64,000 nucleotides of DNA from NCBI RefSeq assembly GCF_014696435.1, contig NZ_JACJQG010000050.1, positions 1 through 64,000 of the forward strand, given 5' to 3'. This DNA is from Calothrix anomala FACHB-343 (lineage in GTDB: Bacteria; Cyanobacteriota; Cyanobacteriia; Cyanobacteriales; Nostocaceae). A program made the position numbers and the translations under genes. Under the pieces are notes generated by a model. The model was given only the letters and a program-made list of their open reading frames with translations, was not told the DNA's origin and made no database searches. The stretch's first letter is position 1. Every line of letters starts with the position of its first letter. This document shows, one piece after another, positions 1 through 64,000 of the stretch.

Positions 1-160
1 CCCCATTGTTCAACTGCCCAAGTTTGGAGGTCTGTGAAATTTTCTAATTTCATACTCTGACTCTAATACACCCCATTTCCACTTTAAAAGATGTTGGTAA
101 TGACAAGGGCTTAGAGCCTGCAGGCATTAATGTAGTGCGTAGCTTCACAGAGGATTGATC
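1..160. other. Left-edge stretch without a recognised gene
   Basis: No complete gene is visible. A plus-strand frame open from about position 48 ends at a TGA at 156-158 and reads ...DVGNDKGLEPAGINVVRSF..., which could be the C-terminal scrap of a gene interrupted by the repeat that starts at 161. No start codon or recognisable domain is present, so I do not call it a gene. Confidence 0.3.
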
Positions 161-251
161 AGGACTTACACAAAATCATGAAAAAACGAACCACGAAGCA
201 CGCAAAGAAGACGAAGTAAAGACGGTTTCAGAGATTTATTGTGTAAGTCCT
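161..251. repeat. 91-bp MITE-like element with 13-bp perfect terminal inverted repeats
   Basis: The stretch begins AGGACTTACACAA and ends with the exact reverse complement TTGTGTAAGTCCT. The interior is a non-coding 65 bp, including text of the 'cacgaagcacgcaaagaag' kind common between genes of Nostocales. Size, perfect ends and lack of coding capacity suggest a miniature inverted-repeat element. Target-site duplication was not clear by eye. Confidence 0.7.
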
Positions 252-441
252 ATTGGTATCAAAAGTTTATTGATGAAGAAAATATCCTTATTGATTAGGT
301 TCCAAGACTTATTAACTAGGTTCAAGTTTAAACAATATTGCTCCTAGCAAATCTGTTATATTCTGTTTTCAAATTGGTAGTATCTGACGATGTGGAAAAA
401 AGTTGAGGAAGGTAGGCGATCGCTATGATGACAAAGTTCGA

Positions 442-846
442 CTAAGGTAACTTATAGCTAGCAACGCGAATAGTTAATTTACCTTGGTTGGGATTTTGGC
501 TAAAAATAAATGCGCCTTCTTCGGTTTCCCCACGCGATAAAAAGTCAATTTGTTGTTCTCCAGTTTCTTTAACTTCACCGTCAACTTCCAATTCCGCAAT
601 TATTTGCACCGACTCAGCCGTATCTCCGCCTGTATTGACGACTTCAAACGGAACATAAAATTTTCCATCACTTTCGCGGATTGTTTGTTTATTGCTAACA
701 GAAACAATAGGCGGTTGATTTTTATCTGTTAACCAGGTATATCCTACTAAACCAACTATTACTGCCAAGATAAATGAAGCTATGCTAAATGTCACCCATT
801 CAGCCATAGAACGTTCTTGCTGGTAATTTTCTTCTGTATTATTCAT
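442..846 (-). CDS. TIGR02588 family single-pass membrane protein
   Basis: A 134-aa protein of unknown function. Residues about 17-38 form one strongly hydrophobic helix. The remainder (about 45-134) looks like a beta-sandwich exposed outside the membrane, with text such as VPFEVVNTGGDTAESVQI resembling CARDB/DUF11-type folds. I recognise the family as TIGR02588. Its start codon overlaps the stop of the upstream gene (ATGA, 843-846), so the two are translationally coupled. In Nostocales this family is regularly next to a TIGR02587 membrane protein, as here, which suggests the two proteins form a membrane complex. No catalytic motif is visible. Confidence 0.8.
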   Translation of the reverse strand: MNNTEENYQQERSMAEWVTFSIASFILAVIVGLVGYTWLTDKNQPPIVSVSNKQTIRESDGKFYVPFEVVNTGGDTAESVQIIAELEVDGEVKETGEQQIDFLSRGETEEGAFIFSQNPNQGKLTIRVASYKLP

Positions 847-1709
847 ATTGCTAACCTACCTGCTGCACCACCAATAGTTGCAGGTAAACCTAGCATTAAT
901 GTATGATCTAACCACATTGTCCAAGGGTCGCTTAATGTTAGCTTTTGAAAGAACCATAGCATCATTGCAGCTGCTAAGAGCGAAACTAAATAGGACATAA
1001 TTGTTTCACCAGATGGGCGTTGAAAAATACCTTTTTGTTGCCTACGTTTTTGCTGATCGGCAAAGCCGGCTTGAAAGACTATGCCATAGGAAATTATTAA
1101 GGATGTGGCGATAATTGGTAATTGCCAAGGTGGTGAAACTGTGGCTGCTAGCATAGGAATTTCATCTGTAGGGGCAATATTAAATGCAATGACGGTAGCA
1201 CCAATTACTGTTGCACCTAAATCGGCAAGGGTAGCGGATAATTCACTTTTGGGTGTTTTATTTTCAGTTTCTCTACTATTACCACCTTCTGTATCTCCTA
1301 AAAATTGGTTGGCTAATGCTACACCAAGGGTAAAGGGTACGCTTTCAAAAATAATTTTCCCTAAGGTTTCTTTTAGATGTGTTGCAATGGTTAATTCTTG
1401 TAATAGAAATAATACAAAGCTAGAACATGCTAACCCGATCGCGATCGCTTCTACAGTATCTATGGCTGCTTCGTAAGGACGCTTTCTGCGTCGGCGTTTG
1501 CGGAAGCCTTCGCTTTTATTGAGTAAAAAGACACCAATAAACATCAATGCGATCGCTGTCATCATTAGTTGAGGTTTTGCTAGCGATCCAATCCACCATA
1601 CTTCCATTGTATACAGCAAGGGAATCCCAAATAAAAACCCGCCACAGGTACCGCGAATGATGTCATTAATCTCACTTCTCCAAACATTTTTCCGGCGTTT
1701 TGCGTTCAC
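843..1709 (-). CDS. TIGR02587 family integral membrane protein
   Basis: A 288-aa polytopic membrane protein with about seven or eight hydrophobic segments. A basic RKRRRRKR cluster follows the second or third segment, and a soluble loop with an EGGNSRETENKTPKSE stretch lies mid-protein. I recognise the family as the putative integral membrane protein family TIGR02587; its function is unknown. It is the first gene of a two-gene unit, and its stop overlaps the start of the TIGR02588 gene by 4 nt. The 5' flank (1710-1974) is AT-rich and shared with the divergent csbD-like gene. Confidence 0.8.
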   Translation of the reverse strand: MNAKRRKNVWRSEINDIIRGTCGGFLFGIPLLYTMEVWWIGSLAKPQLMMTAIALMFIGVFLLNKSEGFRKRRRRKRPYEAAIDTVEAIAIGLACSSFVLFLLQELTIATHLKETLGKIIFESVPFTLGVALANQFLGDTEGGNSRETENKTPKSELSATLADLGATVIGATVIAFNIAPTDEIPMLAATVSPPWQLPIIATSLIISYGIVFQAGFADQQKRRQQKGIFQRPSGETIMSYLVSLLAAAMMLWFFQKLTLSDPWTMWLDHTLMLGLPATIGGAAGRLAI

Positions 1710-1974
1710 TCCTATACTTTCCTTAGATGAAAAATCATTTTTTTTATTTCCAAAAAGCTTTTATGTGTAAAATTTGATTAATGTATTTGCTAGCTGAAAT
1801 CATCAAAATCTACTACATATACTATTCTTTAATATATAGTTTTTAACTTAGCATCTATCTTAAGTAAAGATAATAAGAAATTTATAAGCTATCTCATGAT
1901 AGATACATGATGTTAGTGGATGCTATAGATTATTTTTTGTCAATAAATACAGCTAAGGGCTGAACAGAGAAACT

Positions 1975-2157
1975 ATGAGTATTGAAAAAAGAGTAGAAGC
2001 TACTGCTAAAAATATTGAAGGTAAACTTCAAGAAATTGTTGGTGAAGTCACTGGTAATCCCGCAGATAAGGCTGAAGGCAAAGCCAAGCAAGCTGATGCC
2101 AAAGTGACTCACACCGCAGAAAATATCAAAGATGAAATCAAAAAAACTATAAATTAG
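1975..2157 (+). CDS. CsbD family stress-response protein
   Basis: A 60-aa hydrophilic, lysine/glutamate-rich protein without a signal peptide. It has the CsbD signature: repeated amphipathic text with KNIEGKLQEIVGEVTGNP followed by KAEGKAKQ. CsbD-like proteins are small, mostly helical or disordered proteins induced by general stress in many bacteria; their molecular role is unclear. The usual length is 55-70 aa, so it is complete. The antisense frame at 1930-2112 is a shadow. A hairpin at 2187-2205 lies just downstream. Confidence 0.9.
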   Translation: MSIEKRVEATAKNIEGKLQEIVGEVTGNPADKAEGKAKQADAKVTHTAENIKDEIKKTIN

Positions 2158-2186
2158 TTATTTCATCTATATATAGATATTTTTAG

Positions 2187-2205
2187 GGCACAACAATGTT
2201 GTGCC
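2187..2205. terminator. Hairpin between convergent genes
   Basis: GGCACAACA and TGTTGTGCC form a perfect 9-bp stem with a one-base loop. It lies between the convergent csbD-like and DUF4870 genes. There is no clear T-run, so it is only a candidate bidirectional terminator. Confidence 0.5.
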
Positions 2206-2237
2206 TCTATTGCATTTATTTAAAAGACACTGTAATT

Positions 2238-2705
2238 TTATCTGAGAAATCTCACTGTCCAAGGATAGCGATAATGTTCGCCGTTATAAGCTTTTACAGC
2301 AGCAAAAGTTACTAAAAATATTTGTAGTAATATCATGAATGATGTAATTGCAAACCAGAGAAATAATAAAATATCTAAAAGTGCTTTGATTTCTTGTCCT
2401 GTACTATTAGTTGTTATTGATATACCACAAATAGTGAGCAGCATCAGCAATGACAAGAGAATTATAATCAAAATATAAACTGTGAGAGAAATTTGGAAAT
2501 TTAAGGATTCTTTACCCTGAAAATCTACCCAAGGAGATTTAGATTTATTTAAGCGCCAGATTATGAGGGGAAAGAAAATATTTAACGGGAGATATAAGGG
2601 AATACCGAGAAATACCAAAAAAAATAATAACATCCATGCGCATAAAGCCGAGAGATGGCAACACATCGCCCAGATACGCATTTGTTGTTTTGGTTTTTCT
2701 CTCAT
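2238..2705 (-). CDS. DUF4870 domain membrane protein
   Basis: A 155-aa protein with a short polar N-terminus (MREKPKQQMRIWAMCCHLSALC), then about three to four transmembrane helices. The family marks are the histidine in the first helix (CHLSALCAW), the PLIIWRLNKSKSPWVDFQGKE loop with its FQGKESLNFQ motif, and the C-terminal YRYPWTVRFL. DUF4870 (Tic20-like fold) proteins are small bacterial membrane proteins of unknown function. The length matches the family. It is monocistronic, convergent with the csbD-like gene. Confidence 0.85.
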   Translation of the reverse strand: MREKPKQQMRIWAMCCHLSALCAWMLLFFLVFLGIPLYLPLNIFFPLIIWRLNKSKSPWVDFQGKESLNFQISLTVYILIIILLSLLMLLTICGISITTNSTGQEIKALLDILLFLWFAITSFMILLQIFLVTFAAVKAYNGEHYRYPWTVRFLR

Positions 2706-2778
2706 GGATTTTTAATTTGCAGTGAATTGAAGAAATAATCCTCCATCTTAGTATCTATAAAAAAAGCCCAGCCAAAAT

Positions 2779-3942
2779 TTAAAATTTGAGTATTTCGCGG
2801 TCATAATTATCTGGCAGTGGTTCTATTTCCCAGACTATACCTTCACCTGGTTCTAGGGCAACTTCTACAAAAAGTTGTTCTACGGCAGTTGCGGCGATAT
2901 CTTCATTATTAGGGAATGGTTGTAAATCTTCGGTGAGTAGTCGCAATTTAAAGCCACCAGGGATAGCTGCGCCTACTGTGGCGTTACGCAATTGAAAGCG
3001 CCAAATGGGTTCATCTGGTTCGCCTTGGAGGATAACTAGGAGTTCGTAGGTTTGCCCGGCGATCGCTAATTGGCGAGACAGGATAGAATCGGGTTGCGTT
3101 TCTTCTACACCTCTACTACCCACAAAACTCAATTGCAGATTTAACCTTTCCCACCCGATATTTTCAGCCACTTGAGAAACGCCGCTTTGCAACCATTCTA
3201 CTATAGACCATTGTTCGGGAATTCCCAAACGCTGCTGATATAAGCTTTTTCGCCAACCACCATGTTCAATTAACCCACCCCAAAGTTGAAAAGGTATCTC
3301 TAAACGCGGTGTCACGATTTCGGACTTTCCCAGGCGGGCAATGAGGTTTTGAGCTTGTGGGTGTGGTAGGCTGGGCAAGGTTGCGATTACACCGCGCGTA
3401 GCTATTTGCGGGCAAAGTTCTTGGGTAACAGCTAATACGCTAATGTCATTAATCAATTCAGTAGTATCTAGAGAATAAGTGCGATCGCTTGGATCGTAAT
3501 TGCCTTGTTCTTTAAGTTGTGCGTGAGTACAATAGCCCCAAACTCTGACATAACCTTCATCTGCTTCCACTTGCACTGCCAAATAATAATCACCAGCCCA
3601 GCTAAGTAAATCTACCCATTCTTGGGGTACGCGGATTTCACTTAAATCTATGGTTTCACTGGGAACCAAAATAAAGCGTTTGTCGTCTACCAAGAGTGCG
3701 GTTCCATTTACCAGTTCCCAAAAACTAGGTAAAGCAGTGGTAGTTGGCCAGACCTTTGCCTGTGGTGCGAAATCTTCTTGCAACCAAGGTAAGACTGCGC
3801 CCAGGCAAAGTTCATTAATATAGCCTTGATAGCGAGAAAGGGGGTTAGAGAAAGATGGACTCTGAATATCCGCCCGATTTTGCACGTTAACGGGAATTTC
3901 TAATAATAAATCTGTGGGATTGGCAAAAGTCATTGCATTCAT
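2779..3942 (-). CDS. DUF1822 family protein
   Basis: A 387-aa soluble protein specific to cyanobacteria. Family traits visible are the early pattern VLPWLQEDF, the DDKRFILVPSETID segment, the WAGDYYLAVQVEADEGYVRVWGY segment and the C-terminal VELEPGEGIVWEIEP-like ending. The start at 3942 is fixed by a strong ribosome binding site (GGAGGAACCGCC just before ATG). DUF1822 genes commonly lie downstream of a sigma-70 gene in Nostocales, and that is the case here (4170-5342), although repeats now separate them. Function unknown; a link to sigma-factor signalling is only a context inference. Confidence 0.85.
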   Translation of the reverse strand: MNAMTFANPTDLLLEIPVNVQNRADIQSPSFSNPLSRYQGYINELCLGAVLPWLQEDFAPQAKVWPTTTALPSFWELVNGTALLVDDKRFILVPSETIDLSEIRVPQEWVDLLSWAGDYYLAVQVEADEGYVRVWGYCTHAQLKEQGNYDPSDRTYSLDTTELINDISVLAVTQELCPQIATRGVIATLPSLPHPQAQNLIARLGKSEIVTPRLEIPFQLWGGLIEHGGWRKSLYQQRLGIPEQWSIVEWLQSGVSQVAENIGWERLNLQLSFVGSRGVEETQPDSILSRQLAIAGQTYELLVILQGEPDEPIWRFQLRNATVGAAIPGGFKLRLLTEDLQPFPNNEDIAATAVEQLFVEVALEPGEGIVWEIEPLPDNYDREILKF

Positions 3943-4169
3943 GGCGGTTCCTCCGGGAAATTGTTAATTGTAAGTTGTTATAGACGCGATTCATCGCGTC
4001 TGTACAATTGTCAGAGACGCGATAACCTTTGTCTGTAGAGTTGTCAGTGGTTAGAGGGAACAGCCAGCAGTCAACAGTCTGTAGGGGCGGGTTAACCGAG
4101 ATTCTCGTTAACAATCGAAGATATTTGTAAACCCGCCCGTACAACGAACGGTCAACAGTCAACAGTCTC
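3943..4169. repeat. Cluster of palindromic repeats between sigma factor and DUF1822 genes
   Basis: It contains GACGCGAT/ATCGCGTC (3983-3990 with 3993-4000), a degenerate second copy ending in CTGTAGAGTTGTCAG, and an inverted pair GGGCGGGTT (4085-4093) / AACCCGCCC (4130-4138). Heptamer repeats of the GTCAACA kind also occur (about 4070-4165). All occur elsewhere in the window. The minus-strand frame 3887-4180 is built from these repeats and is not a gene. Confidence 0.7.
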
Positions 4170-5342
4170 CTATGCCCCATGCCCTAAATAATTTTGTAAC
4201 CATTCTTCCATTACTGTACTCATACTTTTGAGTAGGTCGGGCGTGAGGGAAATATGCAGGGTGTCTCGACTCCAAGTAGCTAAAGACTTGAGTAAATTTT
4301 CCCTGGCTTTTGTCAATCGCCGTGATACAGTATACTGCTTGATTTCTAAGTGTTTGGCGATTTTATCCTGGTTGAGTCCTTGAGTGTAGTAGAGTTGAAG
4401 AATCTGTTGCGCCTCTGGTTCTAATTGAGCGATCGCATTCCTTAAAATCTGGTTAATTTCAGTTTGTTGGGCAGTTCTAGTTGTTTGTTCTTCTTGGGAA
4501 ATAAATTCTTCAATTAAGGATGGTTGTTGATTTCCGGGCAAATTGTCGAGTAATTCCCAAGAATCGTCACTACCTTGAGTGATATTGAGAGATTCGGCAC
4601 TGGGATAAAGATATTTGCGGGTGGTTTTAGCTGCATGAAGTAACCACTTTTCTAAAGTAGGAATATTTTGCTGTTGGCTACTTTGGCTATTGTAAGCTTT
4701 GGCGATCGCATCCCAAAGGCGATCGTCTGGTCGAGAAAGTTGGCGGGAGGTTCCAGTGACGGTGGGAACATACAAGGTTTTAAAACAGTTCCACGCTAGG
4801 ATGTAGCTATGAACATCATCTTTAGTTAAACCCGCAGTTTGCAACGCTTCCTGTAAACGCTTTTGGGAAATTTTGCGTAACAAAGCCCAATCTGTACAGA
4901 TATCGACTTCATGACGTTGGCGTAAAGTTTCGCGAATCGCGCTAGCAAAAATTGGGCTGGCGTAGTTTTTGAGAGTATAGCCGTGATTGGGGTTAAAACC
5001 TTTGAGGACGCGATCGATTTGAGCGATCGCTATTTGAAAACAATCTGATAATTGATACTGGGTACTAGCAAAACTGTTGACGGTTTTTTGCGATACCCAA
5101 TAGCAAGACTCTTGCAAATAAGCTGCTAGATGTTGCTTTGCCAAAGATTGAGTTTCTGGAAGTTGCCAAGACTTATACCAGTAAAGCGCCCAAAAGTACT
5201 CCGAAGTTTCTTGCGGTGTGCGTTTGAGACAAGTTTGCATACTACTACGCAATTTTGATTCTGTCGCCCAATGACTAAAGCGATCGGCAACAAATTGCAC
5301 AAAAGTTGAAAAATTTTCAATGATGCTTTGCCGAGGGTGCAT
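4170..5342 (-). CDS. Sigma-70 family RNA polymerase sigma factor
   Basis: A 390-aa protein. The C-terminal quarter (about residues 300-365) is a clear sigma region 4 helix-turn-helix: QILQLYYTQGLNQDKIAKHL followed by the recognition helix YTVSRRLTKARENLL. The N-terminal and central part is poorly conserved and helical, compatible with a divergent region 2 and a long linker, as in the large ECF-like sigma factors of filamentous cyanobacteria. There is no obvious Shine-Dalgarno before the chosen ATG. Downstream lies a DUF1822 gene, the usual partner. No anti-sigma gene is adjacent. Confidence 0.82.
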   Translation of the reverse strand: MHPRQSIIENFSTFVQFVADRFSHWATESKLRSSMQTCLKRTPQETSEYFWALYWYKSWQLPETQSLAKQHLAAYLQESCYWVSQKTVNSFASTQYQLSDCFQIAIAQIDRVLKGFNPNHGYTLKNYASPIFASAIRETLRQRHEVDICTDWALLRKISQKRLQEALQTAGLTKDDVHSYILAWNCFKTLYVPTVTGTSRQLSRPDDRLWDAIAKAYNSQSSQQQNIPTLEKWLLHAAKTTRKYLYPSAESLNITQGSDDSWELLDNLPGNQQPSLIEEFISQEEQTTRTAQQTEINQILRNAIAQLEPEAQQILQLYYTQGLNQDKIAKHLEIKQYTVSRRLTKARENLLKSLATWSRDTLHISLTPDLLKSMSTVMEEWLQNYLGHGA

Positions 5343-5424
5343 AAAAAACGTAAAGCCTACCTAGAGAAGTAGTGAAGGCATTAATAAAGTGCCTCCACAA
5401 ACTTTACTACACCGGATGAGAATC

Positions 5425-6216
5425 ATGTTGCGACTTTCAATGAAATCTTTAGCACTTGCTAGCATGGTAGCCCTAACTACAGTAACTAGTGCGGTAGCGC
5501 AAATTCCTGTAATTAAAAATATACATTTGACTCAAGTACCCAGCTTTAATTGCGGCCCCCATCTGCGAACTTACATTGTTAAGCCTTTAGATAACCGTCA
5601 AGGTCAAGGTATCCGTTGCGTCAAACTCAGTGAAGGTAGACCAGGAACGAAAATCCCCAGACTAGCGTGGTACGGCGAAGGTAATTGGGGTGGCGCTACT
5701 TACCGTCACGTAGGACAGGCAATTTACCGAGGTGCTAATATTGTCGGCTTTGCATCGGATATTCACGGAAATGGCGAAGATATTAATAATAACTTTCCTG
5801 GAAATCTCAACGTACAATTCATCGGTTCTTCAACTATTCGTGTCACTGGTGCATGGAATGAAGAATGGCAATTAGTCTCAGCTACTAACTATCAACCTTT
5901 ACCCAGACCAAAAACTTGTGGTGGCTATTTTGATGAATACAAAGTTTCCGATTTAAATGGAACTCGTAACGGTGAAGGATTGCGTTGTGTTCTCCGTGTC
6001 GGACTCAAGAATACTACTTGGTTTGGTAACGGAAATTGGGGCGGTTCTACTTATTCACACATCGGTACTCGTTCATTTAATGGTTACGGTGCTGGCGATA
6101 TTTGCGGTAATGGTTTCGGCCCTATTTGTAACACCTTTGGTTGGGGTTCATTGCAGTTAACTCCTGTAGGTGGCGGTTTTAAAGTCACAGGTGCTTGGAG
6201 TGAAAAATGGCAGTAA
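5425..6216 (+). CDS. Secreted protein with two tandem copies of a WG-N-WGG domain
   Basis: A 263-aa protein from the start chosen here, with a typical signal peptide (MLRLSMKSLALASMVALTTV, cleavage after AVA). A GTG at 5389 or ATG at 5416 are alternative starts. The mature part is an internal duplication of about 105 residues. Each half begins with a Cys-Gly, contains G-x-G-[IL]-RCV, then W-[YF]-G-x-GNWGG-[AS]-TY-x-H-[IV]-G, a G-rich loop with D-I-x-GNG, and ends VTGAW-x-E-[KE]-WQ. Two conserved Cys per half suggest a disulphide. No family recognised; the layout suggests a small extracellular beta-domain, perhaps carbohydrate-binding. A second secreted gene follows 94 bp downstream. Confidence 0.8.
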   Translation: MLRLSMKSLALASMVALTTVTSAVAQIPVIKNIHLTQVPSFNCGPHLRTYIVKPLDNRQGQGIRCVKLSEGRPGTKIPRLAWYGEGNWGGATYRHVGQAIYRGANIVGFASDIHGNGEDINNNFPGNLNVQFIGSSTIRVTGAWNEEWQLVSATNYQPLPRPKTCGGYFDEYKVSDLNGTRNGEGLRCVLRVGLKNTTWFGNGNWGGSTYSHIGTRSFNGYGAGDICGNGFGPICNTFGWGSLQLTPVGGGFKVTGAWSEKWQ

Positions 6217-6310
6217 TAAATTAGTATGTTTCTATTACTAATTTTAGCCAATATCTATTTCATATTTCTAGACAAATCCCAAAATTAATTACTAATAATG
6301 GAGTCATAAA

Positions 6311-6787
6311 ATGTTGAAACGTTATTTGATGATTGCTGCTTCTAGTGTAAGTTTAGCTGCTTCTCTTATCAGTCCTACATTAGCAGCACCTGCTGATTTT
6401 ATTGGTACTTGGGTGAATAAAGATAGCAATACTCGTGGTGTGACTCGCTTAGTTGTTACCTCAGCAGGTAGCAATAAATTAAATATTCAAGTGTTTGGTA
6501 AATGTCATCCCACAGATTGTGATTGGGGAACAACATCAGTTGTCACCTATGGTTTGAATGTGCAAGATACTAACCATACCTATGCAACAGCTAACTACAA
6601 TCAAGGTTTTTCCAATACATTATTAACTTTAGATTATGCTGGCTCTCAAATTATGTTGCAAAGCTTCACTCAATTTTTAGATAATAGCGGTCGGCAAAAT
6701 TATTATGCCCGCGACTATTTTCAAAAATCTCTCAAGGTGAGAGTTCCTCTAGATGTACAAATATCTCCAATCAAACCTAGCAGATGA
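6311..6787 (+). CDS. Small secreted protein, lipocalin-like text
   Basis: A 158-aa protein with a signal peptide (MLKRYLMIAASSVSLAASLI, cleavage near LAA-PAD). The mature part starts DFIGTWVNKDSNTRGVTRL and continues with alternating beta-strands and a Cys pair in GKCHPTDCDWG. 'IGTW...D...TRL' is the typical opening of small calycin/lipocalin-like barrels, but I cannot name a family. It follows the duplicated secreted protein in the same orientation, so they may be co-expressed, and ends just before a good terminator. Confidence 0.75.
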   Translation: MLKRYLMIAASSVSLAASLISPTLAAPADFIGTWVNKDSNTRGVTRLVVTSAGSNKLNIQVFGKCHPTDCDWGTTSVVTYGLNVQDTNHTYATANYNQGFSNTLLTLDYAGSQIMLQSFTQFLDNSGRQNYYARDYFQKSLKVRVPLDVQISPIKPSR

Positions 6788-6823
6788 TTTAGATTAAGAA
6801 ATTGACAAATAGATAGTTATTTG

Positions 6824-6866
6824 CCACAGATATCCGCATTCTTTGCTGTTTATCTGTGGTTTTTTT
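6824..6866 (+). terminator. Rho-independent terminator
   Basis: CCACAGATA (6824-6832) pairs with TATCTGTGG (6851-6859) and is followed directly by seven T (6860-6866). It lies 34 bp after the stop of the secreted protein gene on the same strand. Confidence 0.8.
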
Positions 6867-7509
6867 AATACTTAATTAAATCGATGTAATGAAAATACTG
6901 GTAAGCATTTCTAGTCTATTTATGTTGAATTATTTAATTATCTTCTGGAAAAGCAGTAGGGACGATTGATAATTGCTTTATTTAGTGAATTACATTGATG
7001 TTTTCAACAGCCTCAAGCTAATATTTTTTGGTTGGTTTTAAGTTTTCTCTAGAGTAAATTTCTTCACTTAATTCTATCGACTCAACCTAAATCTATCTGT
7101 TGATAGATGTTCTAAGTAATTATTCTGATAAAGCAGTCCTACTTCATCAAAACTTTAAAAAAATCAAACACAATAATCTTGATATTTTCTTATACATGTG
7201 CAACTATACATAGTGATTAATTAACCTTAAATTAATTTTTAGATAAGCTTAAATTAAACTGACGCTTTATGGGAGTCCATTTTAAGATAGGTGCATAAGC
7301 CAGCATTTAGGGTTGCAAAAATCAAATAATATTTGCACTCAAAAACTAATTTTTGGGTTAATTATTCATGCTTGATGAAGCAGCGAATATTAACATTTGA
7401 TCGAAAAAGTCTTAATCAATTTTTTCATAATTAAATTTCTGAGAGTAGGAATTATATTGATGTGTTGATATCTAGAAATACGAGTGTAAAATAAGGATTG
7501 GTAAGATTT
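6867..7509. other. AT-rich gap without a gene
   Basis: About 640 bp, very AT-rich, with no credible reading frame and no repeat family that I recognise from the rest of the window. It probably contains the promoter of the membrane protein at 7510, but no convincing -35/-10 pair can be singled out. Confidence 0.5.
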
Positions 7510-8196
7510 ATGAAAGATTTAATTGATAAAAATTTAATCCATCCTAGTCAAACAAAGCCTAGTTATCAAATAAAAATTGTATTTTTCACATTTTTAGCAA
7601 CAATCACACCAGTCACTTTAATTTTTCTCCTCTTGAATATAGGGCAGAAAACTGGGCTAGGTTATTTAACAAGAGATACAGCAGCACTTACTAATACACC
7701 TTTTTACATCGGATTGTTCTCCAATATTGGTATATTGCTATGGTGTTCTTGTGCAACAATTTGTCTGTTTAGTTATGCAATTCTCAAACAAAATAATCGT
7801 TCTCGGGAATTAGCTGGGTTTTTATTATTTTCTGGACTGTTAACATCTTTCTTAACGCTTGACGATTTATTGATGCTGCACGAGGAAGTTTTTCCTCTAT
7901 ATTTAAAGTTTCCAGAAAAGTTATTTTATGTTCTATATTTAATGACAATATTATTTGGTTTTGGTAAAAACTTTAAAGCAATCAAGAAAACGGAGTTTAT
8001 CATTCTATCTGCATCTGTAGGTTTTTTTATTTTATCAATATTGTCTGATAAAATTCATAATCACCATATTGTTGCTGTAATGGAAGATGTATTCAAAATA
8101 ATTGGTATTAGTACTTGGTTGACTTATTTAACAAGGTTATGTTTTCGAGAAATCAACAGTCTATTGCGGTTGTCTAAGATAAATAAAGATTTTTAA
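7510..8196 (+). CDS. Six-helix membrane protein, unknown function
   Basis: A 228-aa protein with six hydrophobic helices (about residues 22-45, 64-92, 100-120, 131-147, 153-172 and 184-205). Polar residues that may matter sit at membrane edges: D118, D119 and H124-E125-E126 after helix 3, a DKIHNHH stretch after helix 5, and a following ED. The spacing of acidic and histidine residues at membrane boundaries resembles metal-dependent intramembrane hydrolases, but I cannot assign a family. The frame extends to a TTG at 7498, but AAGGA at 7493-7497 fits the ATG at 7510 better. No operon partner. Confidence 0.75.
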   Translation: MKDLIDKNLIHPSQTKPSYQIKIVFFTFLATITPVTLIFLLLNIGQKTGLGYLTRDTAALTNTPFYIGLFSNIGILLWCSCATICLFSYAILKQNNRSRELAGFLLFSGLLTSFLTLDDLLMLHEEVFPLYLKFPEKLFYVLYLMTILFGFGKNFKAIKKTEFIILSASVGFFILSILSDKIHNHHIVAVMEDVFKIIGISTWLTYLTRLCFREINSLLRLSKINKDF

Positions 8197-8354
8197 GCTG
8201 ATTTAAATTAGTAAAAAAACCATTGTAACTCAACCTGCTACAACAGAACTTTTTATACTCTATGCATTGGCAGGTGAGAATTATGCAGGTATGGGTAATC
8301 AGTCAAGTATCAGAGGTTGTTTGAAAAGTGATTGGCTGTATCTTCATACTAATC

Positions 8355-8431
8355 GATCCCCCCTAACCCCCCTTAAAAAAGGGGGAAAAGAATCAAAGTC
8401 TCCCTTAATAAGGAGGATTTGGAGGGATCTA
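8355..8431. repeat. CCCCCCTTAAAAAAGGGGG-type dispersed palindrome
   Basis: CCCCCCTT followed by AAAAAA and GGGGG forms a hairpin core, with a second arm CTCCCTTAATAAGGAGG. This repeat type is very common in Nostocales. The plus-strand frame 8267-8455 that runs through it (reading SPLTPLKKGGK) is repeat-derived and not a gene. Confidence 0.75.
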
Positions 8432-8476
8432 AAAGATTTTTCTACCAATGACTAACAGGCGATCGCAATTTTCATG

Positions 8477-8743
8477 TTATACAGTCAATGCATAAGGTAC
8501 AGCTACCTTTTGATGTTTATGCAGATAGTTGATGAATAATTGCTTCAGGCGCGGACTGACACCAGCATGTTTAAAGAAGCCAAAGCCGAGATTCTTGGCT
8601 TTATTTAAGGTTTGTTCTGGTGTTAATCCTTCGTTAATCGCTACACTCAACAATGCAATTGCTGTGGAACGCATCGCAGCTGCGCAACTGCTGGTAAGTC
8701 GGTTTTGCAAAGCTATGCAAACAAGCACAACCAAATTTCGCAA
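8477..8743 (-). pseudogene. C-terminal remnant of a DUF442-type phosphatase-like protein
   Basis: The frame reads 88 aa. From residue 20 it looks like the second half of a small protein-tyrosine-phosphatase-like (DUF442/beta-lactamase-hydrolase-associated) protein: SSCAAAMRSTAIALLSVA has the C-x4-R loop, followed by the usual 'EGLTPEQTLNKAKNLGF' helix and a SPRLKQLFINYL tail. Residues before the Cys do not continue the family. In another frame just upstream one reads FAKPT, as expected ahead of the loop, suggesting a frameshift and loss of the N-terminal half. It may still be translated. The family call is from memory and moderate at best. Confidence 0.4.
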
Positions 8744-9107
8744 ACATCAAACACTCTCAATGGATGGTTTTGATATTTGCTTTCTTTGATGATTGCGATC
8801 GCGACAACCAACTACGGTTAATCGCTCGACTTTTAGTATTTAATTTATTATACAGTTTTCCGATAGATTTAAGAATGTTTAAAAATTTTTCTTTTGAGAA
8901 ATGCTTTTTCCTGTTGCATCAGTATAATCACTGTCAAGCATCTGTTACAGTTACTAAAACTGTAACAGCCATAAAATCCCCGGTAGCTGAAGATTATTCT
9001 AGGTAATGAGAAACTTCAAATGTCAGCAACCCTGTCTCAATTAACAGGTCTACCACACATCCTCTGAGGTTTTGAGCCGATACAAGAATTAGTGTGAGAA
9101 TTCAGCC

Positions 9108-11117
9108 ATGTCTTACCCGATTCCATCCAAACTCTGGCAGCGAATCAGTATTGGAGCAATGTTGTTATTAATACCGTCAGTCGGAATGGCAATTTTACGT
9201 CAATCTGCAACGGTGGCGATTCCAGTCAATCAGAGTCCTCAAAGTTCTACCGCAGCTAACCCCATTCCAGTCAATCACCCTGACTATCAGTCACTTCAAG
9301 CATTGGTACAAAAGTATAGTTGTGTTGTCTCAATCACTAACTTTGGCACTTTACCTATAACTAGAGCTGAGTTTGCCACCATCTTAAATGCCTGCGTGAA
9401 TCGTAGCAATCAACTAATAGCAACAGATCCGAAAATTGTTACCCCAGCAGATAGACAAACCTTGCAACGTTTGCAGTCTGAATTTGCGCCAGAGTTAGCA
9501 ATCCTCAAAAAACAGACAGAAGAATTGGATGCTAGTACTGGTGTAACTGATACTGAGAGTAATGGTAAAACTCAACCCCTACCATCAATTGCGCAAGAGC
9601 AAGCTGTTAACCGCCCAGTAAGCCCTAAACTACCAGCTATGAGAATCAGAGGAATCGTTAGCCCTGAACCTCAGCCAGATAGATTCAACACAGAAAACTA
9701 TAACCGAATTGATGATAATGCCTTTCATCTTGTCAATAATGACCCACTTTCTACCTTTTCCATTGATGTAGATACGGCATCCTACAGTAACGTGCGACGG
9801 TTTATTACTCAAGGAGAATTACCGCCTAAGGATGCAGTGCGAATTGAAGAATTGATTAACTATTTTACATACAATTATCCCCAACCAAAAGGCGATCGCC
9901 CTTTTTCTGTGACGACGGAAGTAACTGCTGCTCCTTGGAATCCACAACATAAGCTGGTGCAGATAGGTTTGCAAGGTAAACGCAGCGAGAGCGAAACTTT
10001 ACCACCTAGTAACCTAGTATTTCTGATTGATGTCTCCGGTTCTATGGATGAACCCAACAAATTACCCTTGGTGCAACAGTCCCTGAAATTGCTAGTTAAT
10101 AAACTGCGTCCTGAAGACCGAGTCAGTTTAGTAGTCTATGCAGGGAATGCGGGATTGGTATTACCTGCTACTCCTGGTAGTCAGAAAGCAAAAATTTTGG
10201 CAGCAATTGACCGCTTGCGGGCTGGAGGTTCTACTGCTGGCGGCGAAGGTATTGAACTCGCTTACAAGATAGCTAAACAAAACTTGATTAAATCTGGTAA
10301 TAATAGAGTTATTTTAGCTACCGATGGAGATTTTAACGTCGGGGTTTCTAGCGATGGGGAACTGACGCGATTAATTGAGCAGAAGCGAGACCAAGGAATT
10401 TTTCTCACAGTGTTAGGATTTGGTACTGGCAATTACAAAGACTCAAAAATGGAACAACTTGCCGATAAAGGTAACGGCAATTACGCTTACATTGATACCC
10501 TATTAGAAGCCAAAAAAGTTTTAGTCAACGATCTCCGAGGAACTTTATTTACCATTGCCAAAGATGTGAAAATTCAAGTGGAATTTAATCCGGCGAAAGT
10601 TCAGGCTTATCGCTTGATTGGCTACGAAAACCGCTTGTTGCAAAACCAAGATTTTAATGATGATCAGAAAGATGCAGGCGATATTGGATCTGGTCATTCT
10701 GTGACAGCGCTTTATGAAATCGTTCCTACTGGTATCAAGAGTGATGTGAAACTACCAACAGTAGACCCTTTGCGCTATCAGCGTTCTGGTGTAACTCAAG
10801 CGGATAATACCAGCAATGAGTTAATGCAAGTCAAATTGCGTTATAAATTACCTCAAGATAGTAACAGTCAACTAATTAGCCAAACTATCCAAGATGATGA
10901 TTCCCGCAGCGAACGGATACCCTCAACCAACCTAAGATTTGCGGCGGCTGTGGCTACTTTTGGGATGTTACTACGTGATTCTGAGTATAAGGGGAGTGCT
11001 AATTATGATTTAGCAATCAAATTGGCAACTCAAGGTAAAGGTGAGGATAAAGAGGGCTATCGAGGTGAGTTTATTCGTCTGGTAGAGCAATCTCAAGCAT
11101 TGAGCGGGAAGAAATAA
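9108..11117 (+). CDS. VWA domain protein with degenerate SLH region and DUF3520
   Basis: A 669-aa protein. An N-terminal hydrophobic segment (about 14-30) acts as signal or anchor. Residues about 60-105 match the cyanobacterial S-layer-homology pattern (SLQALVQKYSCV ... ITRAEFATILNACVNR), but the middle 'GYPDGTFRG' part is replaced by SITNFGTL. A VWF-N region follows at about 190-270 (NDPLSTFSIDVDTASYSNVR). The VWA domain at about 300-470 has an intact MIDAS (DVSGSMD; later a TAGGEG loop and ATDGDFN). DUF3520 occupies about 485-665. YfbK-like proteins of this layout are cell-envelope proteins of unclear function; the SLH part suggests peptidoglycan or outer-envelope attachment. Monocistronic. 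Confidence 0.88.
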   Translation: MSYPIPSKLWQRISIGAMLLLIPSVGMAILRQSATVAIPVNQSPQSSTAANPIPVNHPDYQSLQALVQKYSCVVSITNFGTLPITRAEFATILNACVNRSNQLIATDPKIVTPADRQTLQRLQSEFAPELAILKKQTEELDASTGVTDTESNGKTQPLPSIAQEQAVNRPVSPKLPAMRIRGIVSPEPQPDRFNTENYNRIDDNAFHLVNNDPLSTFSIDVDTASYSNVRRFITQGELPPKDAVRIEELINYFTYNYPQPKGDRPFSVTTEVTAAPWNPQHKLVQIGLQGKRSESETLPPSNLVFLIDVSGSMDEPNKLPLVQQSLKLLVNKLRPEDRVSLVVYAGNAGLVLPATPGSQKAKILAAIDRLRAGGSTAGGEGIELAYKIAKQNLIKSGNNRVILATDGDFNVGVSSDGELTRLIEQKRDQGIFLTVLGFGTGNYKDSKMEQLADKGNGNYAYIDTLLEAKKVLVNDLRGTLFTIAKDVKIQVEFNPAKVQAYRLIGYENRLLQNQDFNDDQKDAGDIGSGHSVTALYEIVPTGIKSDVKLPTVDPLRYQRSGVTQADNTSNELMQVKLRYKLPQDSNSQLISQTIQDDDSRSERIPSTNLRFAAAVATFGMLLRDSEYKGSANYDLAIKLATQGKGEDKEGYRGEFIRLVEQSQALSGKK

Positions 11118-11455
11118 TATCTTCGTGAAGGTAGCAGAGGGGCAGGGGGCAGGGGGCAGGGAGCAGGGAGCAGGGGGGAAATAAATGTAGGTTGGGCTTA
11201 CCTTGTGTAAACCCAACAAGACCAAAATTTTCGGGTGTTGGGTTTTTGCGACACATCAAAATATTATCGAGGGCATGGCAGTGCCAGTGCCCCTACAATC
11301 TGTCGCATTCTTGTTTCCAATTGGTATTGGACTATGAAATCGCAATTGATTAGGCGGATATGATATAATATTCAAACAATTTTGCATACTTTGGGAACTT
11401 GCTGGAAAAAATAAAACGCAAGGATCGGCAGTCCTAAAATATCTGTCTGCGTAGG
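11118..11455. repeat. Repeat-filled gap after the VWA gene
   Basis: It holds a heptamer run of the GGGCAGG/GGAGCAG type (11145-11178), a CCCAAC/GTTGGG palindrome (about 11190-11245), and a partial reverse copy of the ACCAATTT-ended repeat family (about 11267-11330: GGGCATGGCAGTGCC ... CCAATTGGTA). No gene is seen. Confidence 0.65.
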
Positions 11456-12619
11456 CTAGCGATTTAGTAAAGATATATCGGGTAATAGTTTATATGGCTT
11501 TAGCACATTCTCAATATCATTACGGAGATTGTCTAAATCATTAGTATCAATAATGCCTTTTTCCTTCAGCACAGATATCAGCGTTTCCCAACTTTCCTCA
11601 CCCGATTCTGGTAAAACCGGATGATGCACAATCCAACGAATTGTTTGCAGCAACCTTTGAAATGACGCTAAATCAGAATATGGATGAGGTGGTGATGGAG
11701 ATATAGAGGGATGAACAACTGACAACTCTACGGGGGGGTTAACAAATATCTTTACTGATTCATGACTATCTTGTATAAATCCACCCTGAGTGACAACTAA
11801 CAAATCACCAATGAAATCATTTTTTTGTAACCAATGTAAATCAGATGCGATCGCTTGAGCATCGGCGTAGATGTTACCACACAATTTCCCCATACAGGCG
11901 GTGATTTCTTCTAGAGAACTGGCAAACTCTGGAAGGGTACCAAATATAGTTTCTAGCTGACTGGGTTGGGTTGCTTGCAGATTTCCTATTCCCGGATAGC
12001 GAATCGTCAGCGAAATCAGATGCATTAACCGTTCAAAATCTAGTAACTCGCTGTAGGGGTGTAAGGTAATTTGGCGATTTTGGTTAGCATAGTTGATGAT
12101 GCTACTGGGAAGTTCTGCGATGTGGGTAAATATTTCTTGAAAGTTGAAATTTGCTGAAGTGACATTAATTTGCTTGACTGCGGCAAAACCTTCTGCAGCT
12201 ATGGGTGGAAAGTCTTGCAAAGATTTGTACATACTCTCAATTATGACCTGTGGCACTTGGCGATCGCGTTTTTGGTTGCGTAACTGACAAACGGCGATGG
12301 GGGTTTGCAAATACCAAGCCATCCACACAGCCGGAGTTAGCGCTTTGAGTTTCATTAAGAAAACCATCCGCCACATCCGCTTGGCATTAGTAGCATCATA
12401 AATTACTTCATAACCCTGAGCGATCGCGTCTACAATCTCAGCGATAACTTTCTCCTCAATCGCCAACCAATCACCTTGAATACTGGCATCACCATAGAGT
12501 TGTTGACGAATTGCATCAGTAGAAACAATGCGATAATTCCCCAGCTTGGCAAATTCAGCTGCAAAAGTAGACTTCCCGCTACCAGGTACACCAATGAGAA
12601 AATGACAAATCATAACCAA
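11456..12619 (-). CDS. P-loop AAA/polynucleotide-kinase-like ATPase
   Basis: A 387-aa protein. The N-terminal third is a kinase-like P-loop domain: Walker A GVPGSGKST (about residues 9-17), STDAIRQQLYGD (the conserved acidic substrate-side motif), IYDATNAKR (the PNK/gluconate-kinase DATN motif) and a lid with RNQKRDRQVP. This matches the zeta-toxin/polynucleotide-kinase clade that phosphorylates small molecules, RNA ends or sugars. The C-terminal part (about 180-387) is helical, includes two similar stretches (YSELLDFERLMHLISLTIRYPG and YSDLASFQRLLQTIRWIVHHP) and has no recognised domain. Substrate unknown. Alternative start at Met3. Confidence 0.75.
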   Translation of the reverse strand: MVMICHFLIGVPGSGKSTFAAEFAKLGNYRIVSTDAIRQQLYGDASIQGDWLAIEEKVIAEIVDAIAQGYEVIYDATNAKRMWRMVFLMKLKALTPAVWMAWYLQTPIAVCQLRNQKRDRQVPQVIIESMYKSLQDFPPIAAEGFAAVKQINVTSANFNFQEIFTHIAELPSSIINYANQNRQITLHPYSELLDFERLMHLISLTIRYPGIGNLQATQPSQLETIFGTLPEFASSLEEITACMGKLCGNIYADAQAIASDLHWLQKNDFIGDLLVVTQGGFIQDSHESVKIFVNPPVELSVVHPSISPSPPHPYSDLASFQRLLQTIRWIVHHPVLPESGEESWETLISVLKEKGIIDTNDLDNLRNDIENVLKPYKLLPDISLLNR

Positions 12620-12700
12620 TTATCAGCGATCGCTTTTTTTTAAATAGCCACTATCAACTGCGCATATCAGGACGTTTCAAAAGAGACTCAGGACTGATTT

Positions 12701-12803
12701 GACACTCCCCCGCCTGACTAAGTATCGCTTGTCTGACGACACGCTGCGCGTTAAGCGAAGCTATGCCGAAGGCTTTACGCTCACTTAGTCGTAAAGGCGG
12801 GGG
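12701..12803 (-). ncRNA. Probable TnpB-associated omega-RNA 3' hairpin / right end of IS element
   Basis: On the minus strand, CCCCCGCCT-TTAC-GACTAAG (12803 down to 12784) pairs with CTTAGTC-AGGCGGGGG (12722 down to 12707). This gives 9 + 7 bp with one bulge, closing a loop of about 60 nt that itself contains short palindromes. The hairpin begins inside the 3' end of the tnpB reading frame and ends a few bases before GAGTGTCAAATC, where the guide part of an omega-RNA would start. Position and shape match known tnpB/omega-RNA overlap. The exact 5' boundary cannot be read from sequence. Confidence 0.55.
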
Positions 12804-13620
12804 ATTCTTCATTCACCGTCAGAATTTGCTCTAACAGGCTTACGCCAATTAGCGTAGAGATTCCAACTCCTGAAGCGTTACTTTGCTTGTGCCCCAAGCT
12901 AGCTTTTGCAAGATTTAAAATATTTTTGGCAGCGTTAACATCTCTTTGCAAACTACATCCACAACTGCAAACATGACTACGAGTTGAGAGAGATTTTTTC
13001 ACAATTGTTCCACAATCTGAACATTTTTGAGATGTCATTTTAGGATTGACGGCAACAACTGTACTGTTAAATTTAGCCGCAAAATATTCTAACCAACGAC
13101 GAAACAGACTCCAAGAAGCATCATTAATACTCTTGGCTAAACAATGATTTTTTACCATGCCTTTAACGTTTAAATCTTCATAGGCTACTAAGCTGTTAAG
13201 CTTGCATACGTTACGCGCTAATTCAAGAGCGTGTTCTTTCCGTTGCCTACTTACTTTTAAATGCTTTCGTGCATATCTGTCTCGTGCTTTCCGGCTTTGA
13301 TTTTTACCTTTTTCTTTTTTGTAAATTTGGCGTTGAGCGTGTTTAATCGCTTTCTCAGCTTTGCGTAAAAATCTAGGATTCTCCTCATGATTACCGTTTG
13401 AATCTGAGTAGAAAAACTCTAGACCTACATCTAAACCTATTTCACCATCAGCAATTCTAGATTCTGTTTTAACGTCAGTATCAATACAGAATTGGCAATA
13501 GTAACCGTCAGCTTTTTTGAGTAGCCTAACACGTTTAATTTGCTTAACAGGGTAAGCTTGAATATCCCATTTACCAAGCAATTTGACTTCACCTATACCT
13601 TTTTTATCAGTAAAAATCTG
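12781..13620 (-). pseudogene. tnpB: 5'-truncated IS200/IS605-family TnpB (RNA-guided nuclease), RuvC part intact
   Basis: The frame is open from 13620 (just after an in-frame TGA) to the stop at 12781. A TTG at 13581 would give 266 aa against about 400 for the family. It resumes in mid-protein with FTDKKGIGEVKLLGKWD, so about 120-130 N-terminal residues (most of the WED/REC part) are missing. All three RuvC acidic residues are present (GLDVGLEFF, AYEDLN, QRDVNAAKN), as is the zinc finger (CSDC ... CSCGC). No tnpA is adjacent. Upstream it runs directly into a dispersed repeat at about 13640. Probably inactive as a nuclease, but RNA production is possible. Confidence 0.85.
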
Positions 13621-13639
13621 TCATAGGGCTAATTTTTTA

Positions 13640-13710
13640 TTCCATACCATTGATGATAAGGTAGGGGCATGGCATTGCTATGTCCTCTAGAATATATTAA
13701 TGTGCCGCTC
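13640..13710. repeat. Copy of the GGGCATGGCATTGCC palindromic repeat family
   Basis: The core GGTAGGGGCATGGCATTG ... CCTCTAGAATATATTAATGTG matches copies at 19029, 40402 and 60427. The left ACCAATTT end is replaced by ACCATTGATG. It abuts the broken 5' end of tnpB. The remaining 13711-13903 is AT-rich and holds an STRR-like 'ttgaattttgaattttgaatt' run. Confidence 0.6.
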
Positions 13711-13903
13711 CTAAACTCCATCCCCTTGTGGGTAGCTGTCTTGAATTTTGAATTTTGAATTGATGCATTTACTAACATCACATTCATCTATGTTAGCTAG
13801 ATTAACAATGTTAATTTTTAATATATTTTTTAACTTTAATTGCAAAAACCATGCGACCTTACTGAAGGATTTATCCATAGTAAACTAAGGGGAGGTTAGA
13901 GAA

Positions 13904-16132
13904 ATGAATCATAGCCCCATCGAGCCACTTAGTATATCAGGTAACTATGTTTCACAAATAGCTGATGGCTGGAATAACAATTTTACTAGTAGCGGTATAT
14001 TCACTTCAAACTGGCAAAATTATGCATTACCATTAAATAATGCTACATCTAATACCCCTATCGCCAATAGTCAAAATATTAATCTGACGCCTCAATCTAT
14101 TGTTGTTGCTGTTGATCGGGCAGATTTAATTTTGCAAAATGCTGTAATTCCTAGTTCAGCATCTATTTGTAGTAATATCGAATTAAAATATAAAGTCAAA
14201 AATCAAGGTACAAGCAATGCGATCGCTAGTACAACTAAATTTTATTTATCTCCAGATAAGACTCTGAGCAACGATGATAAATATCTAGGCTACGATGCTG
14301 TGAATATTATTGCCGCAGGTGTTAACACTTCTGAATCAACTACAATTAAAATCGACAATAGTATCTCACCAGGTAGTTATTATTTAATCTCCCAAGCTGA
14401 TAGCGATCGGGTTGTCAATGAAAGCAACGAAAGTAACAACATTGTTGTTAGTGCTATTAATATTAACCCGGCTTTAGCAGACTTAAAGCTCCAAAATGTT
14501 GTTTCTCCTAGTGCCACAGTAGTTGGTAATAGTATCCATCTAAAATATCAGGTGACAAACCAAGGTTCAGAAACTGCTTTTTCTAGCTATACGCTGTTTT
14601 ATATCTCTAAAGATAAAACAGTAAGCGATGATGATGTCTACCTGGGATCAGACTATGTAGATACTCTCATGGCAGGTGCTTATAGTTCCGAATCAGCTAG
14701 ATTTCAAGTCCCAAATAATATTGCCACAGGTAGCTATTATTTAATATTGCAAGCTGATGGTAATGGTGATTTGCCAGAAAGCAATGAAAACAATAATATT
14801 TTTACCCAGGCTATCAATATTACTCAGACTCAAGTAGATTTGATAGTGCAAAAGCCTGTGGCTCCTAGTGTAGTAACCGTTGCAGATAAATTTACAATTA
14901 GTTATCAGATTAAAAATCAAGGTGTCGATAAATCATTGCCGACTGTCACCATGTTTTATCTATCTCAAGATAAAACATTGAGTCAGAATGATTTATATTT
15001 AGGTGACACTGATGTTGGTAGTCTAGTAGCTGGTACTTACGCTACAAAAACATCTTCATTGCGGATTGGCAAGAATATCGCCGCAGGTAGCTATTATTTA
15101 TTGTACAAAGCTGATGGCTACAATAGTGTAATTGAAACGAATGAAAGCAATAATATTGTTGCTAGATCTGTCACTGTCAAGAATAACTTTAGTTCTATTA
15201 ATGGTTATGGCTTAATTAATGCTGCCGCCGCAGTGGCTCAAGCTAATGGTCAAAATAGCTTTACAGATGTTCCTAATTTAGGAGGAAATAATTGGGGAGC
15301 AGACTTAATTAATGTACCTGAAGTCTGGGCTAAAGGCTATACAGGTAAGGGAATTACTGTAGCTGTTTTGGATACTGGGGTGGATCGCAACCATGTTGAT
15401 TTGAAGGCGAATATCTGGAAAAATACCCAAGAAATTGCTGGTAATGGTAAAGATGATGATGGCAATGGTTATATAGATGATGTTTATGGCTGGAACTTTG
15501 CTGCTAACAACAACAACACTTTAGATAAAAAGGGTCATGGTACTCATACTGCAGGTATAATTGCTGGGGTAAAAAATAGCTTTGGCGTGACTGGTATTGC
15601 TTATGATGCCAAGATTATGCCAGTGAAAGTTTTAGATGATAATGGTTCTGGTACCGATAAAGCGATCGCACTTGGTATTCGCTATGCAGTTAATAATGGC
15701 GCAAATGTCATTAACCTGAGTGTAGGTAAGTATCTCGGTAACGCAGAAATCAAATCAGCTGTTCAATATGCTAGCAGCAAAGGCGCGATCGTGGTTATGG
15801 CAGCAGGCAATGATGGCGGTTCTGCACCATACTATCCCGCCAACTATGCTCAAAACTGGGGACTAGCTGTAGGAGCAGTGGATCGATATGGTGAGATAGC
15901 TAGCTTCTCTAACTTTGCTGGCTCTGAACTTATCAGATATATTACAGCTCCCGGTGTGAGTGTTTATTCCACAGTCCCCAATAATAAGTATGCTAATTGG
16001 AACGGAACATCTATGGCGACGCCTCATGTTGCTGGGGTAGTCGCTTTAATGCTCAGTGCGAATAAAAATCTCACTGATGCTCAAGTACGTAAGATAGTCA
16101 CAGCCACCGCCAGCAATAATTTGCCAGTTTAA
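13904..16132 (+). CDS. Subtilisin-like S8 serine protease with three N-terminal CARDB domains
   Basis: A 742-aa protein. Residues about 65-185, 188-305 and 308-420 are three CARDB (cell-adhesion-related) repeats, each with SxSPDKTLS-like text, YLG, a G-SYYL strand and NESNNI. The S8 domain follows from about 450, with catalytic D490 (VLDTGVD), H545 (GHGTHTAGI) and S703 (GTSMATPHVAGV). There is no signal peptide and the N-terminus is polar, as in many cyanobacterial proteins exported by type I secretion, though no RTX repeats are present. A purely N-terminal CARDB array is unusual; these domains more often follow the protease. A GGGGAGG ribosome site precedes ATG. Confidence 0.9.
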   Translation: MNHSPIEPLSISGNYVSQIADGWNNNFTSSGIFTSNWQNYALPLNNATSNTPIANSQNINLTPQSIVVAVDRADLILQNAVIPSSASICSNIELKYKVKNQGTSNAIASTTKFYLSPDKTLSNDDKYLGYDAVNIIAAGVNTSESTTIKIDNSISPGSYYLISQADSDRVVNESNESNNIVVSAININPALADLKLQNVVSPSATVVGNSIHLKYQVTNQGSETAFSSYTLFYISKDKTVSDDDVYLGSDYVDTLMAGAYSSESARFQVPNNIATGSYYLILQADGNGDLPESNENNNIFTQAINITQTQVDLIVQKPVAPSVVTVADKFTISYQIKNQGVDKSLPTVTMFYLSQDKTLSQNDLYLGDTDVGSLVAGTYATKTSSLRIGKNIAAGSYYLLYKADGYNSVIETNESNNIVARSVTVKNNFSSINGYGLINAAAAVAQANGQNSFTDVPNLGGNNWGADLINVPEVWAKGYTGKGITVAVLDTGVDRNHVDLKANIWKNTQEIAGNGKDDDGNGYIDDVYGWNFAANNNNTLDKKGHGTHTAGIIAGVKNSFGVTGIAYDAKIMPVKVLDDNGSGTDKAIALGIRYAVNNGANVINLSVGKYLGNAEIKSAVQYASSKGAIVVMAAGNDGGSAPYYPANYAQNWGLAVGAVDRYGEIASFSNFAGSELIRYITAPGVSVYSTVPNNKYANWNGTSMATPHVAGVVALMLSANKNLTDAQVRKIVTATASNNLPV

Positions 16133-16142
16133 CATCACCAAA

Positions 16143-16196
16143 GGCGGCGGGAAGCCTGCCCCTTCAAGGGGTAGCGAGGTTGCTCCCCCCGCCGCG
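16143..16196. repeat. GC-rich hairpin after the protease gene
   Basis: GCGGCGGG (16144-16151) pairs with CCCGCCGC (16188-16195), and inside lies CCCCTTCAAGGGG. It is a dispersed palindrome of Nostocales type that may double as a terminator between the convergent protease and bioF genes. Confidence 0.6.
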
Positions 16197-16282
16197 TCAT
16201 TGGTCAGTTTTGAATGCTTGTTTGAATCGTCTCGAAGAGAAGAACGCCAAGAGTTCGTAGAGTGTGCATAAGTTCTAATTAA

Positions 16283-17455
16283 TTAGTAATTCACGAATTC
16301 TCTTAATGCATCTACTAACTTTTCAATCTGCGTTGGTTGATGCGTCGCCATTGCAGATATGCGAATGCGGCTTGTGGGTACGGTTGGGGGGCGTATGGCT
16401 GGGGCGAAAATTCCCGCATCTTTTAAATATTTACCTGCTTTTAAGGCGTCTGCGGCGGTTGGTAATTGAAAACATAATATAGGTGATTCTGAAGGGAGTA
16501 GTTTTAATTCAGATACCTGTTCTTGCATTAATTTTTTGAGGTATGCGACATTCTCCCACAATTGGCTGCGGCGTTGGGGTTCTTGTTGTACTATTTCAAT
16601 GGCGGCTAAGGCTGCGGCTGTGTCTGCGGGGGAAAGTCCTGTAGTATAAATCCAAGTGGGGGCGCGATTGCGTAAGAAATCTATTAAGGTGGCGCTGCCG
16701 GCGACATATCCGCCTAAACTACCTAAGGCTTTGCTTAATGTGCCGATTTGAATCAGTTGTTTTCCGGTACAATTAAAATGTTCCACACAACCTGCGCCAG
16801 TTTTACCCATAACTCCGGTTGCATGGGCTTCATCTACTAGGAGCATACAGCTAAATTCTGCTGCTATATCTATTAATGCGGGTAAGGGACATAAATCGCC
16901 ATCCATGCTGAAGACGCTATCAGTGAGGATTAAGCAGCGTCGGTAATTTTCTCTTTGCTCAATTAACTGATTTTTTAAGACTGTAATATCACAATGGGGA
17001 TATTCGAGAATTGCGGCACCACTGAGAATTGCTCCATTTTTTAGGCTGGAATGATTGTATTGATCCGAGAGGATTAAATCGCGCTTACCTACCAATGCAG
17101 CGATCGCACCTAAATTTGCTAAATACCCTGAACTAAATACTAATGCATCTTCGGTTTGTTTCAAAGATGCGATCGCTTTTTCTAATTCTCTATGTAATTC
17201 CCGATGTCCGCTAAGTAATCGCGAACCAGTACTTCCCGTCCCAAATTTTTCGGTAGCTGCAACCCCGGCTGTAATTAAACGCCGATCCCCCGCTAAACCT
17301 AAATAGTCATTGCTGGCAAAATTTATTACTTCTCGCCCTTCTAACAACACAGTAGCACCACACAGCCCATCAATCGTTTGGACTGAGCGATACCAATCCG
17401 CCCGATGAATAGTTTCCAAAGACTGCTCTAGCCAAGCATAAGGATCTATGGACAT
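16283..17455 (-). CDS. bioF: 8-amino-7-oxononanoate synthase
   Basis: A 390-aa PLP enzyme of the alpha-oxoamine synthase family; it condenses pimeloyl-ACP/CoA with alanine in biotin synthesis. Signatures: [14 protein letters not shown] near the N-terminus, [10 protein letters not shown], the [11 protein letters not shown] loop, [20 protein letters not shown], and the PLP lysine in [11 protein letters not shown]. Length is normal and the domain is complete. It follows ruvA after a 34-bp spacer made of heptamer repeats. No good Shine-Dalgarno is visible in that repeat leader. Confidence 0.93.
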
Positions 17456-17457
17456 TT

Positions 17458-17489
17458 ACTGTTGACTGTTGACTGTTGACTGTTGACTA
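17458..17489. repeat. STRR heptamer array (CTGTTGA) between ruvA and bioF
   Basis: Four to five head-to-tail copies of CTGTTGA fill the whole ruvA-bioF spacer, so the array is in the likely 5' leader of bioF. Confidence 0.85.
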
Positions 17490-18128
17490 TTAACTAATTT
17501 GCTCGCTACTGCTAAGATGAGCGATCGCTTGTTTAATCCAATCTTCTACATAAGCATCTTTAGGAAGTCCAATATCTTCGCTGACTACGTGTAAGGCGTG
17601 GCTGACTTCATGGGCGGTGTAGCCTAAAGCAAACAGTGTCATTTGCACTTCTTCTAAAATACCTGGTGCTGGCCCCCCTGTAGCGACGAAGAACCCTGCG
17701 GATTTGCGCCACTCGATTAATTTGCTTTTGAGTTCTAAACAAATACGTTCGGCGGTTTTCTTACCCACGCCTGGCGCTTGAATGAGAATTTGAATGTTCG
17801 CCGCAATAATTGCTTGGACTAAATCTGGGAGTTCTAAGGTGTCTAACAGAGTAATCGCTAAAGCCGCACCAATTCCGCTCACACTCAGCAAATGACGAAA
17901 TAAATCTCTTTCTGCTGGGGAAGAAAAGCCATACAATAAGGGCACTTCTTCGCGAACTTGGTAATGGGTAAAGATTTGCACCACTCCCCCTGACTCTGGT
18001 AAAGACTTTGACAGCCGTTGGGGAATGTGCAAATCATAGCCGATGTTATTGACCTCAAGGGTCAGTATCACCCGATTACTGCTAATTGTTTGAACACCAG
18101 CAACGATACCTTTGAGATAGCTAATCAT
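17490..18128 (-). CDS. ruvA: Holliday junction branch migration protein RuvA
   Basis: A 212-aa protein. It forms the tetramer that binds the four-way DNA junction and loads the RuvB motor. Domain I (OB fold) begins [13 protein letters not shown]; domain II has the helix-hairpin-helix motifs [10 protein letters not shown] and [17 protein letters not shown]; domain III is the C-terminal three-helix RuvB-binding part ([17 protein letters not shown]). The start at 18128 is chosen because it gives the canonical N-terminus. It overlaps the stop of the upstream phosphatase by ATGA, indicating translational coupling. RuvB is not in the window, and ruvC is not visible. Confidence 0.95.
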
Positions 18129-18886
18129 TCTAAAAATCCAAAATATTTTAAGCCTTCGAGAATGCCACCAGCACAAAAGTTTTGCGCTAGGTAACGGTAG
18201 TCAGCTGGATGCTCATTATGCCACTGAATTAGCTCAGGGCGAGCATTACCAACAATGATTCCCCTTTCGTTGCCTACAGCAAATAAAGCAATATCATTAC
18301 CCGAATCGCCACAGACAACTGTTTGTTCAGCTGCAAATTTCCACTTTTGGCGTAAAAATTGCATTGCCTGACCTTTATCGCTGGAAAGGGGAACAATGTC
18401 AAGATCAATTCCGCTACTATAGATTAATTTTTTGTTTAATTTATGTTTTTGTAACTCTAACTCAAGTTGAGATAAAATTCCAGGTGCCACAGATTTTTCT
18501 AAAAAAAAGCTCAATTTAAAAGGGCGCTGTTCGGATTCTGGTTGCAAAATTAACTCAGGGTATTTGGCTGTTATTGATAGTAACAATTCCCGATCCCAGC
18601 CTGGAGCAAGAATTTCTGACCAAGTTGGATCTGGGGTATCGCTACCATCGAAGTAAATTTCAGTACCGACAGATAATACTAGCGCATCTGGTTGTAAAAG
18701 ATTTTTTTCGATTTGTAACTCTTGGTAAAGGTGAGGCGATCGCCCGGTAGCATAGACAATTTTAGTACCATATAATTGACGATGTTGCTGGAGGCGATCG
18801 CTTAACTCTCTGAGAGCATCATCGTTACCTGCATCATGATCTACAAAGGTATGATCTAAATCGGATACGAATAAAAAATTACTCAT
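18125..18886 (-). CDS. Sucrose-phosphate phosphatase (HAD family)
   Basis: A 253-aa HAD-superfamily phosphatase with a C2-type cap, matching cyanobacterial sucrose-6-phosphate phosphatase, the last step of sucrose synthesis. Motif I is [11 protein letters not shown], motif II YATGRS, motif III lysine SSDKGQAM, and motif [12 protein letters not shown]. The start at 18886 follows a good AGGAG site at 6-bp spacing; the frame extends to 18952 without a better start. It is coupled to ruvA by a 4-nt overlap. No sucrose-phosphate synthase gene lies nearby, so the substrate is by family only. Confidence 0.82.
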
Positions 18887-18970
18887 AGCAACTCCTGTCA
18901 ACACAGCTATGTTACGAAACGTAAATATACCGGAAAGCCTTACCAATGACAATTAACTTAAGATAGATAG

Positions 18971-19149
18971 GGTATTGGGCATTGGGCATTGGGCATTGGG
19001 TAAAAGATCATAAAATTTGAGATAGTCATACCAATTTGAAAAAAGAATGTGACAGATGGTAGGGGCATGGCAGTGCCATGCCCTCTAAAATATATTTATG
19101 TGCTACTAAAATTAAAAGGTGCGTTAGCCTACGGCATAACACACCCTAC
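18971..19149. repeat. Repeat cluster: TTGGGCA heptamers, ACCAATTT repeat, GTGCGTTAGCC palindrome
   Basis: Three families stand in series: TTGGGCA heptamers (18973-19001), a copy of the ACCAATTT/GGGCATGGCAGTGCC family (19029-19100, right end lost), and GGTGCGTTAGCC-TACGGCATAACACACC (19118-19149). The last occurs in reverse at 43850-43882. The plus-strand frame 19078-19269 runs through these and is not a gene. Confidence 0.7.
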
Positions 19150-19230
19150 AAATACTACAAATACTTAGATATTTTTAATCATCAAATCAGATTCCTATAC
19201 ATTAAATTAAAAGTCAACGGTGACTCATAT

Positions 19231-20304
19231 TCACTTCAGCAAGCAAATGTGGGATTGTTGATTATTTAGACATTCATAAGCAATTTGTTTACCATCCGGT
19301 GACCAAACTGGATGAGAATCTTTACTTTTATTAGTTGTCAGGCGAGTTTCACCGGAACCATCGGCATTCATGATATAAATATCGGAATTGCCATCACGAT
19401 TTGATTCAAAAGCAATTTGTTTACCATCAGGCGACCAAGCTGGATTTTGGGATATTCCTTGATTTGTAAGTTGAGTATTACCAGAACCATCAGCATTCAT
19501 TACATAAATGTAACTATCTTTCTTAAAAGGGTCAGGAAGTGTATGGTAAGCAATCTTTTTACTATCTGGTGACCAAACTGCACCTGCATTATTATTTGAG
19601 TCATTAGTCAAGCGAATTTGATCGGAACCATCAGCATTCATTACATAAATTTCTTCGTTACCATCGCGTCCAGAAATAAAAGCAATTTTTTTACCATCTG
19701 GCGACCAAGAAAGCACCGAATCATAGCCTGGATTTTTGGTGATTCTGGTAATATTAGAACCATCAGCATTCATCGTATAAATTTCATAGTCATTATTTTC
19801 CCGATTTTCCCGACGCGAACCAAAAGCAATCTTTTTACCATCAGGTGACCAGACATAAGGATAATCATCTGCTGGGTGTTTTGTTAAATTAGTTTGCTGA
19901 GAACCATCAGCATTCATGACATACACTTCTGAATTACCATCCCGTCCAGAGAGAAAGGCAATTTTTTTACTATCAGGTGACCATAATGGAGAACGATCCT
20001 TGACTTTATTTTTAGTAATATTCTTCATTTTTGAACCATCAATATTTATTACATAAATTTCTTCATTTCCTGGATTATCCAAACTCATAAACGCTATCTG
20101 TTTACCATCTGGTGACCATTGCGGTTCTTCAGCGAGTTGAATTTTGGGAGTTAAATCGGTTACATTTCGTTTAACAATCGGAGATTTTGGGGAAGATATT
20201 TCCGCTTGCGCATTTGTGAGTTTCTTAGCAGTACAACTGCTCAAGCTTAGTATGATTCCTAAAAATAAAGTCCAACGGATATAATGGTTATTTACAGTCA
20301 GCAT
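19231..20304 (-). CDS. TolB-like PD40 beta-propeller lipoprotein
   Basis: A 357-aa protein with a lipoprotein signal peptide (hydrophobic stretch then LSSC lipobox at about residues 21-24). From about residue 55 it consists of seven PD40 blades, each with W-SPD-[GS]-K-[KQ]-IA-[FY] followed by EIYVMNADGS-like text and a [LI]T strand. Seven blades would close a propeller. TolB-C-like propellers mostly bind proteins or sugars at the envelope. It is not TolB proper: there is no N-terminal TolB domain and no tol-pal genes are near. Single-gene unit. Confidence 0.85.
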   Translation of the reverse strand: MLTVNNHYIRWTLFLGIILSLSSCTAKKLTNAQAEISSPKSPIVKRNVTDLTPKIQLAEEPQWSPDGKQIAFMSLDNPGNEEIYVINIDGSKMKNITKNKVKDRSPLWSPDSKKIAFLSGRDGNSEVYVMNADGSQQTNLTKHPADDYPYVWSPDGKKIAFGSRRENRENNDYEIYTMNADGSNITRITKNPGYDSVLSWSPDGKKIAFISGRDGNEEIYVMNADGSDQIRLTNDSNNNAGAVWSPDSKKIAYHTLPDPFKKDSYIYVMNADGSGNTQLTNQGISQNPAWSPDGKQIAFESNRDGNSDIYIMNADGSGETRLTTNKSKDSHPVWSPDGKQIAYECLNNQQSHICLLK

Positions 20305-20640
20305 GATTTATCACCGATTTAAAATTACAAAATGTTTTTCTATTGATGATGTGTTGGTTAAACTTAATTATCTTGACTATTTAAAGTTAAATTTTGTTCT
20401 CGATTCTCTCTATACTGACAACTAAAATTTTTCAATAGCAACCTCAACAGTAATAGCTGAGAACGCATCTAGCTAAACCTTGAGCATTACAACTACACAC
20501 TGCAACCTAGTGATTCCGCATTTTTTATCAATAAATTCGTAGTCAGTGCTTAAGTCCTGAATTTTAGGGATATATAAGAATCCGATTTTATTTTTGAAAA
20601 ATTTCCGTATCTGTAGGGTGGGTGCTTCCCCTAAAAACTA

Positions 20641-20678
20641 AAACACCCAACAAAAAAAATTAAGTGTTGGGTGTTTTG
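20641..20678 (-). terminator. Hairpin terminator candidate
   Basis: AAAACACCCAACA (20641-20653) pairs with TGTTGGGTGTTTT (20666-20678), a 13-bp perfect stem. It lies 120 bp after the stop of the minus-strand secreted protein gene. On the minus strand the stem ends in TTTT. The same CCCAAC palindrome type occurs at about 11200. Confidence 0.55.
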
Positions 20679-20797
20679 CTGATTTGTTTTAGTGCGCGGT
20701 TGCTATAAATCTTAAATAGCATTATTTAATTTCTATCTCGCAATTAGGCACTAACTTTTTTAATTAGCTTGTCCTACAAATTTACAGCAATCAGGGA

Positions 20798-21616
20798 CTA
20801 TTTCATACTAATAGTATTAGGCTTGGAGAGAGCCGTTACTGCATTGGCAACATAGATGGAATTTCCTACTCTGGGACTAAATTCAAATGGTTGTTGATGT
20901 GCTTCCCGCTGTAAAGCAGGAGGTAGTAAAGTGAAGATTTGTCTGAAATCGGTTATAACTTTTTCAGTAGCACCTGAAACTAGCAAACAAGATGAATTAG
21001 CTTGTTTCTTCCCAGTAGTTTGGTCATAGAAAATTTGTGAAAATGCCTTGACTGTCAAATCATCTTTAGGGGAAACATAAACCAAGTATCCTCTTGCATC
21101 TAATTCATCAGCTTTGCTTTCCGCATCTCTTACATTATCAAAGAAAGCAATTTCAGTTTGTTTAATTTTCTGAGGGCATTGATTTGCTACAGGTAATCCA
21201 GCTACTACACTGTATATTCTGCCGTTAATAGGAGCATTAACAGTGAACAATGTGTTAGTTCCAGATCTCAAAGGCCTTGCTGCTTGGAAATCAAACCAAG
21301 CTTCAGTAAATGAGCCATTAATTCCGTTTTTCTGCTGATTTTGTGCGATTACTTGTTTATAAGCTGCTGGAAAATCGCTGAGATTTTCAGGAAGAATAGC
21401 ACTTATATCGGGATTAGGAAGAGCTAAGTCATATTTTAAGATATCACCATATATCTTTACTCCTTGTGCCTGTTGTTCTGGAGTGAGGTAAAAAGTGACT
21501 ATCCCACGAGATGGAGACGGAGGCGGAGGCGATTGTTGAGCTAAAGCAGGGCTAGCACCACTTAGATACACAACAAAGCTAAGTATAATAGCCAGCAAGG
21601 AAGTGAATTTTTTCAT
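20798..21616 (-). CDS. Secreted protein of unknown function
   Basis: A 272-aa protein with a clear signal peptide (MKKFTSLLAIILSFVVYLSG, cleavage after ALA). A short proline-rich linker (QQSPPPPSPSRG) follows. The mature domain has a conserved-looking opening FYLTPEQQAQGVKIYGDILKYDL, two cysteines (NQCPQK and SSCLLVSG) that may form a disulphide, and an alpha/beta pattern with NVRDAESKADELDARGYLVYV. I recognise no family. It is alone, with its own upstream AT-rich region and a candidate terminator downstream. Confidence 0.75.
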   Translation of the reverse strand: MKKFTSLLAIILSFVVYLSGASPALAQQSPPPPSPSRGIVTFYLTPEQQAQGVKIYGDILKYDLALPNPDISAILPENLSDFPAAYKQVIAQNQQKNGINGSFTEAWFDFQAARPLRSGTNTLFTVNAPINGRIYSVVAGLPVANQCPQKIKQTEIAFFDNVRDAESKADELDARGYLVYVSPKDDLTVKAFSQIFYDQTTGKKQANSSCLLVSGATEKVITDFRQIFTLLPPALQREAHQQPFEFSPRVGNSIYVANAVTALSKPNTISMK

Positions 21617-22519
21617 GAATTATCCGTAAGATTCTCTGTTACTCAGGTTTACGTGGTTAAGTAGTTTTTCTCAACCACGCATATCTTTTAGATATTGATC
21701 GCAGTATCTATTTATTTAATACTGATTAACCACAGTAATAATACTTAAAGTGGTGAAATTTGAGCTAATAATCATTCAAATCACATCCCCACGCATTTCT
21801 GAGGCTAAAGATTAGCTGATTAGAGACTTCGAGAAAATAAATTATCCCATTTTCATAGTGGCAAATTATTTCTCCTCTACTTCCTCTGCCTTCTCTGCAT
21901 ACACAGCGATGGAGTATTTTTTTAGTTGGAAGTCCCTTAGCTTGTGATTATTGCTATGTCTTCAACAGTAGACACCCATCAAGAAAGTTATTTAATTCTC
22001 GAACCTCTACCCCCAAATCATCAATCATTTGTCTGAAATATATAGCGCAAGGTTTTTCAGCCTCTTGAGTACAAGATTAATATATATAAATTCAGACAAA
22101 ATAACTTGTGAGATAATAATACAAGAATTAGAGATAAAAGTGTGTCAATGTGTCATTGGGCATGGGGCATTGGGCATTGGTTATTTGTTATTGCTAAGGT
22201 GTCAAATATGTTTATGTAAAGCACATAGCTTGGTGCAATTGCCGACTTACGTACAAACTAATTTAACTAGCTTGTCTCACAAAAAATCTCAAAACAAAAT
22301 ATGAAAATCTCTCTTCCATAGCCCCTATTTTTAAGCTAGTTCCTCATGGGAAAACCCACAACCAACTATGAAAATCTGTCTTTCCCATGCCCCATGCCCT
22401 ATGCCCATTTCCAAAGTATAAGTAAAGAGTCCAAATTATGGACTCTTAAAGTGTGTTTATGCCCTTCTACAGAGCAATGAGAATATCCTCGCATCTGGCT
22501 GACAAAGCAGGAGTCAATA
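21617..22519. other. Gap upstream of nifJ, repeats and promoter region
   Basis: About 900 bp without a credible gene. It contains TTGGGCA/TGGGGCA heptamers (22153-22180) and an 85-bp block (22298-22386) that recurs at 50640-50800, with AAGCTAGTTCCTCATGGG and CACAACCAACTATGAAAATC. The nifJ promoter must be in the last 130 bp. I could not find a clean NtcA or Fur site by eye. Confidence 0.5.
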
Positions 22520-25500
22520 ATGAACAAAACCTTTGCTACTATCGACGGGAATGAGGCTGTTTCCCGGATTGCTTACAAATTAAATGAAGTAATCGCCATT
22601 TATCCTATCACCCCCTCTTCAACAATGGGTGAATGGGCTGATGCTTGGGCGGCGGAAAATCGTCCTAACCTTTGGGGTACGGTTCCCAGTGTGGTACAAA
22701 TGCAAAGTGAAGGTGGTGCTGCTGGTGCTGTACATGGGGCGTTACAAACGGGTTCCTTGAGTACTACTTTCACCGCTTCTCAAGGGTTATTGTTAATGAT
22801 TCCCAATCTCTACAAAATCGCCGGGGAATTAACAAGTACGACAATTCACGTTGCTGCACGTTCTTTAGCTACCCATGCTTTATCTATTTTCGGCGATCAT
22901 AGCGATGTGATGGCAGCTAGGGCAACAGGTTATGCCATGCTGTGTTCGGCTTCGGTGCAGGAAAATCTCGATTTTGCGCTGATTTCCTATGCTGCGACGT
23001 TAGAGACGCGAGTTCCGTTTATGCACTTTTTTGATGGGTTTCGTACCTCTCACGAAGTGCAGAAAGTAAAATTACTCTCCGATGATGATTTGCGATCGCT
23101 CATCAACGACGATCTCATTTTAGCTCACCGCAGCCGCGCCCTTACCCCAGACCGCCCAGTACTGAGAGGTACAGCCCAAAACCCTGATATTTTCTTCCAA
23201 TCTCGTGAAGGCGCTAACCCTTATTACAGCGCTACCCCCGAAATTGTGCAACGCTTAATGGATAAATTTGGCGATCGCACTGGCAGGTATTATCAAATAT
23301 ATGAATATCATGGCGTACCCGATGCCGAGCGCGTCGTTGTCATCATGGGTTCTGGTTGTGAAACAGTCCATGAAACTGTAGATTACCTCAACAACCAAGG
23401 GGAAAAAGTCGGCGTTGTCAAAGTCAGACTATATCGCCCCTTTGATGTGGAAAGATTTATCGCAGTCTTACCTAATAGTGTAAAAGCGATCGCAGTCCTC
23501 GACCGCACCAAAGAACCAGGAAGCGCCGGTGAACCCTTATATTTAGATGTAGTCACCGCCATTCATGAAGCCAATCCAAAATCCGTCTTGAAAAGTTTGC
23601 TCAACGGGGGGGAACCCCCGCACGCAACTTTTCGCAAAATCCAAAATCTAAAATCTATTATTGGTGGGCGCTACGGTTTATCCTCGAAAGAATTCACCCC
23701 CGCAATGGTGAAGGGAATTTTTGACAATCTCGCCTTACCTACACCAAAAAATCACTTTACTATCGGTATTAATGACGATGTTAGCCATACATCCCTGAAT
23801 TTTGACCCCAACTTCTCCACAGAACCCGATAACGTTGTCCGGGCGATGTTTTACGGCTTAGGTTCTGATGGAACAGTCGGCGCTAACAAAAATTCTATTA
23901 AAATTATTGGTGAGGAAACAGACAATTACGCCCAAGGTTACTTTGTCTACGACTCCAAAAAATCTGGTTCGATGACAGTTTCTCACCTCCGCTTCGGACT
24001 CCAGCCAATTCGCTCAACCTACCTCATCGACAAAGCTAACTTTATTGGTTGTCATCATTGGGGATTTTTAGAAAATATTGACATTCTCAAAGCAGCGATT
24101 CCCGGAGCGACGATTTTAGTTAATAGTCCCTACGATGCGGATGCTGTTTGGCAACATTTACCTGTTAAGGTACAGCAGCAAATTATCGACAAACACCTGA
24201 AATTATACGTAATTAATGCCAACCAAGTCGCCCGCAGTAGCGGCATGGGTGGTAGAATTAATACTATTATGCAGGTATGCTTCTTTGCCTTAGCGAATGT
24301 TTTACCCCAAGAAGAAGCGATCGCGAAAATTAAACAAGCAATTGAAAAAACCTACGGTAAAAAAGGCGCGGAAGTTGTGCGCATGAATTTGCAAGCCGTA
24401 GATAATACCCTCGCTAACCTACATAAAGTAGATATCCCCCAAACAATTTACCAGCCTCAATCCCAAACCGAAAATACACAGCTTGATAACGCCCCAGAAT
24501 TTATCCGCGAAGTTCTGGGTAAAATTATGATTTGGGAAGGCGATGATTTACCTGTAAGTAGCCTACCAGCAGACGGTACATTCCCCACAGGTACAACTAA
24601 ATGGGAAAAGCGCAACGTCGCCCAAGAAATTCCTGTATGGGATGAAAATCTTTGCGTACAATGTAGTAAATGCGTGATGGTATGTCCTCACAGCGCCATC
24701 CGCGCCAAAGCTTATCAGCCGAGTGAGTTAGTAAATGCACCACCCAGCTTTAAGTCAGTGGATGCAAAAGATAGAGACTTCGCAAATCAGAAATTTACCA
24801 TCCAGGTAGCCCCAGAAGATTGTACAGGCTGCGCGATTTGCGTGAACGTCTGCCCAGCGAAAAATAAAACTGAGCCGTTGAAAAAAGCCATTAACATGGC
24901 GCAGCAGTTACCATTAAGGGAACAAGAACGGAAAAACTGGGATTTCTTCTTAAGTTTGCCCCATCCTGACCGCAGACAGCTAAAAATCAACCAAATTCGC
25001 CAACAACAACTGCAAGAACCATTATTTGAATTTTCCGGTGCTTGTGCTGGTTGTGGAGAGACACCCTATTTAAAATTATTGACACAATTATTTGGCGATC
25101 GCTCAGTCATTGCCAATGCTACCGGTTGTTCTTCCATCTACGGCGGAAACTTACCCACAACCCCTTGGACAACCAACGCCCAAGGACGCGGCCCCGCATG
25201 GTCTAATAGTTTATTTGAAGATAACGCCGAATTTGGTTTTGGCTTCCGCCTTTCCTTAGATAAACAAGCCGAATTTGCCGCCGAATTACTGCAACAATTA
25301 GGAAATGGGGCTGGTGGCGGGACAGGGGAATTGGGAATATCTAGTAATTTGGTAGACTCGATTCTCAATGCGAAACAAAACACTGAAGCTGACATTTGGG
25401 AACAACGGGAACGAGTAGAAATCCTCAAACAAAAGCTAGATGAATTATTGCAAAAACCGAATCTCTCAATACCCAATGCCCAAATCCAAAATCTAAAATC

Positions 25501-26164
25501 GATTGCAGATTACCTCGTCAAAAAAAGCGTTTGGATTGTCGGTGGTGACGGCTGGGCGTACGATATTGACTTTGGCGGTATCGATCATGTTTTAGCCAGT
25601 GGTCGCAACGTCAATATCTTAGTCATGGATACAGAAGTATATTCTAACACAGGCGGACAATCATCCAAAGCCACCCCCAAAGCAGCCGTCGCCAAATTTG
25701 CCGCCAGTGGTAAGCCTGCGCCGAAAAAAGACTTGGGTTTAATCGCCATGACCTACGGAAATGTCTACGTAGCTAGTGTAGCATTAGGCGCAAGAGACGA
25801 ACATACCCTGAGAGCATTTTTAGAAGCCGAAGCTTTCAACGGCCCATCCTTAATTATTGCTTACAGCCATTGCATCGCCCACGGCATCAACATGACCACA
25901 GGCATGAATCACCAAAAATCTCTGATAGAATCAGGAAGGTGGTTGCTGTATCGCTATAATCCTGAATTACAGAAAGATGGCAAAAACCCCTTGCAATTGG
26001 ATATGAGACCACCTAAGCAATCGGTAGAGCAATCAATGTATCAAGAAAATCGCTTCAAAATGCTCACCAAGAGTAAGCCAGAAGTCGCCAAACAACTGCT
26101 AGAACAAGCCCAAGCCGAAGTTGATGCACGTTGGCAGATGTATCAATATTTAGCAAATCGGTAA
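22520..26164 (+). CDS. nifJ: Pyruvate:ferredoxin (flavodoxin) oxidoreductase
   Basis: A 1214-aa single-chain PFOR, which oxidises pyruvate to acetyl-CoA and reduces ferredoxin or flavodoxin. It opens with FATIDGNEAVSRIAYKLNEV and the ITPSSTMGEW pyruvate-binding motif. Two ferredoxin-type 4Fe-4S motifs follow (CVQCSKCVMVCP at about 712; CTGCAICVNVCP at about 768). The third cluster starts with CAGCGE (C842/C845), and the TPP motif GDGWAYDIDFGG comes later. In heterocystous cyanobacteria NifJ serves anaerobic or iron-limited metabolism. It is slightly longer than usual (about 1190-1200 aa) because of repeat-like in-frame insertions near residues 357-381, 975-990 and 980-996 (see findings). Single gene. 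Confidence 0.96.
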   Translation: MNKTFATIDGNEAVSRIAYKLNEVIAIYPITPSSTMGEWADAWAAENRPNLWGTVPSVVQMQSEGGAAGAVHGALQTGSLSTTFTASQGLLLMIPNLYKIAGELTSTTIHVAARSLATHALSIFGDHSDVMAARATGYAMLCSASVQENLDFALISYAATLETRVPFMHFFDGFRTSHEVQKVKLLSDDDLRSLINDDLILAHRSRALTPDRPVLRGTAQNPDIFFQSREGANPYYSATPEIVQRLMDKFGDRTGRYYQIYEYHGVPDAERVVVIMGSGCETVHETVDYLNNQGEKVGVVKVRLYRPFDVERFIAVLPNSVKAIAVLDRTKEPGSAGEPLYLDVVTAIHEANPKSVLKSLLNGGEPPHATFRKIQNLKSIIGGRYGLSSKEFTPAMVKGIFDNLALPTPKNHFTIGINDDVSHTSLNFDPNFSTEPDNVVRAMFYGLGSDGTVGANKNSIKIIGEETDNYAQGYFVYDSKKSGSMTVSHLRFGLQPIRSTYLIDKANFIGCHHWGFLENIDILKAAIPGATILVNSPYDADAVWQHLPVKVQQQIIDKHLKLYVINANQVARSSGMGGRINTIMQVCFFALANVLPQEEAIAKIKQAIEKTYGKKGAEVVRMNLQAVDNTLANLHKVDIPQTIYQPQSQTENTQLDNAPEFIREVLGKIMIWEGDDLPVSSLPADGTFPTGTTKWEKRNVAQEIPVWDENLCVQCSKCVMVCPHSAIRAKAYQPSELVNAPPSFKSVDAKDRDFANQKFTIQVAPEDCTGCAICVNVCPAKNKTEPLKKAINMAQQLPLREQERKNWDFFLSLPHPDRRQLKINQIRQQQLQEPLFEFSGACAGCGETPYLKLLTQLFGDRSVIANATGCSSIYGGNLPTTPWTTNAQGRGPAWSNSLFEDNAEFGFGFRLSLDKQAEFAAELLQQLGNGAGGGTGELGISSNLVDSILNAKQNTEADIWEQRERVEILKQKLDELLQKPNLSIPNAQIQNLKSIADYLVKKSVWIVGGDGWAYDIDFGGIDHVLASGRNVNILVMDTEVYSNTGGQSSKATPKAAVAKFAASGKPAPKKDLGLIAMTYGNVYVASVALGARDEHTLRAFLEAEAFNGPSLIIAYSHCIAHGINMTTGMNHQKSLIESGRWLLYRYNPELQKDGKNPLQLDMRPPKQSVEQSMYQENRFKMLTKSKPEVAKQLLEQAQAEVDARWQMYQYLANR

Positions 26165-26203
26165 TGGGTAACATCATCGGATGGTGATGTTTGAAACAAA
26201 AAT

Positions 26204-26560
26204 GCGATAGTAGGGGTATGGCACTGCCATTGGTGTCAACTTAACACAAAACCCGTCTAGCGCAAGGAACTCAAGTTCCTTGCTAATAGCCAAAGTCATC
26301 TAAAGATGACTAAATATCCTCAAAATCTTGAGTCTATCAGTAGGGGCGGGTTCACAGATATGCTCCAATAATTCACGACTATCTCGCTTAACCCGCCCCT
26401 ACTTTGGCTATTAGCCTGAGAATTCATTCTCAGGCGGTTGACAAAGCTAATACCAATTTGAAAAAAGTAGGCAGTAGGGGCACGGCATCCACAATCTTCT
26501 GGTATGTACAATAATTTACTGGTGCCGTGCCCCTACGATATATTTCTCCACGCAGAGGTA
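26204..26560. repeat. Nested cluster of inverted repeats after nifJ
   Basis: An outer perfect 15-bp pair GCTAATAGCCAAAGT (26282-26296) / ACTTTGGCTATTAGC (26401-26415) encloses AGTCATCTAAAGATGACT, CTCAAAATCTTGAG and AGGGGCGGGTT (26342-26352) / AACCCGCCCCT (26390-26400). It is flanked by AAGGAACTCAAGTTCCTT and GCCTGAGAATTCATTCTCAGGC. A GGGCACGGCA repeat with an ACCAATTTGAAA end follows at 26452-26545. No gene. Confidence 0.75.
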
Positions 26561-26724
26561 TAAAATGTATGGTGTGGTCTTGCTAATGCTGCCTTGCGCA
26601 AAAGCGATCGCAAATCCTAAAATTGTATTGTCTCAACACTTTCTCAATCATGCCTGCTAGAGATATAGCAATCCTAAATCATTTGTGAAATTTACCAATT
26701 CTCAGTTTTTTCTCTTATCCTTGG

Positions 26725-26790
26725 CGTACTTGGCGTCTTCTCTGCGAGACGCTGCGCGTTGGCGGAAGCCTCTCGCAGAGAAGGCGGTTC
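26725..26790. repeat. TCTCTGCGAGA-type hairpin upstream of xisI
   Basis: TCTCTGCGAGACGCTGCGCG and the later GCCTCTCGCAGAGA form a long imperfect stem. It is a dispersed palindrome of Nostocales; the 26685-26870 frame through it is not a gene. Confidence 0.6.
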
Positions 26791-26862
26791 ATGAAAAAAA
26801 TAATTTCACAACTCAGATAAGATACTTATTGTATTTGACGAAAAAATTGAGAGGGTTTGGCA

Positions 26863-27198
26863 ATGGATAAATTAACTAAATATCGAGAAATTGTCAGACA
26901 AATAATCAATGAATACGCCAAGCATAAACCTTATCACGGCAAAATCGATCCTTTACCAATTATTGACACAGAAAATGACCGTTATCAAGTTGTACAAGTA
27001 GGCTGGGATGGCGTGCGGCGCGTACATGGCTGTACTGTACATCTTGATATTATTGGTGAAAAAGTTTGGATTCAATATGATGGTTGTTCTCAACCTTTAG
27101 CACAAGCACTGATAGATGCTGGTGTCCCTAAAGAAGATATTGTATTAGCTTTTCATCCAGAGGAATTACGACAATATACAGGTTTTGCTGTGTCTTAA
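26863..27198 (+). CDS. xisI: XisI-family protein (fdxN element excision controlling factor)
   Basis: A 111-aa protein matching the XisI family: MDKLTKYREIVRQIINEYAK start, the DxENDRYQVVQVGWDGVRRV core, HLDIIGEKVWIQYDG, and the C-terminal GVPKEDIVLAFHPEELRQYTGF. The start at 26863 follows GAGAGG. XisI was described as a factor needed with XisF and XisH for excision of the fdxN element in heterocysts. Filamentous cyanobacteria carry many xisH-xisI pairs whose roles are unproven. Here no xisH lies upstream, only a repeat, so it is an orphan. Full length for the family. Confidence 0.9.
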   Translation: MDKLTKYREIVRQIINEYAKHKPYHGKIDPLPIIDTENDRYQVVQVGWDGVRRVHGCTVHLDIIGEKVWIQYDGCSQPLAQALIDAGVPKEDIVLAFHPEELRQYTGFAVS

Positions 27199-27319
27199 AT
27201 TCTTGATTAACTAGAACCATGCAAATAAAGTATATTTATAGGTTTTTTGAAGAACGTAGACGCAAAGCGGCTTCCCGTAGGGTAACCCAACACACAAATA
27301 CCTTATTGTGATGCGTCAA

Positions 27320-27530
27320 CATTGTTTTGACGCCGATAAATACAACGTTGACGACAATAAACACAACGTTGACGCCGATAAATACAACGTTGACGACAAT
27401 AAACACAACGTTGACGACAATAAATACAACGTTGACGACAATAAACACAACGTTGACGACAATAAACACAACGTTGACGACAATAAATACAACGTTGACG
27501 ACAATAAACACAATGTTGAAGAGATTAAAA
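27320..27530. repeat. 21-bp tandem array carrying CAACGTTG palindromes
   Basis: Unit ACAACGTTGACGACAATAAA plus one base (C or T), 21 bp, repeated head to tail. The 8-bp palindrome CAACGTTG occurs at 27343, 27364, 27385, 27406, 27427, 27448, 27469 and 27490, exactly every 21 bp. A variant CAATGTTG is at 27511 and a degenerate unit lies at the left edge. Units alternate ...AAAC/...AAAT, and two have GACGCCGATAAAT. Because 21 is a multiple of three, several frames stay open on both strands, but none has a start context that suggests a gene. Confidence 0.9.
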
Positions 27531-27619
27531 ATTCAAGGTGCGTTGCGCTGCGCGACAACAATTTTGTCTCCCTTGTCTTCCTTGTCTATTTTGTGCGCTG
27601 ATTGAATTTGCGATCGCAG

Positions 27620-29425
27620 TTAAGCTACATATATATCATCTGATGGGTAACAATAGCGATTACGTCCTCTGTGTTTGGCATTATACAGGGCTTCATCGGC
27701 TGAAGCAATCAGTATATCTGGCTTGATTTCTAAAGCGGGGATGAGAGATGAAATTCCTAGACTAACTGTGACTATATCCTGTACCTCAGACTTGGCATGG
27801 GGAATCTTCAAATCTTGAATTGCTTGTTGAATATTTTTGGCTACTTGAATTGCTCCGAATAAATCAGTATTGGGGAGAAGTACAGAAAATTCTTCTCCAC
27901 CGAAACGGGCTACGAGATCTGCAGGACGATAAACTATTTGTTGGACTCTTTGAGCTATTTTGACTAGACAATCATCACCTTTGAGATGACCATAGTAGTC
28001 ATTATAGGATTTAAATTGATCGACATCAAATAAAATCAATGACAGGGGTTGTTGTTCTTTTAAAAGGCGATTCCATTCTGCTTGTAGTCGTCCATTGAAG
28101 CAGCGACGGTTAGCTACCTGTGTCAAACCATCTAGATTAACTAGTTTTTCGAGTTTCTGGTTTGCATCTTCTGCTTTTTCTTTGGCAATTAATAACTCTG
28201 CTGTTCTTTCTTGTACCCTTTGTTCTAAAGTTTCAAAAGATGTTTGTAACTGAAATGCCATGTTGTTAAACGATTTTGCTAGTTGACCTATTTCATCGTT
28301 TGAGTTAACTTTAGCACGGATATCTAAGTTACCTGTTGTAAATTGAAAAACTATATTTGTCAGGTAAATTATTGGTTTTGTTAGCAGTTCTCCAATGACA
28401 AAAGCAATAATTGTGACTATGCCGGCGATAATTGCAAATAGACACATTGCATCATGAATTTGCTTTTTCACAGGTGCTAAAGCCACAGTAATAGGCTGTG
28501 CAAATACCACAGACCAAGGTTTATATTTTAACTGAGAAATCGCAATCAAATTAACCCAATCGCCTGTTGCTGATAAAGATGCAATTAAATATGAATCTTG
28601 ATTGTCTAATGCCTGCTTAAGTTTTGATTCCTTAGTTGCCAATTCTTTAATAGGTGCATGAGGTAAACGCCGTTCTTTTTGCAATTGAGTGACAACATTC
28701 AAAGGTAAAGGCACAATTGATTTAAATAGCAGTTTTGGTGTAGTGCTATGTGCAAGATAAATATTATTTTCATCTAAAAGAATAGCAAAGGATTCTGCCC
28801 CAGATCTTTCAGTTTCTCGCGTTACTAACTGTTGGACAACAGTTGCATTGTATGCTACGCGCAATACACCTAATATCTTTCCTTGAGCATTACGAACTGG
28901 ACTGCTAAAAAAGAGCGTCACTAAATCGGGAATTGTTGGCGATAGTTTCATGGCAGAAACAAAGGATAACTTAGTTTGCAGTGGTTGTTGAAAATAATCT
29001 TCTACTGATTCATCTTTACCAATATTTAATGTAGATGTATCCAAGACATTTTTACCGTTTAAGTCAAGCAAAGCGTAGGAAAGAATATTAAGCATATCTT
29101 TGCGACTCAGACGAATTAATGTTTCTATCGCCAATTGCATTTCGGGGCTATTATTTCGCTGTTTGGGTGGTAAATTGAGGTATTGTGCCAACCCTGGAAG
29201 AATAGCTTCTACGCGCACAGCATCAAGATTTTCATCAATAAAAGCATCGATTCTGTAAGTTGTTTCTTTCGCAGCAGCAGATAGAGCTTGTTGCGCGTTG
29301 CTAGTTAATGCTTTTTCAGTTGTCTGTTTATTGATAAATGCTAATAAAAGCAATGGAATCAAAGCTACAATGAGAAACGAAGCAATTAACTTTGTCCGAA
29401 TGCCACCCAAAAAAGTCTGCTGCAT
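27620..29425 (-). CDS. Membrane diguanylate cyclase (dCache-HAMP-GGDEF)
   Basis: A 601-aa protein. TM1 at about 13-31; a periplasmic Cache-type sensor at about 35-315 (YFQQPLQTKLSFVSAMKLSPT and GVLRVAYNATVVQQL are typical of dCache_1); TM2 at about 323-345; HAMP at about 346-395; a short coiled coil; and GGDEF at about 430-595. The active site is GGEEF (509-513), with an RPAD inhibitory I-site at 500-503, five residues upstream. It should therefore be an active, product-inhibited cyclase making c-di-GMP from two GTP. It starts 9 bp after the stop of a substrate-binding lipoprotein gene, so the two form an operon and the binding protein may feed its sensor. Confidence 0.93.
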   Translation of the reverse strand: MQQTFLGGIRTKLIASFLIVALIPLLLLAFINKQTTEKALTSNAQQALSAAAKETTYRIDAFIDENLDAVRVEAILPGLAQYLNLPPKQRNNSPEMQLAIETLIRLSRKDMLNILSYALLDLNGKNVLDTSTLNIGKDESVEDYFQQPLQTKLSFVSAMKLSPTIPDLVTLFFSSPVRNAQGKILGVLRVAYNATVVQQLVTRETERSGAESFAILLDENNIYLAHSTTPKLLFKSIVPLPLNVVTQLQKERRLPHAPIKELATKESKLKQALDNQDSYLIASLSATGDWVNLIAISQLKYKPWSVVFAQPITVALAPVKKQIHDAMCLFAIIAGIVTIIAFVIGELLTKPIIYLTNIVFQFTTGNLDIRAKVNSNDEIGQLAKSFNNMAFQLQTSFETLEQRVQERTAELLIAKEKAEDANQKLEKLVNLDGLTQVANRRCFNGRLQAEWNRLLKEQQPLSLILFDVDQFKSYNDYYGHLKGDDCLVKIAQRVQQIVYRPADLVARFGGEEFSVLLPNTDLFGAIQVAKNIQQAIQDLKIPHAKSEVQDIVTVSLGISSLIPALEIKPDILIASADEALYNAKHRGRNRYCYPSDDIYVA

Positions 29426-29434
29426 GGCTATATC

Positions 29435-30418
29435 TTAAGAAGGATTTTGCAAAAAGGAAGAATTAAACAAATTCTTTAGTTCAGGAAGGCGCGTTACGTT
29501 CCCAGAGCGAATAAAAAAATCTGCATATATCTCAGCAGTTTTGTAGATAGAATTCGGGTTACTAGATTGAAATAATTTTTTATTTTCTGCCAAATCTGTT
29601 AAGCTTACTCCCTCTAATGAAAGTTTATTGCTAGGAATTTTTAAGGCTTTGCTGATGATAGCGTTTCCTTCTTGAATATTTGCTTTCCAGTAGTTTGAGG
29701 CTTGCAGCCATCCGCGCACAAATCCACGAATATCTTCGGGGCGATCGCGAATTATATCTTGGCGAAAGATTATCATATCTAAAATTAAGCCAGGGGTTTG
29801 TTTGCTGGTAAATAAGATATGTTCCCCTAATTTAATAGCTTTAGAAACATGGGGTTGCCAAGTATGTCCGGCTTGAATAACATTATTTTTCAGGTGTTGA
29901 GGAATTTCTAAAGCTTCTGCTTGAACTAACTTCACATCATCACTAGTTAATTTGCCAGTTTTCAACATCTCAGTTCCAAAAACTTCGCTAAAACCGCCTA
30001 AATTCACACCGAGCTTTTTTCCTTTTAAGTCAGCTATGGTTTGAATTTGTGATTGAGCAACTACTACATCTGCTCCTGTTGATTCATCTATAACCATCAC
30101 GCCTTGTATATCAGGATTTGTGGCACTCAAGATAATAAAACTTCCCAAGGATAATGAAATACCATCATACTTACCTGCACTAAAATTTGCTTGCTCTAAT
30201 TTGGTGTGTCGTTTATAAATTAATTCCACATCTACGCCTTGGGCTTTGAATAAGCCTTTTTCTTGAGCAATCAAGCCTGGATATTCACCAACAAAAGATC
30301 CAAATTGTACTTTCAAGGGAGGGCGTTTAAATTCTTTCGATGCTGAATGATGACAAGCAAATAGCAACCAGGCGCTAATCAGACAAATACTAAGATATTT
30401 AAATATTTTTAACATCAT
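29435..30418 (-). CDS. NMT1/THI5-like (SsuA-type) substrate-binding lipoprotein
   Basis: A 327-aa protein with a lipoprotein signal (LLFAC lipobox at about residues 18-22). The fold is that of type II periplasmic binding proteins of the NMT1/SsuA/TauA group: VQFGSFVGEYPGLIAQEKGLFKAQGVDVELIY, then SLSLGSFIILSATNPDIQG, and the hinge TIADLKGKKLGVNLGGFSEVF. Such proteins usually feed ABC importers for sulphonates, nitrate or thiamine precursors. Here no ABC permease or ATPase is present; instead the next gene is a Cache-GGDEF diguanylate cyclase. It may act as a ligand sensor for that enzyme. Ligand unknown. Confidence 0.88.
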   Translation of the reverse strand: MMLKIFKYLSICLISAWLLFACHHSASKEFKRPPLKVQFGSFVGEYPGLIAQEKGLFKAQGVDVELIYKRHTKLEQANFSAGKYDGISLSLGSFIILSATNPDIQGVMVIDESTGADVVVAQSQIQTIADLKGKKLGVNLGGFSEVFGTEMLKTGKLTSDDVKLVQAEALEIPQHLKNNVIQAGHTWQPHVSKAIKLGEHILFTSKQTPGLILDMIIFRQDIIRDRPEDIRGFVRGWLQASNYWKANIQEGNAIISKALKIPSNKLSLEGVSLTDLAENKKLFQSSNPNSIYKTAEIYADFFIRSGNVTRLPELKNLFNSSFLQNPS

Positions 30419-30469
30419 ATAATGCTTGATATTTTCTAGTTATGGCTGATAAAAGCTGCTAAATAGTCT

Positions 30470-30574
30470 ATGAAAAAAATATTATCCGTTTTCATAGTGT
30501 TCTTAATTTTTTGTAGCACTTTGTTAACTTCCGATATTCTGGCTAATGAACTAAATAGAAGCGTAAATAGTTAA
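30470..30574 (+). CDS. Possible 34-aa secreted peptide or 5' gene remnant
   Basis: ATG at 30470 opens a 34-codon frame. Its product begins MKKILSVFIVFLIFCSTLL and continues TSDILANELNRSVNS, with a textbook signal peptide and an ALA-like site (ILA-NE). It lies in the gap upstream of the divergent binding-protein gene. Either it is a small secreted peptide or the preserved 5' end of a lost gene. No clear Shine-Dalgarno is visible and no similar sequence is in the window. Confidence 0.35.
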   Translation: MKKILSVFIVFLIFCSTLLTSDILANELNRSVNS

Positions 30575-30789
30575 AGCTTTGTATTCTAGCCTTCTGAGGA
30601 AGCTAGCAAGAACTTCTCAAAGGGAGTAATTTAGTCTGTAAATCAGCACTGGAGTGTTTACTCACAAAATGATTGACAAATTTTTATATGACACAGGGTA
30701 AGCCTAATCTAAATTCTCAGTAGAAGCGGAAATAAGTATGGTAAAAATAGGTGAAAAATGTAGTCAAAATTACGATATTTATGAGCATA

Positions 30790-30881
30790 CTTTGATTTTT
30801 TAGATATAGAATACTAGTTAATTGCCATAAGCAACTCTGTATTAACATCTAAAAAATAAGCGGTCAATTTCAGTGAAACTA
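30790..30881. repeat. Flanking repeat, copy A (TTTTTTAGAT palindrome)
   Basis: It starts CTTTGATTTTTTAGATATAG and contains ACTCTGTATTAACATCTAAAA. The ends TTTTTTAGAT/ATCTAAAAAA are inverted. It matches 36272-36364 in the same orientation along most of its length, with the stretch from ACTCTGTATT to AAAAAAT nearly identical. Confidence 0.75.
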
Positions 30882-30934
30882 CTTAATGTAATTAGGGCGG
30901 TGCAATTAAAAATAGTTGGAGAAAGCTGTCAATA

Positions 30935-30998
30935 GTCAGTAGAGACGCGATTAATCGCGTCTGTACAATAGTCATTTGTCATTTGTCATTTGTCATTC
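30935..30998. repeat. GACGCGATT hairpin and TTTGTCA heptamers
   Basis: GAGACGCGATTAATCGCGTC forms a perfect palindrome followed by TGTACAATAGTC, then three to four copies of TTTGTCA. The same combination is seen at 3983 and 39255. Confidence 0.7.
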
Positions 30999-31029
30999 GC
31001 ACTTTGCAAATAGCGGTGATATTGGCTTG

Positions 31030-34000
31030 TTATTGCCACCATCGCCCTATATCCGCGATCGCACGCGCAACTTCTACCGTTGCCGCTTCACTACCCAATG
31101 CAAAGATAACTGGAAAGAGTTCCTTGATACTGGGTAACAAAATAGGGCGAGTATGCAGGGATAAATTATGAAGAGTATCTCGCCACAGGGGGAAAAGTTC
31201 CGTTGCTGATATTGGTGATAAACCTAATGCAGTCAGAATGGAAACGCGATACTGCACATTCTCAATCGCCTTAGCAGCTGTGATTGCTTCTGGTAGTAAT
31301 TCTGCTGGTAGTTGCTTGATTAATATACTCAAAATCTTAGCGCGATCGCGCTCATTCTGAATTTCTCTGGTAGTGGTGATTGCTTCTGGTAACAATTCTG
31401 GTAGTTGCTCGGCTAATGCAATCATAACTGGGGCGCGATCGCTTTCATATTCAATTGCTCTAGCGGCGGTGAGTACTTGTGGTAAGAACTCTGGCGGTAG
31501 TTTCTTGACTAATGTCGCTAAAACTTCGGCGCGATAATGCTCAGAGTCAATCGCCATAGTTGTATTGAATACTTCTGGTAATAATTCTGTTGGTAGTTTC
31601 TCGGTTAATGCAATTAAAACTTGGGTGCGATATTCCTCATTCTCAATTACTGTAGCGGCGGTGAGTGCTTCTTTTAACAATTCTGCTGGTAGTTTCTCGG
31701 CTAATGTTACCAAAATTTCGGCGCGTAAGTCTTCATAATCGTCAATCGCCTGAGCTGCGGTGAGTGCTTCTGACATACAATCTGGTAGTCGTTCTCCTAA
31801 TACCATCAAGGCTTGAGCTTGAAAATACTTGATTTCCAGTTCTCTAGCCACAGTGAGAGCTTCGGGTAATAATTCTGGTGGTAAACTTGGGACTAATGCA
31901 CTCAAGACTTCGGCACGATCATACTCATCCTCAATTGCCTTAACGCTGGACAGTGCTTCTGGTAATAATTCTGGTAGTTTTTCGGCTAATATCTGCATAC
32001 CTTTGGCGCGATCGCGCTCATTCTCAATTCCCCTCGCGACAGCAAGCGCTTCTGGTATACAATCAGGTAGTTTTTGCATTAATGCACTCAAAATTTGAAC
32101 GCGAGAATAATCATTTTGAATTGCTCTAGCAATGGTGAGTGCTTCTTTTAACAACTCTGGTGGGAGTTTTTCGGCTAATGCAATCAGCACTTGGGCGCGA
32201 TATTGTTCGTCTTCAATTGCTTGTAAAATTGAGATTGCTTCTGGTAATGACTGTGCTGGGAGTTTTGCGGCTAAATTTTTGAGAACTAGAGTGCGATCGC
32301 TTTCATACTGAATCGCCCTCGTTAGTTTCAATGCTTCTAGTAACAAATCTGGCGATACTTTCTCTGTGAATACACTTGTAGCTTGGGCGCGATACTGTTC
32401 ATCATCAATTGCTTTTAAAGCTGAGAGTGCTTTTGGTAACAACTCTGCTGGCATTTTTTCCGTTAATGCACTGAGGAAAGGAGCGCGCTCGCTTTCATAA
32501 TGAATCGTCTTCGCCACAGTTAGCGCTTCTAGCAGTAATTCTGGTTGCTTGTCAGCTAATTTACTCAGAACTTTAATGCGACAGTTTTTATCTTCAATTG
32601 CTCTAGCGGCTGAGAGTGCTTTTGGTAACAACTCTGGTGATAGATGCTCGGCTAATGCTATCAAGAGTGAGGCGCGAGAATATTCATCCTGAGCCATAGC
32701 CATAGTCAGAGCTTCTGATAACAAATCTGGTGTGAGTTTGTCGGCTAATGCAATCAAGACTTCGGCATAATACCACTCAATATCCATTGACTTGACGGCG
32801 GAGAGTGCTTCTGGCAATAAATCTAGTGGTAGTTTTTCGGCTAATATTCTCAAGGCTTCAGCACGATATTTATCATCCTTAATTTCCCTAGCAGAGGTGA
32901 CTGCTTTCAGGTACAAATCTGCTGGTAGTTTCTCGGCTAATGCTATCAAGGTAGAAACGCGATACCTTTCTTCTTCAATTGCTATCCAGATAGCGATCGC
33001 TTTTGGTGATAAAAATGATGGTATTCCAGAGTGAGGTCTGTTAATTAAGGGTATAGAGGTATAATATATTTCTCGCTCCATTGCCATGAAGAGGGAGAGA
33101 GCTTCTGGTAATAACTCTGGTAATCTCTGAGATAAAGCTATCAGCGTACAGGCACGATATTGCTCATCCGTAATTACTCTAGCAGCATTGAGTAATTTCG
33201 GTAACAATTCTGGTGGTAGTTTATCGGCTAATGTTATCAAAACGGGAGCGAGACAACGCTCATCCGTAATTACTCTAGCAGCATTGAGTGCTTCTGGTAA
33301 CAATTCTGGTGGTAAATTATCGATTAATGTTATCAAACTAGAAGTGCAATCGCTTGCATAGTTAATCGTGTTCACCGCCGAAAGTACTTCTGGTAAGAAC
33401 TCTGGTGCTAAATGTGGATTCTCGGCTAATGCTATTAAAGCGTAAGTGCGATCGCTTTCATTCTCAATCGCTCTAGCGGCGGAAAAAGCTTGTGGTAGTA
33501 ACTCTGGGGTTAATTTTGGTGCTAATATTCTCAAAGCTGTCGCGCGATCGCGCTCATATTCAATCGACTTAGCAATTAACAGCGCTTCTGGTAACAATTT
33601 TGGTAGTTTCTCAGCGAATGCAATCAGCACTTCGACACGATATAACTCATACTTAATCGCCTTAGCAGATGAAAGTAATTCTGGCGATACTTCTTGTAGT
33701 TTTCCTGATAATGCTATCAGAAAATCAGCGTAATACTTCTCATCTTGAATCGCGTTAGTAATAGTAATTGCTTCAGATATAGCGATTTGCTCTAAATTTG
33801 CTGGCAGATAGTTAATTAATTCTGTAATCGCTGCTACTTTCTGTTTTAGTTCTGGTTTTTGCAAGGCGTAAGCTAATCCTTGCTCCGGAGTCCAGATTTT
33901 GTGTTTAACTAACCCTAGCAGCATTTTTGCAGGTAAATTAGCAGCCAAACTATTCAAAGAAGCTTTAATCAAAGCATAGCGACATTGCAAACTTACCACA

Positions 34001-35649
34001 TGAGACAGCGTTGATTCACTCCAATTCGCCTCAGCTAATTCCCAAGCGCGAGAAATATCGCGGATATAACCCCCCACTTGTCCAAGTTTTTCTTGTGCTG
34101 CATACCAGCCATTATTTCCTGTTACTGACTCTTCCCGGAATAAGGCGTGAATTTCTGCTATTTGTTGCGCTTTTTCTAAATGCCAAACTAAATTTTGATG
34201 AATGTAACCATCAGGAATTAAACTATGCCAAAAATTATTTTCTGTCTTTTCTTGATAACGTTTTAGTAGTTGGCTATGTGCATCAATTAAATCAATACCC
34301 ATCCCTGTAGGCGGAGATTGAGTTAAGCGACTACGAGCGACATCATGTAATAAGTCATGTAACCTATAAGCTTTAAATTTTACACCGCCAATAAATACAG
34401 GTGCATCAGATTGCAGTAAAGCATCATTCCACAGTAACTCTAAACATTCATTAGCTTCATCCTGAGATTTCATACCCCATAATGTCACCGCCATTGGTGC
34501 AGCTATGGTGACATCTTCTGGTAAAACGCCTAACCAAATAAAATTTTTCCAAGCTTCTTTATCATAGTCTTGCAAAGCTTTTAAACTTAAATTAAAAGTC
34601 GCTTCTAATGAATTTTCTTGACGCGGCCCGTATAATACTTTTAAATTAGCAACTTCTTGCTTTAAAGCTGTTTCTAACTTCTCCCATGTAATACCCCATT
34701 TAACTCTAGCGGCTATCAAATTCAGAGCAATTGGCAGATATCCTACAGTTTCAGCTACTCTTAAAGCCTCTGGTTTTTCTACTTCTGTAATTTCTCGTCC
34801 TAAAGATTTAGCAAGTAATTCTAGAGATTCTGCTGGCGTCATCAAATTTAATTCTTGCAAATGAGCGCCCACAGTATTAGCCACATCAGCACGCCGGGAA
34901 GTAATTAATAATTGAGATTGGGAACCCGCTACCATAAAGGGTTTAACTTTCTCTGGTTCCCAAGCATCATCTACTACTAATAAAACAGCTTTATTATGTA
35001 ATAAACTGCGTAAATGGGCTGAGGTTCCTTCTATATTCACAGCACGAAATTCATAGTCGCCTAAAGCTTGTACCCAGCTACTAAGTAGAGCGAGAATATC
35101 TGGTTCTTGTCCTAAAGTTGCCCAAAGTACGCCACCTGAAAAACGTTTTTGAATATCATCATCGTGCGCAATAGCTGTAATTAAAGTTGTTTTACCTATG
35201 CCACCTAAACCGTGAATGGCACTAATTAATAATGCACCATTATCAGATGTATTTGCTAGTAACCGCGCTTTAATTTCTAAAGTAACTTGTGGACGATCGA
35301 CAAAACTAGCAGGTAAACTCGGAGCTTGAAAAGGCCTATCTATAGGGCGACGATAATTAATAGTTAAGCTACCTTCTACCCGCCCAACAATAATATTATG
35401 ATCGCCTTGGACATTTTGCACAACGTTTTCGTTACCAGAAATTGTTTGTGCTGTATGAGCAACTTGAATAGGAATATGGGGAGTTAAATTAGTTGGACAA
35501 TGCTGATTTAAGTTGGGTTGAGTTACTTCATTCTTTAATATTTGTCGCTGATGTTTTAATCGGCGACGTTTACCTGTGAAAACGCCAGCCAACTTAGAGA
35601 AAAAAAGTAATACTCGCTTCCATAACCTTTTTAAGCTGCTTTGTGGCAC
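31030..35649 (-). CDS. NLR-like STAND ATPase: amyloid-type motif, NB-ARC, 27-repeat alpha-solenoid
   Basis: A 1539-aa protein. Residues 1-40 are basic and amphipathic. Residues 69-98 form a G/N-rich motif (TISG, NVVQNVQGD, IIVGRVEG, TIN) shared with the gene upstream. NB-ARC spans about 115-480: P-loop GLGGIGKTT (147-155), Walker B VLLVVDDAW (222-230), RNBS-B LLITSRR, GLPL-like GYLPIALNL, and MHD-like LHDLLHD. From about 620 to 1485 I count 27 tandem 31-32-residue units (LLPEAL, AIxxExxRAxxLxALAEKLP), a helical solenoid for ligand sensing. Such proteins oligomerise with ATP to trigger effectors, often in phage defence or regulated cell death. The likely effector is 35815-36264, 165 bp upstream on the same strand. 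Confidence 0.92.
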   Translation of the reverse strand: MPQSSLKRLWKRVLLFFSKLAGVFTGKRRRLKHQRQILKNEVTQPNLNQHCPTNLTPHIPIQVAHTAQTISGNENVVQNVQGDHNIIVGRVEGSLTINYRRPIDRPFQAPSLPASFVDRPQVTLEIKARLLANTSDNGALLISAIHGLGGIGKTTLITAIAHDDDIQKRFSGGVLWATLGQEPDILALLSSWVQALGDYEFRAVNIEGTSAHLRSLLHNKAVLLVVDDAWEPEKVKPFMVAGSQSQLLITSRRADVANTVGAHLQELNLMTPAESLELLAKSLGREITEVEKPEALRVAETVGYLPIALNLIAARVKWGITWEKLETALKQEVANLKVLYGPRQENSLEATFNLSLKALQDYDKEAWKNFIWLGVLPEDVTIAAPMAVTLWGMKSQDEANECLELLWNDALLQSDAPVFIGGVKFKAYRLHDLLHDVARSRLTQSPPTGMGIDLIDAHSQLLKRYQEKTENNFWHSLIPDGYIHQNLVWHLEKAQQIAEIHALFREESVTGNNGWYAAQEKLGQVGGYIRDISRAWELAEANWSESTLSHVVSLQCRYALIKASLNSLAANLPAKMLLGLVKHKIWTPEQGLAYALQKPELKQKVAAITELINYLPANLEQIAISEAITITNAIQDEKYYADFLIALSGKLQEVSPELLSSAKAIKYELYRVEVLIAFAEKLPKLLPEALLIAKSIEYERDRATALRILAPKLTPELLPQAFSAARAIENESDRTYALIALAENPHLAPEFLPEVLSAVNTINYASDCTSSLITLIDNLPPELLPEALNAARVITDERCLAPVLITLADKLPPELLPKLLNAARVITDEQYRACTLIALSQRLPELLPEALSLFMAMEREIYYTSIPLINRPHSGIPSFLSPKAIAIWIAIEEERYRVSTLIALAEKLPADLYLKAVTSAREIKDDKYRAEALRILAEKLPLDLLPEALSAVKSMDIEWYYAEVLIALADKLTPDLLSEALTMAMAQDEYSRASLLIALAEHLSPELLPKALSAARAIEDKNCRIKVLSKLADKQPELLLEALTVAKTIHYESERAPFLSALTEKMPAELLPKALSALKAIDDEQYRAQATSVFTEKVSPDLLLEALKLTRAIQYESDRTLVLKNLAAKLPAQSLPEAISILQAIEDEQYRAQVLIALAEKLPPELLKEALTIARAIQNDYSRVQILSALMQKLPDCIPEALAVARGIENERDRAKGMQILAEKLPELLPEALSSVKAIEDEYDRAEVLSALVPSLPPELLPEALTVARELEIKYFQAQALMVLGERLPDCMSEALTAAQAIDDYEDLRAEILVTLAEKLPAELLKEALTAATVIENEEYRTQVLIALTEKLPTELLPEVFNTTMAIDSEHYRAEVLATLVKKLPPEFLPQVLTAARAIEYESDRAPVMIALAEQLPELLPEAITTTREIQNERDRAKILSILIKQLPAELLPEAITAAKAIENVQYRVSILTALGLSPISATELFPLWRDTLHNLSLHTRPILLPSIKELFPVIFALGSEAATVEVARAIADIGRWWQ

Positions 35650-35673
35650 TGTTTTAACTTCCTATATTTTAAT

Positions 35674-35789
35674 ACGGTTCAGTTAAAGTAAAATGCTGTT
35701 ATAAAGGTCATTTTTTTTAATGAACCGCCAAGACGCCAAGGACGCAGAGAGAAGAAAAAATCGAAGAAATTAATGCTTAACTGAACTGT
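35674..35789. repeat. 116-bp MITE-like element between effector and NLR genes
   Basis: The ends ACGGTTCAGTTAA (35674-35686) and TTAACTGAACTGT (35777-35789) are inverted with one mismatch. The interior carries GAACCGCCAAGACGCCAAGG, a text common in intergenic DNA of Nostocales. It separates the two genes of the module. Confidence 0.75.
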
Positions 35790-35814
35790 ATTTTTCTATA
35801 TTATGGCTGCTTTA

Positions 35815-36264
35815 CTAGTTAATAGTTGCATTACCTCCCACAGTACCAATTACTTTATTACCATCACCAGCAGTATTTTGAACTGAGTTATTATCACCAG
35901 AAATTGTTGTATTAAAGTTATTTACAACTTGAGCAATTGCTTCTGTATCTTCTTGCATTAATTTGGTAATTTCTGCCGCTAAATTTTTATCTTCATCAAT
36001 TAATTTTTTGAGTTGTTTTTGCAGCGTTTCTTTCGCATCTGCATCATCAGGCGAACTAGCTAATTCTTCGGCTGCACCTTTAGCCATTGGCTTGGCTTCT
36101 ACTTTTGGTTGCAGTTTACTCCACAAAGATTTCGCTTTTTCCCAGCTATTAGCACCCAAAGTTTCACCGAGTTTCTTAGCAGCTTCTTCTGCTGCTGTCT
36201 CTCCAGCTTTGAGCAAGTAGGGTAAAAATGGGGTGAGAAAAGTAGTTAAAGTTATTATATCCAT
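35815..36264 (-). CDS. Putative NLR-associated effector with C-terminal amyloid signalling motif
   Basis: A 149-aa protein. Residues 1-20 are hydrophobic (MDIITLTTFLTPFLPYLLKA), then a helical, alanine-rich region about 20-110 (WEKAKSLWSKLQ, DADAKETLQKQLKKLI, AAEITKLM). Residues 120-149 form a motif ending at the stop codon: TISGDNN-SVQN-TAGDGN-KVIG-TVGG-NATIN. It aligns without gaps to residues 69-98 of the downstream NLR, 17 of 30 identical. A helical domain with a hydrophobic first helix plus a C-terminal amyloid motif is the plan of HeLo/Bell-type membrane-active cell-death effectors; that assignment is my inference. The domain family itself I recognise only as frequent near cyanobacterial STAND genes. 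Confidence 0.8.
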   Translation of the reverse strand: MDIITLTTFLTPFLPYLLKAGETAAEEAAKKLGETLGANSWEKAKSLWSKLQPKVEAKPMAKGAAEELASSPDDADAKETLQKQLKKLIDEDKNLAAEITKLMQEDTEAIAQVVNNFNTTISGDNNSVQNTAGDGNKVIGTVGGNATIN

Positions 36265-36271
36265 TGGCTTA

Positions 36272-36364
36272 CTCTGATTTTTTAGACGTTAAATACTGGT
36301 CAATTTCTTAAGACCACTCTGTATTAACATCTAAAAAATCAGGGGTCAAACTCAGGGATAATAC
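36272..36364. repeat. Flanking repeat, copy B (TTTTTTAGAT palindrome)
   Basis: Direct copy of 30790-30881: CTCTGATTTTTTAGACGTTA then ACTCTGTATTAACATCTAAAA and GGGGTCAAACTCAGGGATAA. It ends 8 bp before the effector start codon, so it also forms that gene's leader. Copies A and B bracket the effector-NLR pair. Confidence 0.75.
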
Positions 36365-36390
36365 TGAGTTATACAGAAGCGATTAATCTA

Positions 36391-37632
36391 TTAACCATTG
36401 ACTAACCCTAATACATGTGAGCCAAGCCCAATCAATCCACCTGCTAACACTAACCAAGCAGAATTGATTTTAAATCGAAAAACAGCGATCGCACTCGCAA
36501 TGGACACAATAATTGTCACCCAATCTATCAAGGCGGTTCTTCCTAAAGTATAGGTAACCCCCGCCATTAATCCCATTGAGGCTGCATTCACGCCATCGAG
36601 AAAGCCGCTAGCCCAAGGCGATTGACGCAATTTAGGTACCCAAGGGTTAACTACCAACACTAAAAGAAAAGCTGGTAAGAAGATACCAATTGTACCTGCG
36701 ATCGCTCCCGCATTTCCAGCTAACAAATAGCCAATAAATGTAGCAGTAGTAAATACAGGCCCCGGTGTAAACTGACCAATAGCTACCGCATCTAATAACT
36801 GTTGAGAGGTTAGCCAATGGTTGCGTTCTACTAAATCCCGTTGCAAAAATGCTAGTAATACGTAACCACTACCATACAACACACAGCCAATTTTCAGAAA
36901 GAACAGAAATACACTAGCCCAACTAACTGATGTGACTGCGGCTGTTGTCGTGCTTATTTGTGCGAAAATACCAGACAAAGGTAACAACCATGCACCGTTT
37001 GTTTGGCTTTTTGTTTGCCAATTCTTCACGAGCATGACAATAACACCGAGAACAATTAGTAGCAAAATTTCATTCAAACCCGCAAAGTAACCTGCGATCG
37101 CGACTACTGCGGTAATTCTTGTCGGCCAGTCTTTTGCTGCTTTATTTCCTAGATTCCACAAGGCTTGCAGCACTATGGCAATAATTACAGGCTTGATACC
37201 ATACAGCAACCATCCTACCTGAGGAACAGTCTGATAGCGAGTATAAATTGCTGCTAACGTCCAAACGATGAGCATAGCAGGTAAAATAAAGCAGCTACCT
37301 GCAATTAGTAAACCACGCCATCCACCGCGCTCATAACCAATGTGAATTGCTAATTCTGTAGAGTTCGGCCCGGGAATCAAATTCGTAATCCCCAGTAAAT
37401 CTAACAGTTTCTCCCGACTCATCCAACGATGGCGGTTTACCACCTCATTATCCATCATAGCGATGTGGGCAGCCGGGCCGCCAAATGCGATCGCACCCAG
37501 GCGCAAAAATATAGTTGCTAATTCCGTTAATCGCTGCTTTTGTTCTCTGGGAGTCAAAGCGTTATAGGAAACCGCTTCCGGCTCTTTCTCGATACCCTCA
37601 GCTTCCGGCGTCACTATAGTTTTCCTAATCAT
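36391..37632 (-). CDS. chrA: Chromate transporter, long-chain ChrA family
   Basis: A 413-aa polytopic membrane protein built of two homologous halves, as in long-chain CHR transporters. The N-half has FLRLGAIAFGGPAAHIAMM and GITNLIPGPNSTELAIHIGY; the C-half has FLKIGCVLYGSGYVLLAFLQRD and AIGQFTPGPVFTTATFIGYL. ChrA exports chromate from the cytoplasm, energised by the membrane potential; the cyanobacterial members may also carry other oxyanions. About 10-12 helices. The first 40 residues are polar and acidic. No chrB-type regulator is adjacent. Confidence 0.92.
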   Translation of the reverse strand: MIRKTIVTPEAEGIEKEPEAVSYNALTPREQKQRLTELATIFLRLGAIAFGGPAAHIAMMDNEVVNRHRWMSREKLLDLLGITNLIPGPNSTELAIHIGYERGGWRGLLIAGSCFILPAMLIVWTLAAIYTRYQTVPQVGWLLYGIKPVIIAIVLQALWNLGNKAAKDWPTRITAVVAIAGYFAGLNEILLLIVLGVIVMLVKNWQTKSQTNGAWLLPLSGIFAQISTTTAAVTSVSWASVFLFFLKIGCVLYGSGYVLLAFLQRDLVERNHWLTSQQLLDAVAIGQFTPGPVFTTATFIGYLLAGNAGAIAGTIGIFLPAFLLVLVVNPWVPKLRQSPWASGFLDGVNAASMGLMAGVTYTLGRTALIDWVTIIVSIASAIAVFRFKINSAWLVLAGGLIGLGSHVLGLVNG

Positions 37633-38033
37633 TTTATGGACAAACTTAATATATCGGTTCTCGATAACGAAAATCTATGTTTTTAAGGGAAATGGGCATG
37701 GGGCATTGGGCATTGGGCATGGGGCATTGGGCATGGGAAAAATAGATTTTTTGGCGATCGGGTTACTTGAGAGTGATGGAAAAGCAATAAGCACGATACA
37801 CTGTGTTAAGCTTATCCCACCCCTAAAATGAGTGGGATTTTGCGAGCATAGAACATGGGAAAAGCTACCAATGAAGCCAGTTGCTTTAACGCGGGAAACC
37901 CGCGATTGCGCTGGCTCCCCGATGCCCTATGCCCTATGCCCCATACCCCAAGTCGGCGGGCAAAAGTTTATCTCACCCCTTGCAGAATTAATCTTTCCCG
38001 CCGACTTTCTGTAAATTTCTTGAGGAAGCGTTG
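37633..38033. repeat. Repeat-rich gap upstream of the 38034 gene
   Basis: It contains GGGCATT/GGGCATG heptamers (about 37690-37738), CCCACCCC...GTGGG text, GCGGGAAACCCGC (37890-37902), CCCTATG heptamers (37922-37945), and a wide inverted pair AGTCGGCGGG (37951-37960) / CCCGCCGACT (37998-38007). No gene; the 37832-38014 frame is repeat-derived. Confidence 0.6.
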
Positions 38034-38426
38034 ATGGCAAAGACAAACGCGGTTAAAAGTGAAACTTCTACCGAGGAATTACCCGCAGTTGCAGAAACTG
38101 AAGATGTAGTCACAGCTACAGATTCTCCTGCACCAGTAGAGGATGCTCAGAATATTGATGAAATTGTTAACTCGCTCAAAAGTTTGTTGAGTGCTTTAGA
38201 AAAGTTGCAAAAAGTACGTCAAGAAGTAGGTGATATTAAACCTTTAATTGGGCGGATGCTAGATGGCGAGCTAGTAACTGGTGAAGATTTAGAGCAACTT
38301 AAAGTAGGTGTGAACGGTTTGACGCGCTTAATTCGGGCTTATAGCGATCATCAAACAGCGTTGACTAAAGCACAACCTGCGAGAAAATTGTTAGATCAAA
38401 TGTTAAAGGAGGGTAAAACTGATTAA
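38034..38426 (+). CDS. Small acidic helical protein, unknown function
   Basis: A 130-aa protein, cytoplasmic by appearance. The first 45 residues are low-complexity and acidic (KSETSTEELPAVAETEDVV). Residues about 48-130 are helical with a likely coiled coil (IVNSLKSLLSALEKLQKVRQ) and end KLLDQMLKEG. The start at 38034 rather than the TTG at 38031 is preferred; GAGGAAG precedes it. Found widely in cyanobacteria as far as I recall, but without known function. It lies 27 bp before a class I amidotransferase gene, so the two are probably co-transcribed. Confidence 0.75.
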   Translation: MAKTNAVKSETSTEELPAVAETEDVVTATDSPAPVEDAQNIDEIVNSLKSLLSALEKLQKVRQEVGDIKPLIGRMLDGELVTGEDLEQLKVGVNGLTRLIRAYSDHQTALTKAQPARKLLDQMLKEGKTD

Positions 38427-38453
38427 AGTTTTCGGCTAAATTGGTGAAAGACG

Positions 38454-39200
38454 ATGAGTAGAAAATCTCACAAAGCATTGATTGGTATTACTACCTGTGG
38501 TCAGCATGGAGCATTACCATTTTCTGTTGCCAGAGATTACCTAGATGCAGTCCGTGCAGCAGGCGGTACTCCCATATTATTACCACCAGGAGAAACTGAC
38601 CCCAGCATCCTGTTAGAACCTCTGGATGGCTTAATCATTTCTGGTGGTGGAGATATTAATCCGGTTTGCTATAACGGTTGCAATCACCCCAGCATATATT
38701 CTGTAGATTGCGAGCGCGATGCTTTTGAACTACAACTAGCTAAACTAGCTTTAGAAAGTCATTTACCAGTGTTAGGTATATGTCGGGGTTTACAAATTCT
38801 CATCGTTGGCTGTGGTGGTACGCTAATTCCCCACGTACCAGAAGTATATGGTACATCAGTTTTACATCGTCTAGAACCTGAAGCTGGAAAGCGTTTGCCC
38901 ACAGAACACATAGTTAAAATTGATGTCAAAAGCCGTTTAGCTAGTTGCGTGCAAAATACTCACATTTCTGTAGTATCGTGGCATCATCAAGCAGTACACA
39001 AAGTACCTCCCGGTTGGCGCGTTGTCGCCCATGCTCTAGAAGATGAAGTAATTGAAGCCGTAGAATGCGAATATCATCCTTGGGCATTGGGTGTACAATG
39101 GCATCCGGAGCTATCTGCTAACGATCCCCATCATCAAAGAATTTTTCAAGCTTTCGTCCAAGCGACAGTTCGTCAATGGTCAATAGTCAATAGTCAATAG
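38454..39200 (+). CDS. Gamma-glutamyl-gamma-aminobutyrate hydrolase family (class I GATase)
   Basis: A 248-aa protein of the peptidase C26/PuuD-like family. The fold opens LIGITTCGQHG; the oxyanion strand is LDGLIISGGGDINP; the nucleophile is Cys in GICRGLQ; and the catalytic His is in GVQWHPE near the C-terminus. PuuD hydrolyses gamma-glutamyl-GABA in putrescine breakdown, but family members vary, so the substrate is uncertain. Length matches the family. The last residues (WSIVNSQ) and the stop codon are encoded by the first units of a CAATAGT heptamer array. Confidence 0.88.
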   Translation: MSRKSHKALIGITTCGQHGALPFSVARDYLDAVRAAGGTPILLPPGETDPSILLEPLDGLIISGGGDINPVCYNGCNHPSIYSVDCERDAFELQLAKLALESHLPVLGICRGLQILIVGCGGTLIPHVPEVYGTSVLHRLEPEAGKRLPTEHIVKIDVKSRLASCVQNTHISVVSWHHQAVHKVPPGWRVVAHALEDEVIEAVECEYHPWALGVQWHPELSANDPHHQRIFQAFVQATVRQWSIVNSQ

Positions 39201-39256
39201 TCAATAGTCAATAGTCAATGGTCAATAGTCAATAGTCAATAGTCAATAGTCAATAG
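39176..39256. repeat. STRR heptamer array (TCAATAG)
   Basis: About eleven head-to-tail units of TCAATAG/TCAATGG. The array starts within the last codons of the amidotransferase gene and runs into a GAGACGCGATAACC repeat at 39255. Confidence 0.9.
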
Positions 39257-39308
39257 AGACGCGATAACCCTTGTCTGTACAATAGTCATTTGTCATGCGT
39301 AGGGGCGG

Positions 39309-39388
39309 GGTTTCCCCGCCCTTGTGAGGGTTTCCCCGCCCTTGTGAGGGTTTCCCCGCCCTTGTGAGGGTTTCCCCGCCCTTGTGAG
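39309..39388. repeat. Four perfect 20-bp tandem repeats
   Basis: GGTTTCCCCGCCCTTGTGAG is repeated four times without change (39309, 39329, 39349, 39369), preceded by GGGGCG. It seems to be a local expansion of part of the GGGCGGGG-type palindrome. Confidence 0.9.
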
Positions 39389-39585
39389 GGTTTTCATTCC
39401 AGTAGATTCCGCCAACAAATCGCAGTTTCATACTTTAAAAACGCAATACCAATTCTCTAAAATCTAGCAACGCAATCAAAACCAAAAACTTAGATACAGT
39501 CTCAATTTTGAATTTTGTTAGCGAGTCATCGAGCGTTATTTTGGATTTTAAATTGGTATAAATTGCTTTATTAATACCTCTTGTA

Positions 39586-39622
39586 AATTACGAATTACGA
39601 ATTACGAATTACGAATTACGAA
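39586..39622. repeat. STRR heptamer array (AATTACG) at the end of the TPR gene
   Basis: Five units of AATTACG. On the minus strand it encodes the final residues and stop codon of the TPR protein. Confidence 0.85.
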
Positions 39623-40121
39623 TCTGTTTAATGGTATCACGAGCTTGTTCAGCCATCTCTTTTTCACCTTCTTTGTCAAAGAGATTGGCGGCTGTTTCTA
39701 AATCAGAAATTGCTGATTCTTTACTACCTAAAGCAAAATGAGACATCCCCCGAAATAAATAAGCATAAGCAATATTCCCATCTATAGTTATAGATTGTCC
39801 AAAATCAGATCTAGCTGACTGATATTCCTTAATACTAAAGTAAGCGATACCTCTACCCAGGTAACCATAGGGATTATCAGGTGCTAAACTAAGTCCTTGA
39901 CTAAAAGTTTTAATAGCTTCGCGATAATTTTTCTTATCTAGTAATTCAAAACCTTGGTCTATAAAAGCTTTGGCGTTAGATTTATTATTTGTAATTTGAG
40001 TAAAGTTTGCTGTTATTTCGCTTGTTAAGTTGTTAGATAAATTTTCAGCATTAGCTTTAGGGGCACATAGCATTAAACCAAATAAAATCATACCCGATGC
40101 TAAAACTTTTAAGCCTTTCAT
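39609..40121 (-). CDS. Secreted TPR protein
   Basis: A 170-aa protein with a signal peptide (MKGLKVLASGMILFGLMLCA, cleavage after ANA). The mature part has three TPR units: AKAFIDQGFELLDKKNYREA, then PYGYLGRGIAYFSIKEYQSA, then AYAYLFRGMSHFALGSKESA. TPR folds bind proteins; the secreted location suggests an envelope scaffold. The start at 40121 follows GGAGAA, and the longer frame to 40145 lacks a site. The stop lies in a heptamer array, so the original C-terminus may have been altered. Confidence 0.85.
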   Translation of the reverse strand: MKGLKVLASGMILFGLMLCAPKANAENLSNNLTSEITANFTQITNNKSNAKAFIDQGFELLDKKNYREAIKTFSQGLSLAPDNPYGYLGRGIAYFSIKEYQSARSDFGQSITIDGNIAYAYLFRGMSHFALGSKESAISDLETAANLFDKEGEKEMAEQARDTIKQIRNS

Positions 40122-40145
40122 GTGTATTTCTCCAATAAAATACAT

Positions 40146-40401
40146 GACAAAAATTGTTGCGTATTTACTTAAAATCAGAATTTGGTAGAAATTAGCGATA
40201 GATAATAGCTTGATATAAGCTGTTTTACCTAAATGGAATCTCTATCCGTTGCTGTCTTATCAATCAATATCTCTCAGGGGAGTGAGCTTATGCAGTTTTG
40301 TCAGCTAATGATATTGTCGAGTATCCACCTGAGTGAAAATGCTGAAGATTTTATAAATTTATTGTAAAACTTGGAGAAAGTGGGGAAATGTGAAAATTTG
40401 A
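40146..40401. other. AT-rich gap upstream of the TPR gene
   Basis: No gene or repeat recognised here; it probably contains the promoter of the minus-strand TPR gene. Confidence 0.45.
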
Positions 40402-40499
40402 TACCAATTTGAAAAAATCATAAGACAGATGGTAGGGGCATGGCAATGCCATGCCCTCTAGAATATATTGATGTGTCGCAAACATTATTTAAATTGGTA
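40402..40499. repeat. 98-bp MITE-like element, complete copy
   Basis: TACCAATTT (40402-40410) and AAATTGGTA (40491-40499) are perfect inverted ends. The centre GGGCATGGCAATGCCATGCCC is itself a palindrome. Another complete copy in reverse is at 60427-60524; partial copies are at about 11267, 13640, 19029, 26452 and 50381. Confidence 0.85.
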
Positions 40500-40514
40500 A
40501 AAGTTCGATACGCC

Positions 40515-40616
40515 ACATAACGCCCGCAGGCTGGAAGCCTGGGGCTATCAGTACAAAGCCCACCTGCGTGGGCTGAATGCAAAGGCGCGATTCTGGAGTA
40601 GTCAGTAATTCTACTA
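40515..40616. repeat. GCCCGCAGGC / CCCACCTGCGTGGG palindromes
   Basis: Two short hairpins (GCAGGCTGGAAGCCTG and AGCCCACCTGCGTGGGCT) between the MITE and the stop of the amidase gene; they may act as terminator. Confidence 0.5.
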
Positions 40617-41990
40617 TTATTTTGTCGTTGCTGAGACTACACCTTGAGCTTCTAATACTGCTGCAACTTTTAAAATTAAGGCTTCATTATCAGGTGCAGC
40701 GATGATTTGCACGCCTAAAGGTAGAGAATTCGGGCGCTGAATTGGCACTGATAAGACAGGTAAGCCGATAAAAGATAATGGTTGGGTAAATAATCCCAGG
40801 TGAGGACGAACTAACATTTCCTCACCATCTAAAATCATAGTTTGTTGCCCAATTAATGGCGCAGGAATTGGTGTAGTCGGCGCAAGAATGATATCAACAT
40901 CGGCAAAGATTTCCCGCAGGCGATCGCGATACCATCTTCTAAAGCGCTGTGCTTGCAAATACCACTGATTCGGAATTAACGCCCCAGCCAAAAAGCGATC
41001 GCGTGTAGCAATATCAAAATCTTGGGGACGCGATCGCAATTTATCTAAATGCAGATTTGCCCCTTCACTGGCGGTAATTACAAAGGCGGCTGCTCTAGCC
41101 CGTGCTGACTCTGGTATCGTTACATACCGCTTTACATTTAAAGCTTGGGCTACCTGTTCCAATGCTGCCAAGGCTTCTGGTACTGCACCCCTAGCGAAAT
41201 ACTCATCAGCAATAGCAATTTTGATACCAGATATATCTTGATTAATTTGGGGCAAACATAACTCCGGGGGACGTTTTGTACATACCGGATCGCGATCGTC
41301 TGCACCTTGGAGAATATCAAATACTGTAGCAATATCCCGCACCGAACGGGCAAAAGGGCCGACATGATCGAGACTGGTAGAAAATAAAGCTACTCCAGCC
41401 CGCGATAACCTACCATAAGTCGGTTTTAACCCAAAAATACCGCAAAAAGCCGCCGGTACGCGAATCGAACCATTTGTATCAGAACCCAGCGTTACAGGAA
41501 CCAAATCCGCCGCCACCGCAGCAGCCGAACCGCCAGAGGAACCCCCAGCCACGCGCTGTAAATCGTGGGGGTTGTGAGTCGCGCCGTAATGGGAATTTTC
41601 CGTCACAAACCCATAGGCGTACTCATCCATATTTAAAGCACCAACCAACACCGCACCAGCTTGCTTTAACCGCGCTACTACTGTTGCATCTTCGGTAGCA
41701 GGGGGATTTTCAGCATTAATTTTCGCACCAGCGAGAGTTGTTAATCCCGCGATATCGTAGAGATTTTTCGCTGCAAAAGGTACGCCAGCCAACACACCAG
41801 GATCGTTACCTTGGGCAATTTCTTGATCAATTCTGCTGGCATCTGCTAAAGCTGCTTCAGTCATTATCGCCGTAAAACAATTGAGTTGGCGATCGCGTGC
41901 CGCAATTTTATTTAACGCCGCCTGAGTTACCTCCACCGCGCTAATTTTACCCTCACGCACAGCCGCAGCTATAGATACAGCATCATTCAT
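40617..41990 (-). CDS. AtzE-family amidohydrolase (amidase signature family)
   Basis: A 457-aa amidase-signature enzyme. The Ser-cisSer-Lys triad is visible: lysine in AGVPFAAKNLYD, cis-serine in AGGSSGGSAAAVA, and nucleophile serine in GSDTNGSIRVPA. The overall text (FGLKPTYGRLSRAGVALFS, DHVGPFARSVRDIA) matches AtzE, which hydrolyses 1-carboxybiuret in cyanuric acid breakdown in Pseudomonas; it is related to GatA. The preceding gene is a DUF4089/AtzG-like small protein overlapping by ATGA, and AtzG is the known partner of AtzE. In cyanobacteria the physiological substrate may be another amide; no other cyanurate genes are here. Confidence 0.87.
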   Translation of the reverse strand: MNDAVSIAAAVREGKISAVEVTQAALNKIAARDRQLNCFTAIMTEAALADASRIDQEIAQGNDPGVLAGVPFAAKNLYDIAGLTTLAGAKINAENPPATEDATVVARLKQAGAVLVGALNMDEYAYGFVTENSHYGATHNPHDLQRVAGGSSGGSAAAVAADLVPVTLGSDTNGSIRVPAAFCGIFGLKPTYGRLSRAGVALFSTSLDHVGPFARSVRDIATVFDILQGADDRDPVCTKRPPELCLPQINQDISGIKIAIADEYFARGAVPEALAALEQVAQALNVKRYVTIPESARARAAAFVITASEGANLHLDKLRSRPQDFDIATRDRFLAGALIPNQWYLQAQRFRRWYRDRLREIFADVDIILAPTTPIPAPLIGQQTMILDGEEMLVRPHLGLFTQPLSFIGLPVLSVPIQRPNSLPLGVQIIAAPDNEALILKVAAVLEAQGVVSATTK

Positions 41991-42175
41991 GGTTCAAACA
42001 CAGGTGCAACTTCAATATCTTCTGGTATTGGGAATTCAGTGACAAGAGAAGCGATCGCTTTAATTCTCTCAAAATTTGCCACCACCCCATCACGATACTC
42101 ATCCCGCAACCGCAAATCCACCAGCCACGCCATTTGCTCCACATACTCCCCCACATCAAACCCTTGACTCTCCAT
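41987..42175 (-). CDS. AtzG-like DUF4089 protein
   Basis: A 62-aa protein: VGEYVEQMAWLVDLRLRDEY then GVVANFERIKAIASLVTEFP, the DUF4089 pattern. AtzG of Pseudomonas sp. ADP is a small GatC-like subunit that binds and stabilises AtzE. The 4-nt overlap with the amidase gene supports a 1:1 complex. A 38-bp spacer of CTCTGCGT-type repeat text separates it from the DUF952 gene upstream. Confidence 0.85.
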   Translation of the reverse strand: MESQGFDVGEYVEQMAWLVDLRLRDEYRDGVVANFERIKAIASLVTEFPIPEDIEVAPVFEP

Positions 42176-42213
42176 CTCTTCTCCTCTGCGTTCTCTGCGT
42201 CCTCTGCGGTTAA

Positions 42214-42564
42214 TTATTCTAAATCTACAACCTCTGGCGGCAAATTAAACAAACCATCCTCCCCAGGTTCAAAATCACTTACCCCAAACACAGCATCAAT
42301 ATTTAATTCTCCATAAATATGCGGAAACAACTCACCAATTTCCGCTTCCTCATAACGAACTTCTGCCTTCACCTTACCAGCATCAATAAATAGTAATACC
42401 AAGCCCTGTTGATTAAAGAAAAACTTATTTGCAGAATTAACTACTTGATTGACTTCCGAACAATGAATAAACCCCTCAGTCTCCAGCGAATCAGTGCGAT
42501 AGCTACCAAGGATTTTTGCGTGTTCCCATTTTTCCGATTGGGTAATATGAAAGATATTTTTCAT
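42214..42564 (-). CDS. DUF952 family protein
   Basis: A 116-aa protein with the DUF952 pattern: IFHITQSEKWEHAKILGSYR, GFIHCSEVNQV, an LLFIDAGKVKAEVRYE strand, and the FPHIYGELNIDAV segment. The fold is related to ADP-ribosyltransferase-like domains, but the function of the family is unknown. Length normal. It overlaps the KGK gene upstream by 4 nt (ATGA) and stands 38 bp before the atzG-like gene, so KGK, DUF952, AtzG-like and AtzE may form one transcript. Confidence 0.88.
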   Translation of the reverse strand: MKNIFHITQSEKWEHAKILGSYRTDSLETEGFIHCSEVNQVVNSANKFFFNQQGLVLLFIDAGKVKAEVRYEEAEIGELFPHIYGELNIDAVFGVSDFEPGEDGLFNLPPEVVDLE

Positions 42565-42977
42565 CTTGGTTGCATGATTTTCCGAATATTATCTAAAGGT
42601 GATTCAGGTTCAACAGGCTGATCGGGATAAAATTTTAGTTTAACATTATCTTGTGTCTTTCCAGTAGGTGAAATAGACAACTCTATTGTTATCTTTCCAG
42701 GTTGCCAACCTTGACTACCTATTTTTAACATTTGGCATTCTTTTACTACTTGAAATTGAATCTCATCTATAGTGATATATTGCTCATAAATTTTAAAAGT
42801 TTGGAAGTGACCAATAAAAGATGAAGTTCTAACAGTAGTGTTATTACCACAATTCAAAGGTTCCTTTTCTCTAATTCCTTTAATAACTAACTCTTTTAAT
42901 CTACTTATCGTAAAACTATCTGTAGCAATGAGGATGATATCATCATCACAATCAAGGGTAATAAAATTATTACTCAT
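42561..42977 (-). CDS. KGK domain protein
   Basis: A 138-aa protein of the cyanobacteria-specific KGK family: ITLDCDDDIILIATDSFTIS, RLKELVIKGIR near the N-terminus, and a C-terminal half of beta-strands with PVEPESPLDNIRKIM. The start at 42977 gives the family-typical N-terminus; the frame continues to 43031. Function unknown. First gene of a likely four-gene unit. A 26-bp copy of its 3' end is found 1.3 kb away at 43897-43922. Confidence 0.82.
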   Translation of the reverse strand: MSNNFITLDCDDDIILIATDSFTISRLKELVIKGIREKEPLNCGNNTTVRTSSFIGHFQTFKIYEQYITIDEIQFQVVKECQMLKIGSQGWQPGKITIELSISPTGKTQDNVKLKFYPDQPVEPESPLDNIRKIMQPR

Positions 42978-43298
42978 CACAATAAACCTAATATATAGTT
43001 GAGAATTCCAACTACACATTTTAATCTGCATTTTTTTACATCAATCCGGTAAAAACACTGAAATAAACTTTAAATGCATACTGAAATATAAGATATCATT
43101 GCGAAGAAGAACGACAAAACAATTGCAAAGACTAGAATTCCTATTTGGCTTGTTGCCATTGTTCGCTTTAGTGATGCGGAGACAGACTTAAAATTAGCAA
43201 ATTTTATTATTTGTGAATATTCGTCAATTTCTGGGAACTATAATAACGAACCTTTCAAAAGACTGAAAGAAGTTTTGATATATAACCAGAGTGTAAGC

Positions 43299-43832
43299 AT
43301 GAATAACCTTAAATACCTATTTATTGGAACATTATTAATGCTAATTTCTGCCTGTACACCTTCTCAACAAGCAAAAGTAGAGTCTTCATCATCTCAAGCA
43401 AATGCTGCTGATACTTCTAAAGTTGAAGCTAATTCAAAAGCAGTCAAAGGTAAACTTAATATTAAAGGTTGGGAAATTAGAGTTACAGGTGTTAAATATG
43501 CAGGACAAACAATTAAAGGACAGTACCGAACATATGAAGCAGCCGAAATTTGGACAGTTGTTTCTGTAACTTTTAAAAACACAACTAACAAAAGACAACG
43601 ACAAGATGATGCATTGACTTATCTTTTTATTTCAACTTTAGCTGACTCACAAAATAATAAATATGATGTTAAAGAGACTGAGTTCAAATTTGATACTAAT
43701 TTATTGAGTAAACCTTTTGCTCCAGGTGAAGCTCGTTCTGTGGATTTACTATTTGACACTCCTAAAGGTATCAAGGCAGATAAGTTTCTAACCAAGAATG
43801 AAAAGTTTGAAGATATAGCTTTAAAACTTTAA
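43299..43832 (+). CDS. Lipoprotein with DUF4352-like domain
   Basis: A 177-aa protein with a lipoprotein signal (LMLISAC lipobox, Cys at about 19). A Ser/Ala-rich linker is followed by a beta-sandwich: WEIRVTGVKYAGQTIKGQYR, AEIWTVVSVTFKNTTNKRQR and FAPGEARSVDLLFDTPKG. This is the pattern of DUF4352/telokin-like extracytoplasmic domains of unknown function. The start at 43299 is preferred over 43275 because it gives a compact signal peptide. It is divergent from the KGK unit. Confidence 0.8.
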   Translation: MNNLKYLFIGTLLMLISACTPSQQAKVESSSSQANAADTSKVEANSKAVKGKLNIKGWEIRVTGVKYAGQTIKGQYRTYEAAEIWTVVSVTFKNTTNKRQRQDDALTYLFISTLADSQNNKYDVKETEFKFDTNLLSKPFAPGEARSVDLLFDTPKGIKADKFLTKNEKFEDIALKL

Positions 43833-43849
43833 TCAACAATTCGGATTTC

Positions 43850-43882
43850 GTAGGGTGTGTTATGCCGTAGGCTAACGCACCT
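43850..43882. repeat. GTGTGTTATGCCGTAGGC repeat
   Basis: Reverse copy of the repeat at 19118-19149 (GTAGGGTGTGTTATGCC then GTAGGCTAACGCACC). Confidence 0.75.
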
Positions 43883-44275
43883 TAAATTATTGAAGATGCA
43901 TGATTTTCCGAATATTATCTAAATATCACCAACTCAAATTTAAGCACGATCGCGATCGCAAGTATGGCTGGTAAGAAACCTTTCACAAGAAGACATAAAA
44001 AATTATGCCTGAAACACTTAAAAAAAGCGATCGCCTTTTTGACAAGCTTGATCAATAAGGATCGTAGCCGCTAAATACTAAGGGAGGGTACGAGTTTTTT
44101 CTACAAATAAAAAACCCTACACGTATATAGGATTATACTTGCAGGGCAAAAAGCATCATTATTCTAGTAGTTTCGATGATTTTCATCGTATGTCTATCTG
44201 TCTAAAGGTATATTTTTTAATATTGTATACCAATGCATCTACGGTTTTTACTTGCATAAAATAAGTGTGGTGGTC
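43883..44275. other. Gap with a KGK-gene 3' fragment and no gene
   Basis: 43897-43922 (TGCATGATTTTCCGAATATT then ATCTAA) repeats the last codons of the KGK gene (minus-strand sense LDNIRKIM), followed upstream by a stop, so it is a relic. A CGATCGCGATCGC run and an AAACCCTACACG/AGGGCAAAAAG region lie further right. No credible gene. Confidence 0.55.
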
Positions 44276-44467
44276 TTACTTAACCCTCTGTTTCTCCTGG
44301 GGATTAGCTTGAATATTCTCTTCCTCTTCAGGCTCTACAGCACTACTTATAATTGCAAGTAAAAAAACTAATAATGGCACAACTACTAAAGCTATTGGTA
44401 TGGGAATAATTAATGAAATCAGCCACCAAGCCAATCCTGATAGAAGAGCAAGCAAAAGATAAATCAT
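44276..44467 (-). CDS. Small two-helix membrane protein
   Basis: A 63-aa protein with two hydrophobic helices (about 1-20 and 22-43: LLLALLSGLAWWLISLIIP and LVVVPLLVFLLAIIS) and an acidic, then basic tail (VEPEEEENIQANPQEKQRVK). Composition and topology look genuine, but I recognise no family. It stands alone. Confidence 0.6.
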   Translation of the reverse strand: MIYLLLALLSGLAWWLISLIIPIPIALVVVPLLVFLLAIISSAVEPEEEENIQANPQEKQRVK

Positions 44468-44766
44468 TGTTTTGCCATAAATCTATGAGTATTTATGGTA
44501 TATCAGAGCCGAGAAAACATAGTTCAGTAAATATCACCAAATATTCTGATTTTATCTATAATTTAGCGCACTTACTAATTAAATTGTAACATTGCCAATC
44601 ATCAGGATATGAGCGATCGCACTTATGTAGCCGTTTTGCTCAGGTTCAATAATATACCATTATGGAATGATGTTGCAGTTGAGCGATCGCACTTCAATAA
44701 AATTCCCCTCTCACAGAAAGGGGAAGATGTCACGGAAAACTCATTCTATCCAAAAAGAGAGCTAGC
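44468..44766. other. Gap without a gene
   Basis: Holds two isolated GAGCGATCGCACTT copies (44611 and 44680) of HIP1 type and nothing else recognisable. Confidence 0.45.
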
Positions 44767-45387
44767 TTAACGTAATTTCTTCAAAGCTGCTCTTAATTGC
44801 TTGATATCCCGTGCTAGTTTTCCTAAACCTGGGTTATTTGCAACCTTTGGCAGCTCGTTAGGGCTAAGTTGTTTCACTATCTCATTCCAATTATTAATAG
44901 CCACAGCCAATTGCGTAACATTCACATCGCCACTGGCTAACAAACCGGTGATGGAACTGATAAATGCCTGTGCCGATTGTGCAGTAACTCCATAACTTGT
45001 CAAAGCAGATTGAATTTGCGCTTTTCCTTCTTCTGCACCAACTCCCCCTACCAAAACAATGTAAATTGCTGCTGCAAAAGTATTAGGTTCAGGTGTTTGT
45101 CTAATTATATTAATGGCAATGTTATTCAGATTATTTTGAACTTCTTGTGGAACGATAATTTCTCCATTTGCACTAATTTCTAAATTAACGCCTGGTAGCA
45201 GTGAATTTGATGACCCAGGTATTTCCACATTAGTAGGAACAAAACTATCACCAGAAATACCCGATGAATCTGCAGGAATACCTAAAGCACCAGCAGTACC
45301 AGCATTTGCTCTATTAGACGTAACCACTAAAGAACTTGATAAAACTAACACCAAACTCAACCCTAAAGATAATTTTTGCTTGTTCAT
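44767..45387 (-). CDS. Secreted protein, unknown function
   Basis: A 206-aa protein with a signal peptide (MNKQKLSLGLSLVLVLSSSL, cleavage after ANA). A low-complexity glycine/serine/proline region (GIPADSSGISGDSFVPTNV) precedes a helical domain (about 75-200) with VQNNLNNIAINIIRQTPEPN, IQSALTSYGVTAQSAQAF and a basic C-terminus KQLRAALKKLR. No family recognised. It is 38 bp downstream of the putative barrel protein gene and probably co-transcribed. Confidence 0.72.
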   Translation of the reverse strand: MNKQKLSLGLSLVLVLSSSLVVTSNRANAGTAGALGIPADSSGISGDSFVPTNVEIPGSSNSLLPGVNLEISANGEIIVPQEVQNNLNNIAINIIRQTPEPNTFAAAIYIVLVGGVGAEEGKAQIQSALTSYGVTAQSAQAFISSITGLLASGDVNVTQLAVAINNWNEIVKQLSPNELPKVANNPGLGKLARDIKQLRAALKKLR

Positions 45388-45425
45388 GTTTTTATCTCAA
45401 ATTTAAGTAGCAAAAAACCTAACAA

Positions 45426-46613
45426 TTAGAACTGGAAACTGTACCCGGCACTTAAACTAAAACCAGTAGCGTTAGTTGAATTACCAGTTACGTCTGTGAA
45501 AATAGTGTTAATAACTATAGGGGTGTCTCGGAAAGGAGCAAAAGACGCACCCAAATTTAAAGCACTTCCAGTCCAACTAGCTACTAGGGATGCTTCAGGT
45601 ATAACTCGTAAACCTACACTCCCGAAGAAATTTGGTGGATTATCTCCTGAGCGAGATCTCAGGGCCCCTACAGAGCGAAAAGCACCACTACCAACACCCA
45701 CAGAAACAGTCAAAGGTAATTTATTAGTGGGGCTATCAGGCTGTAAGTAAAATGCTCTGGTAACTACGCCATAGATCGTATCTTTAGACTTATTTCCTTG
45801 TCCCCATGTAATTGGGTTTGACCAACCAACGGCTACTGCTGTACCGTCAGCAAAGAATTTATGTAATTTGAACCCAATACCGCCACTATCGCCAAAGTCT
45901 CCAAACAATTCCTTTTGACCACCGACACTGTAGATATTGAAGGCGACTTCTAGGCCTACTGATTTAACTGCATCTCCTAAACCAAAACCAGCCGATAAAG
46001 AACCATCTACTTTTCCTTTTTCAAAAGGTATGAATCCACCACCACCAATAAAGGCTTGACCCCAACTTGCACCGTAAGCAGTGGGTGTTCCCGCACTAGA
46101 ACCAGGTGAACCGCCCTTGCGCGGTCTGGGAATTTCGGTGAGTATGGGTTCAATAAACAGATCTTGGCGTATTTTGTTGGCATCTCCTAGAGTATCGCCC
46201 ACAGTACCGGAAGAATCTGTTTGTGCAATTAGCTGCGGTAGTTTTTGCTTAAAGTTTGCATTGGGCTTGGCTGGAATATCTGAGGTAGTAGAAGATGCTT
46301 CCAATGTAGGAACAGGAGTGAATTCCCCATTGGGATTGTTTTGTTCTACAGTTACTTGGCTGAAATTGATTTTCTGCTCTGCCATAGTTTCATAATTGGC
46401 AGAATTCGCTTGTGGTTGATTTTCAGAACTGAAGTTACTGATGAGATGATCAACTATCAATTTATCTTCAGCAGCTGCGGCATGGGTGGATAGAGCTGTA
46501 GTCAGTAACAAACTAGTAACGATGATTCTTCCTAAACCAGAGAAAAAATACTGCCCATTTTTGAGTAGTAGTATACCTATTAAATTTTGTTTAATCACGA
46601 GTAAATTCCTCAC
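45426..46613 (-). CDS. Putative outer-membrane beta-barrel protein
   Basis: A 395-aa protein. After an N-terminal hydrophobic export signal (about 25-47, ending THAAAAE) comes a polar low-complexity region (about 50-165). The C-terminal part (about 170-395) is made of alternating strands rich in Gly and aromatic residues (VDGSLSAGFGLGD, LPLTVSVGVGSGAF, FFGSVGLRVIPEASLVASW). It ends in YSFQF with the terminal phenylalanine typical of outer-membrane barrels. Family unknown. First gene of a likely two-gene operon with the secreted protein downstream. Confidence 0.65.
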   Translation of the reverse strand: MRNLLVIKQNLIGILLLKNGQYFFSGLGRIIVTSLLLTTALSTHAAAAEDKLIVDHLISNFSSENQPQANSANYETMAEQKINFSQVTVEQNNPNGEFTPVPTLEASSTTSDIPAKPNANFKQKLPQLIAQTDSSGTVGDTLGDANKIRQDLFIEPILTEIPRPRKGGSPGSSAGTPTAYGASWGQAFIGGGGFIPFEKGKVDGSLSAGFGLGDAVKSVGLEVAFNIYSVGGQKELFGDFGDSGGIGFKLHKFFADGTAVAVGWSNPITWGQGNKSKDTIYGVVTRAFYLQPDSPTNKLPLTVSVGVGSGAFRSVGALRSRSGDNPPNFFGSVGLRVIPEASLVASWTGSALNLGASFAPFRDTPIVINTIFTDVTGNSTNATGFSLSAGYSFQF

Positions 46614-47129
46614 ACATGGAAAAAATTACAGATTGTACAGGGTTGATTCATCCTATATTAAAGTATTTATAAATACAAGATGGATGAAGGAACTCTTTGA
46701 GATTTTAGATATGTATAACCCATGCAAGGCTTGCTATACAAGTTTTTACAAGATTTAACATGGATAAACTTTCGCTTTACTTACTGAGACAATAAAAGTT
46801 GTGAAAAAATTATCTGCTGTTCAATTTTTACCGTACTCTGATGAATAGTGACTGTTATGTACACCTGAGTATAAAAATTACACAATATAATTTTTGATGA
46901 CACACCTAAATGGGATGGAACATAGTAACGGGTGAAGAGTTTGACCAACCCGTAGCATTAGGTAGATGATCTCTCCCTATTCATGAGCGCGGTTTATAGA
47001 CAGCAGTAAATTCACTATTCAGTTATAAGCGCAAAATTCTCTAACGCCAACCAAATATTAAGCGTATATTTGTTAATGCTGTGATGCGGGAAGGGAAAAA
47101 CAAGCCAAGAAACTAATAACAGAGAAAAT
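46614..47129. other. Gap without a gene
   Basis: About 515 bp, AT-rich. The short frames at 46486-46758 and 47015-47299 lack start context and familiar composition. It contains the upstream region of the barrel-protein operon. No repeat family recognised. Confidence 0.5.
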
Positions 47130-47639
47130 TCAAGATTTACGCGCAAGAAAGGCTGTATGAGCTGATGGTAAAGAATATTGACCATAACTAGCCATTGTCT
47201 CAACCTGAAAGCCAATTTGATGGAGTTGATTGGCAATTTCGGTCGCTGTATATAAACGTTGGTGATGTAGTTCCTCATCCCGTCTATAGTATTCGCCAAC
47301 CTTGCGAAAGGTGATAATCCGACGGGTTAAGGTGCTGAGTTCTTGATTTTCTTCTTTTTCCACGAGTACTACCCAATCTTCACCTTCTGTGAATCCTTTG
47401 CTAATTCCTGGTGTTAGCTGTCCTGGTTGTGCAATGTCGAAAATGAAGACACCCCCAGGAGTTAAGGCGCTATAGATGCGATGGAAAAGATTGGTTAAGT
47501 TTTGGCGATCGCTTTTTGCATCAAACTGGTAGTTGAGACATTCGCCAATTGATCTCACAGCATTGCATGGAGAGATTTCAGCCTGAAATAGGGAATCAAG
47601 GCGAAACTCAGCACTTGGTACTCGAATGCGAGCGATCGC
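47130..47639 (-). pseudogene. 5'-truncated class I SAM-dependent methyltransferase
   Basis: The frame is open from 47639 (after an in-frame TAG) to the stop at 47130. It begins ARIRVPSAEFRLDSLFQAEI and continues SPCNAVRSIGECLNYQFD, then PGGVFIFDIAQPGQL and a C-terminal YTATEIANQLHQIGFQVETM. This is the second half of a methyltransferase of the 'DxxxFDIAxP' type. About 90 N-terminal residues with the glycine-rich SAM-binding motif are absent, so activity is unlikely. Translation from the GTG at 47558 could give 142 aa. The break abuts the end of the beta-helix gene. Confidence 0.7.
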
Positions 47640-47744
47640 CTATGCTCATAGCCACAAAATCTTGCATAATTACATTCTGCTACAATTGCACAGGTTTGGC
47701 GATGTAGATGCAAATGCGATCGCCATTTAGCTACTTTTGCTCGT

Positions 47745-49775
47745 CTAGATATTGGAAGACGTAGGAGGAGTAAATTCCACATACAACAACGGAGCGCCTA
47801 GCGCATCACCATCAAATGACTCGGCTGTACGCTTACCAGTCCCACTGATAATAGTGGCGATAGAATTACCACTACTCCAACCTTGACGATTGACAATTTC
47901 TTGAATCACAGATGCAATATTGGCAGTTCGTTGGTTAATACCTGCTTGGCTGACAGTACTCCAGGCCAAAGGATTCCAAACAACAGCAGCATCTGTAGTC
48001 ACTCTACTAGAAATATTGTTTTTAGAAGTAGTAAAGGTGAGGGCATTATCCACATCTTCCCCGCGAATGGTCAAGTTTGTTGTAGTTGAACCGATTTCAT
48101 CAACCTTGAATTGGATATAAGCATTGGTAATTTTTGCTCCTTGGGGAATATTCACGCCTACAAAGCGCAAACCTACAAGTTGATCGACACTATCGTTGAT
48201 TAGTTCTAAATCTGTACTTGTTAAATTCATTGATCCAGTCGTCAGACGCTGTTCAGCATCATCGGAACTGGAATTCACCCGAACTTCAATTACCTTTGGT
48301 TGCGGTGGTTGCAATGGAAATTGATAACCAAAGTCTATATTCACCTTTGTCTCATCTGTCGCCAAGGTAACTAGCGATTGTCCGTCTTTAGTATCATCCG
48401 GATCGCTAGTTATCTCGGCTCCACTGGGTAAGGTACTGTTATCTACCTGAACAGTGTAATTACCTGCCGATAGATTATTAAATGTGTAGTGACCATTACT
48501 GTTAGTTAATTTAGTCGCAATAATTTGTTGAGATGAGTTCAGCAGTTTGACACTAACATTGGCAATCCCAGTTTCCTCAGCGTCTTGGATACCATCGCCA
48601 TCGGTGTCATTCCAAATGCGATTACCGATTGAACCTTGGGGTTGAGGTTGGGATGTACTCCCACTTTCAAAAGCTCCTAAATCCGGTGCAGAACCCTTGT
48701 ATGAACTACTAGGAAGGTTAATTACTGTTCTACCTCGCCATTGAAATAATGCAGTTCCTTTATCAATTGCTGGACTACCTGTTTGTAATTGCGAGGTCGG
48801 ACTTAATAGGGGATCGGCAAATATAGTGGTACTAGTATCGACATTACTACCTTGAGTGTTCGTACCATTATTCCAAAAGAGGTTATAGGCAGCAATAGAA
48901 TTTCCATCTACACCCTTCATTGCAATTCTGGTGTGATTGATGAAAATATTATTGATGGCAACTAGATTGTCACCACCAGTTAGTCCATGATTGTTATTTT
49001 TAAAAGTGTTACCAATTACATCTATAGGTTCAGGAATACTAGCAGCTCGATAATCTTCCGATGAGTCTCCGTTATCCATCAAGCCTAGACCGGCATCTCT
49101 ATTTCCTTCAATCAGATTGTTTTCTATCCGGTAGTAACGTTGAGAAACCTCTGGATAATCAATCAGCTGAATACCATCGCCATTATTAGCGGAGATAATA
49201 TTTCTGCGAATGATATTGTTCAGGACTGTAGTACCTGTATAGCTGTTCATTCTGACTTCAATACCATCATTTCCGTTTTGGCGAATGATGTTATCTTCAA
49301 CAACTACATCTGCAACTTGATTAATATCAACACCATCATCCTTATTTTTTTCGATAATATTATTACGAGCTATACCACCACTTACACCGCTAGAAACCAA
49401 CTTATAGTTAATCCCATCTATGGTGTTAGTAATGTAGTTGTTGAGAATCTCTACTTTCGTTCCCTCTACTTTGATTCCATCTCCACCGTTGCGAACGGTA
49501 AAACCAATTAATTTTGCACCTGGAGGAACTGTATCTGTAAATCGCACCACATCAGGGTCAGAATCTACTAACGACCCGCCACCATCGATGATAGTTGTCA
49601 TAATGGTATTGGCATTGCCAGTAGTTAAAAACTCAGAAGCCAATGTAATTGCCTTTCCAGAGATAGTTAGTGTTTCGCGATAAACTCCCGGAGCAACGAT
49701 AATGGTATCTCCATTTTTGGCAGCATTGATGGCTTGTTGAATAGACTGGCCAGCAGAAACATTAATTATTGCCAT
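47745..49775 (-). CDS. Right-handed beta-helix protein with SdrD_B-like domain
   Basis: A 676-aa protein. Residues about 1-370 form a parallel beta-helix: INVSAGQSIQQAINAAKNGD, then many NNxI-x-N/DGI turns (NNIIEKNKDDGVDI, NIIRQNGNDGIEV). An SdrD_B/Cna-B-like Ca-binding domain follows at about 383-485 (IGNRIWNDTDGDGIQDAEE). A C-terminal beta-rich domain (about 490-670) has RVNSSSDDAEQ and NAYIQFKVDEIGSTTTNLTI, seen in other extracellular cyanobacterial proteins. There is no signal peptide; type I or other export is inferred. Likely a surface or matrix polysaccharide-interacting protein. Confidence 0.85.
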   Translation of the reverse strand: MAIINVSAGQSIQQAINAAKNGDTIIVAPGVYRETLTISGKAITLASEFLTTGNANTIMTTIIDGGGSLVDSDPDVVRFTDTVPPGAKLIGFTVRNGGDGIKVEGTKVEILNNYITNTIDGINYKLVSSGVSGGIARNNIIEKNKDDGVDINQVADVVVEDNIIRQNGNDGIEVRMNSYTGTTVLNNIIRRNIISANNGDGIQLIDYPEVSQRYYRIENNLIEGNRDAGLGLMDNGDSSEDYRAASIPEPIDVIGNTFKNNNHGLTGGDNLVAINNIFINHTRIAMKGVDGNSIAAYNLFWNNGTNTQGSNVDTSTTIFADPLLSPTSQLQTGSPAIDKGTALFQWRGRTVINLPSSSYKGSAPDLGAFESGSTSQPQPQGSIGNRIWNDTDGDGIQDAEETGIANVSVKLLNSSQQIIATKLTNSNGHYTFNNLSAGNYTVQVDNSTLPSGAEITSDPDDTKDGQSLVTLATDETKVNIDFGYQFPLQPPQPKVIEVRVNSSSDDAEQRLTTGSMNLTSTDLELINDSVDQLVGLRFVGVNIPQGAKITNAYIQFKVDEIGSTTTNLTIRGEDVDNALTFTTSKNNISSRVTTDAAVVWNPLAWSTVSQAGINQRTANIASVIQEIVNRQGWSSGNSIATIISGTGKRTAESFDGDALGAPLLYVEFTPPTSSNI

Positions 49776-50922
49776 CGTAAATCCTCTTAATAATTGTTCA
49801 ATGGAAAAGTTTTATACAGAAAATTTCACATGACGCGGCTAGGGGATGACTATTGAAAGCCTCCACAACGCAAGGAGAATGAAGCTAAATAAGGGAAATA
49901 AATGCTAGCTAGAGGTGTGTGATAAATACTACATACTCAAGTTTAAAGAGAGCGATCGCTCTCTTCTTCAGGTATTGGATCTCTTTCATCGACTACACAT
50001 TTACAAATCATTTGGGGCTAGTCTGAGTTTCTTAAACAAATCATAAACTGATTATCTATTTAACATAAATTTTCCGTGCTTATCCCAACTTTATCTAATC
50101 TTTAAAATCTATCTGCTTACAAAGTAAGTATTAGAAAATACTTGCTAGTTAATTTTTAAACTAATTATCATTTTAAGATTTATTAAATGTAATAAAAGAA
50201 AAATATAGCGTTCCTATTTTAAGTTGTGAAAAATATCAGTTTTGGCTGTTGACTGTTGACTGCTGACAGTGAACAACCCTTTATGTCAGATTGCACAAGT
50301 CCAAGAGCAGATTGCGATATATCAGTTTGTATTAAATTTTATCTGTATTACAGCAATTTTCAGGTAAATAGACCACACTGTAGGGGCACGGCACCAGTAA
50401 CATTATTGTATATACGAGAAGATTGTGGATGTTCCCTACTACGATTGTGGTTCAAATGTATGAAAACTGCTGTAATCTTTTTTTAATCATCAGATTTGCT
50501 GTAAAGAGTTAACTGGCGCATACAGGAAATAGACAACGCTTCAATCAGCCGCTTTGCGTCTATACTTTACTCGCAATGAATGTAATAAATTTTGTGTATT
50601 TATTCAATAAATCATACTACAGGGGCATCAAAACTATTCTTCTCTAGCCCCTATTTTCAAGCTAGTTAATCACGAGAAAATCTCACAACCAAATATGAAA
50701 ATCTCTCTTTCCTAGTCCCTAGCCCCTAGCCCCTATCTTCAAGACAGCCCCTCATGGTAAAAACCCACAACCAAGCATGAAAATTTCTCTTCCCTGTTCC
50801 CTGTTCCCTATTCCCTATTCCCTGTTCCCTATCTTCAAACCAGGTACTTGACTTAACGCGAATATATGTCAAGCTAATTATTAGGCTATCTAAATGTATT
50901 GCGAAGGAAGTGCATCTAACTC
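49776..50922. other. Long repeat-rich gap
   Basis: About 1.15 kb without a credible gene. 49776-50230 is AT-rich. It then holds GTTGACTGCTGAC heptamers (50246-50270), a partial GGGGCACGGCACCAGTAAC repeat (50381-50460), and two successive copies (50640-50720 and 50724-50800) of the 'AAGCTAGTT...CACAACCAA.TATGAAAATC' block also seen at 22298-22386. TTCCCTR heptamers follow at 50786-50836. The promoter of the efflux operon must lie after 50840. Confidence 0.55.
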
Positions 50923-51777
50923 GTGACAAATTTGACGGGAAGCGCCGATTGGTTAGCAACGCCTAGTCACTATCCGGAATCGGTTTTATTGGAAACACAG
51001 GAACTGACGCGCCGTTTTGATAACTTCACAGCAGTGGATCGGTTAAATATTACTGTTGCAGCTGGTGAAGTGTTTGGTTTGCTCGGCCCCAATGGAGCCG
51101 GGAAAAGTACAGTAATTAAGATGTTAACAACCCTACTGCCAGCAAGTGCAGGTAAAGCAAGCATCGCCGGCTATGATGTCACCCATCAATCTCAGGCGGT
51201 GAGAAGAGCGATTGGTTATGTACCGCAAGCGCTGTCTGCTGATGGGACATTGACAGGTTATGAAAATCTGTTAATTTTTACCAAATTATATGACATTCCC
51301 GCGAAACAACGCCAACAGCGCATCTGGGATGTTTTGGAATTTATGGGTTTGGCGGAAGTAGCGCATCGCTTGGTGAGAAATTATTCAGGGGGGATGATTC
51401 GCAAGCTAGAAATTGCTCAATCTATCTTGCATCGACCGCAAATTATGTTTCTCGATGAGCCAACAGTGGGATTAGATCCGGTGGCGCGTAATCAAGTCTG
51501 GAATTTGGTGCAGGAACTCCGAGAAAATTACGGCACAACTATCTTTTTGACAACTCACTTTTTAGAGGAAGCCGATCACTTGTGTAATCGAGTAGCAATT
51601 ATGAATCGGGGTAAGGTAATTACCACAGGTTCACCTACAGATTTAAAGGCTGGTTTAAATAAACAAAACGCCACCTTGGATGATGTGTTTATTCACTACA
51701 CAGGGGACGAATTAGCATCAGGAGTTAGTTATCATGACATCAAAAGAACCAGACGTAATGCTCAACGGTTGGGTTAA
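50923..51777 (+). CDS. ABC-2 type transporter ATP-binding protein (DrrA-like)
   Basis: A 284-aa ATPase. Walker A GPNGAGKST, Q-loop YVPQALSADGTLTGYENL, signature YSGGMIRKLEIAQ, Walker B IMFLDEPTVGLD and H-loop FLTTHFLEEADHL are all intact. The C-terminal LDDVFIHYTGDEL is the DrrA-type ending. It should power an exporter of drugs or lipids together with the next gene. GTG start at 50923; AAGGAAG lies 13 bp upstream, a little far. Its 3' end overlaps the permease gene by 44 nt, so coupling is tight. Confidence 0.93.
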   Translation: MTNLTGSADWLATPSHYPESVLLETQELTRRFDNFTAVDRLNITVAAGEVFGLLGPNGAGKSTVIKMLTTLLPASAGKASIAGYDVTHQSQAVRRAIGYVPQALSADGTLTGYENLLIFTKLYDIPAKQRQQRIWDVLEFMGLAEVAHRLVRNYSGGMIRKLEIAQSILHRPQIMFLDEPTVGLDPVARNQVWNLVQELRENYGTTIFLTTHFLEEADHLCNRVAIMNRGKVITTGSPTDLKAGLNKQNATLDDVFIHYTGDELASGVSYHDIKRTRRNAQRLG

Positions 51778-52588
51778 ACCAAAGCCTACAGCTAAAGGCA
51801 ATTTTATCTCTGCAATCGCAGAACTATTTCAAAAAACTCTTGTGATCGCAGAACTAGAAATACGCAAACTTCGCCACGATCCCTATGATTTACTCATTCG
51901 TGGCGTACAGCCTGCATTGTGGCTGTTAGTTTTTGGGCAAGTTTTTACTCGCACTCGCGCTATCCCCACAGGTAACTTATCTTATTTAGAATTTATGGCT
52001 CCAGGGATTTTGGCGCAGAGTGTGCTATTTGTTGCCATTTTCACTGGTGGGATGACGTTGATTTGGGAACGAGATTTAGGAATTGTACATAAATTCTTAG
52101 CTAGTCCCATACCTCGTGCGGCGATGGTGTTGGGTAAAGCTGTAGCTTGTGGCGTGAGAAGCTTATCGCAAATAGTCATCATCTATGGATTGGCACTATT
52201 GTTAGGTGTAAAACTCAACCTTCACCCCCTAGCTTTATTGCAAGTAGTGGTGATTGTGCTGTTAGGTGCAGCTTGTTTTTGTGTTTTTTCCTTAATTATT
52301 GGCTGCTTGGTAAGAAGCCGAGAAAGGTTTACAGGTATAGGACAACTGATTACAATGCCGTTATTTTTTGCCAGTAATGCTATCTATCCCTTAACATTGA
52401 TGCCAGCTTGGCTGCATGTGATTTCTAGCATCAATCCCTTAACTTATGAAGTTGATGCCTTACGAGGCACAATGATCGCTCATGGTTCCAGTGTTTATGG
52501 GTTTGGTATGGACTGTACAATTCTCTTGTTAACATTAATAGGCTTAACTGTGATCTGTGGACGACTTTACCCACGGGTGGCAATGTAA
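51734..52588 (+). CDS. ABC-2 type transporter permease (DrrB-like)
   Basis: A 284-aa protein with a polar N-terminus (about 1-55) and six transmembrane helices. It has the ABC-2 text FMAPGILAQSVLFVAIFTGG, WERDLGIVHKFLASPIPRAA and FFASNAIYPLTLMPAWLHVI. It is the membrane half of the exporter with the ATPase encoded just upstream. The start inside the end of the ATPase gene is the only suitable ATG. A MarR regulator gene follows 13 bp later. Confidence 0.92.
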   Translation: MTSKEPDVMLNGWVKPKPTAKGNFISAIAELFQKTLVIAELEIRKLRHDPYDLLIRGVQPALWLLVFGQVFTRTRAIPTGNLSYLEFMAPGILAQSVLFVAIFTGGMTLIWERDLGIVHKFLASPIPRAAMVLGKAVACGVRSLSQIVIIYGLALLLGVKLNLHPLALLQVVVIVLLGAACFCVFSLIIGCLVRSRERFTGIGQLITMPLFFASNAIYPLTLMPAWLHVISSINPLTYEVDALRGTMIAHGSSVYGFGMDCTILLLTLIGLTVICGRLYPRVAM

Positions 52589-52601
52589 TTAGGAGAAAAA
52601 G

Positions 52602-53066
52602 ATGGCCAAGCTCGGAAAACCAACGGAAGAATGTGCTGCGAGAGTAATGGAAACAGTTCCTTTACTAATGCGGTTTATCCGAGCAGATATGCGCAGTCAT
52701 AATGCTGAATCTTTATCGATACCTCAGTTGCGATCGCTCGCTTTTCTCAATCGCAATCCTGGTGCATCATTATCTGAGGTAGCAGAGCATTTAGGCGTTA
52801 CCTGCGCTACAGCATCAACTACAATTGAACGCTTAGTTCAACGCAATCTGGTAGAACGTAACGATCACCCCCAAGAACGGCGGCGAATAGTGCTGAATTT
52901 AACGGAAGCGGGAACAATGCTGTTAAAGCAATCCCAAGCAACTACTCGCGCTCATATTGCCGATATTCTTGAGAGTTTAACGCCAGAGCAAGTATCAAAT
53001 CTTGAAGAAGGCTTGACTTTATTAAAAAATGTCTTCGAGCAAACAGAAATTAAAAAAGCTCCTTAA
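52602..53066 (+). CDS. MarR family transcriptional regulator
   Basis: A 154-aa protein with a winged helix at about 40-110: SIPQLRSLAFLNRNPGASLS, EVAEHLGVTCATASTTIERL and the wing RNDHPQERRRIVLNLTEAG. MarR dimers usually repress efflux genes and are released by aromatic ligands. Its place inside the efflux operon (third of four genes) suggests autoregulation of the whole unit. AGGAGAA precedes the ATG. The end overlaps the MFS gene by 38 nt. Confidence 0.93.
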   Translation: MAKLGKPTEECAARVMETVPLLMRFIRADMRSHNAESLSIPQLRSLAFLNRNPGASLSEVAEHLGVTCATASTTIERLVQRNLVERNDHPQERRRIVLNLTEAGTMLLKQSQATTRAHIADILESLTPEQVSNLEEGLTLLKNVFEQTEIKKAP

Positions 53067-54300
53067 CCGAGAAGGAAAAGAACACGATTCTTTTGCAGCT
53101 TTGCGGTTTCGCGATTATCGACTATTTACCCTTGGGCGCGTACTGTTGTTTACAGGCTCCCAAATGCAGACAGTGGCGATTGGTTGGGAACTGTACGAGC
53201 GCACCAACTCAGCGATGGTATTAGGCGGGGTAGGCTTGGCGCAAGTCATCCCAATGATCGCGCTGACGTTAATTGCTGGACATGTAGCTGACAGACGCGA
53301 TCGCAAATTTACCACCTTACTATCTATTTTCTTGCTAGCTATTTGCTCCTTGGCGTTAGCTGTGGTTTCCTATACTCAAGGTGCAATTAGTCTTTTTTAT
53401 ACCTGCTTAGTTTTTACAGGTATTGCCAGGGCGTTCTTAAAACCTGCCAGCGATGCCATGATGTGGCAGTTGATACCGACGAGCGTATTTACCAACGCTG
53501 CTACCTGGAACAGTACCAGCTTTCAGCTAGCGACAGTTATCGGCCCAGCATTGGGAGGATTTGCGATCGCTGGTTTAGGAAATGCTACAGGGGTATATAT
53601 ATTGGCGGCTGTGGCTGCATTTTTATGTTTCGCCTTAACATTGCCGATTAAACAACAAAATACTGCCCTTTCCCAAGAACCAATCTCGCTGAGAACCTTA
53701 GCTGGAGGTGCAGAATTTGTTTGGAAAAATCAGATAATTTTCGCAGCAATTACCCTAGATATGTTCGCAGTATTACTAGGGGGAGCAGTAGCTTTACTAC
53801 CAATCTTTGCCAAAGATATTTTACATGTCGGCCCTGTAGAATTAGGCTATTTGCAAGCGGCTCCTTCCATTGGTGCGCTAATTATGGCGGTAACTTTGGC
53901 ACATTTACCACCCATGCGTAAAGCCGGGCCAGCCTTACTTTGGTCTGTGGTTGGTTTTGGTGTCGTGACGATCATCTTTGGCTTATCGCGATCGTTTTGG
54001 CTATCACTGCTAATGCTGGCATTAAGTGGCGCATTAGACAGCATTAGCGTGGTTATTCGTCATACTTTAGTGCAAATTCGCACACCCAATCATTTACGCG
54101 GTCGAGTTGCAGCAATTAACAGCGTGTTTATTAGCGCTTCCAACGAATTGGGGGGTTTTGAGTCAGGTTTAGCGGCGGCTTTATTCGGCCCCATAGTATC
54201 CGTTGTTGGTGGTGGAATTGGCACAATTCTCGTAGTTATTGCAACGGCGATGATTTGGCCGGAAATGCGGAAGTTAGGCGCGTTGCATGAGTATGAGTAA
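53029..54300 (+). CDS. MFS efflux transporter (MFS_3/EntS-like)
   Basis: A 423-aa protein with 12 predicted transmembrane helices. It opens FRDYRLFTLGRVLLFTGSQM, has motif A GHVADRRDRKF between TM2 and TM3, and its second half has QIRTPNHLRGRVAAINSVFI, all typical of the MFS_3 group (EntS-like exporters and relatives). It is the fourth gene of the efflux operon, overlapping marR by 38 nt. A strong terminator follows. Substrate unknown. Confidence 0.9.
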   Translation: MSSSKQKLKKLLNREGKEHDSFAALRFRDYRLFTLGRVLLFTGSQMQTVAIGWELYERTNSAMVLGGVGLAQVIPMIALTLIAGHVADRRDRKFTTLLSIFLLAICSLALAVVSYTQGAISLFYTCLVFTGIARAFLKPASDAMMWQLIPTSVFTNAATWNSTSFQLATVIGPALGGFAIAGLGNATGVYILAAVAAFLCFALTLPIKQQNTALSQEPISLRTLAGGAEFVWKNQIIFAAITLDMFAVLLGGAVALLPIFAKDILHVGPVELGYLQAAPSIGALIMAVTLAHLPPMRKAGPALLWSVVGFGVVTIIFGLSRSFWLSLLMLALSGALDSISVVIRHTLVQIRTPNHLRGRVAAINSVFISASNELGGFESGLAAALFGPIVSVVGGGIGTILVVIATAMIWPEMRKLGALHEYE

Positions 54301-54335
54301 GAAATATCTATCTCTTATTTAAGATGCTGCTCTGG

Positions 54336-54365
54336 ATGCGGAATTTTATATTCCGCATTTTTTTT
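54336..54365 (+). terminator. Rho-independent terminator of the efflux operon
   Basis: ATGCGGAAT (54336-54344) pairs with ATTCCGCAT (54350-54358) around a 5-base loop, then seven T. It lies 36 bp after the MFS stop and touches the end of the convergent gene. Confidence 0.88.
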
Positions 54366-54834
54366 ACTGAATTCCAAACCAACCGCCAGTATCACCACCA
54401 GCCCAACCGCCAGAACGTGCAGCCGGAAATGTTTGATTACAAAGGGTTTTGAATTTTTTAGCCGCACTAATATCTTTACCTTCATAACCGTGGGGATGAA
54501 ATATCCGCCCAATGTATCGCCCTTTTACACGGATTTGACCCATGACATAGATTCCGTCACCAACAGAATAAATACTGCCGGCTTCATTGCGAGAATAGCA
54601 AGCAATATAACCACCATCTCGCTTCATATATTTGTTAATGGTGGGCAAAATTTTCTCTCTATATCCTGGTGCTGGTCGGTTGATAACGCCGCCTTCAGCG
54701 CTGACATACACTCTAAAGTCTTCTGGTAAAAGATAGTCTGTCATTTGAGATGCTACTGTTTGACAAAATACTGAAAGTAACACTGTAGCATTTGTCATTA
54801 TTAAGAAAGTCTTAGTAAATTTCATTCTTTTCAT
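54364..54834 (-). CDS. Secreted protein, unknown function
   Basis: A 156-aa protein with a signal peptide (MKRMKFTKTFLIMTNATVLL, cleavage about VASQ). The mature part includes EDFRVYVSAEGGVINRPAPG, YREKILPTINKYMKRDGGYI and a glycine/tryptophan-rich end GGWAGGDTGGWFGIQ. Two cysteines (ACYSRN, TLCNQTF) may pair. I recognise no family. Its stop codon overlaps the T-run of the efflux operon terminator. Confidence 0.7.
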   Translation of the reverse strand: MKRMKFTKTFLIMTNATVLLSVFCQTVASQMTDYLLPEDFRVYVSAEGGVINRPAPGYREKILPTINKYMKRDGGYIACYSRNEAGSIYSVGDGIYVMGQIRVKGRYIGRIFHPHGYEGKDISAAKKFKTLCNQTFPAARSGGWAGGDTGGWFGIQ

Positions 54835-54839
54835 ATAAA

Positions 54840-55621
54840 TATTTAGATTATCTATTTTGTCAATACTTTAACAGTGTTTGTCCTGCTATGGATAAATATG
54901 TAGCAATTAAATAACATCGCATATTTACTATTAACAAAGTATTTATTAATGCGCCATAGAGGTATTACCTAAAAAGACTTAATCTTTTATGCCATCTACC
55001 TTATTTTTGCCTTAACCTAATAAAAAAATTTTATTCAGACTATTTTAGTTGTGTATATTTTAACTATTTGTTTGAGCTAACTTATTTTTTTCTTAATCTT
55101 GCCGGGGAAATATGACTGGTACTAGTTTAGTTAGTCTCTACTTACATAACATCCTTAAAAAAATTAGTAAAAAACTCATAATGATGTAGGTTAAAAATTT
55201 TTAATCTATTAATAAGTTTTTTTACAAAATTTAGAGAATTGTTATGTAGATACATTTGAATTTGAAGTTTTAGCCTTCTGTTCTAGAAACTAACTATTAA
55301 TATCGTTACAATCACTTAGATCATCAGGGAGCGTTGCAGTTTGTTTAATGTATTCTTCAAAAACTCAAAATTGGCATTAAACCTAACAGCAATGTGTAAA
55401 TTATGTTCAAATGCGCGATCGCACCTTAACTCTGGTTTCTAGATTGAGAAAGGTTTTCATGATTTATCAAGTAATTCTCAGCTAACTGAACTAACTAGTA
55501 AAAGTTGTATCCAACTACTCAGTTATATTGCTGTAGACAAAAATTAGTTGGCTTTTTTGACTACTGCTAGAAAACTGTTTGCTTAACAAATATTGCTAAT
55601 CACAATTGAGGGAATTTTGGC
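54840..55621. other. Long AT-rich leader region of the giant phosphatase gene
   Basis: 780 bp without a gene. It carries candidate Pho-box half-sites (separate entry). A GAGGGAATTTTGGC ribosome site immediately precedes the ATG at 55622. No dispersed repeats of the types above are seen here, in contrast to most gaps. Confidence 0.5.
54978..55018 (+). promoter_or_regulatory. Candidate Pho box
   Basis: CTTAATCT (54978), CTTATTTT (55000) and CTTAACCT (55011) lie on the same 11-bp register, with one poor position at 54989. A further pair CTTATTTT (55081) / CTTAATCT (55092) is again 11 bp apart. The cyanobacterial PhoB box is three (T/C)TTAA(C/T)(C/T)(T/A) units with 3-bp spacers. Distance to the ATG is about 600 bp, which weakens the case. 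Confidence 0.35.
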
Positions 55622-58600
55622 ATGGCTAATACACCATTCGATACAAATCAGCCTGCACAGGTAAAGGGTTTAGGCGGTTATACTGTTAACCCTATATTTA
55701 CTGTGGGTGAAAAAATAGATGATTATGCGCCACCGGGAATTCTCGATGGTACAGGTGCTTTTAAACTCAATGACACCACTGTGAGATTGTTAGTTAACCA
55801 CGAAATAGCTAACAATGTCGGCTATAATTACACCCTCAAAAGTGGGGCTTCTCTTCCTGGTGCTAGAATTAGCTATTTTGATATTGATAAGCGTACTTTA
55901 AAAATAGTTGATTCTGGTTTAGCTTTTGACACAATTTACAACCGCGCTGGTGAAGTTGTCGATGCGGCTTCTGACTTAGAATTTGCTGGACTTAATCGTT
56001 TTTGTTCGGCAAATTTGATGGAAGCTAACCACTTTGGCGCGGGGATTGGATTTAGCGATCGCATTTATTTTACAGGCGAAGAAACCGATGGTGGTACACA
56101 GTTTGCCCTAGATACTACCACTAATCAACTCTGGGCTGTACCTTGGATGGGTCGTGCTGCTTGGGAAAGTGTGACTGAGATTAACACAGGTAGCACTGAT
56201 AAAGTAGCTTTATTAATCGGTGACGATCGCGGCCCAGCTCCTTTAATTTTATATGTTGGTGACAAAAACGCTAAGGGTGACGGTAGTTTCCTCGATCGCA
56301 ATGGCTTGGCGCAAGGAAAGCTTTACGTTTGGGTAGCTGACGATCCCACAGATAACTCTGATTCTATTGAACTAGATGCTAGAGATTTCCAAGGTAGTGG
56401 TAACAGTCGCGCTGGTAAGTTTGTCGAGATTCAGCACTATCGCCCTGACTTAGCCGGTACAGCTGTAGATGGTACAGATGCCGATACTAGCATTCAAAAT
56501 GAATTGGGTTATGATGCCCAAGGTTTTGCTACCCAAGCCCAACAAGATGCTTTAGCTAATGAAGTTAAAGCTTTCTTGTTCTCTCGTCCTGAAGATGTCG
56601 CCACCAACCCAGCAGATGGTACACAAGCTGTATTAGCTTCTACTGGTCGCACCGGTTTGTTTGATAATGCTGATACCTGGGGTACAACTTACAAAATTGA
56701 TGTTGATTTCAGCAGCAATCAAATCACAGCTAGCCTCAACATTCTCTACGACGGTAATGACGAGGGTAACAAAGATTTTGGGTTACGCAGCCCTGATAAC
56801 CTAGATTGGGCTGATGATGGTAAAATCTATATTCAAGAAGACCGCGCCATCGGTGCTGACCTGTTTGGTGCTACCTCTAAAGAAGAAGCTTCTATCTGGC
56901 GCATCGATCCCAGCGCTACTAACCCAGAAACCACAGCAACCCGCATAGCACAAATCGATCGCACGGCTGTACCCTCCGGTCAAACTGACTCTAGCCCTAC
57001 AGATCTAGGTAACTGGGAATCTTCTGGTATCCTCGATGTTTCCCAGCTGTTTGACTACGATCCCGGCGAACTGCTACTGTTTAATGTCCAAGCACACAGC
57101 ATTCGGGATGGCTCAATTATTACTGTTCCTGGTATTGATACCGATGGCGATGGGACTGTTGAACGCACAGATAACTTAGTAGAAGGTGGTCAACTCGGTT
57201 TCCTGATTGCGCCGAATGCTGTTCCTAAAGTTGAGTTAGTTGGCTTTGCTTCTCTTCCGGCTGATACCTATGGTGAGGGGCCTGCATCTGGTGAAGGAAT
57301 TTCCGCCAATGGTAGAACCGGGCCTTTCCCCGGACAACCAATACAAGGTTTCAGTGGTGTCCAATTTGCTAACAGTAATTCTTTCTATTTCCTCTCAGAT
57401 AATGGTTACGGTAGCAAAAATAATAGTGCTGATTTTCTGCTACGTATCCAACGTTTAGATCCCAATTTCAAGGGAACAGAAAATGGTGATGGTACTGTCA
57501 AAGTTTTAGACTATATTCAACTATCTGACCCAGATAAAAAGGTTCCTTTCAAAATTACTAATGAAGGAACTAGTGAAAGATTCCTCACCGGTGCAGACTT
57601 TGATGTTGAATCTTTAATTGTTGATAAAGACGGTAGCTTCTGGATTGGGGATGAGTTTGGCCCCTATCTGTTACATTTCGATCGCACTGGTAAATTATTA
57701 GAAGCTCCCATCGCCACACCAGACGAATTCAAGACTTTAGACGGTAAAGCACCGAAAGTTCTTGGTCATAGAGGTGCAAGCGGCTTTCGTCCAGAGCATA
57801 CCATCGAAGCTTATAAACTAGCAATTGAGCAAGGTGCAGATTTTATTGAGCCTGACTTGGTAGTTACCAAAGATGGTGTATTGATTGCTCGTCATGAACC
57901 TGCTTTAGCGATTTTAAATGCTGATGGCAGTTTAAATACTAGCAATACAACCACAAATGTAGCTGAGATTGCCAAATTTAGCGATCGCAAAAAAACAGTC
58001 AATTTGGACGGAACCACAGTTACAGGATGGTTTGCTGAAGATTTCACCTTAGCGGAAATCAAAGAACTACGCGCCATTGAACGTTTATCTTTCCGCGATC
58101 AATCCTACAACGGTCAATTTGAAATTCCGACTTTAACGGAAATCATTGATTTAGTTAAGGATGTGGAAGCGCAGACAGGTAAAAAGATTGGTATCTACCC
58201 AGAAACCAAGCATCCCACCTATACTGCTAGCGAAGCTACTTATGTAGGGACTGACACCAAGATTAACCGCAGTTTGGGTCAGATACTCATCGATACCCTC
58301 AAAGCTGAAAACTTCACCGATCCTAGTCGCATTTTCATCCAATCCTTTGAAGTCGGGAACCTGAAGGAACTGCATGATATCATCATGCCTGCTGCTGGTG
58401 TAGATATCCCACTGGTACAACTTTTTGATGCTGATGGCATTGACATTAACGGTAAACTGATTGAAAATCAGCCATACGATTTCCAAGTTAGTGGTGACGA
58501 ACGCACCTATGGCGATTTACGCACCCCAGAAGGTTTGGCGGAAATTGCTAAATATGCTGATGGTATTGGCCCTTGGAAACGCATGATTGTCAGTGTCAAA

Positions 58601-60307
58601 GGAACTGATGCTAATAATGATGGTAAAGCAGATGATGTGAATCAGGATGGTACAGTTAATGATGCTGACAGAACAACTTTACCACCGACAACCTTAATCC
58701 AAGATGCTCATGCAGCAGGTTTACAGGTTCACCCCTACACCTTCCGTGATGAAGATTTATACCTCGCAGCCGATTACAAAGGTAATCCAGAACTAGAGTT
58801 TCAGCAGTTCATTCAATTGGGTGTTGATGCATTCTTTACAGACTTCCCAATTACAGGAGATAAAGTCAGAGATTTACTGAGCGAACCTGAGAATAATTTG
58901 GTACGTTCTCCCCAAAACCCTGATGTGCTTGCTGGTAAAGCATTTGCGAACTTAGGCGGCTCGAAAGGCTTTGAAGGCGGGACAATCAACGCCAGCAAAA
59001 CCAAGCTGTATATGCTGTTGGAAGGTACAGTTAATGGCGATCGCCCTGGTGATTTACGGATTAATGAATTTGACATTGCTAATCGTGAATACACTGACAA
59101 GAAGCTGTACTACAAACTAGATAATCCCGCAAATGCGATCGGCGATTTCACCGTTGTGAATGACAATGAATACCTGGTTGTTGAAAGAGATGGCGGTCAA
59201 GGAGCCACAGCTAAATTCAAGCGCGTCTATAAAGTAGACTTGTCAAAGACTGATGCTAAAGGCTATGTGGAAAAGATAGAAATTGCCGATTTGTTGAATA
59301 TCCAAGACCCCAATGACTTAAATGGTGATGGTAAGACAACTTTTGATTTCCCCTTTGTCACCATTGAAAATGTCTTAGTGATTGACAAAGATACCATTTT
59401 GGTAGCTAACGACAACAACTATCCTTTCTCCACCGGTCGTCCAGGGAACGATCCGCAAAATCCCCAAATCGACAACAACGAAATTCTGCTGCTGAAGTTA
59501 GAGAAACCCCTAAACCTTGCGCCTGGTGTCGGTCAACCCTCAGCACTAGATATCAATTTTGGTTCTACTTCCAGCGATGATATTACCACTCAGCCAAATC
59601 AAACCGTATTTACAGGCGATGGCGCAGATACGGTAGATGCTAACAAAGGTAATACAGTGCAGACCGGTAAGGGTGATGACACTGTATTAGCGGGTAGTGA
59701 CTCTGCTGTGGCGACTGGCGAGGGTAGCGATCAAGTGGTAATTGGTGCTAATGGTTCTGTTAGCAATACTAATGTTGATGCTGGCGCAGGTAACGATGAA
59801 ATCACCGTAGTTGAAGCAAGTGGTAGTAATAACCTGTTTGGTGGTGCAGGTTCTGATACTTTGCAAGTAGTTGAAGGTTCTCGTCAATTCTTGTTTGGTG
59901 GTTCCGGTAACGATACCATCACGAGTAACGGTAGCAACAACCGACTCTACGGTGGTTCCGGCGATGACAAACTCTTCTCCAACACCAATGACATCTTAGT
60001 GGGTGGTGATGGTGATGATGTGTTATTTGCTGCTTCTGGTGGTGGTAATCGCTTGACTGGTAGCGCTGGTGCTGACCAATTCTGGATTGCTAATGGTAGT
60101 CTTCCTACTAGCAAAAATATCGTCACTGACTTTACATCAGGAGTTGATGTAATTGGATTAGGTGGTATTGGAGTAACTCAGTTTAGTGACTTGACCCTCT
60201 TACAACAAGGTAGCGATACCTCAGTGAAAATTGGCAATACAGAGGTAGTTTCATTATTAGGAATTACCGCTAGCAGCCTAATTGATAATAATTTTGTTTT
60301 TGCATAG
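55622..60307 (+). CDS. Giant secreted PhoX/phytase-like/GDPD fusion with RTX-type C-terminus
   Basis: A 1561-aa protein. Residues 1 to about 525 are a DUF839/PhoX-like propeller ([24 protein letters not shown]). About 540-705 is the first half of an esterase-like phytase domain ([31 protein letters not shown]). About 710-1090 is a complete GDPD with H716 ([13 protein letters not shown]), E743/D745 and H758. About 1095-1285 is the second half of the phytase domain ([19 protein letters not shown]). About 1310-1530 holds RTX-like GGxGxD repeats ([36 protein letters not shown]). No signal peptide; RTX repeats imply type I secretion. It probably liberates phosphate from several organic phosphoesters outside the cell. 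Confidence 0.9.
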
Positions 60308-60372
60308 AATTTTGCTGAAATTTAATCAACAAAATTAGTTAGAATTTGTTTAGGCTGTACTAATTGTCTTAT

Positions 60373-60401
60373 GTGAGGGAGTAACTATCCCTCACTTTTT
60401 T
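60373..60401 (+). terminator. Rho-independent terminator
   Basis: GTGAGGGA (60373-60380) pairs with TCCCTCAC (60388-60395), then TTTTTT. It lies 66 bp after the stop of the fusion phosphatase gene. Confidence 0.85.
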
Positions 60402-60426
60402 ATGGCGCTTGGATTGTCAGTTGTCA

Positions 60427-60524
60427 TATCAATTTAAATAATGTTTGCGACACATCAATATATTCTAGAGGGCATGGCATTGCCATGCACCTACCATCTA
60501 TATTATTGTTGTTTCAAATTGGTA
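60427..60524. repeat. MITE-like element, reverse copy
   Basis: TATCAATTT ... AAATTGGTA ends with GGGCATGGCATTGCCATGC core. It is the reverse complement of the 40402-40499 element with few changes, including the ACACATCAATATATTCTAGA stretch. Confidence 0.85.
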
Positions 60525-61165
60525 GCAGTTATTATTTCTAGATTATTTGATATATAAAACCTTGGTAAATGTAAATTTTATCTTTTGTTAAATAGCTCTT
60601 AATATTCATGTAAGCCATTGCCCACCTGTGTCAACTTACAGCAGTTTTCACCTATTTAAACCACATCTGTTGTATTACATAAAATTAAGTTCTCTACTCA
60701 AAACTAAGGTACTAAAATTAGTGCCTTAATTCTGGAAACTAGAGATTTTGGAATTATTAATTAAGTTAATTCTCAATTCTGACTCAACTGAGATTTTCAC
60801 ATCATCATAATGATGTCATTATCAAAGTTAATTTGAGCCTAGCTTAGTGCTTTGTTTTATTAATTTTGCTGCTTTCCTAAATCCCCTACTTCTTTAAGAA
60901 GTCGGATATACGATCGCCACCAACTCCTCACTAAAATCACAATAAATAGTTCATTTTAATCATTACATAAACTTATGTTAATGTTTGTCACATAAATATA
61001 TATTCATGATGTTTTATGCATTGACCAGCAGATTATATGAAGTTTAACGTGCCATTAATTAACAGTTATTAGCTGTACAAAAGACAAGACTTAATTAAAT
61101 ATATGCAGTTTTGATTAACTAATTGCTCAATTTATCAGTAATAACTTAAATCTGGAGAACAACAA
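60525..61165. other. AT-rich upstream region of phoX-like gene
   Basis: 640 bp without a gene; contains a candidate Pho box at 61043-61072 (separate entry) and the ribosome site GGAGAA before the ATG at 61166. Confidence 0.45.
61043..61072 (+). promoter_or_regulatory. Candidate Pho box upstream of phoX-like gene
   Basis: TTTAACGT (61043), ATTAATTA (61054) and GTTATTAG (61065) are 11 bp apart. The first two match the (T/C)TTAA(C/T)(C/T)(T/A) unit at 7 of 8 positions, the third poorly. It stands about 100 bp before the ATG, a suitable distance. Confidence 0.35.
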
Positions 61166-63325
61166 ATGAAAGGACGCTTTCACCCAAAAAACAATGTCAG
61201 TCTCAACCCCTCTGCTAACGAATCAATTCGTGATGTCATCGATAGGATGAGTGTCAGCCGTCGGCGCTTCCTCATCACAGCCGCCAGCACAGCCGCCTTA
61301 ACCGTCGTCGGCGATATATCTATTGGTGGCTTAATCCAAACCGTCGAAGCCTCGGACATTCGCAAAAGTAAAGGATTTGCTGGTATTGGTTTCAAGAGTA
61401 TTCCACCAAATCTGCGTGTCGGTGACAGGTTAAAAAATGATCTAGTCAGTGTTCCTGCTGGTTACACAGCTAAAGTACTCGTAGCTTGGGGAGATCCTAT
61501 CGCTTCTGGCGGCCCGACTTGGCTAGCTAATGCTTCCCAAGATGCAGCCGCACAGGAAAAACAGTTTGGGATGCACGCCGATGGTATGCACTACTTCCCC
61601 CTCTCTCCAGGAAACGTTGTAGGTCGTGCAGTCAGTTCACAAGCCAGATCCTTACGAGGCTTTATCAACCAACCAATTAATAATGGTTTGTTGTGTGTCA
61701 ACCATGAGTACACCCAAGAATCAATTCTCCATAGTGACGGTCTAGATCCAGTTTCAATTGCTAAGGTACGCAAGTCTCAGGCAGCGCATGGTGTATCGGT
61801 TGTAGAAATTTCTAAGCAAGGTAAGGAATGGAAATACAATCCCAATTCACCCTATGGTCGCCGTATCACAGCTAACACCGAAATGCGAATTTCTGGCCCT
61901 GCGGCTGGCGATCCACTTTTGAAATCGAAGAAGTTTGATATTAGACCTGATGGTTCTGTTGACACCGGCAGATTTAACGACGGTTACACCGCCTACGGCA
62001 CAGTTAACAACTGCGCCAACGGTTACACACCTTGGGGTACTTATTTAACCTGTGAAGAGAATTGGAATGGCTATTTCGGAAACAATGGAGAGGCGTTAGT
62101 TTCTACTCCCGGAATCCCAGACGCGGAGGTTCTTGCAGGACAGAATCGTTACGGTCTTTCCGCCTCTGGTGCTGGCTATAAATGGCATCAAGCCGATCCA
62201 CGTTTCAACAACCGCACTAACCCCCTCGAATCCCATTCATTTGGCTGGGTAGTAGAAATTGATCCTTACGATCCACAAAGCAAACCAGTTAAGCGTACTG
62301 CCTTGGGTAGATTCAAGCATGAAAGCGCTCAGGTTGTGGTCGATGACAGAAATAATGTGGCTTTTTATATGGGAGACGACGAACGCAACGAATATATCTA
62401 TAAGTTCGTTTGTTCCCAGCGTTTGAATCCGGGAAATCGTAATGCTAACCGCGATTTACTTGACAATGGGGTGTTATACGTTGCCAAGTTTAACGATAAC
62501 GGTACTGGCCAATGGATTCCTTTAGTGCATGGTCAAAGAGGTCTGACAGCCGAAAATGGTTTTAAAAACCAAGCTGAAGTCCTGGTCAAGACTCGTCAGG
62601 CGGCGGATCGGGTTGGTGCAACCATGATGGATAGACCAGAATGGACAGCAGTACGTCCTCGCATTGGCGGTTATAAAGAGATTGAAGTTTACTGCACATT
62701 GACCAACAATAACCGTCGGGGTACAACTCCAGTCTCCATCAACAATGCCGATGGTTCAACAGGAGCAGGTAGTGCGCGTCCTCCTGTAAATGCAGCTAAC
62801 CCCCGTCCTGACAACCGTTTTGGTCACATCATTCGTTGGCGTGAAGATGGACGCACCGTCACAACAACAACTTTTACATGGGATATTTTCTTAGAAGCTG
62901 GTGATAAAACTCGGACAGAATCAAATCTTCAAGGAAATATTAAAGGCGATGACTTAAGTTCGCCAGATGGTTTGTGGTTTGATGACTTCGGTCGCTTATG
63001 GATTCAGACCGACCACGCAGGTGATGGTACTGGTGATTTGGTAAATATTGGTAGCAATACGATGTCTTGTGCTGACCCCAACACCAAACAGGTTAGACGC
63101 TTCTTAACCAGTCCTACAGATTGTGAAGTCACAGGTATAACTACCACCCCTGACGGAAAAGCGATGTTTATTAATATTCAGCATCCAGGTGATAGCGGCG
63201 ATACCTTAAACCCCACCAAGACTAGTAATTGGCCGGCTAGTCAAGGTTATGGCCCATCCGGTCGCCCACGTTCTGCAACTGTGGTGATTACTCGCATTGA
63301 TGGTGGTGTGATTGGTGGACTGTAA
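61166..63325 (+). CDS. PhoX-family alkaline phosphatase (DUF839), Tat-exported
   Basis: A 719-aa protein. A long n-region is followed by a twin-arginine signal SRRRFLITAASTAALTVVGD (about residues 31-50), fitting export of a folded, cofactor-bearing enzyme. The PhoX domain fills the rest: LLCVNHEYTQE, TPWGTYLTCEENWNGYFG, GRFKHESAQVVVDDRNNVAF, SSPDGLWFDDFGRLWIQTD. PhoX enzymes are Ca/Fe-dependent phosphomonoesterases induced by phosphate starvation. Clean GGAGAA site 9 bp before ATG. It is the second PhoX-type gene in tandem with the giant fusion, though separated by a terminator and its own leader. Confidence 0.93.
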   Translation: MKGRFHPKNNVSLNPSANESIRDVIDRMSVSRRRFLITAASTAALTVVGDISIGGLIQTVEASDIRKSKGFAGIGFKSIPPNLRVGDRLKNDLVSVPAGYTAKVLVAWGDPIASGGPTWLANASQDAAAQEKQFGMHADGMHYFPLSPGNVVGRAVSSQARSLRGFINQPINNGLLCVNHEYTQESILHSDGLDPVSIAKVRKSQAAHGVSVVEISKQGKEWKYNPNSPYGRRITANTEMRISGPAAGDPLLKSKKFDIRPDGSVDTGRFNDGYTAYGTVNNCANGYTPWGTYLTCEENWNGYFGNNGEALVSTPGIPDAEVLAGQNRYGLSASGAGYKWHQADPRFNNRTNPLESHSFGWVVEIDPYDPQSKPVKRTALGRFKHESAQVVVDDRNNVAFYMGDDERNEYIYKFVCSQRLNPGNRNANRDLLDNGVLYVAKFNDNGTGQWIPLVHGQRGLTAENGFKNQAEVLVKTRQAADRVGATMMDRPEWTAVRPRIGGYKEIEVYCTLTNNNRRGTTPVSINNADGSTGAGSARPPVNAANPRPDNRFGHIIRWREDGRTVTTTTFTWDIFLEAGDKTRTESNLQGNIKGDDLSSPDGLWFDDFGRLWIQTDHAGDGTGDLVNIGSNTMSCADPNTKQVRRFLTSPTDCEVTGITTTPDGKAMFINIQHPGDSGDTLNPTKTSNWPASQGYGPSGRPRSATVVITRIDGGVIGGL

Positions 63326-63357
63326 CAAAAATTAGCGAAAATCCCCGTTCTATGAGT

Positions 63358-63376
63358 GGGCGGGGAAACCCCGCCC
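63358..63376. terminator. GC-rich hairpin between convergent genes
   Basis: GGGCGGGG-AAA-CCCCGCCC is a perfect 8-bp stem, followed by CCTACTAT. It is a dispersed palindrome that may terminate both the phosphatase and PEP-CTERM transcripts; no T-run. Confidence 0.5.
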
Positions 63377-63390
63377 CTACTATATTGTGA

Positions 63391-63942
63391 TTAAGCTGCA
63401 AGTTTTGTGGCTTTTTTGCGTTTCATCCACAATCCCATTAAAGTTGCGATCGCAGTTCCGCCAACAGTTAGTGGTTCGGGTACTTGATAGCTGACTGTAC
63501 CTACTTCGGTGGCGTTTACAGATTGGTTTAGGGAATAAAATCTGTTTCCACCTACATCTGGGTTATTGAGATTCTCAGATGCGATCGCAAACTTATCAGC
63601 GACAAAATAGCTTAATCCCTGAAGCGTACCATTATTAAAGGTAAGAATGGGGAAAGCATCAAAATCAAAATCATCTTTTTGTGTATAATTCTTACCCAAG
63701 TAATTAAAATTTAAGGCTAATCCGTTTTCAACTCCGATAGTTTCCAGACCTGTCTTAGTTAAACTTGAGTCATCATAGCGAAAAGAACCGAAATATCTAC
63801 CAGGATTATCTCCTGATGTTGCATTTACTTTGAATTTGTAATTAATAATTGCAGCTTGTGTTGGTTTAGCAGCAGTAATAGTTATCAAGGAAATAGCGGT
63901 TGCAATTGTTGCTACTACTAAGTTTTTAGCTGATTTCATCAA
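63391..63942 (-). CDS. PEP-CTERM sorting domain protein
   Basis: A 183-aa exported protein: signal peptide (MMKSAKNLVVATIATAISLI, cleavage after AAKPTQA), a beta-rich mature domain (INYKFKVNATSGDNPGRYFG, SFRYDDSSLT), and a C-terminal PEP-CTERM tail: VPEPLTVGG, a transmembrane stretch TAIATLMGLW, then basic MKRKKATK. PEP-CTERM proteins are processed by exosortase and placed at the surface or in the matrix. The mature domain resembles other cyanobacterial PEP-CTERM proteins, without known function. Complete in the window; 5' flank 63943-64000 is AT-rich. Confidence 0.9.
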   Translation of the reverse strand: MMKSAKNLVVATIATAISLITITAAKPTQAAIINYKFKVNATSGDNPGRYFGSFRYDDSSLTKTGLETIGVENGLALNFNYLGKNYTQKDDFDFDAFPILTFNNGTLQGLSYFVADKFAIASENLNNPDVGGNRFYSLNQSVNATEVGTVSYQVPEPLTVGGTAIATLMGLWMKRKKATKLAA

Positions 63943-64000
63943 AATAATACTCCTAAGATTTAATGCATCAGCTTTAAATTAAATATCTTAGGTTAAGAGG

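Follow-up and report, generated by a model that had tools for sequence, protein, structure and literature searches.

A probable Bell/BASS signalling unit in Calothrix anomala: a small effector-like protein and an adjacent NLR share a 30-residue motif, carried by the receptor behind a basic amphipathic leader

The closest described systems to the locus studied here are those of the BASS1-10 motifs, which accompany NLRs and effectors with a Bell domain (Dyrka et al. 2020, as reported in excerpts of PMC7889193, PMC8086366 and PMC9815663). In the excerpted text of PMC7889193 and PMC8086366, Bell is predicted to form a small bundle of helices, including a hydrophobic one; its gene neighbours that of an NLR and the protein ends in the shared motif. 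Such units are known from filamentous cyanobacteria (PMC7889193 and PMC9815663, in part). Expressed in a fungus, the BASS3 motif forms foci, and versions of it with proline mutations do not (excerpt of PMC9815663). Among fungi, HET-S and NWD2 are presented in parts of PMC4344463 as a receptor/effector pair with a common motif, and the HNWD sensors (het-d, het-e) are characterised, in excerpts of PMC4986451 and PMC12222747, by length variation, homogenised repeats and diversifying selection at specific positions. Note that the excerpt of PMC8195603 names amyloid motifs nowhere beyond a reference.

The window, i.e., the whole stretch of 64,000 nucleotides analysed here, belongs to the 9.24 Mb genome of Calothrix anomala FACHB-343 and holds what appears, from its sequence, to be a well-supported further case of the Bell/BASS kind (Table 1), which answers, at the level of the kind, the question of a described family that the first-pass annotation had left unsettled. 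The likeness to BASS/Bell, as excerpted, lies in the adjacent genes, the motif placed at the C-terminus of the small protein and on the N-terminal side of the NLR, the cyanobacterial host and the CHAT partners; unlike these systems, the window receptor carries its motif from residue 69, behind a basic amphipathic leader. Like HET-S/NWD2 in its excerpted description, the unit is a receptor/effector pair sharing a motif. Like HNWD, again as excerpted, the repeat sensor varies in length across the subfamily and, in L041 and L101, is homogenised with probable selected positions, but the subfamily repeats are 32 aa long and probably helical, unlike the HNWD WD40 repeats, and the likeness is one of description, not of sequence. 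For RHIM, PP and BASS3 the likeness is an analogy of function only, and the RHIM core was not visible by eye in the motif.

Both ORFs lie on the minus strand, with the 149-aa ORF (36264-35815) upstream of the 1539-aa NB-ARC ORF (35649-31030) and 165 bases between them. The NLR begins at GTG, with AGGAAG 8 nt upstream, and has an NB-ARC with an intact P-loop (residue 147), preceded by an N-terminal module and followed by a repeat sensor. In this respect it resembles EAD-type STAND NTPases and defence NLRs, which have an NB-ARC or nSTAND core, a C-terminal sensor and an exchangeable N-terminal module, with the difference that the module of the window receptor is a 30-residue motif that a separate effector also carries.

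Table 1. Features of the two-gene locus, in positions of the window (residues are those of the encoded protein)
Feature	Positions	Strand	Basis
Small Bell-like effector gene, 149 aa	35815..36264	-	ORF and homologues in 60/291 genomes
Effector hydrophobic N-terminal stretch, residues 1-20, MDIITLTTFLTPFLPYLLKA	36205..36264	-	Putative membrane role
Effector body, residues 21-108, probably helical from its sequence	35941..36204	-	Alignment
Effector-side motif, residues 120-149, exact C-terminus	35818..35907	-	Alignment, shuffles, profile
NLR-type receptor gene, 1539 aa, GTG start	31030..35649	-	ORF and Pfam
Receptor basic amphipathic segment, residues 5-36, SLKRLWKRVLLFFSKLAGVFTGKRRRLKHQRQ	35542..35637	-	6/7 subfamily members; putative membrane binding
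Receptor-side motif, residues 69-98	35356..35445	-	Alignment, shuffles, profile
NB-ARC domain, residues 127-335	34645..35271	-	PF00931, E 3.5e-23
APAF-1-helical-domain-like stretch, residues 455-504	34138..34287	-	22.6 bits against a Pfam cut-off of 22.8
Repeat array, about 25 units of 32 aa (96 bp each), a putative helical sensor	31225..33777	-	Repeat HMM
C-terminal cap past the repeat array, residues 1478-1539	31033..31218	-	Kept in 5/7 subfamily members
Dispersed-repeat core between both genes	35722..35749	-	Copies elsewhere in the genome

The small protein has homologues (E<=0.01) in 60 of the 291 genomes of the order, to which 28 named loci from a species genome collection were added (Nostoc, Brasilonema, Oscillatoria sp. 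PCC 10802 and two Anaerolineae bins among them). The five closest named loci come from Nostoc (3), Brasilonema and Oscillatoria, which are filamentous genera. Across 32 aligned homologues, P12, P15, L17, G33, W48 and P72 are invariant, and the most hydrophobic 18-mer starts within residues 1-40 in 58 of 59 homologues. The N-terminal 18-mer of the window effector is itself hydrophobic (mean 1.09), and the rest presumably folds as a helical bundle. The hydrophobic first stretch that had been claimed for this protein is supported and fits the excerpted Bell description, which the small protein as a whole also seems to fit; it is probably the membrane-damaging partner of the NLR. Searches of the small protein against Pfam, PADLOC, NCBIfam and PHROGs gave weak matches only, under curated cut-offs or near chance; those in PADLOC were at E 0.009-0.04, the NLR had none, and no credible match emerged from this defence library. 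A profile search of the Bell-like family against the PDB returned 11 matches at E<=1, none a credible solved relative (the best, at E 0.0041, is a chain named JUBO2, and the remainder are mostly designed or coiled-coil proteins), and among 72,556 plasmid records two matched the small protein, in neither case over >80% of the query.

The last 30 residues of the effector, TISGDNNSVQNTAGDGNKVIGTVGGNATIN, align without gaps with residues 69-98 of the NLR, TISGNENVVQNVQGDHNIIVGRVEGSLTIN, with 17 of 30 positions identical and a Smith-Waterman score of 85. The ORF coordinates and this ungapped match, both claimed from the sequence at first reading, were confirmed, the match lying above all composition-preserving shuffles, whether the whole small protein (1000 shuffles, maximum 61), the motif against the NLR (2000, maximum 52) or motif against motif (10,000, maximum 54) was shuffled. 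The best ungapped 30-mer pair off the motif diagonal scores 32. Since a composition rich in G, N, T and V, as found in the two segments, makes short matches look better than they are, a chance or low-complexity similarity, or a functionless sequence copied between neighbours, might be suspected; the shuffles that preserve this composition never reach the score, all seven pairs of the subfamily keep the motif, and pN<pS in both copies in four comparisons, and we hold such an explanation to be barely credible. In these comparisons (window versus L100, L039, L118 and L101), the receptor motif had pN 0.08-0.24 and pS 0.44-0.51, against pN 0.30-0.40 in the adjoining linker and 0.05-0.10 in the NB-ARC, and the effector motif had pN 0.15-0.18 and pS 0.46-0.55, against pN 0.09-0.11 in its helical body. 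Both motif copies are constrained, the effector copy less so than the effector's own domain.

A further argument against chance is that motif types differ between loci and match within loci. Pairs were defined by adjacency alone, and 59 were kept from 89 loci (88 homologue loci and the window), leaving out 14 without a small ORF passing the filter, 12 duplicates at >90% identity and 4 without a downstream ORF of 250 aa. When each effector C-terminus was compared with the first 130 residues of its neighbour (500 shuffles), 34/59 adjacent pairs matched at <=1/500 shuffles and 37/59 at <=2/500. Among the 22 pairs below the cut, L103, a close relative, matches further in (at residue 116, 0/500 shuffles, once 260 residues are read) and L075 is borderline; in one clade (L049, L057, L058, L121, L122, L123 and L126) a Bell gene lies beside an NLR and no motif was found. 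The summed score of own pairs was 2903, compared with a mean of 1665 and a maximum of 2029 over 20,000 random re-pairings. For 14 of the 59 effectors the own partner had the highest rank, and for 27 it was one of the best three. Within the seven subfamily pairs, we also looked for specificity pair by pair and found no signal, partners being interchangeable by score; the co-variation of the motif, and its specificity, goes by type and not by individual pair. The first-pass annotation had proposed co-variation of the two copies as a check, and across the 59 adjacent pairs they do co-vary, by type. The two genes lie close together in the other six subfamily pairs as well, with spacings (coordinate differences) of 33-196.

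The distribution of the motif follows the same pairing. Beyond the two copies themselves (E 8e-16 and 3e-4), a search of the window's own genome with the effector motif gave one more match, at E 1.65. A profile of the subfamily motif found 8 strong matches (E<=1.4e-5) in 4 of the 291 genomes of the order, each of these genomes contributing one match at a Bell-like C-terminus and another in the NLR beside it; six of the eight sequences had been part of the profile, while both of G152 (locus L041) had not. Single weak matches (E 0.017-0.048) appeared in six further genomes, and at least one of these (G189) falls in L043, a further homologue of Bell. Among the 291 genomes, this profile search met no strong copy of the motif outside a pair. 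In hhalign (probability 88, E 3e-6), the profile of the motif can be aligned to a class of motifs present in further pairs, Q-x4-G[DN]xN-x2-IG, a weak link because the 14 members of that class were chosen by eye. By profile, the window genome has exactly two Bell homologues, the second being L050, whose effector is 46% identical to that of the window over residues 1-130, with a score of only 23 over the last 40 residues. The own pairs of the window and L050 score 85 and 53, and the crossed pairs 35 and 30, values that 73 and 55 of 1000 shuffles attain. With two such pairs of differing motif in a single genome, the insulation between signalling lines could be tested directly.

If the motif is a tag that recruits an effector, fusions and exchanges of the N-terminal domain are predicted. 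Indeed, L078 is a single 1131-aa ORF made of Bell, one motif copy (by eye) and nSTAND1, and L046 joins Bell, the motif (by eye) and CHAT in a single ORF. A Pfam scan of 20 proteins covered 18 neighbours and two Bell-bearing proteins (L046 and L051); among the neighbours it found NB-ARC in six, nSTAND1 in five, a weak nSTAND3 below cut-off in L064, an inactive STAND in L060, TPR repeats only in L056 and L077, and no family in L059, L066 and L069. Moreover, we scanned 10 of the 26 NB-ARC relatives without a match over the motif (L142-L167), and found EAD4 before the NB-ARC in three, CHAT, trypsin, PNP_UDP and HTH in one each, and nothing recognised in three. The fusions and the presence of EAD4, CHAT, trypsin or PNP_UDP in its place mark the motif as a signalling module. 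The earlier proposal of a candidate paired signalling motif gains support here, from the known effector or adaptor domains that 7/10 scanned relatives have at its position, as it does from pN<pS in both copies between the window and four relatives and from the lack of any strong unpaired copy in the 291 genomes.

The same exchange allows another view of the segment, as a non-amyloid adaptor, i.e., a short strand-forming tag that binds in a finite complex in the manner of EAD, since EAD4 occupies the same place in 3/10 scanned relatives. However, the length, position and pairing of the segment are those of BASS motifs, a tested member, BASS3, forms foci in a fungus that its proline mutants do not (excerpt of PMC9815663), and the 37 effector C-termini carry a pseudo-repeat signal that peaks at lag 4 (z 5.6), followed by lag 11 (z 4.5), and is fainter at lags 9, 10 and 20, with z values inflated because the C-termini are related. 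We consider a finite adaptor complex unlikely. As for the small protein, its being encoded first would suit a regulator of the NLR (an inhibitor, a chaperone or an antitoxin-like protein) that docks through the motif and is not a killer; its conserved hydrophobic N-terminus and the fusions, in which the Bell-like domain stands N-terminal to STAND and CHAT, the usual position of an effector, make this quite improbable.

We favour, with a probability of about 0.8, the reading that the two genes form a Bell/BASS unit for amyloid-type signalling, in which the NLR would sense, its motif would template that of the Bell-like protein and the effector would strike the membrane. The 32-aa-repeat array of the NLR would bind a ligand, with phage proteins and non-self filaments as the obvious candidates, and the NLR would then oligomerise through its NB-ARC, clustering the 30-residue receptor motifs, which would adopt a cross-beta fold. 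This fold would template the motif of the same type at the C-terminus of the Bell-like protein; the Bell domains so gathered would attack the membrane with their hydrophobic N-terminal helix, and the cell would be killed or arrested, presumably as abortive infection or non-self rejection. The anatomy, the pairing, the co-variation by motif type, the module exchange and the array dynamics in relatives are shown by computation; we infer oligomerisation, cross-beta folding, templating, membrane damage, cell death and membrane anchoring, and propose the amyloid nature, with the steps that precede and follow it, by analogy with tested BASS and fungal systems (PMC9815663 and PMC4344463, as excerpted). 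Such a compact pair (30-residue tags and a 149-aa effector) appears well suited to testing prion-like signalling in multicellular bacteria, and some relatives are cultured strains.

The placement of the motif departs in part from what was first described. It is at the exact C-terminus of the effector and before the NB-ARC of the receptor, as claimed, with 28 residues up to the Pfam match, but it is internal in the receptor, behind a leader of 68 residues. Over the 37 matched pairs, the median start of the receptor motif is residue 15, and it starts at residue 44 or later in 9/37, six of which belong to the window's subfamily. Six of the seven subfamily NLRs have a basic amphipathic start of approximately M.KRSLRRLWKRIILFLSKLAGFLRGNRRRLKR; the exception, L040, opens directly at the motif, without a leader. 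Amphipathic segments can be ranked by D = 0.944 muH + 0.33 z, as in HeliQuest. The best 18-mer of the leader has D 2.39-3.47 across the six subfamily NLRs (2.39 in the window), scores that are largely driven by charge. D>2 was found in the first 60 residues of 7/59 NLRs versus 48/2950 internal stretches, and six of these seven NLRs are mutual relatives, so that it is a trait of the subfamily and not an independent enrichment; at the laxer D>1.34, the first 60 residues (10/59) were hardly enriched over internal stretches (382/2950).

The leader may be a membrane-binding segment, and nucleic-acid binding is a possible alternative. If it binds membranes, the NLR of this subfamily may sit at the membrane, and seeding would take place where the effector acts. 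In the literature searched, we found no description of such a basic amphipathic leader before the receptor motif for the Bell/BASS kind, nor, within the search words used, of an amphipathic helix together with an amyloid motif. If true, holding the seed to the membrane through a basic amphipathic helix at the N-terminus would represent a new placement of an amyloid signalosome.

The putative sensor was followed with an HMM built from three repeat units of the window NLR (bits above 5). At a period of 32 aa, it counted 25 copies in the window, 26 in L041, 23 in L100, 14 in L118, 11 in L101 and 4 in each of L039 and L040. Five of the seven members clearly keep the C-terminal cap; the end of L118 has diverged but still finishes in VARWWR, and the L100 ORF, which may be broken, stops without it. 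The mean repeat identity within a protein was 0.84 in L101, 0.81 in L039 and 0.69 in L040 (4 repeats each), 0.75 in L041, 0.61 in L100, 0.52 in L118 and 0.48 in the window, against 0.55 between proteins. The arrays are homogenised in some relatives and old in others, that of the window being among the old, where 1.8 units of 96 bp at 33162-33337, with copies 90% identical, are read as a recent duplication, and an array row at 31261-31725 stands at 68%. The repeat array had no match in the PDB at E<=0.1.

The most variable repeat positions are 21, 23, 24 and 27 in L041 and L101, and positions 23 and 27 also vary more than any others in L100 and in the window. In held-out tests, positions taken from L041 and measured in L101 gave pN 0.364 and pS 0.082, with 0/500 random sets as extreme and with pN 0.037 and pS 0.054 at the remaining positions; those taken from L101 and measured in L041 gave pN 0.473 and pS 0.097 (0/500). 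Positions from the window and L100 (17, 23, 24 and 27) gave pN/pS of 0.368/0.091 in L041 (4/500 random sets) and 0.241/0.081 in L101 (34/500), and those from L041 and L101 gave 0.511/0.341 in L100 (2/500) and 0.511/0.512 in the window (30/500). At positions 21, 23, 24 and 27, the values were 0.435/0.543 in L118 and 0.424/0.000 in L039, which has four repeats. These counts, which exchange between repeats complicates, make the signal strong in the two young arrays (L041 and L101) and moderate in L100; pN>pS is absent from the window array and from that of L118, both of which have a high pS that may reflect saturation. Homogenised repeats and codons with pN>pS are seen together in L041 and L101, and copy number varies across the subfamily. 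On the question of what bacterial amyloid NLRs recognise, the sensor yields a prediction, namely about four positions per 32-aa repeat as the putative ligand-reading surface.

A bacterial NLR repeat sensor under positive selection was not met in the literature searched, within the search words used, and neither the leader nor a diversifying sensor was found described there for the Bell/BASS kind. It is tempting, and for now doubtful, to see in this one locus a bacterial counterpart of fungal allorecognition, in which a membrane-tethered NLR with a diversifying repeat sensor (repeat turnover and positive selection at few codons per repeat would be part of this) passes a prion-like template to a partner that kills through the membrane.

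Finally, a promoter and terminator scan at the locus gave nothing informative, and the gap between the two genes holds a dispersed repeat, a 17-base part of which has 28 exact copies in the genome versus 0 for the reversed control.

The amyloid-type motif that the Bell-like effector shares with its partner is not tied to NLRs, since two neighbours encoded beside Bell-like genes (L056 and L077) carry it together with TPR repeats only, a Pfam scan of both having found no STAND NTPase. Motif-bearing neighbours at L066, L069 and L059, the first two being near duplicates of each other, possibly contain undescribed receptor domains. Effector and motif, the latter read by eye, also occur within single chains (L078 and L046), and the L078 fusion ends in a Peripla_BP_6-like region, a possible sensor.

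A similar Bell tail (near STQINTAG..NPTYD) groups L049, L057, L058, L121, L122, L123 and L126, and the motif was not found in the adjacent NLR of these loci; at four of them (L057, L058, L122 and L123), the NLR ends in a Trp/Arg-rich stretch.

Features in the window and at loci with Bell-like homologues
Feature	Position	Strand	Basis or content
Dispersed repeat between effector and NLR genes	window 35722-35749	-	genome copy count
TPR-repeat neighbour, matching N-terminal motif	L056:1131-2567	-	Pfam
TPR-repeat neighbour, matching N-terminal motif	L077:5729-7675	+	Pfam
554-aa motif-bearing neighbour	L066:3416-5080	-	no Pfam match at E<=0.01
555-aa motif-bearing neighbour	L069:3609-5276	-	no Pfam match at E<=0.01
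745-aa motif-bearing neighbour	L059:3264-5501	-	no Pfam match at E<=0.01
Bell-motif-nSTAND1 fusion ORF	L078:4975-8370	+	effector, motif, receptor in one chain
Bell-like domain, amyloid-type motif and CHAT domain in a single 378-aa protein	L046:5251-6387	+	motif read by eye
1561-aa protein	window 55622-60307	+	phytase-like, GDPD, PhoX, RTX matches
PhoX alkaline phosphatase	window 61166-63325	+	

The 17-base core of the intergenic repeat has 28 exact copies genome-wide, and the gene-to-gene coordinate difference is only 33 in four of the six other subfamily pairs. Immediately upstream of the pair, the gene at 36391-37632 (-) encodes a protein that by eye resembles a chromate-transporter-type membrane protein. 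Further along the window, the 1561-aa protein and PhoX genes are neighbours for phosphate scavenging.
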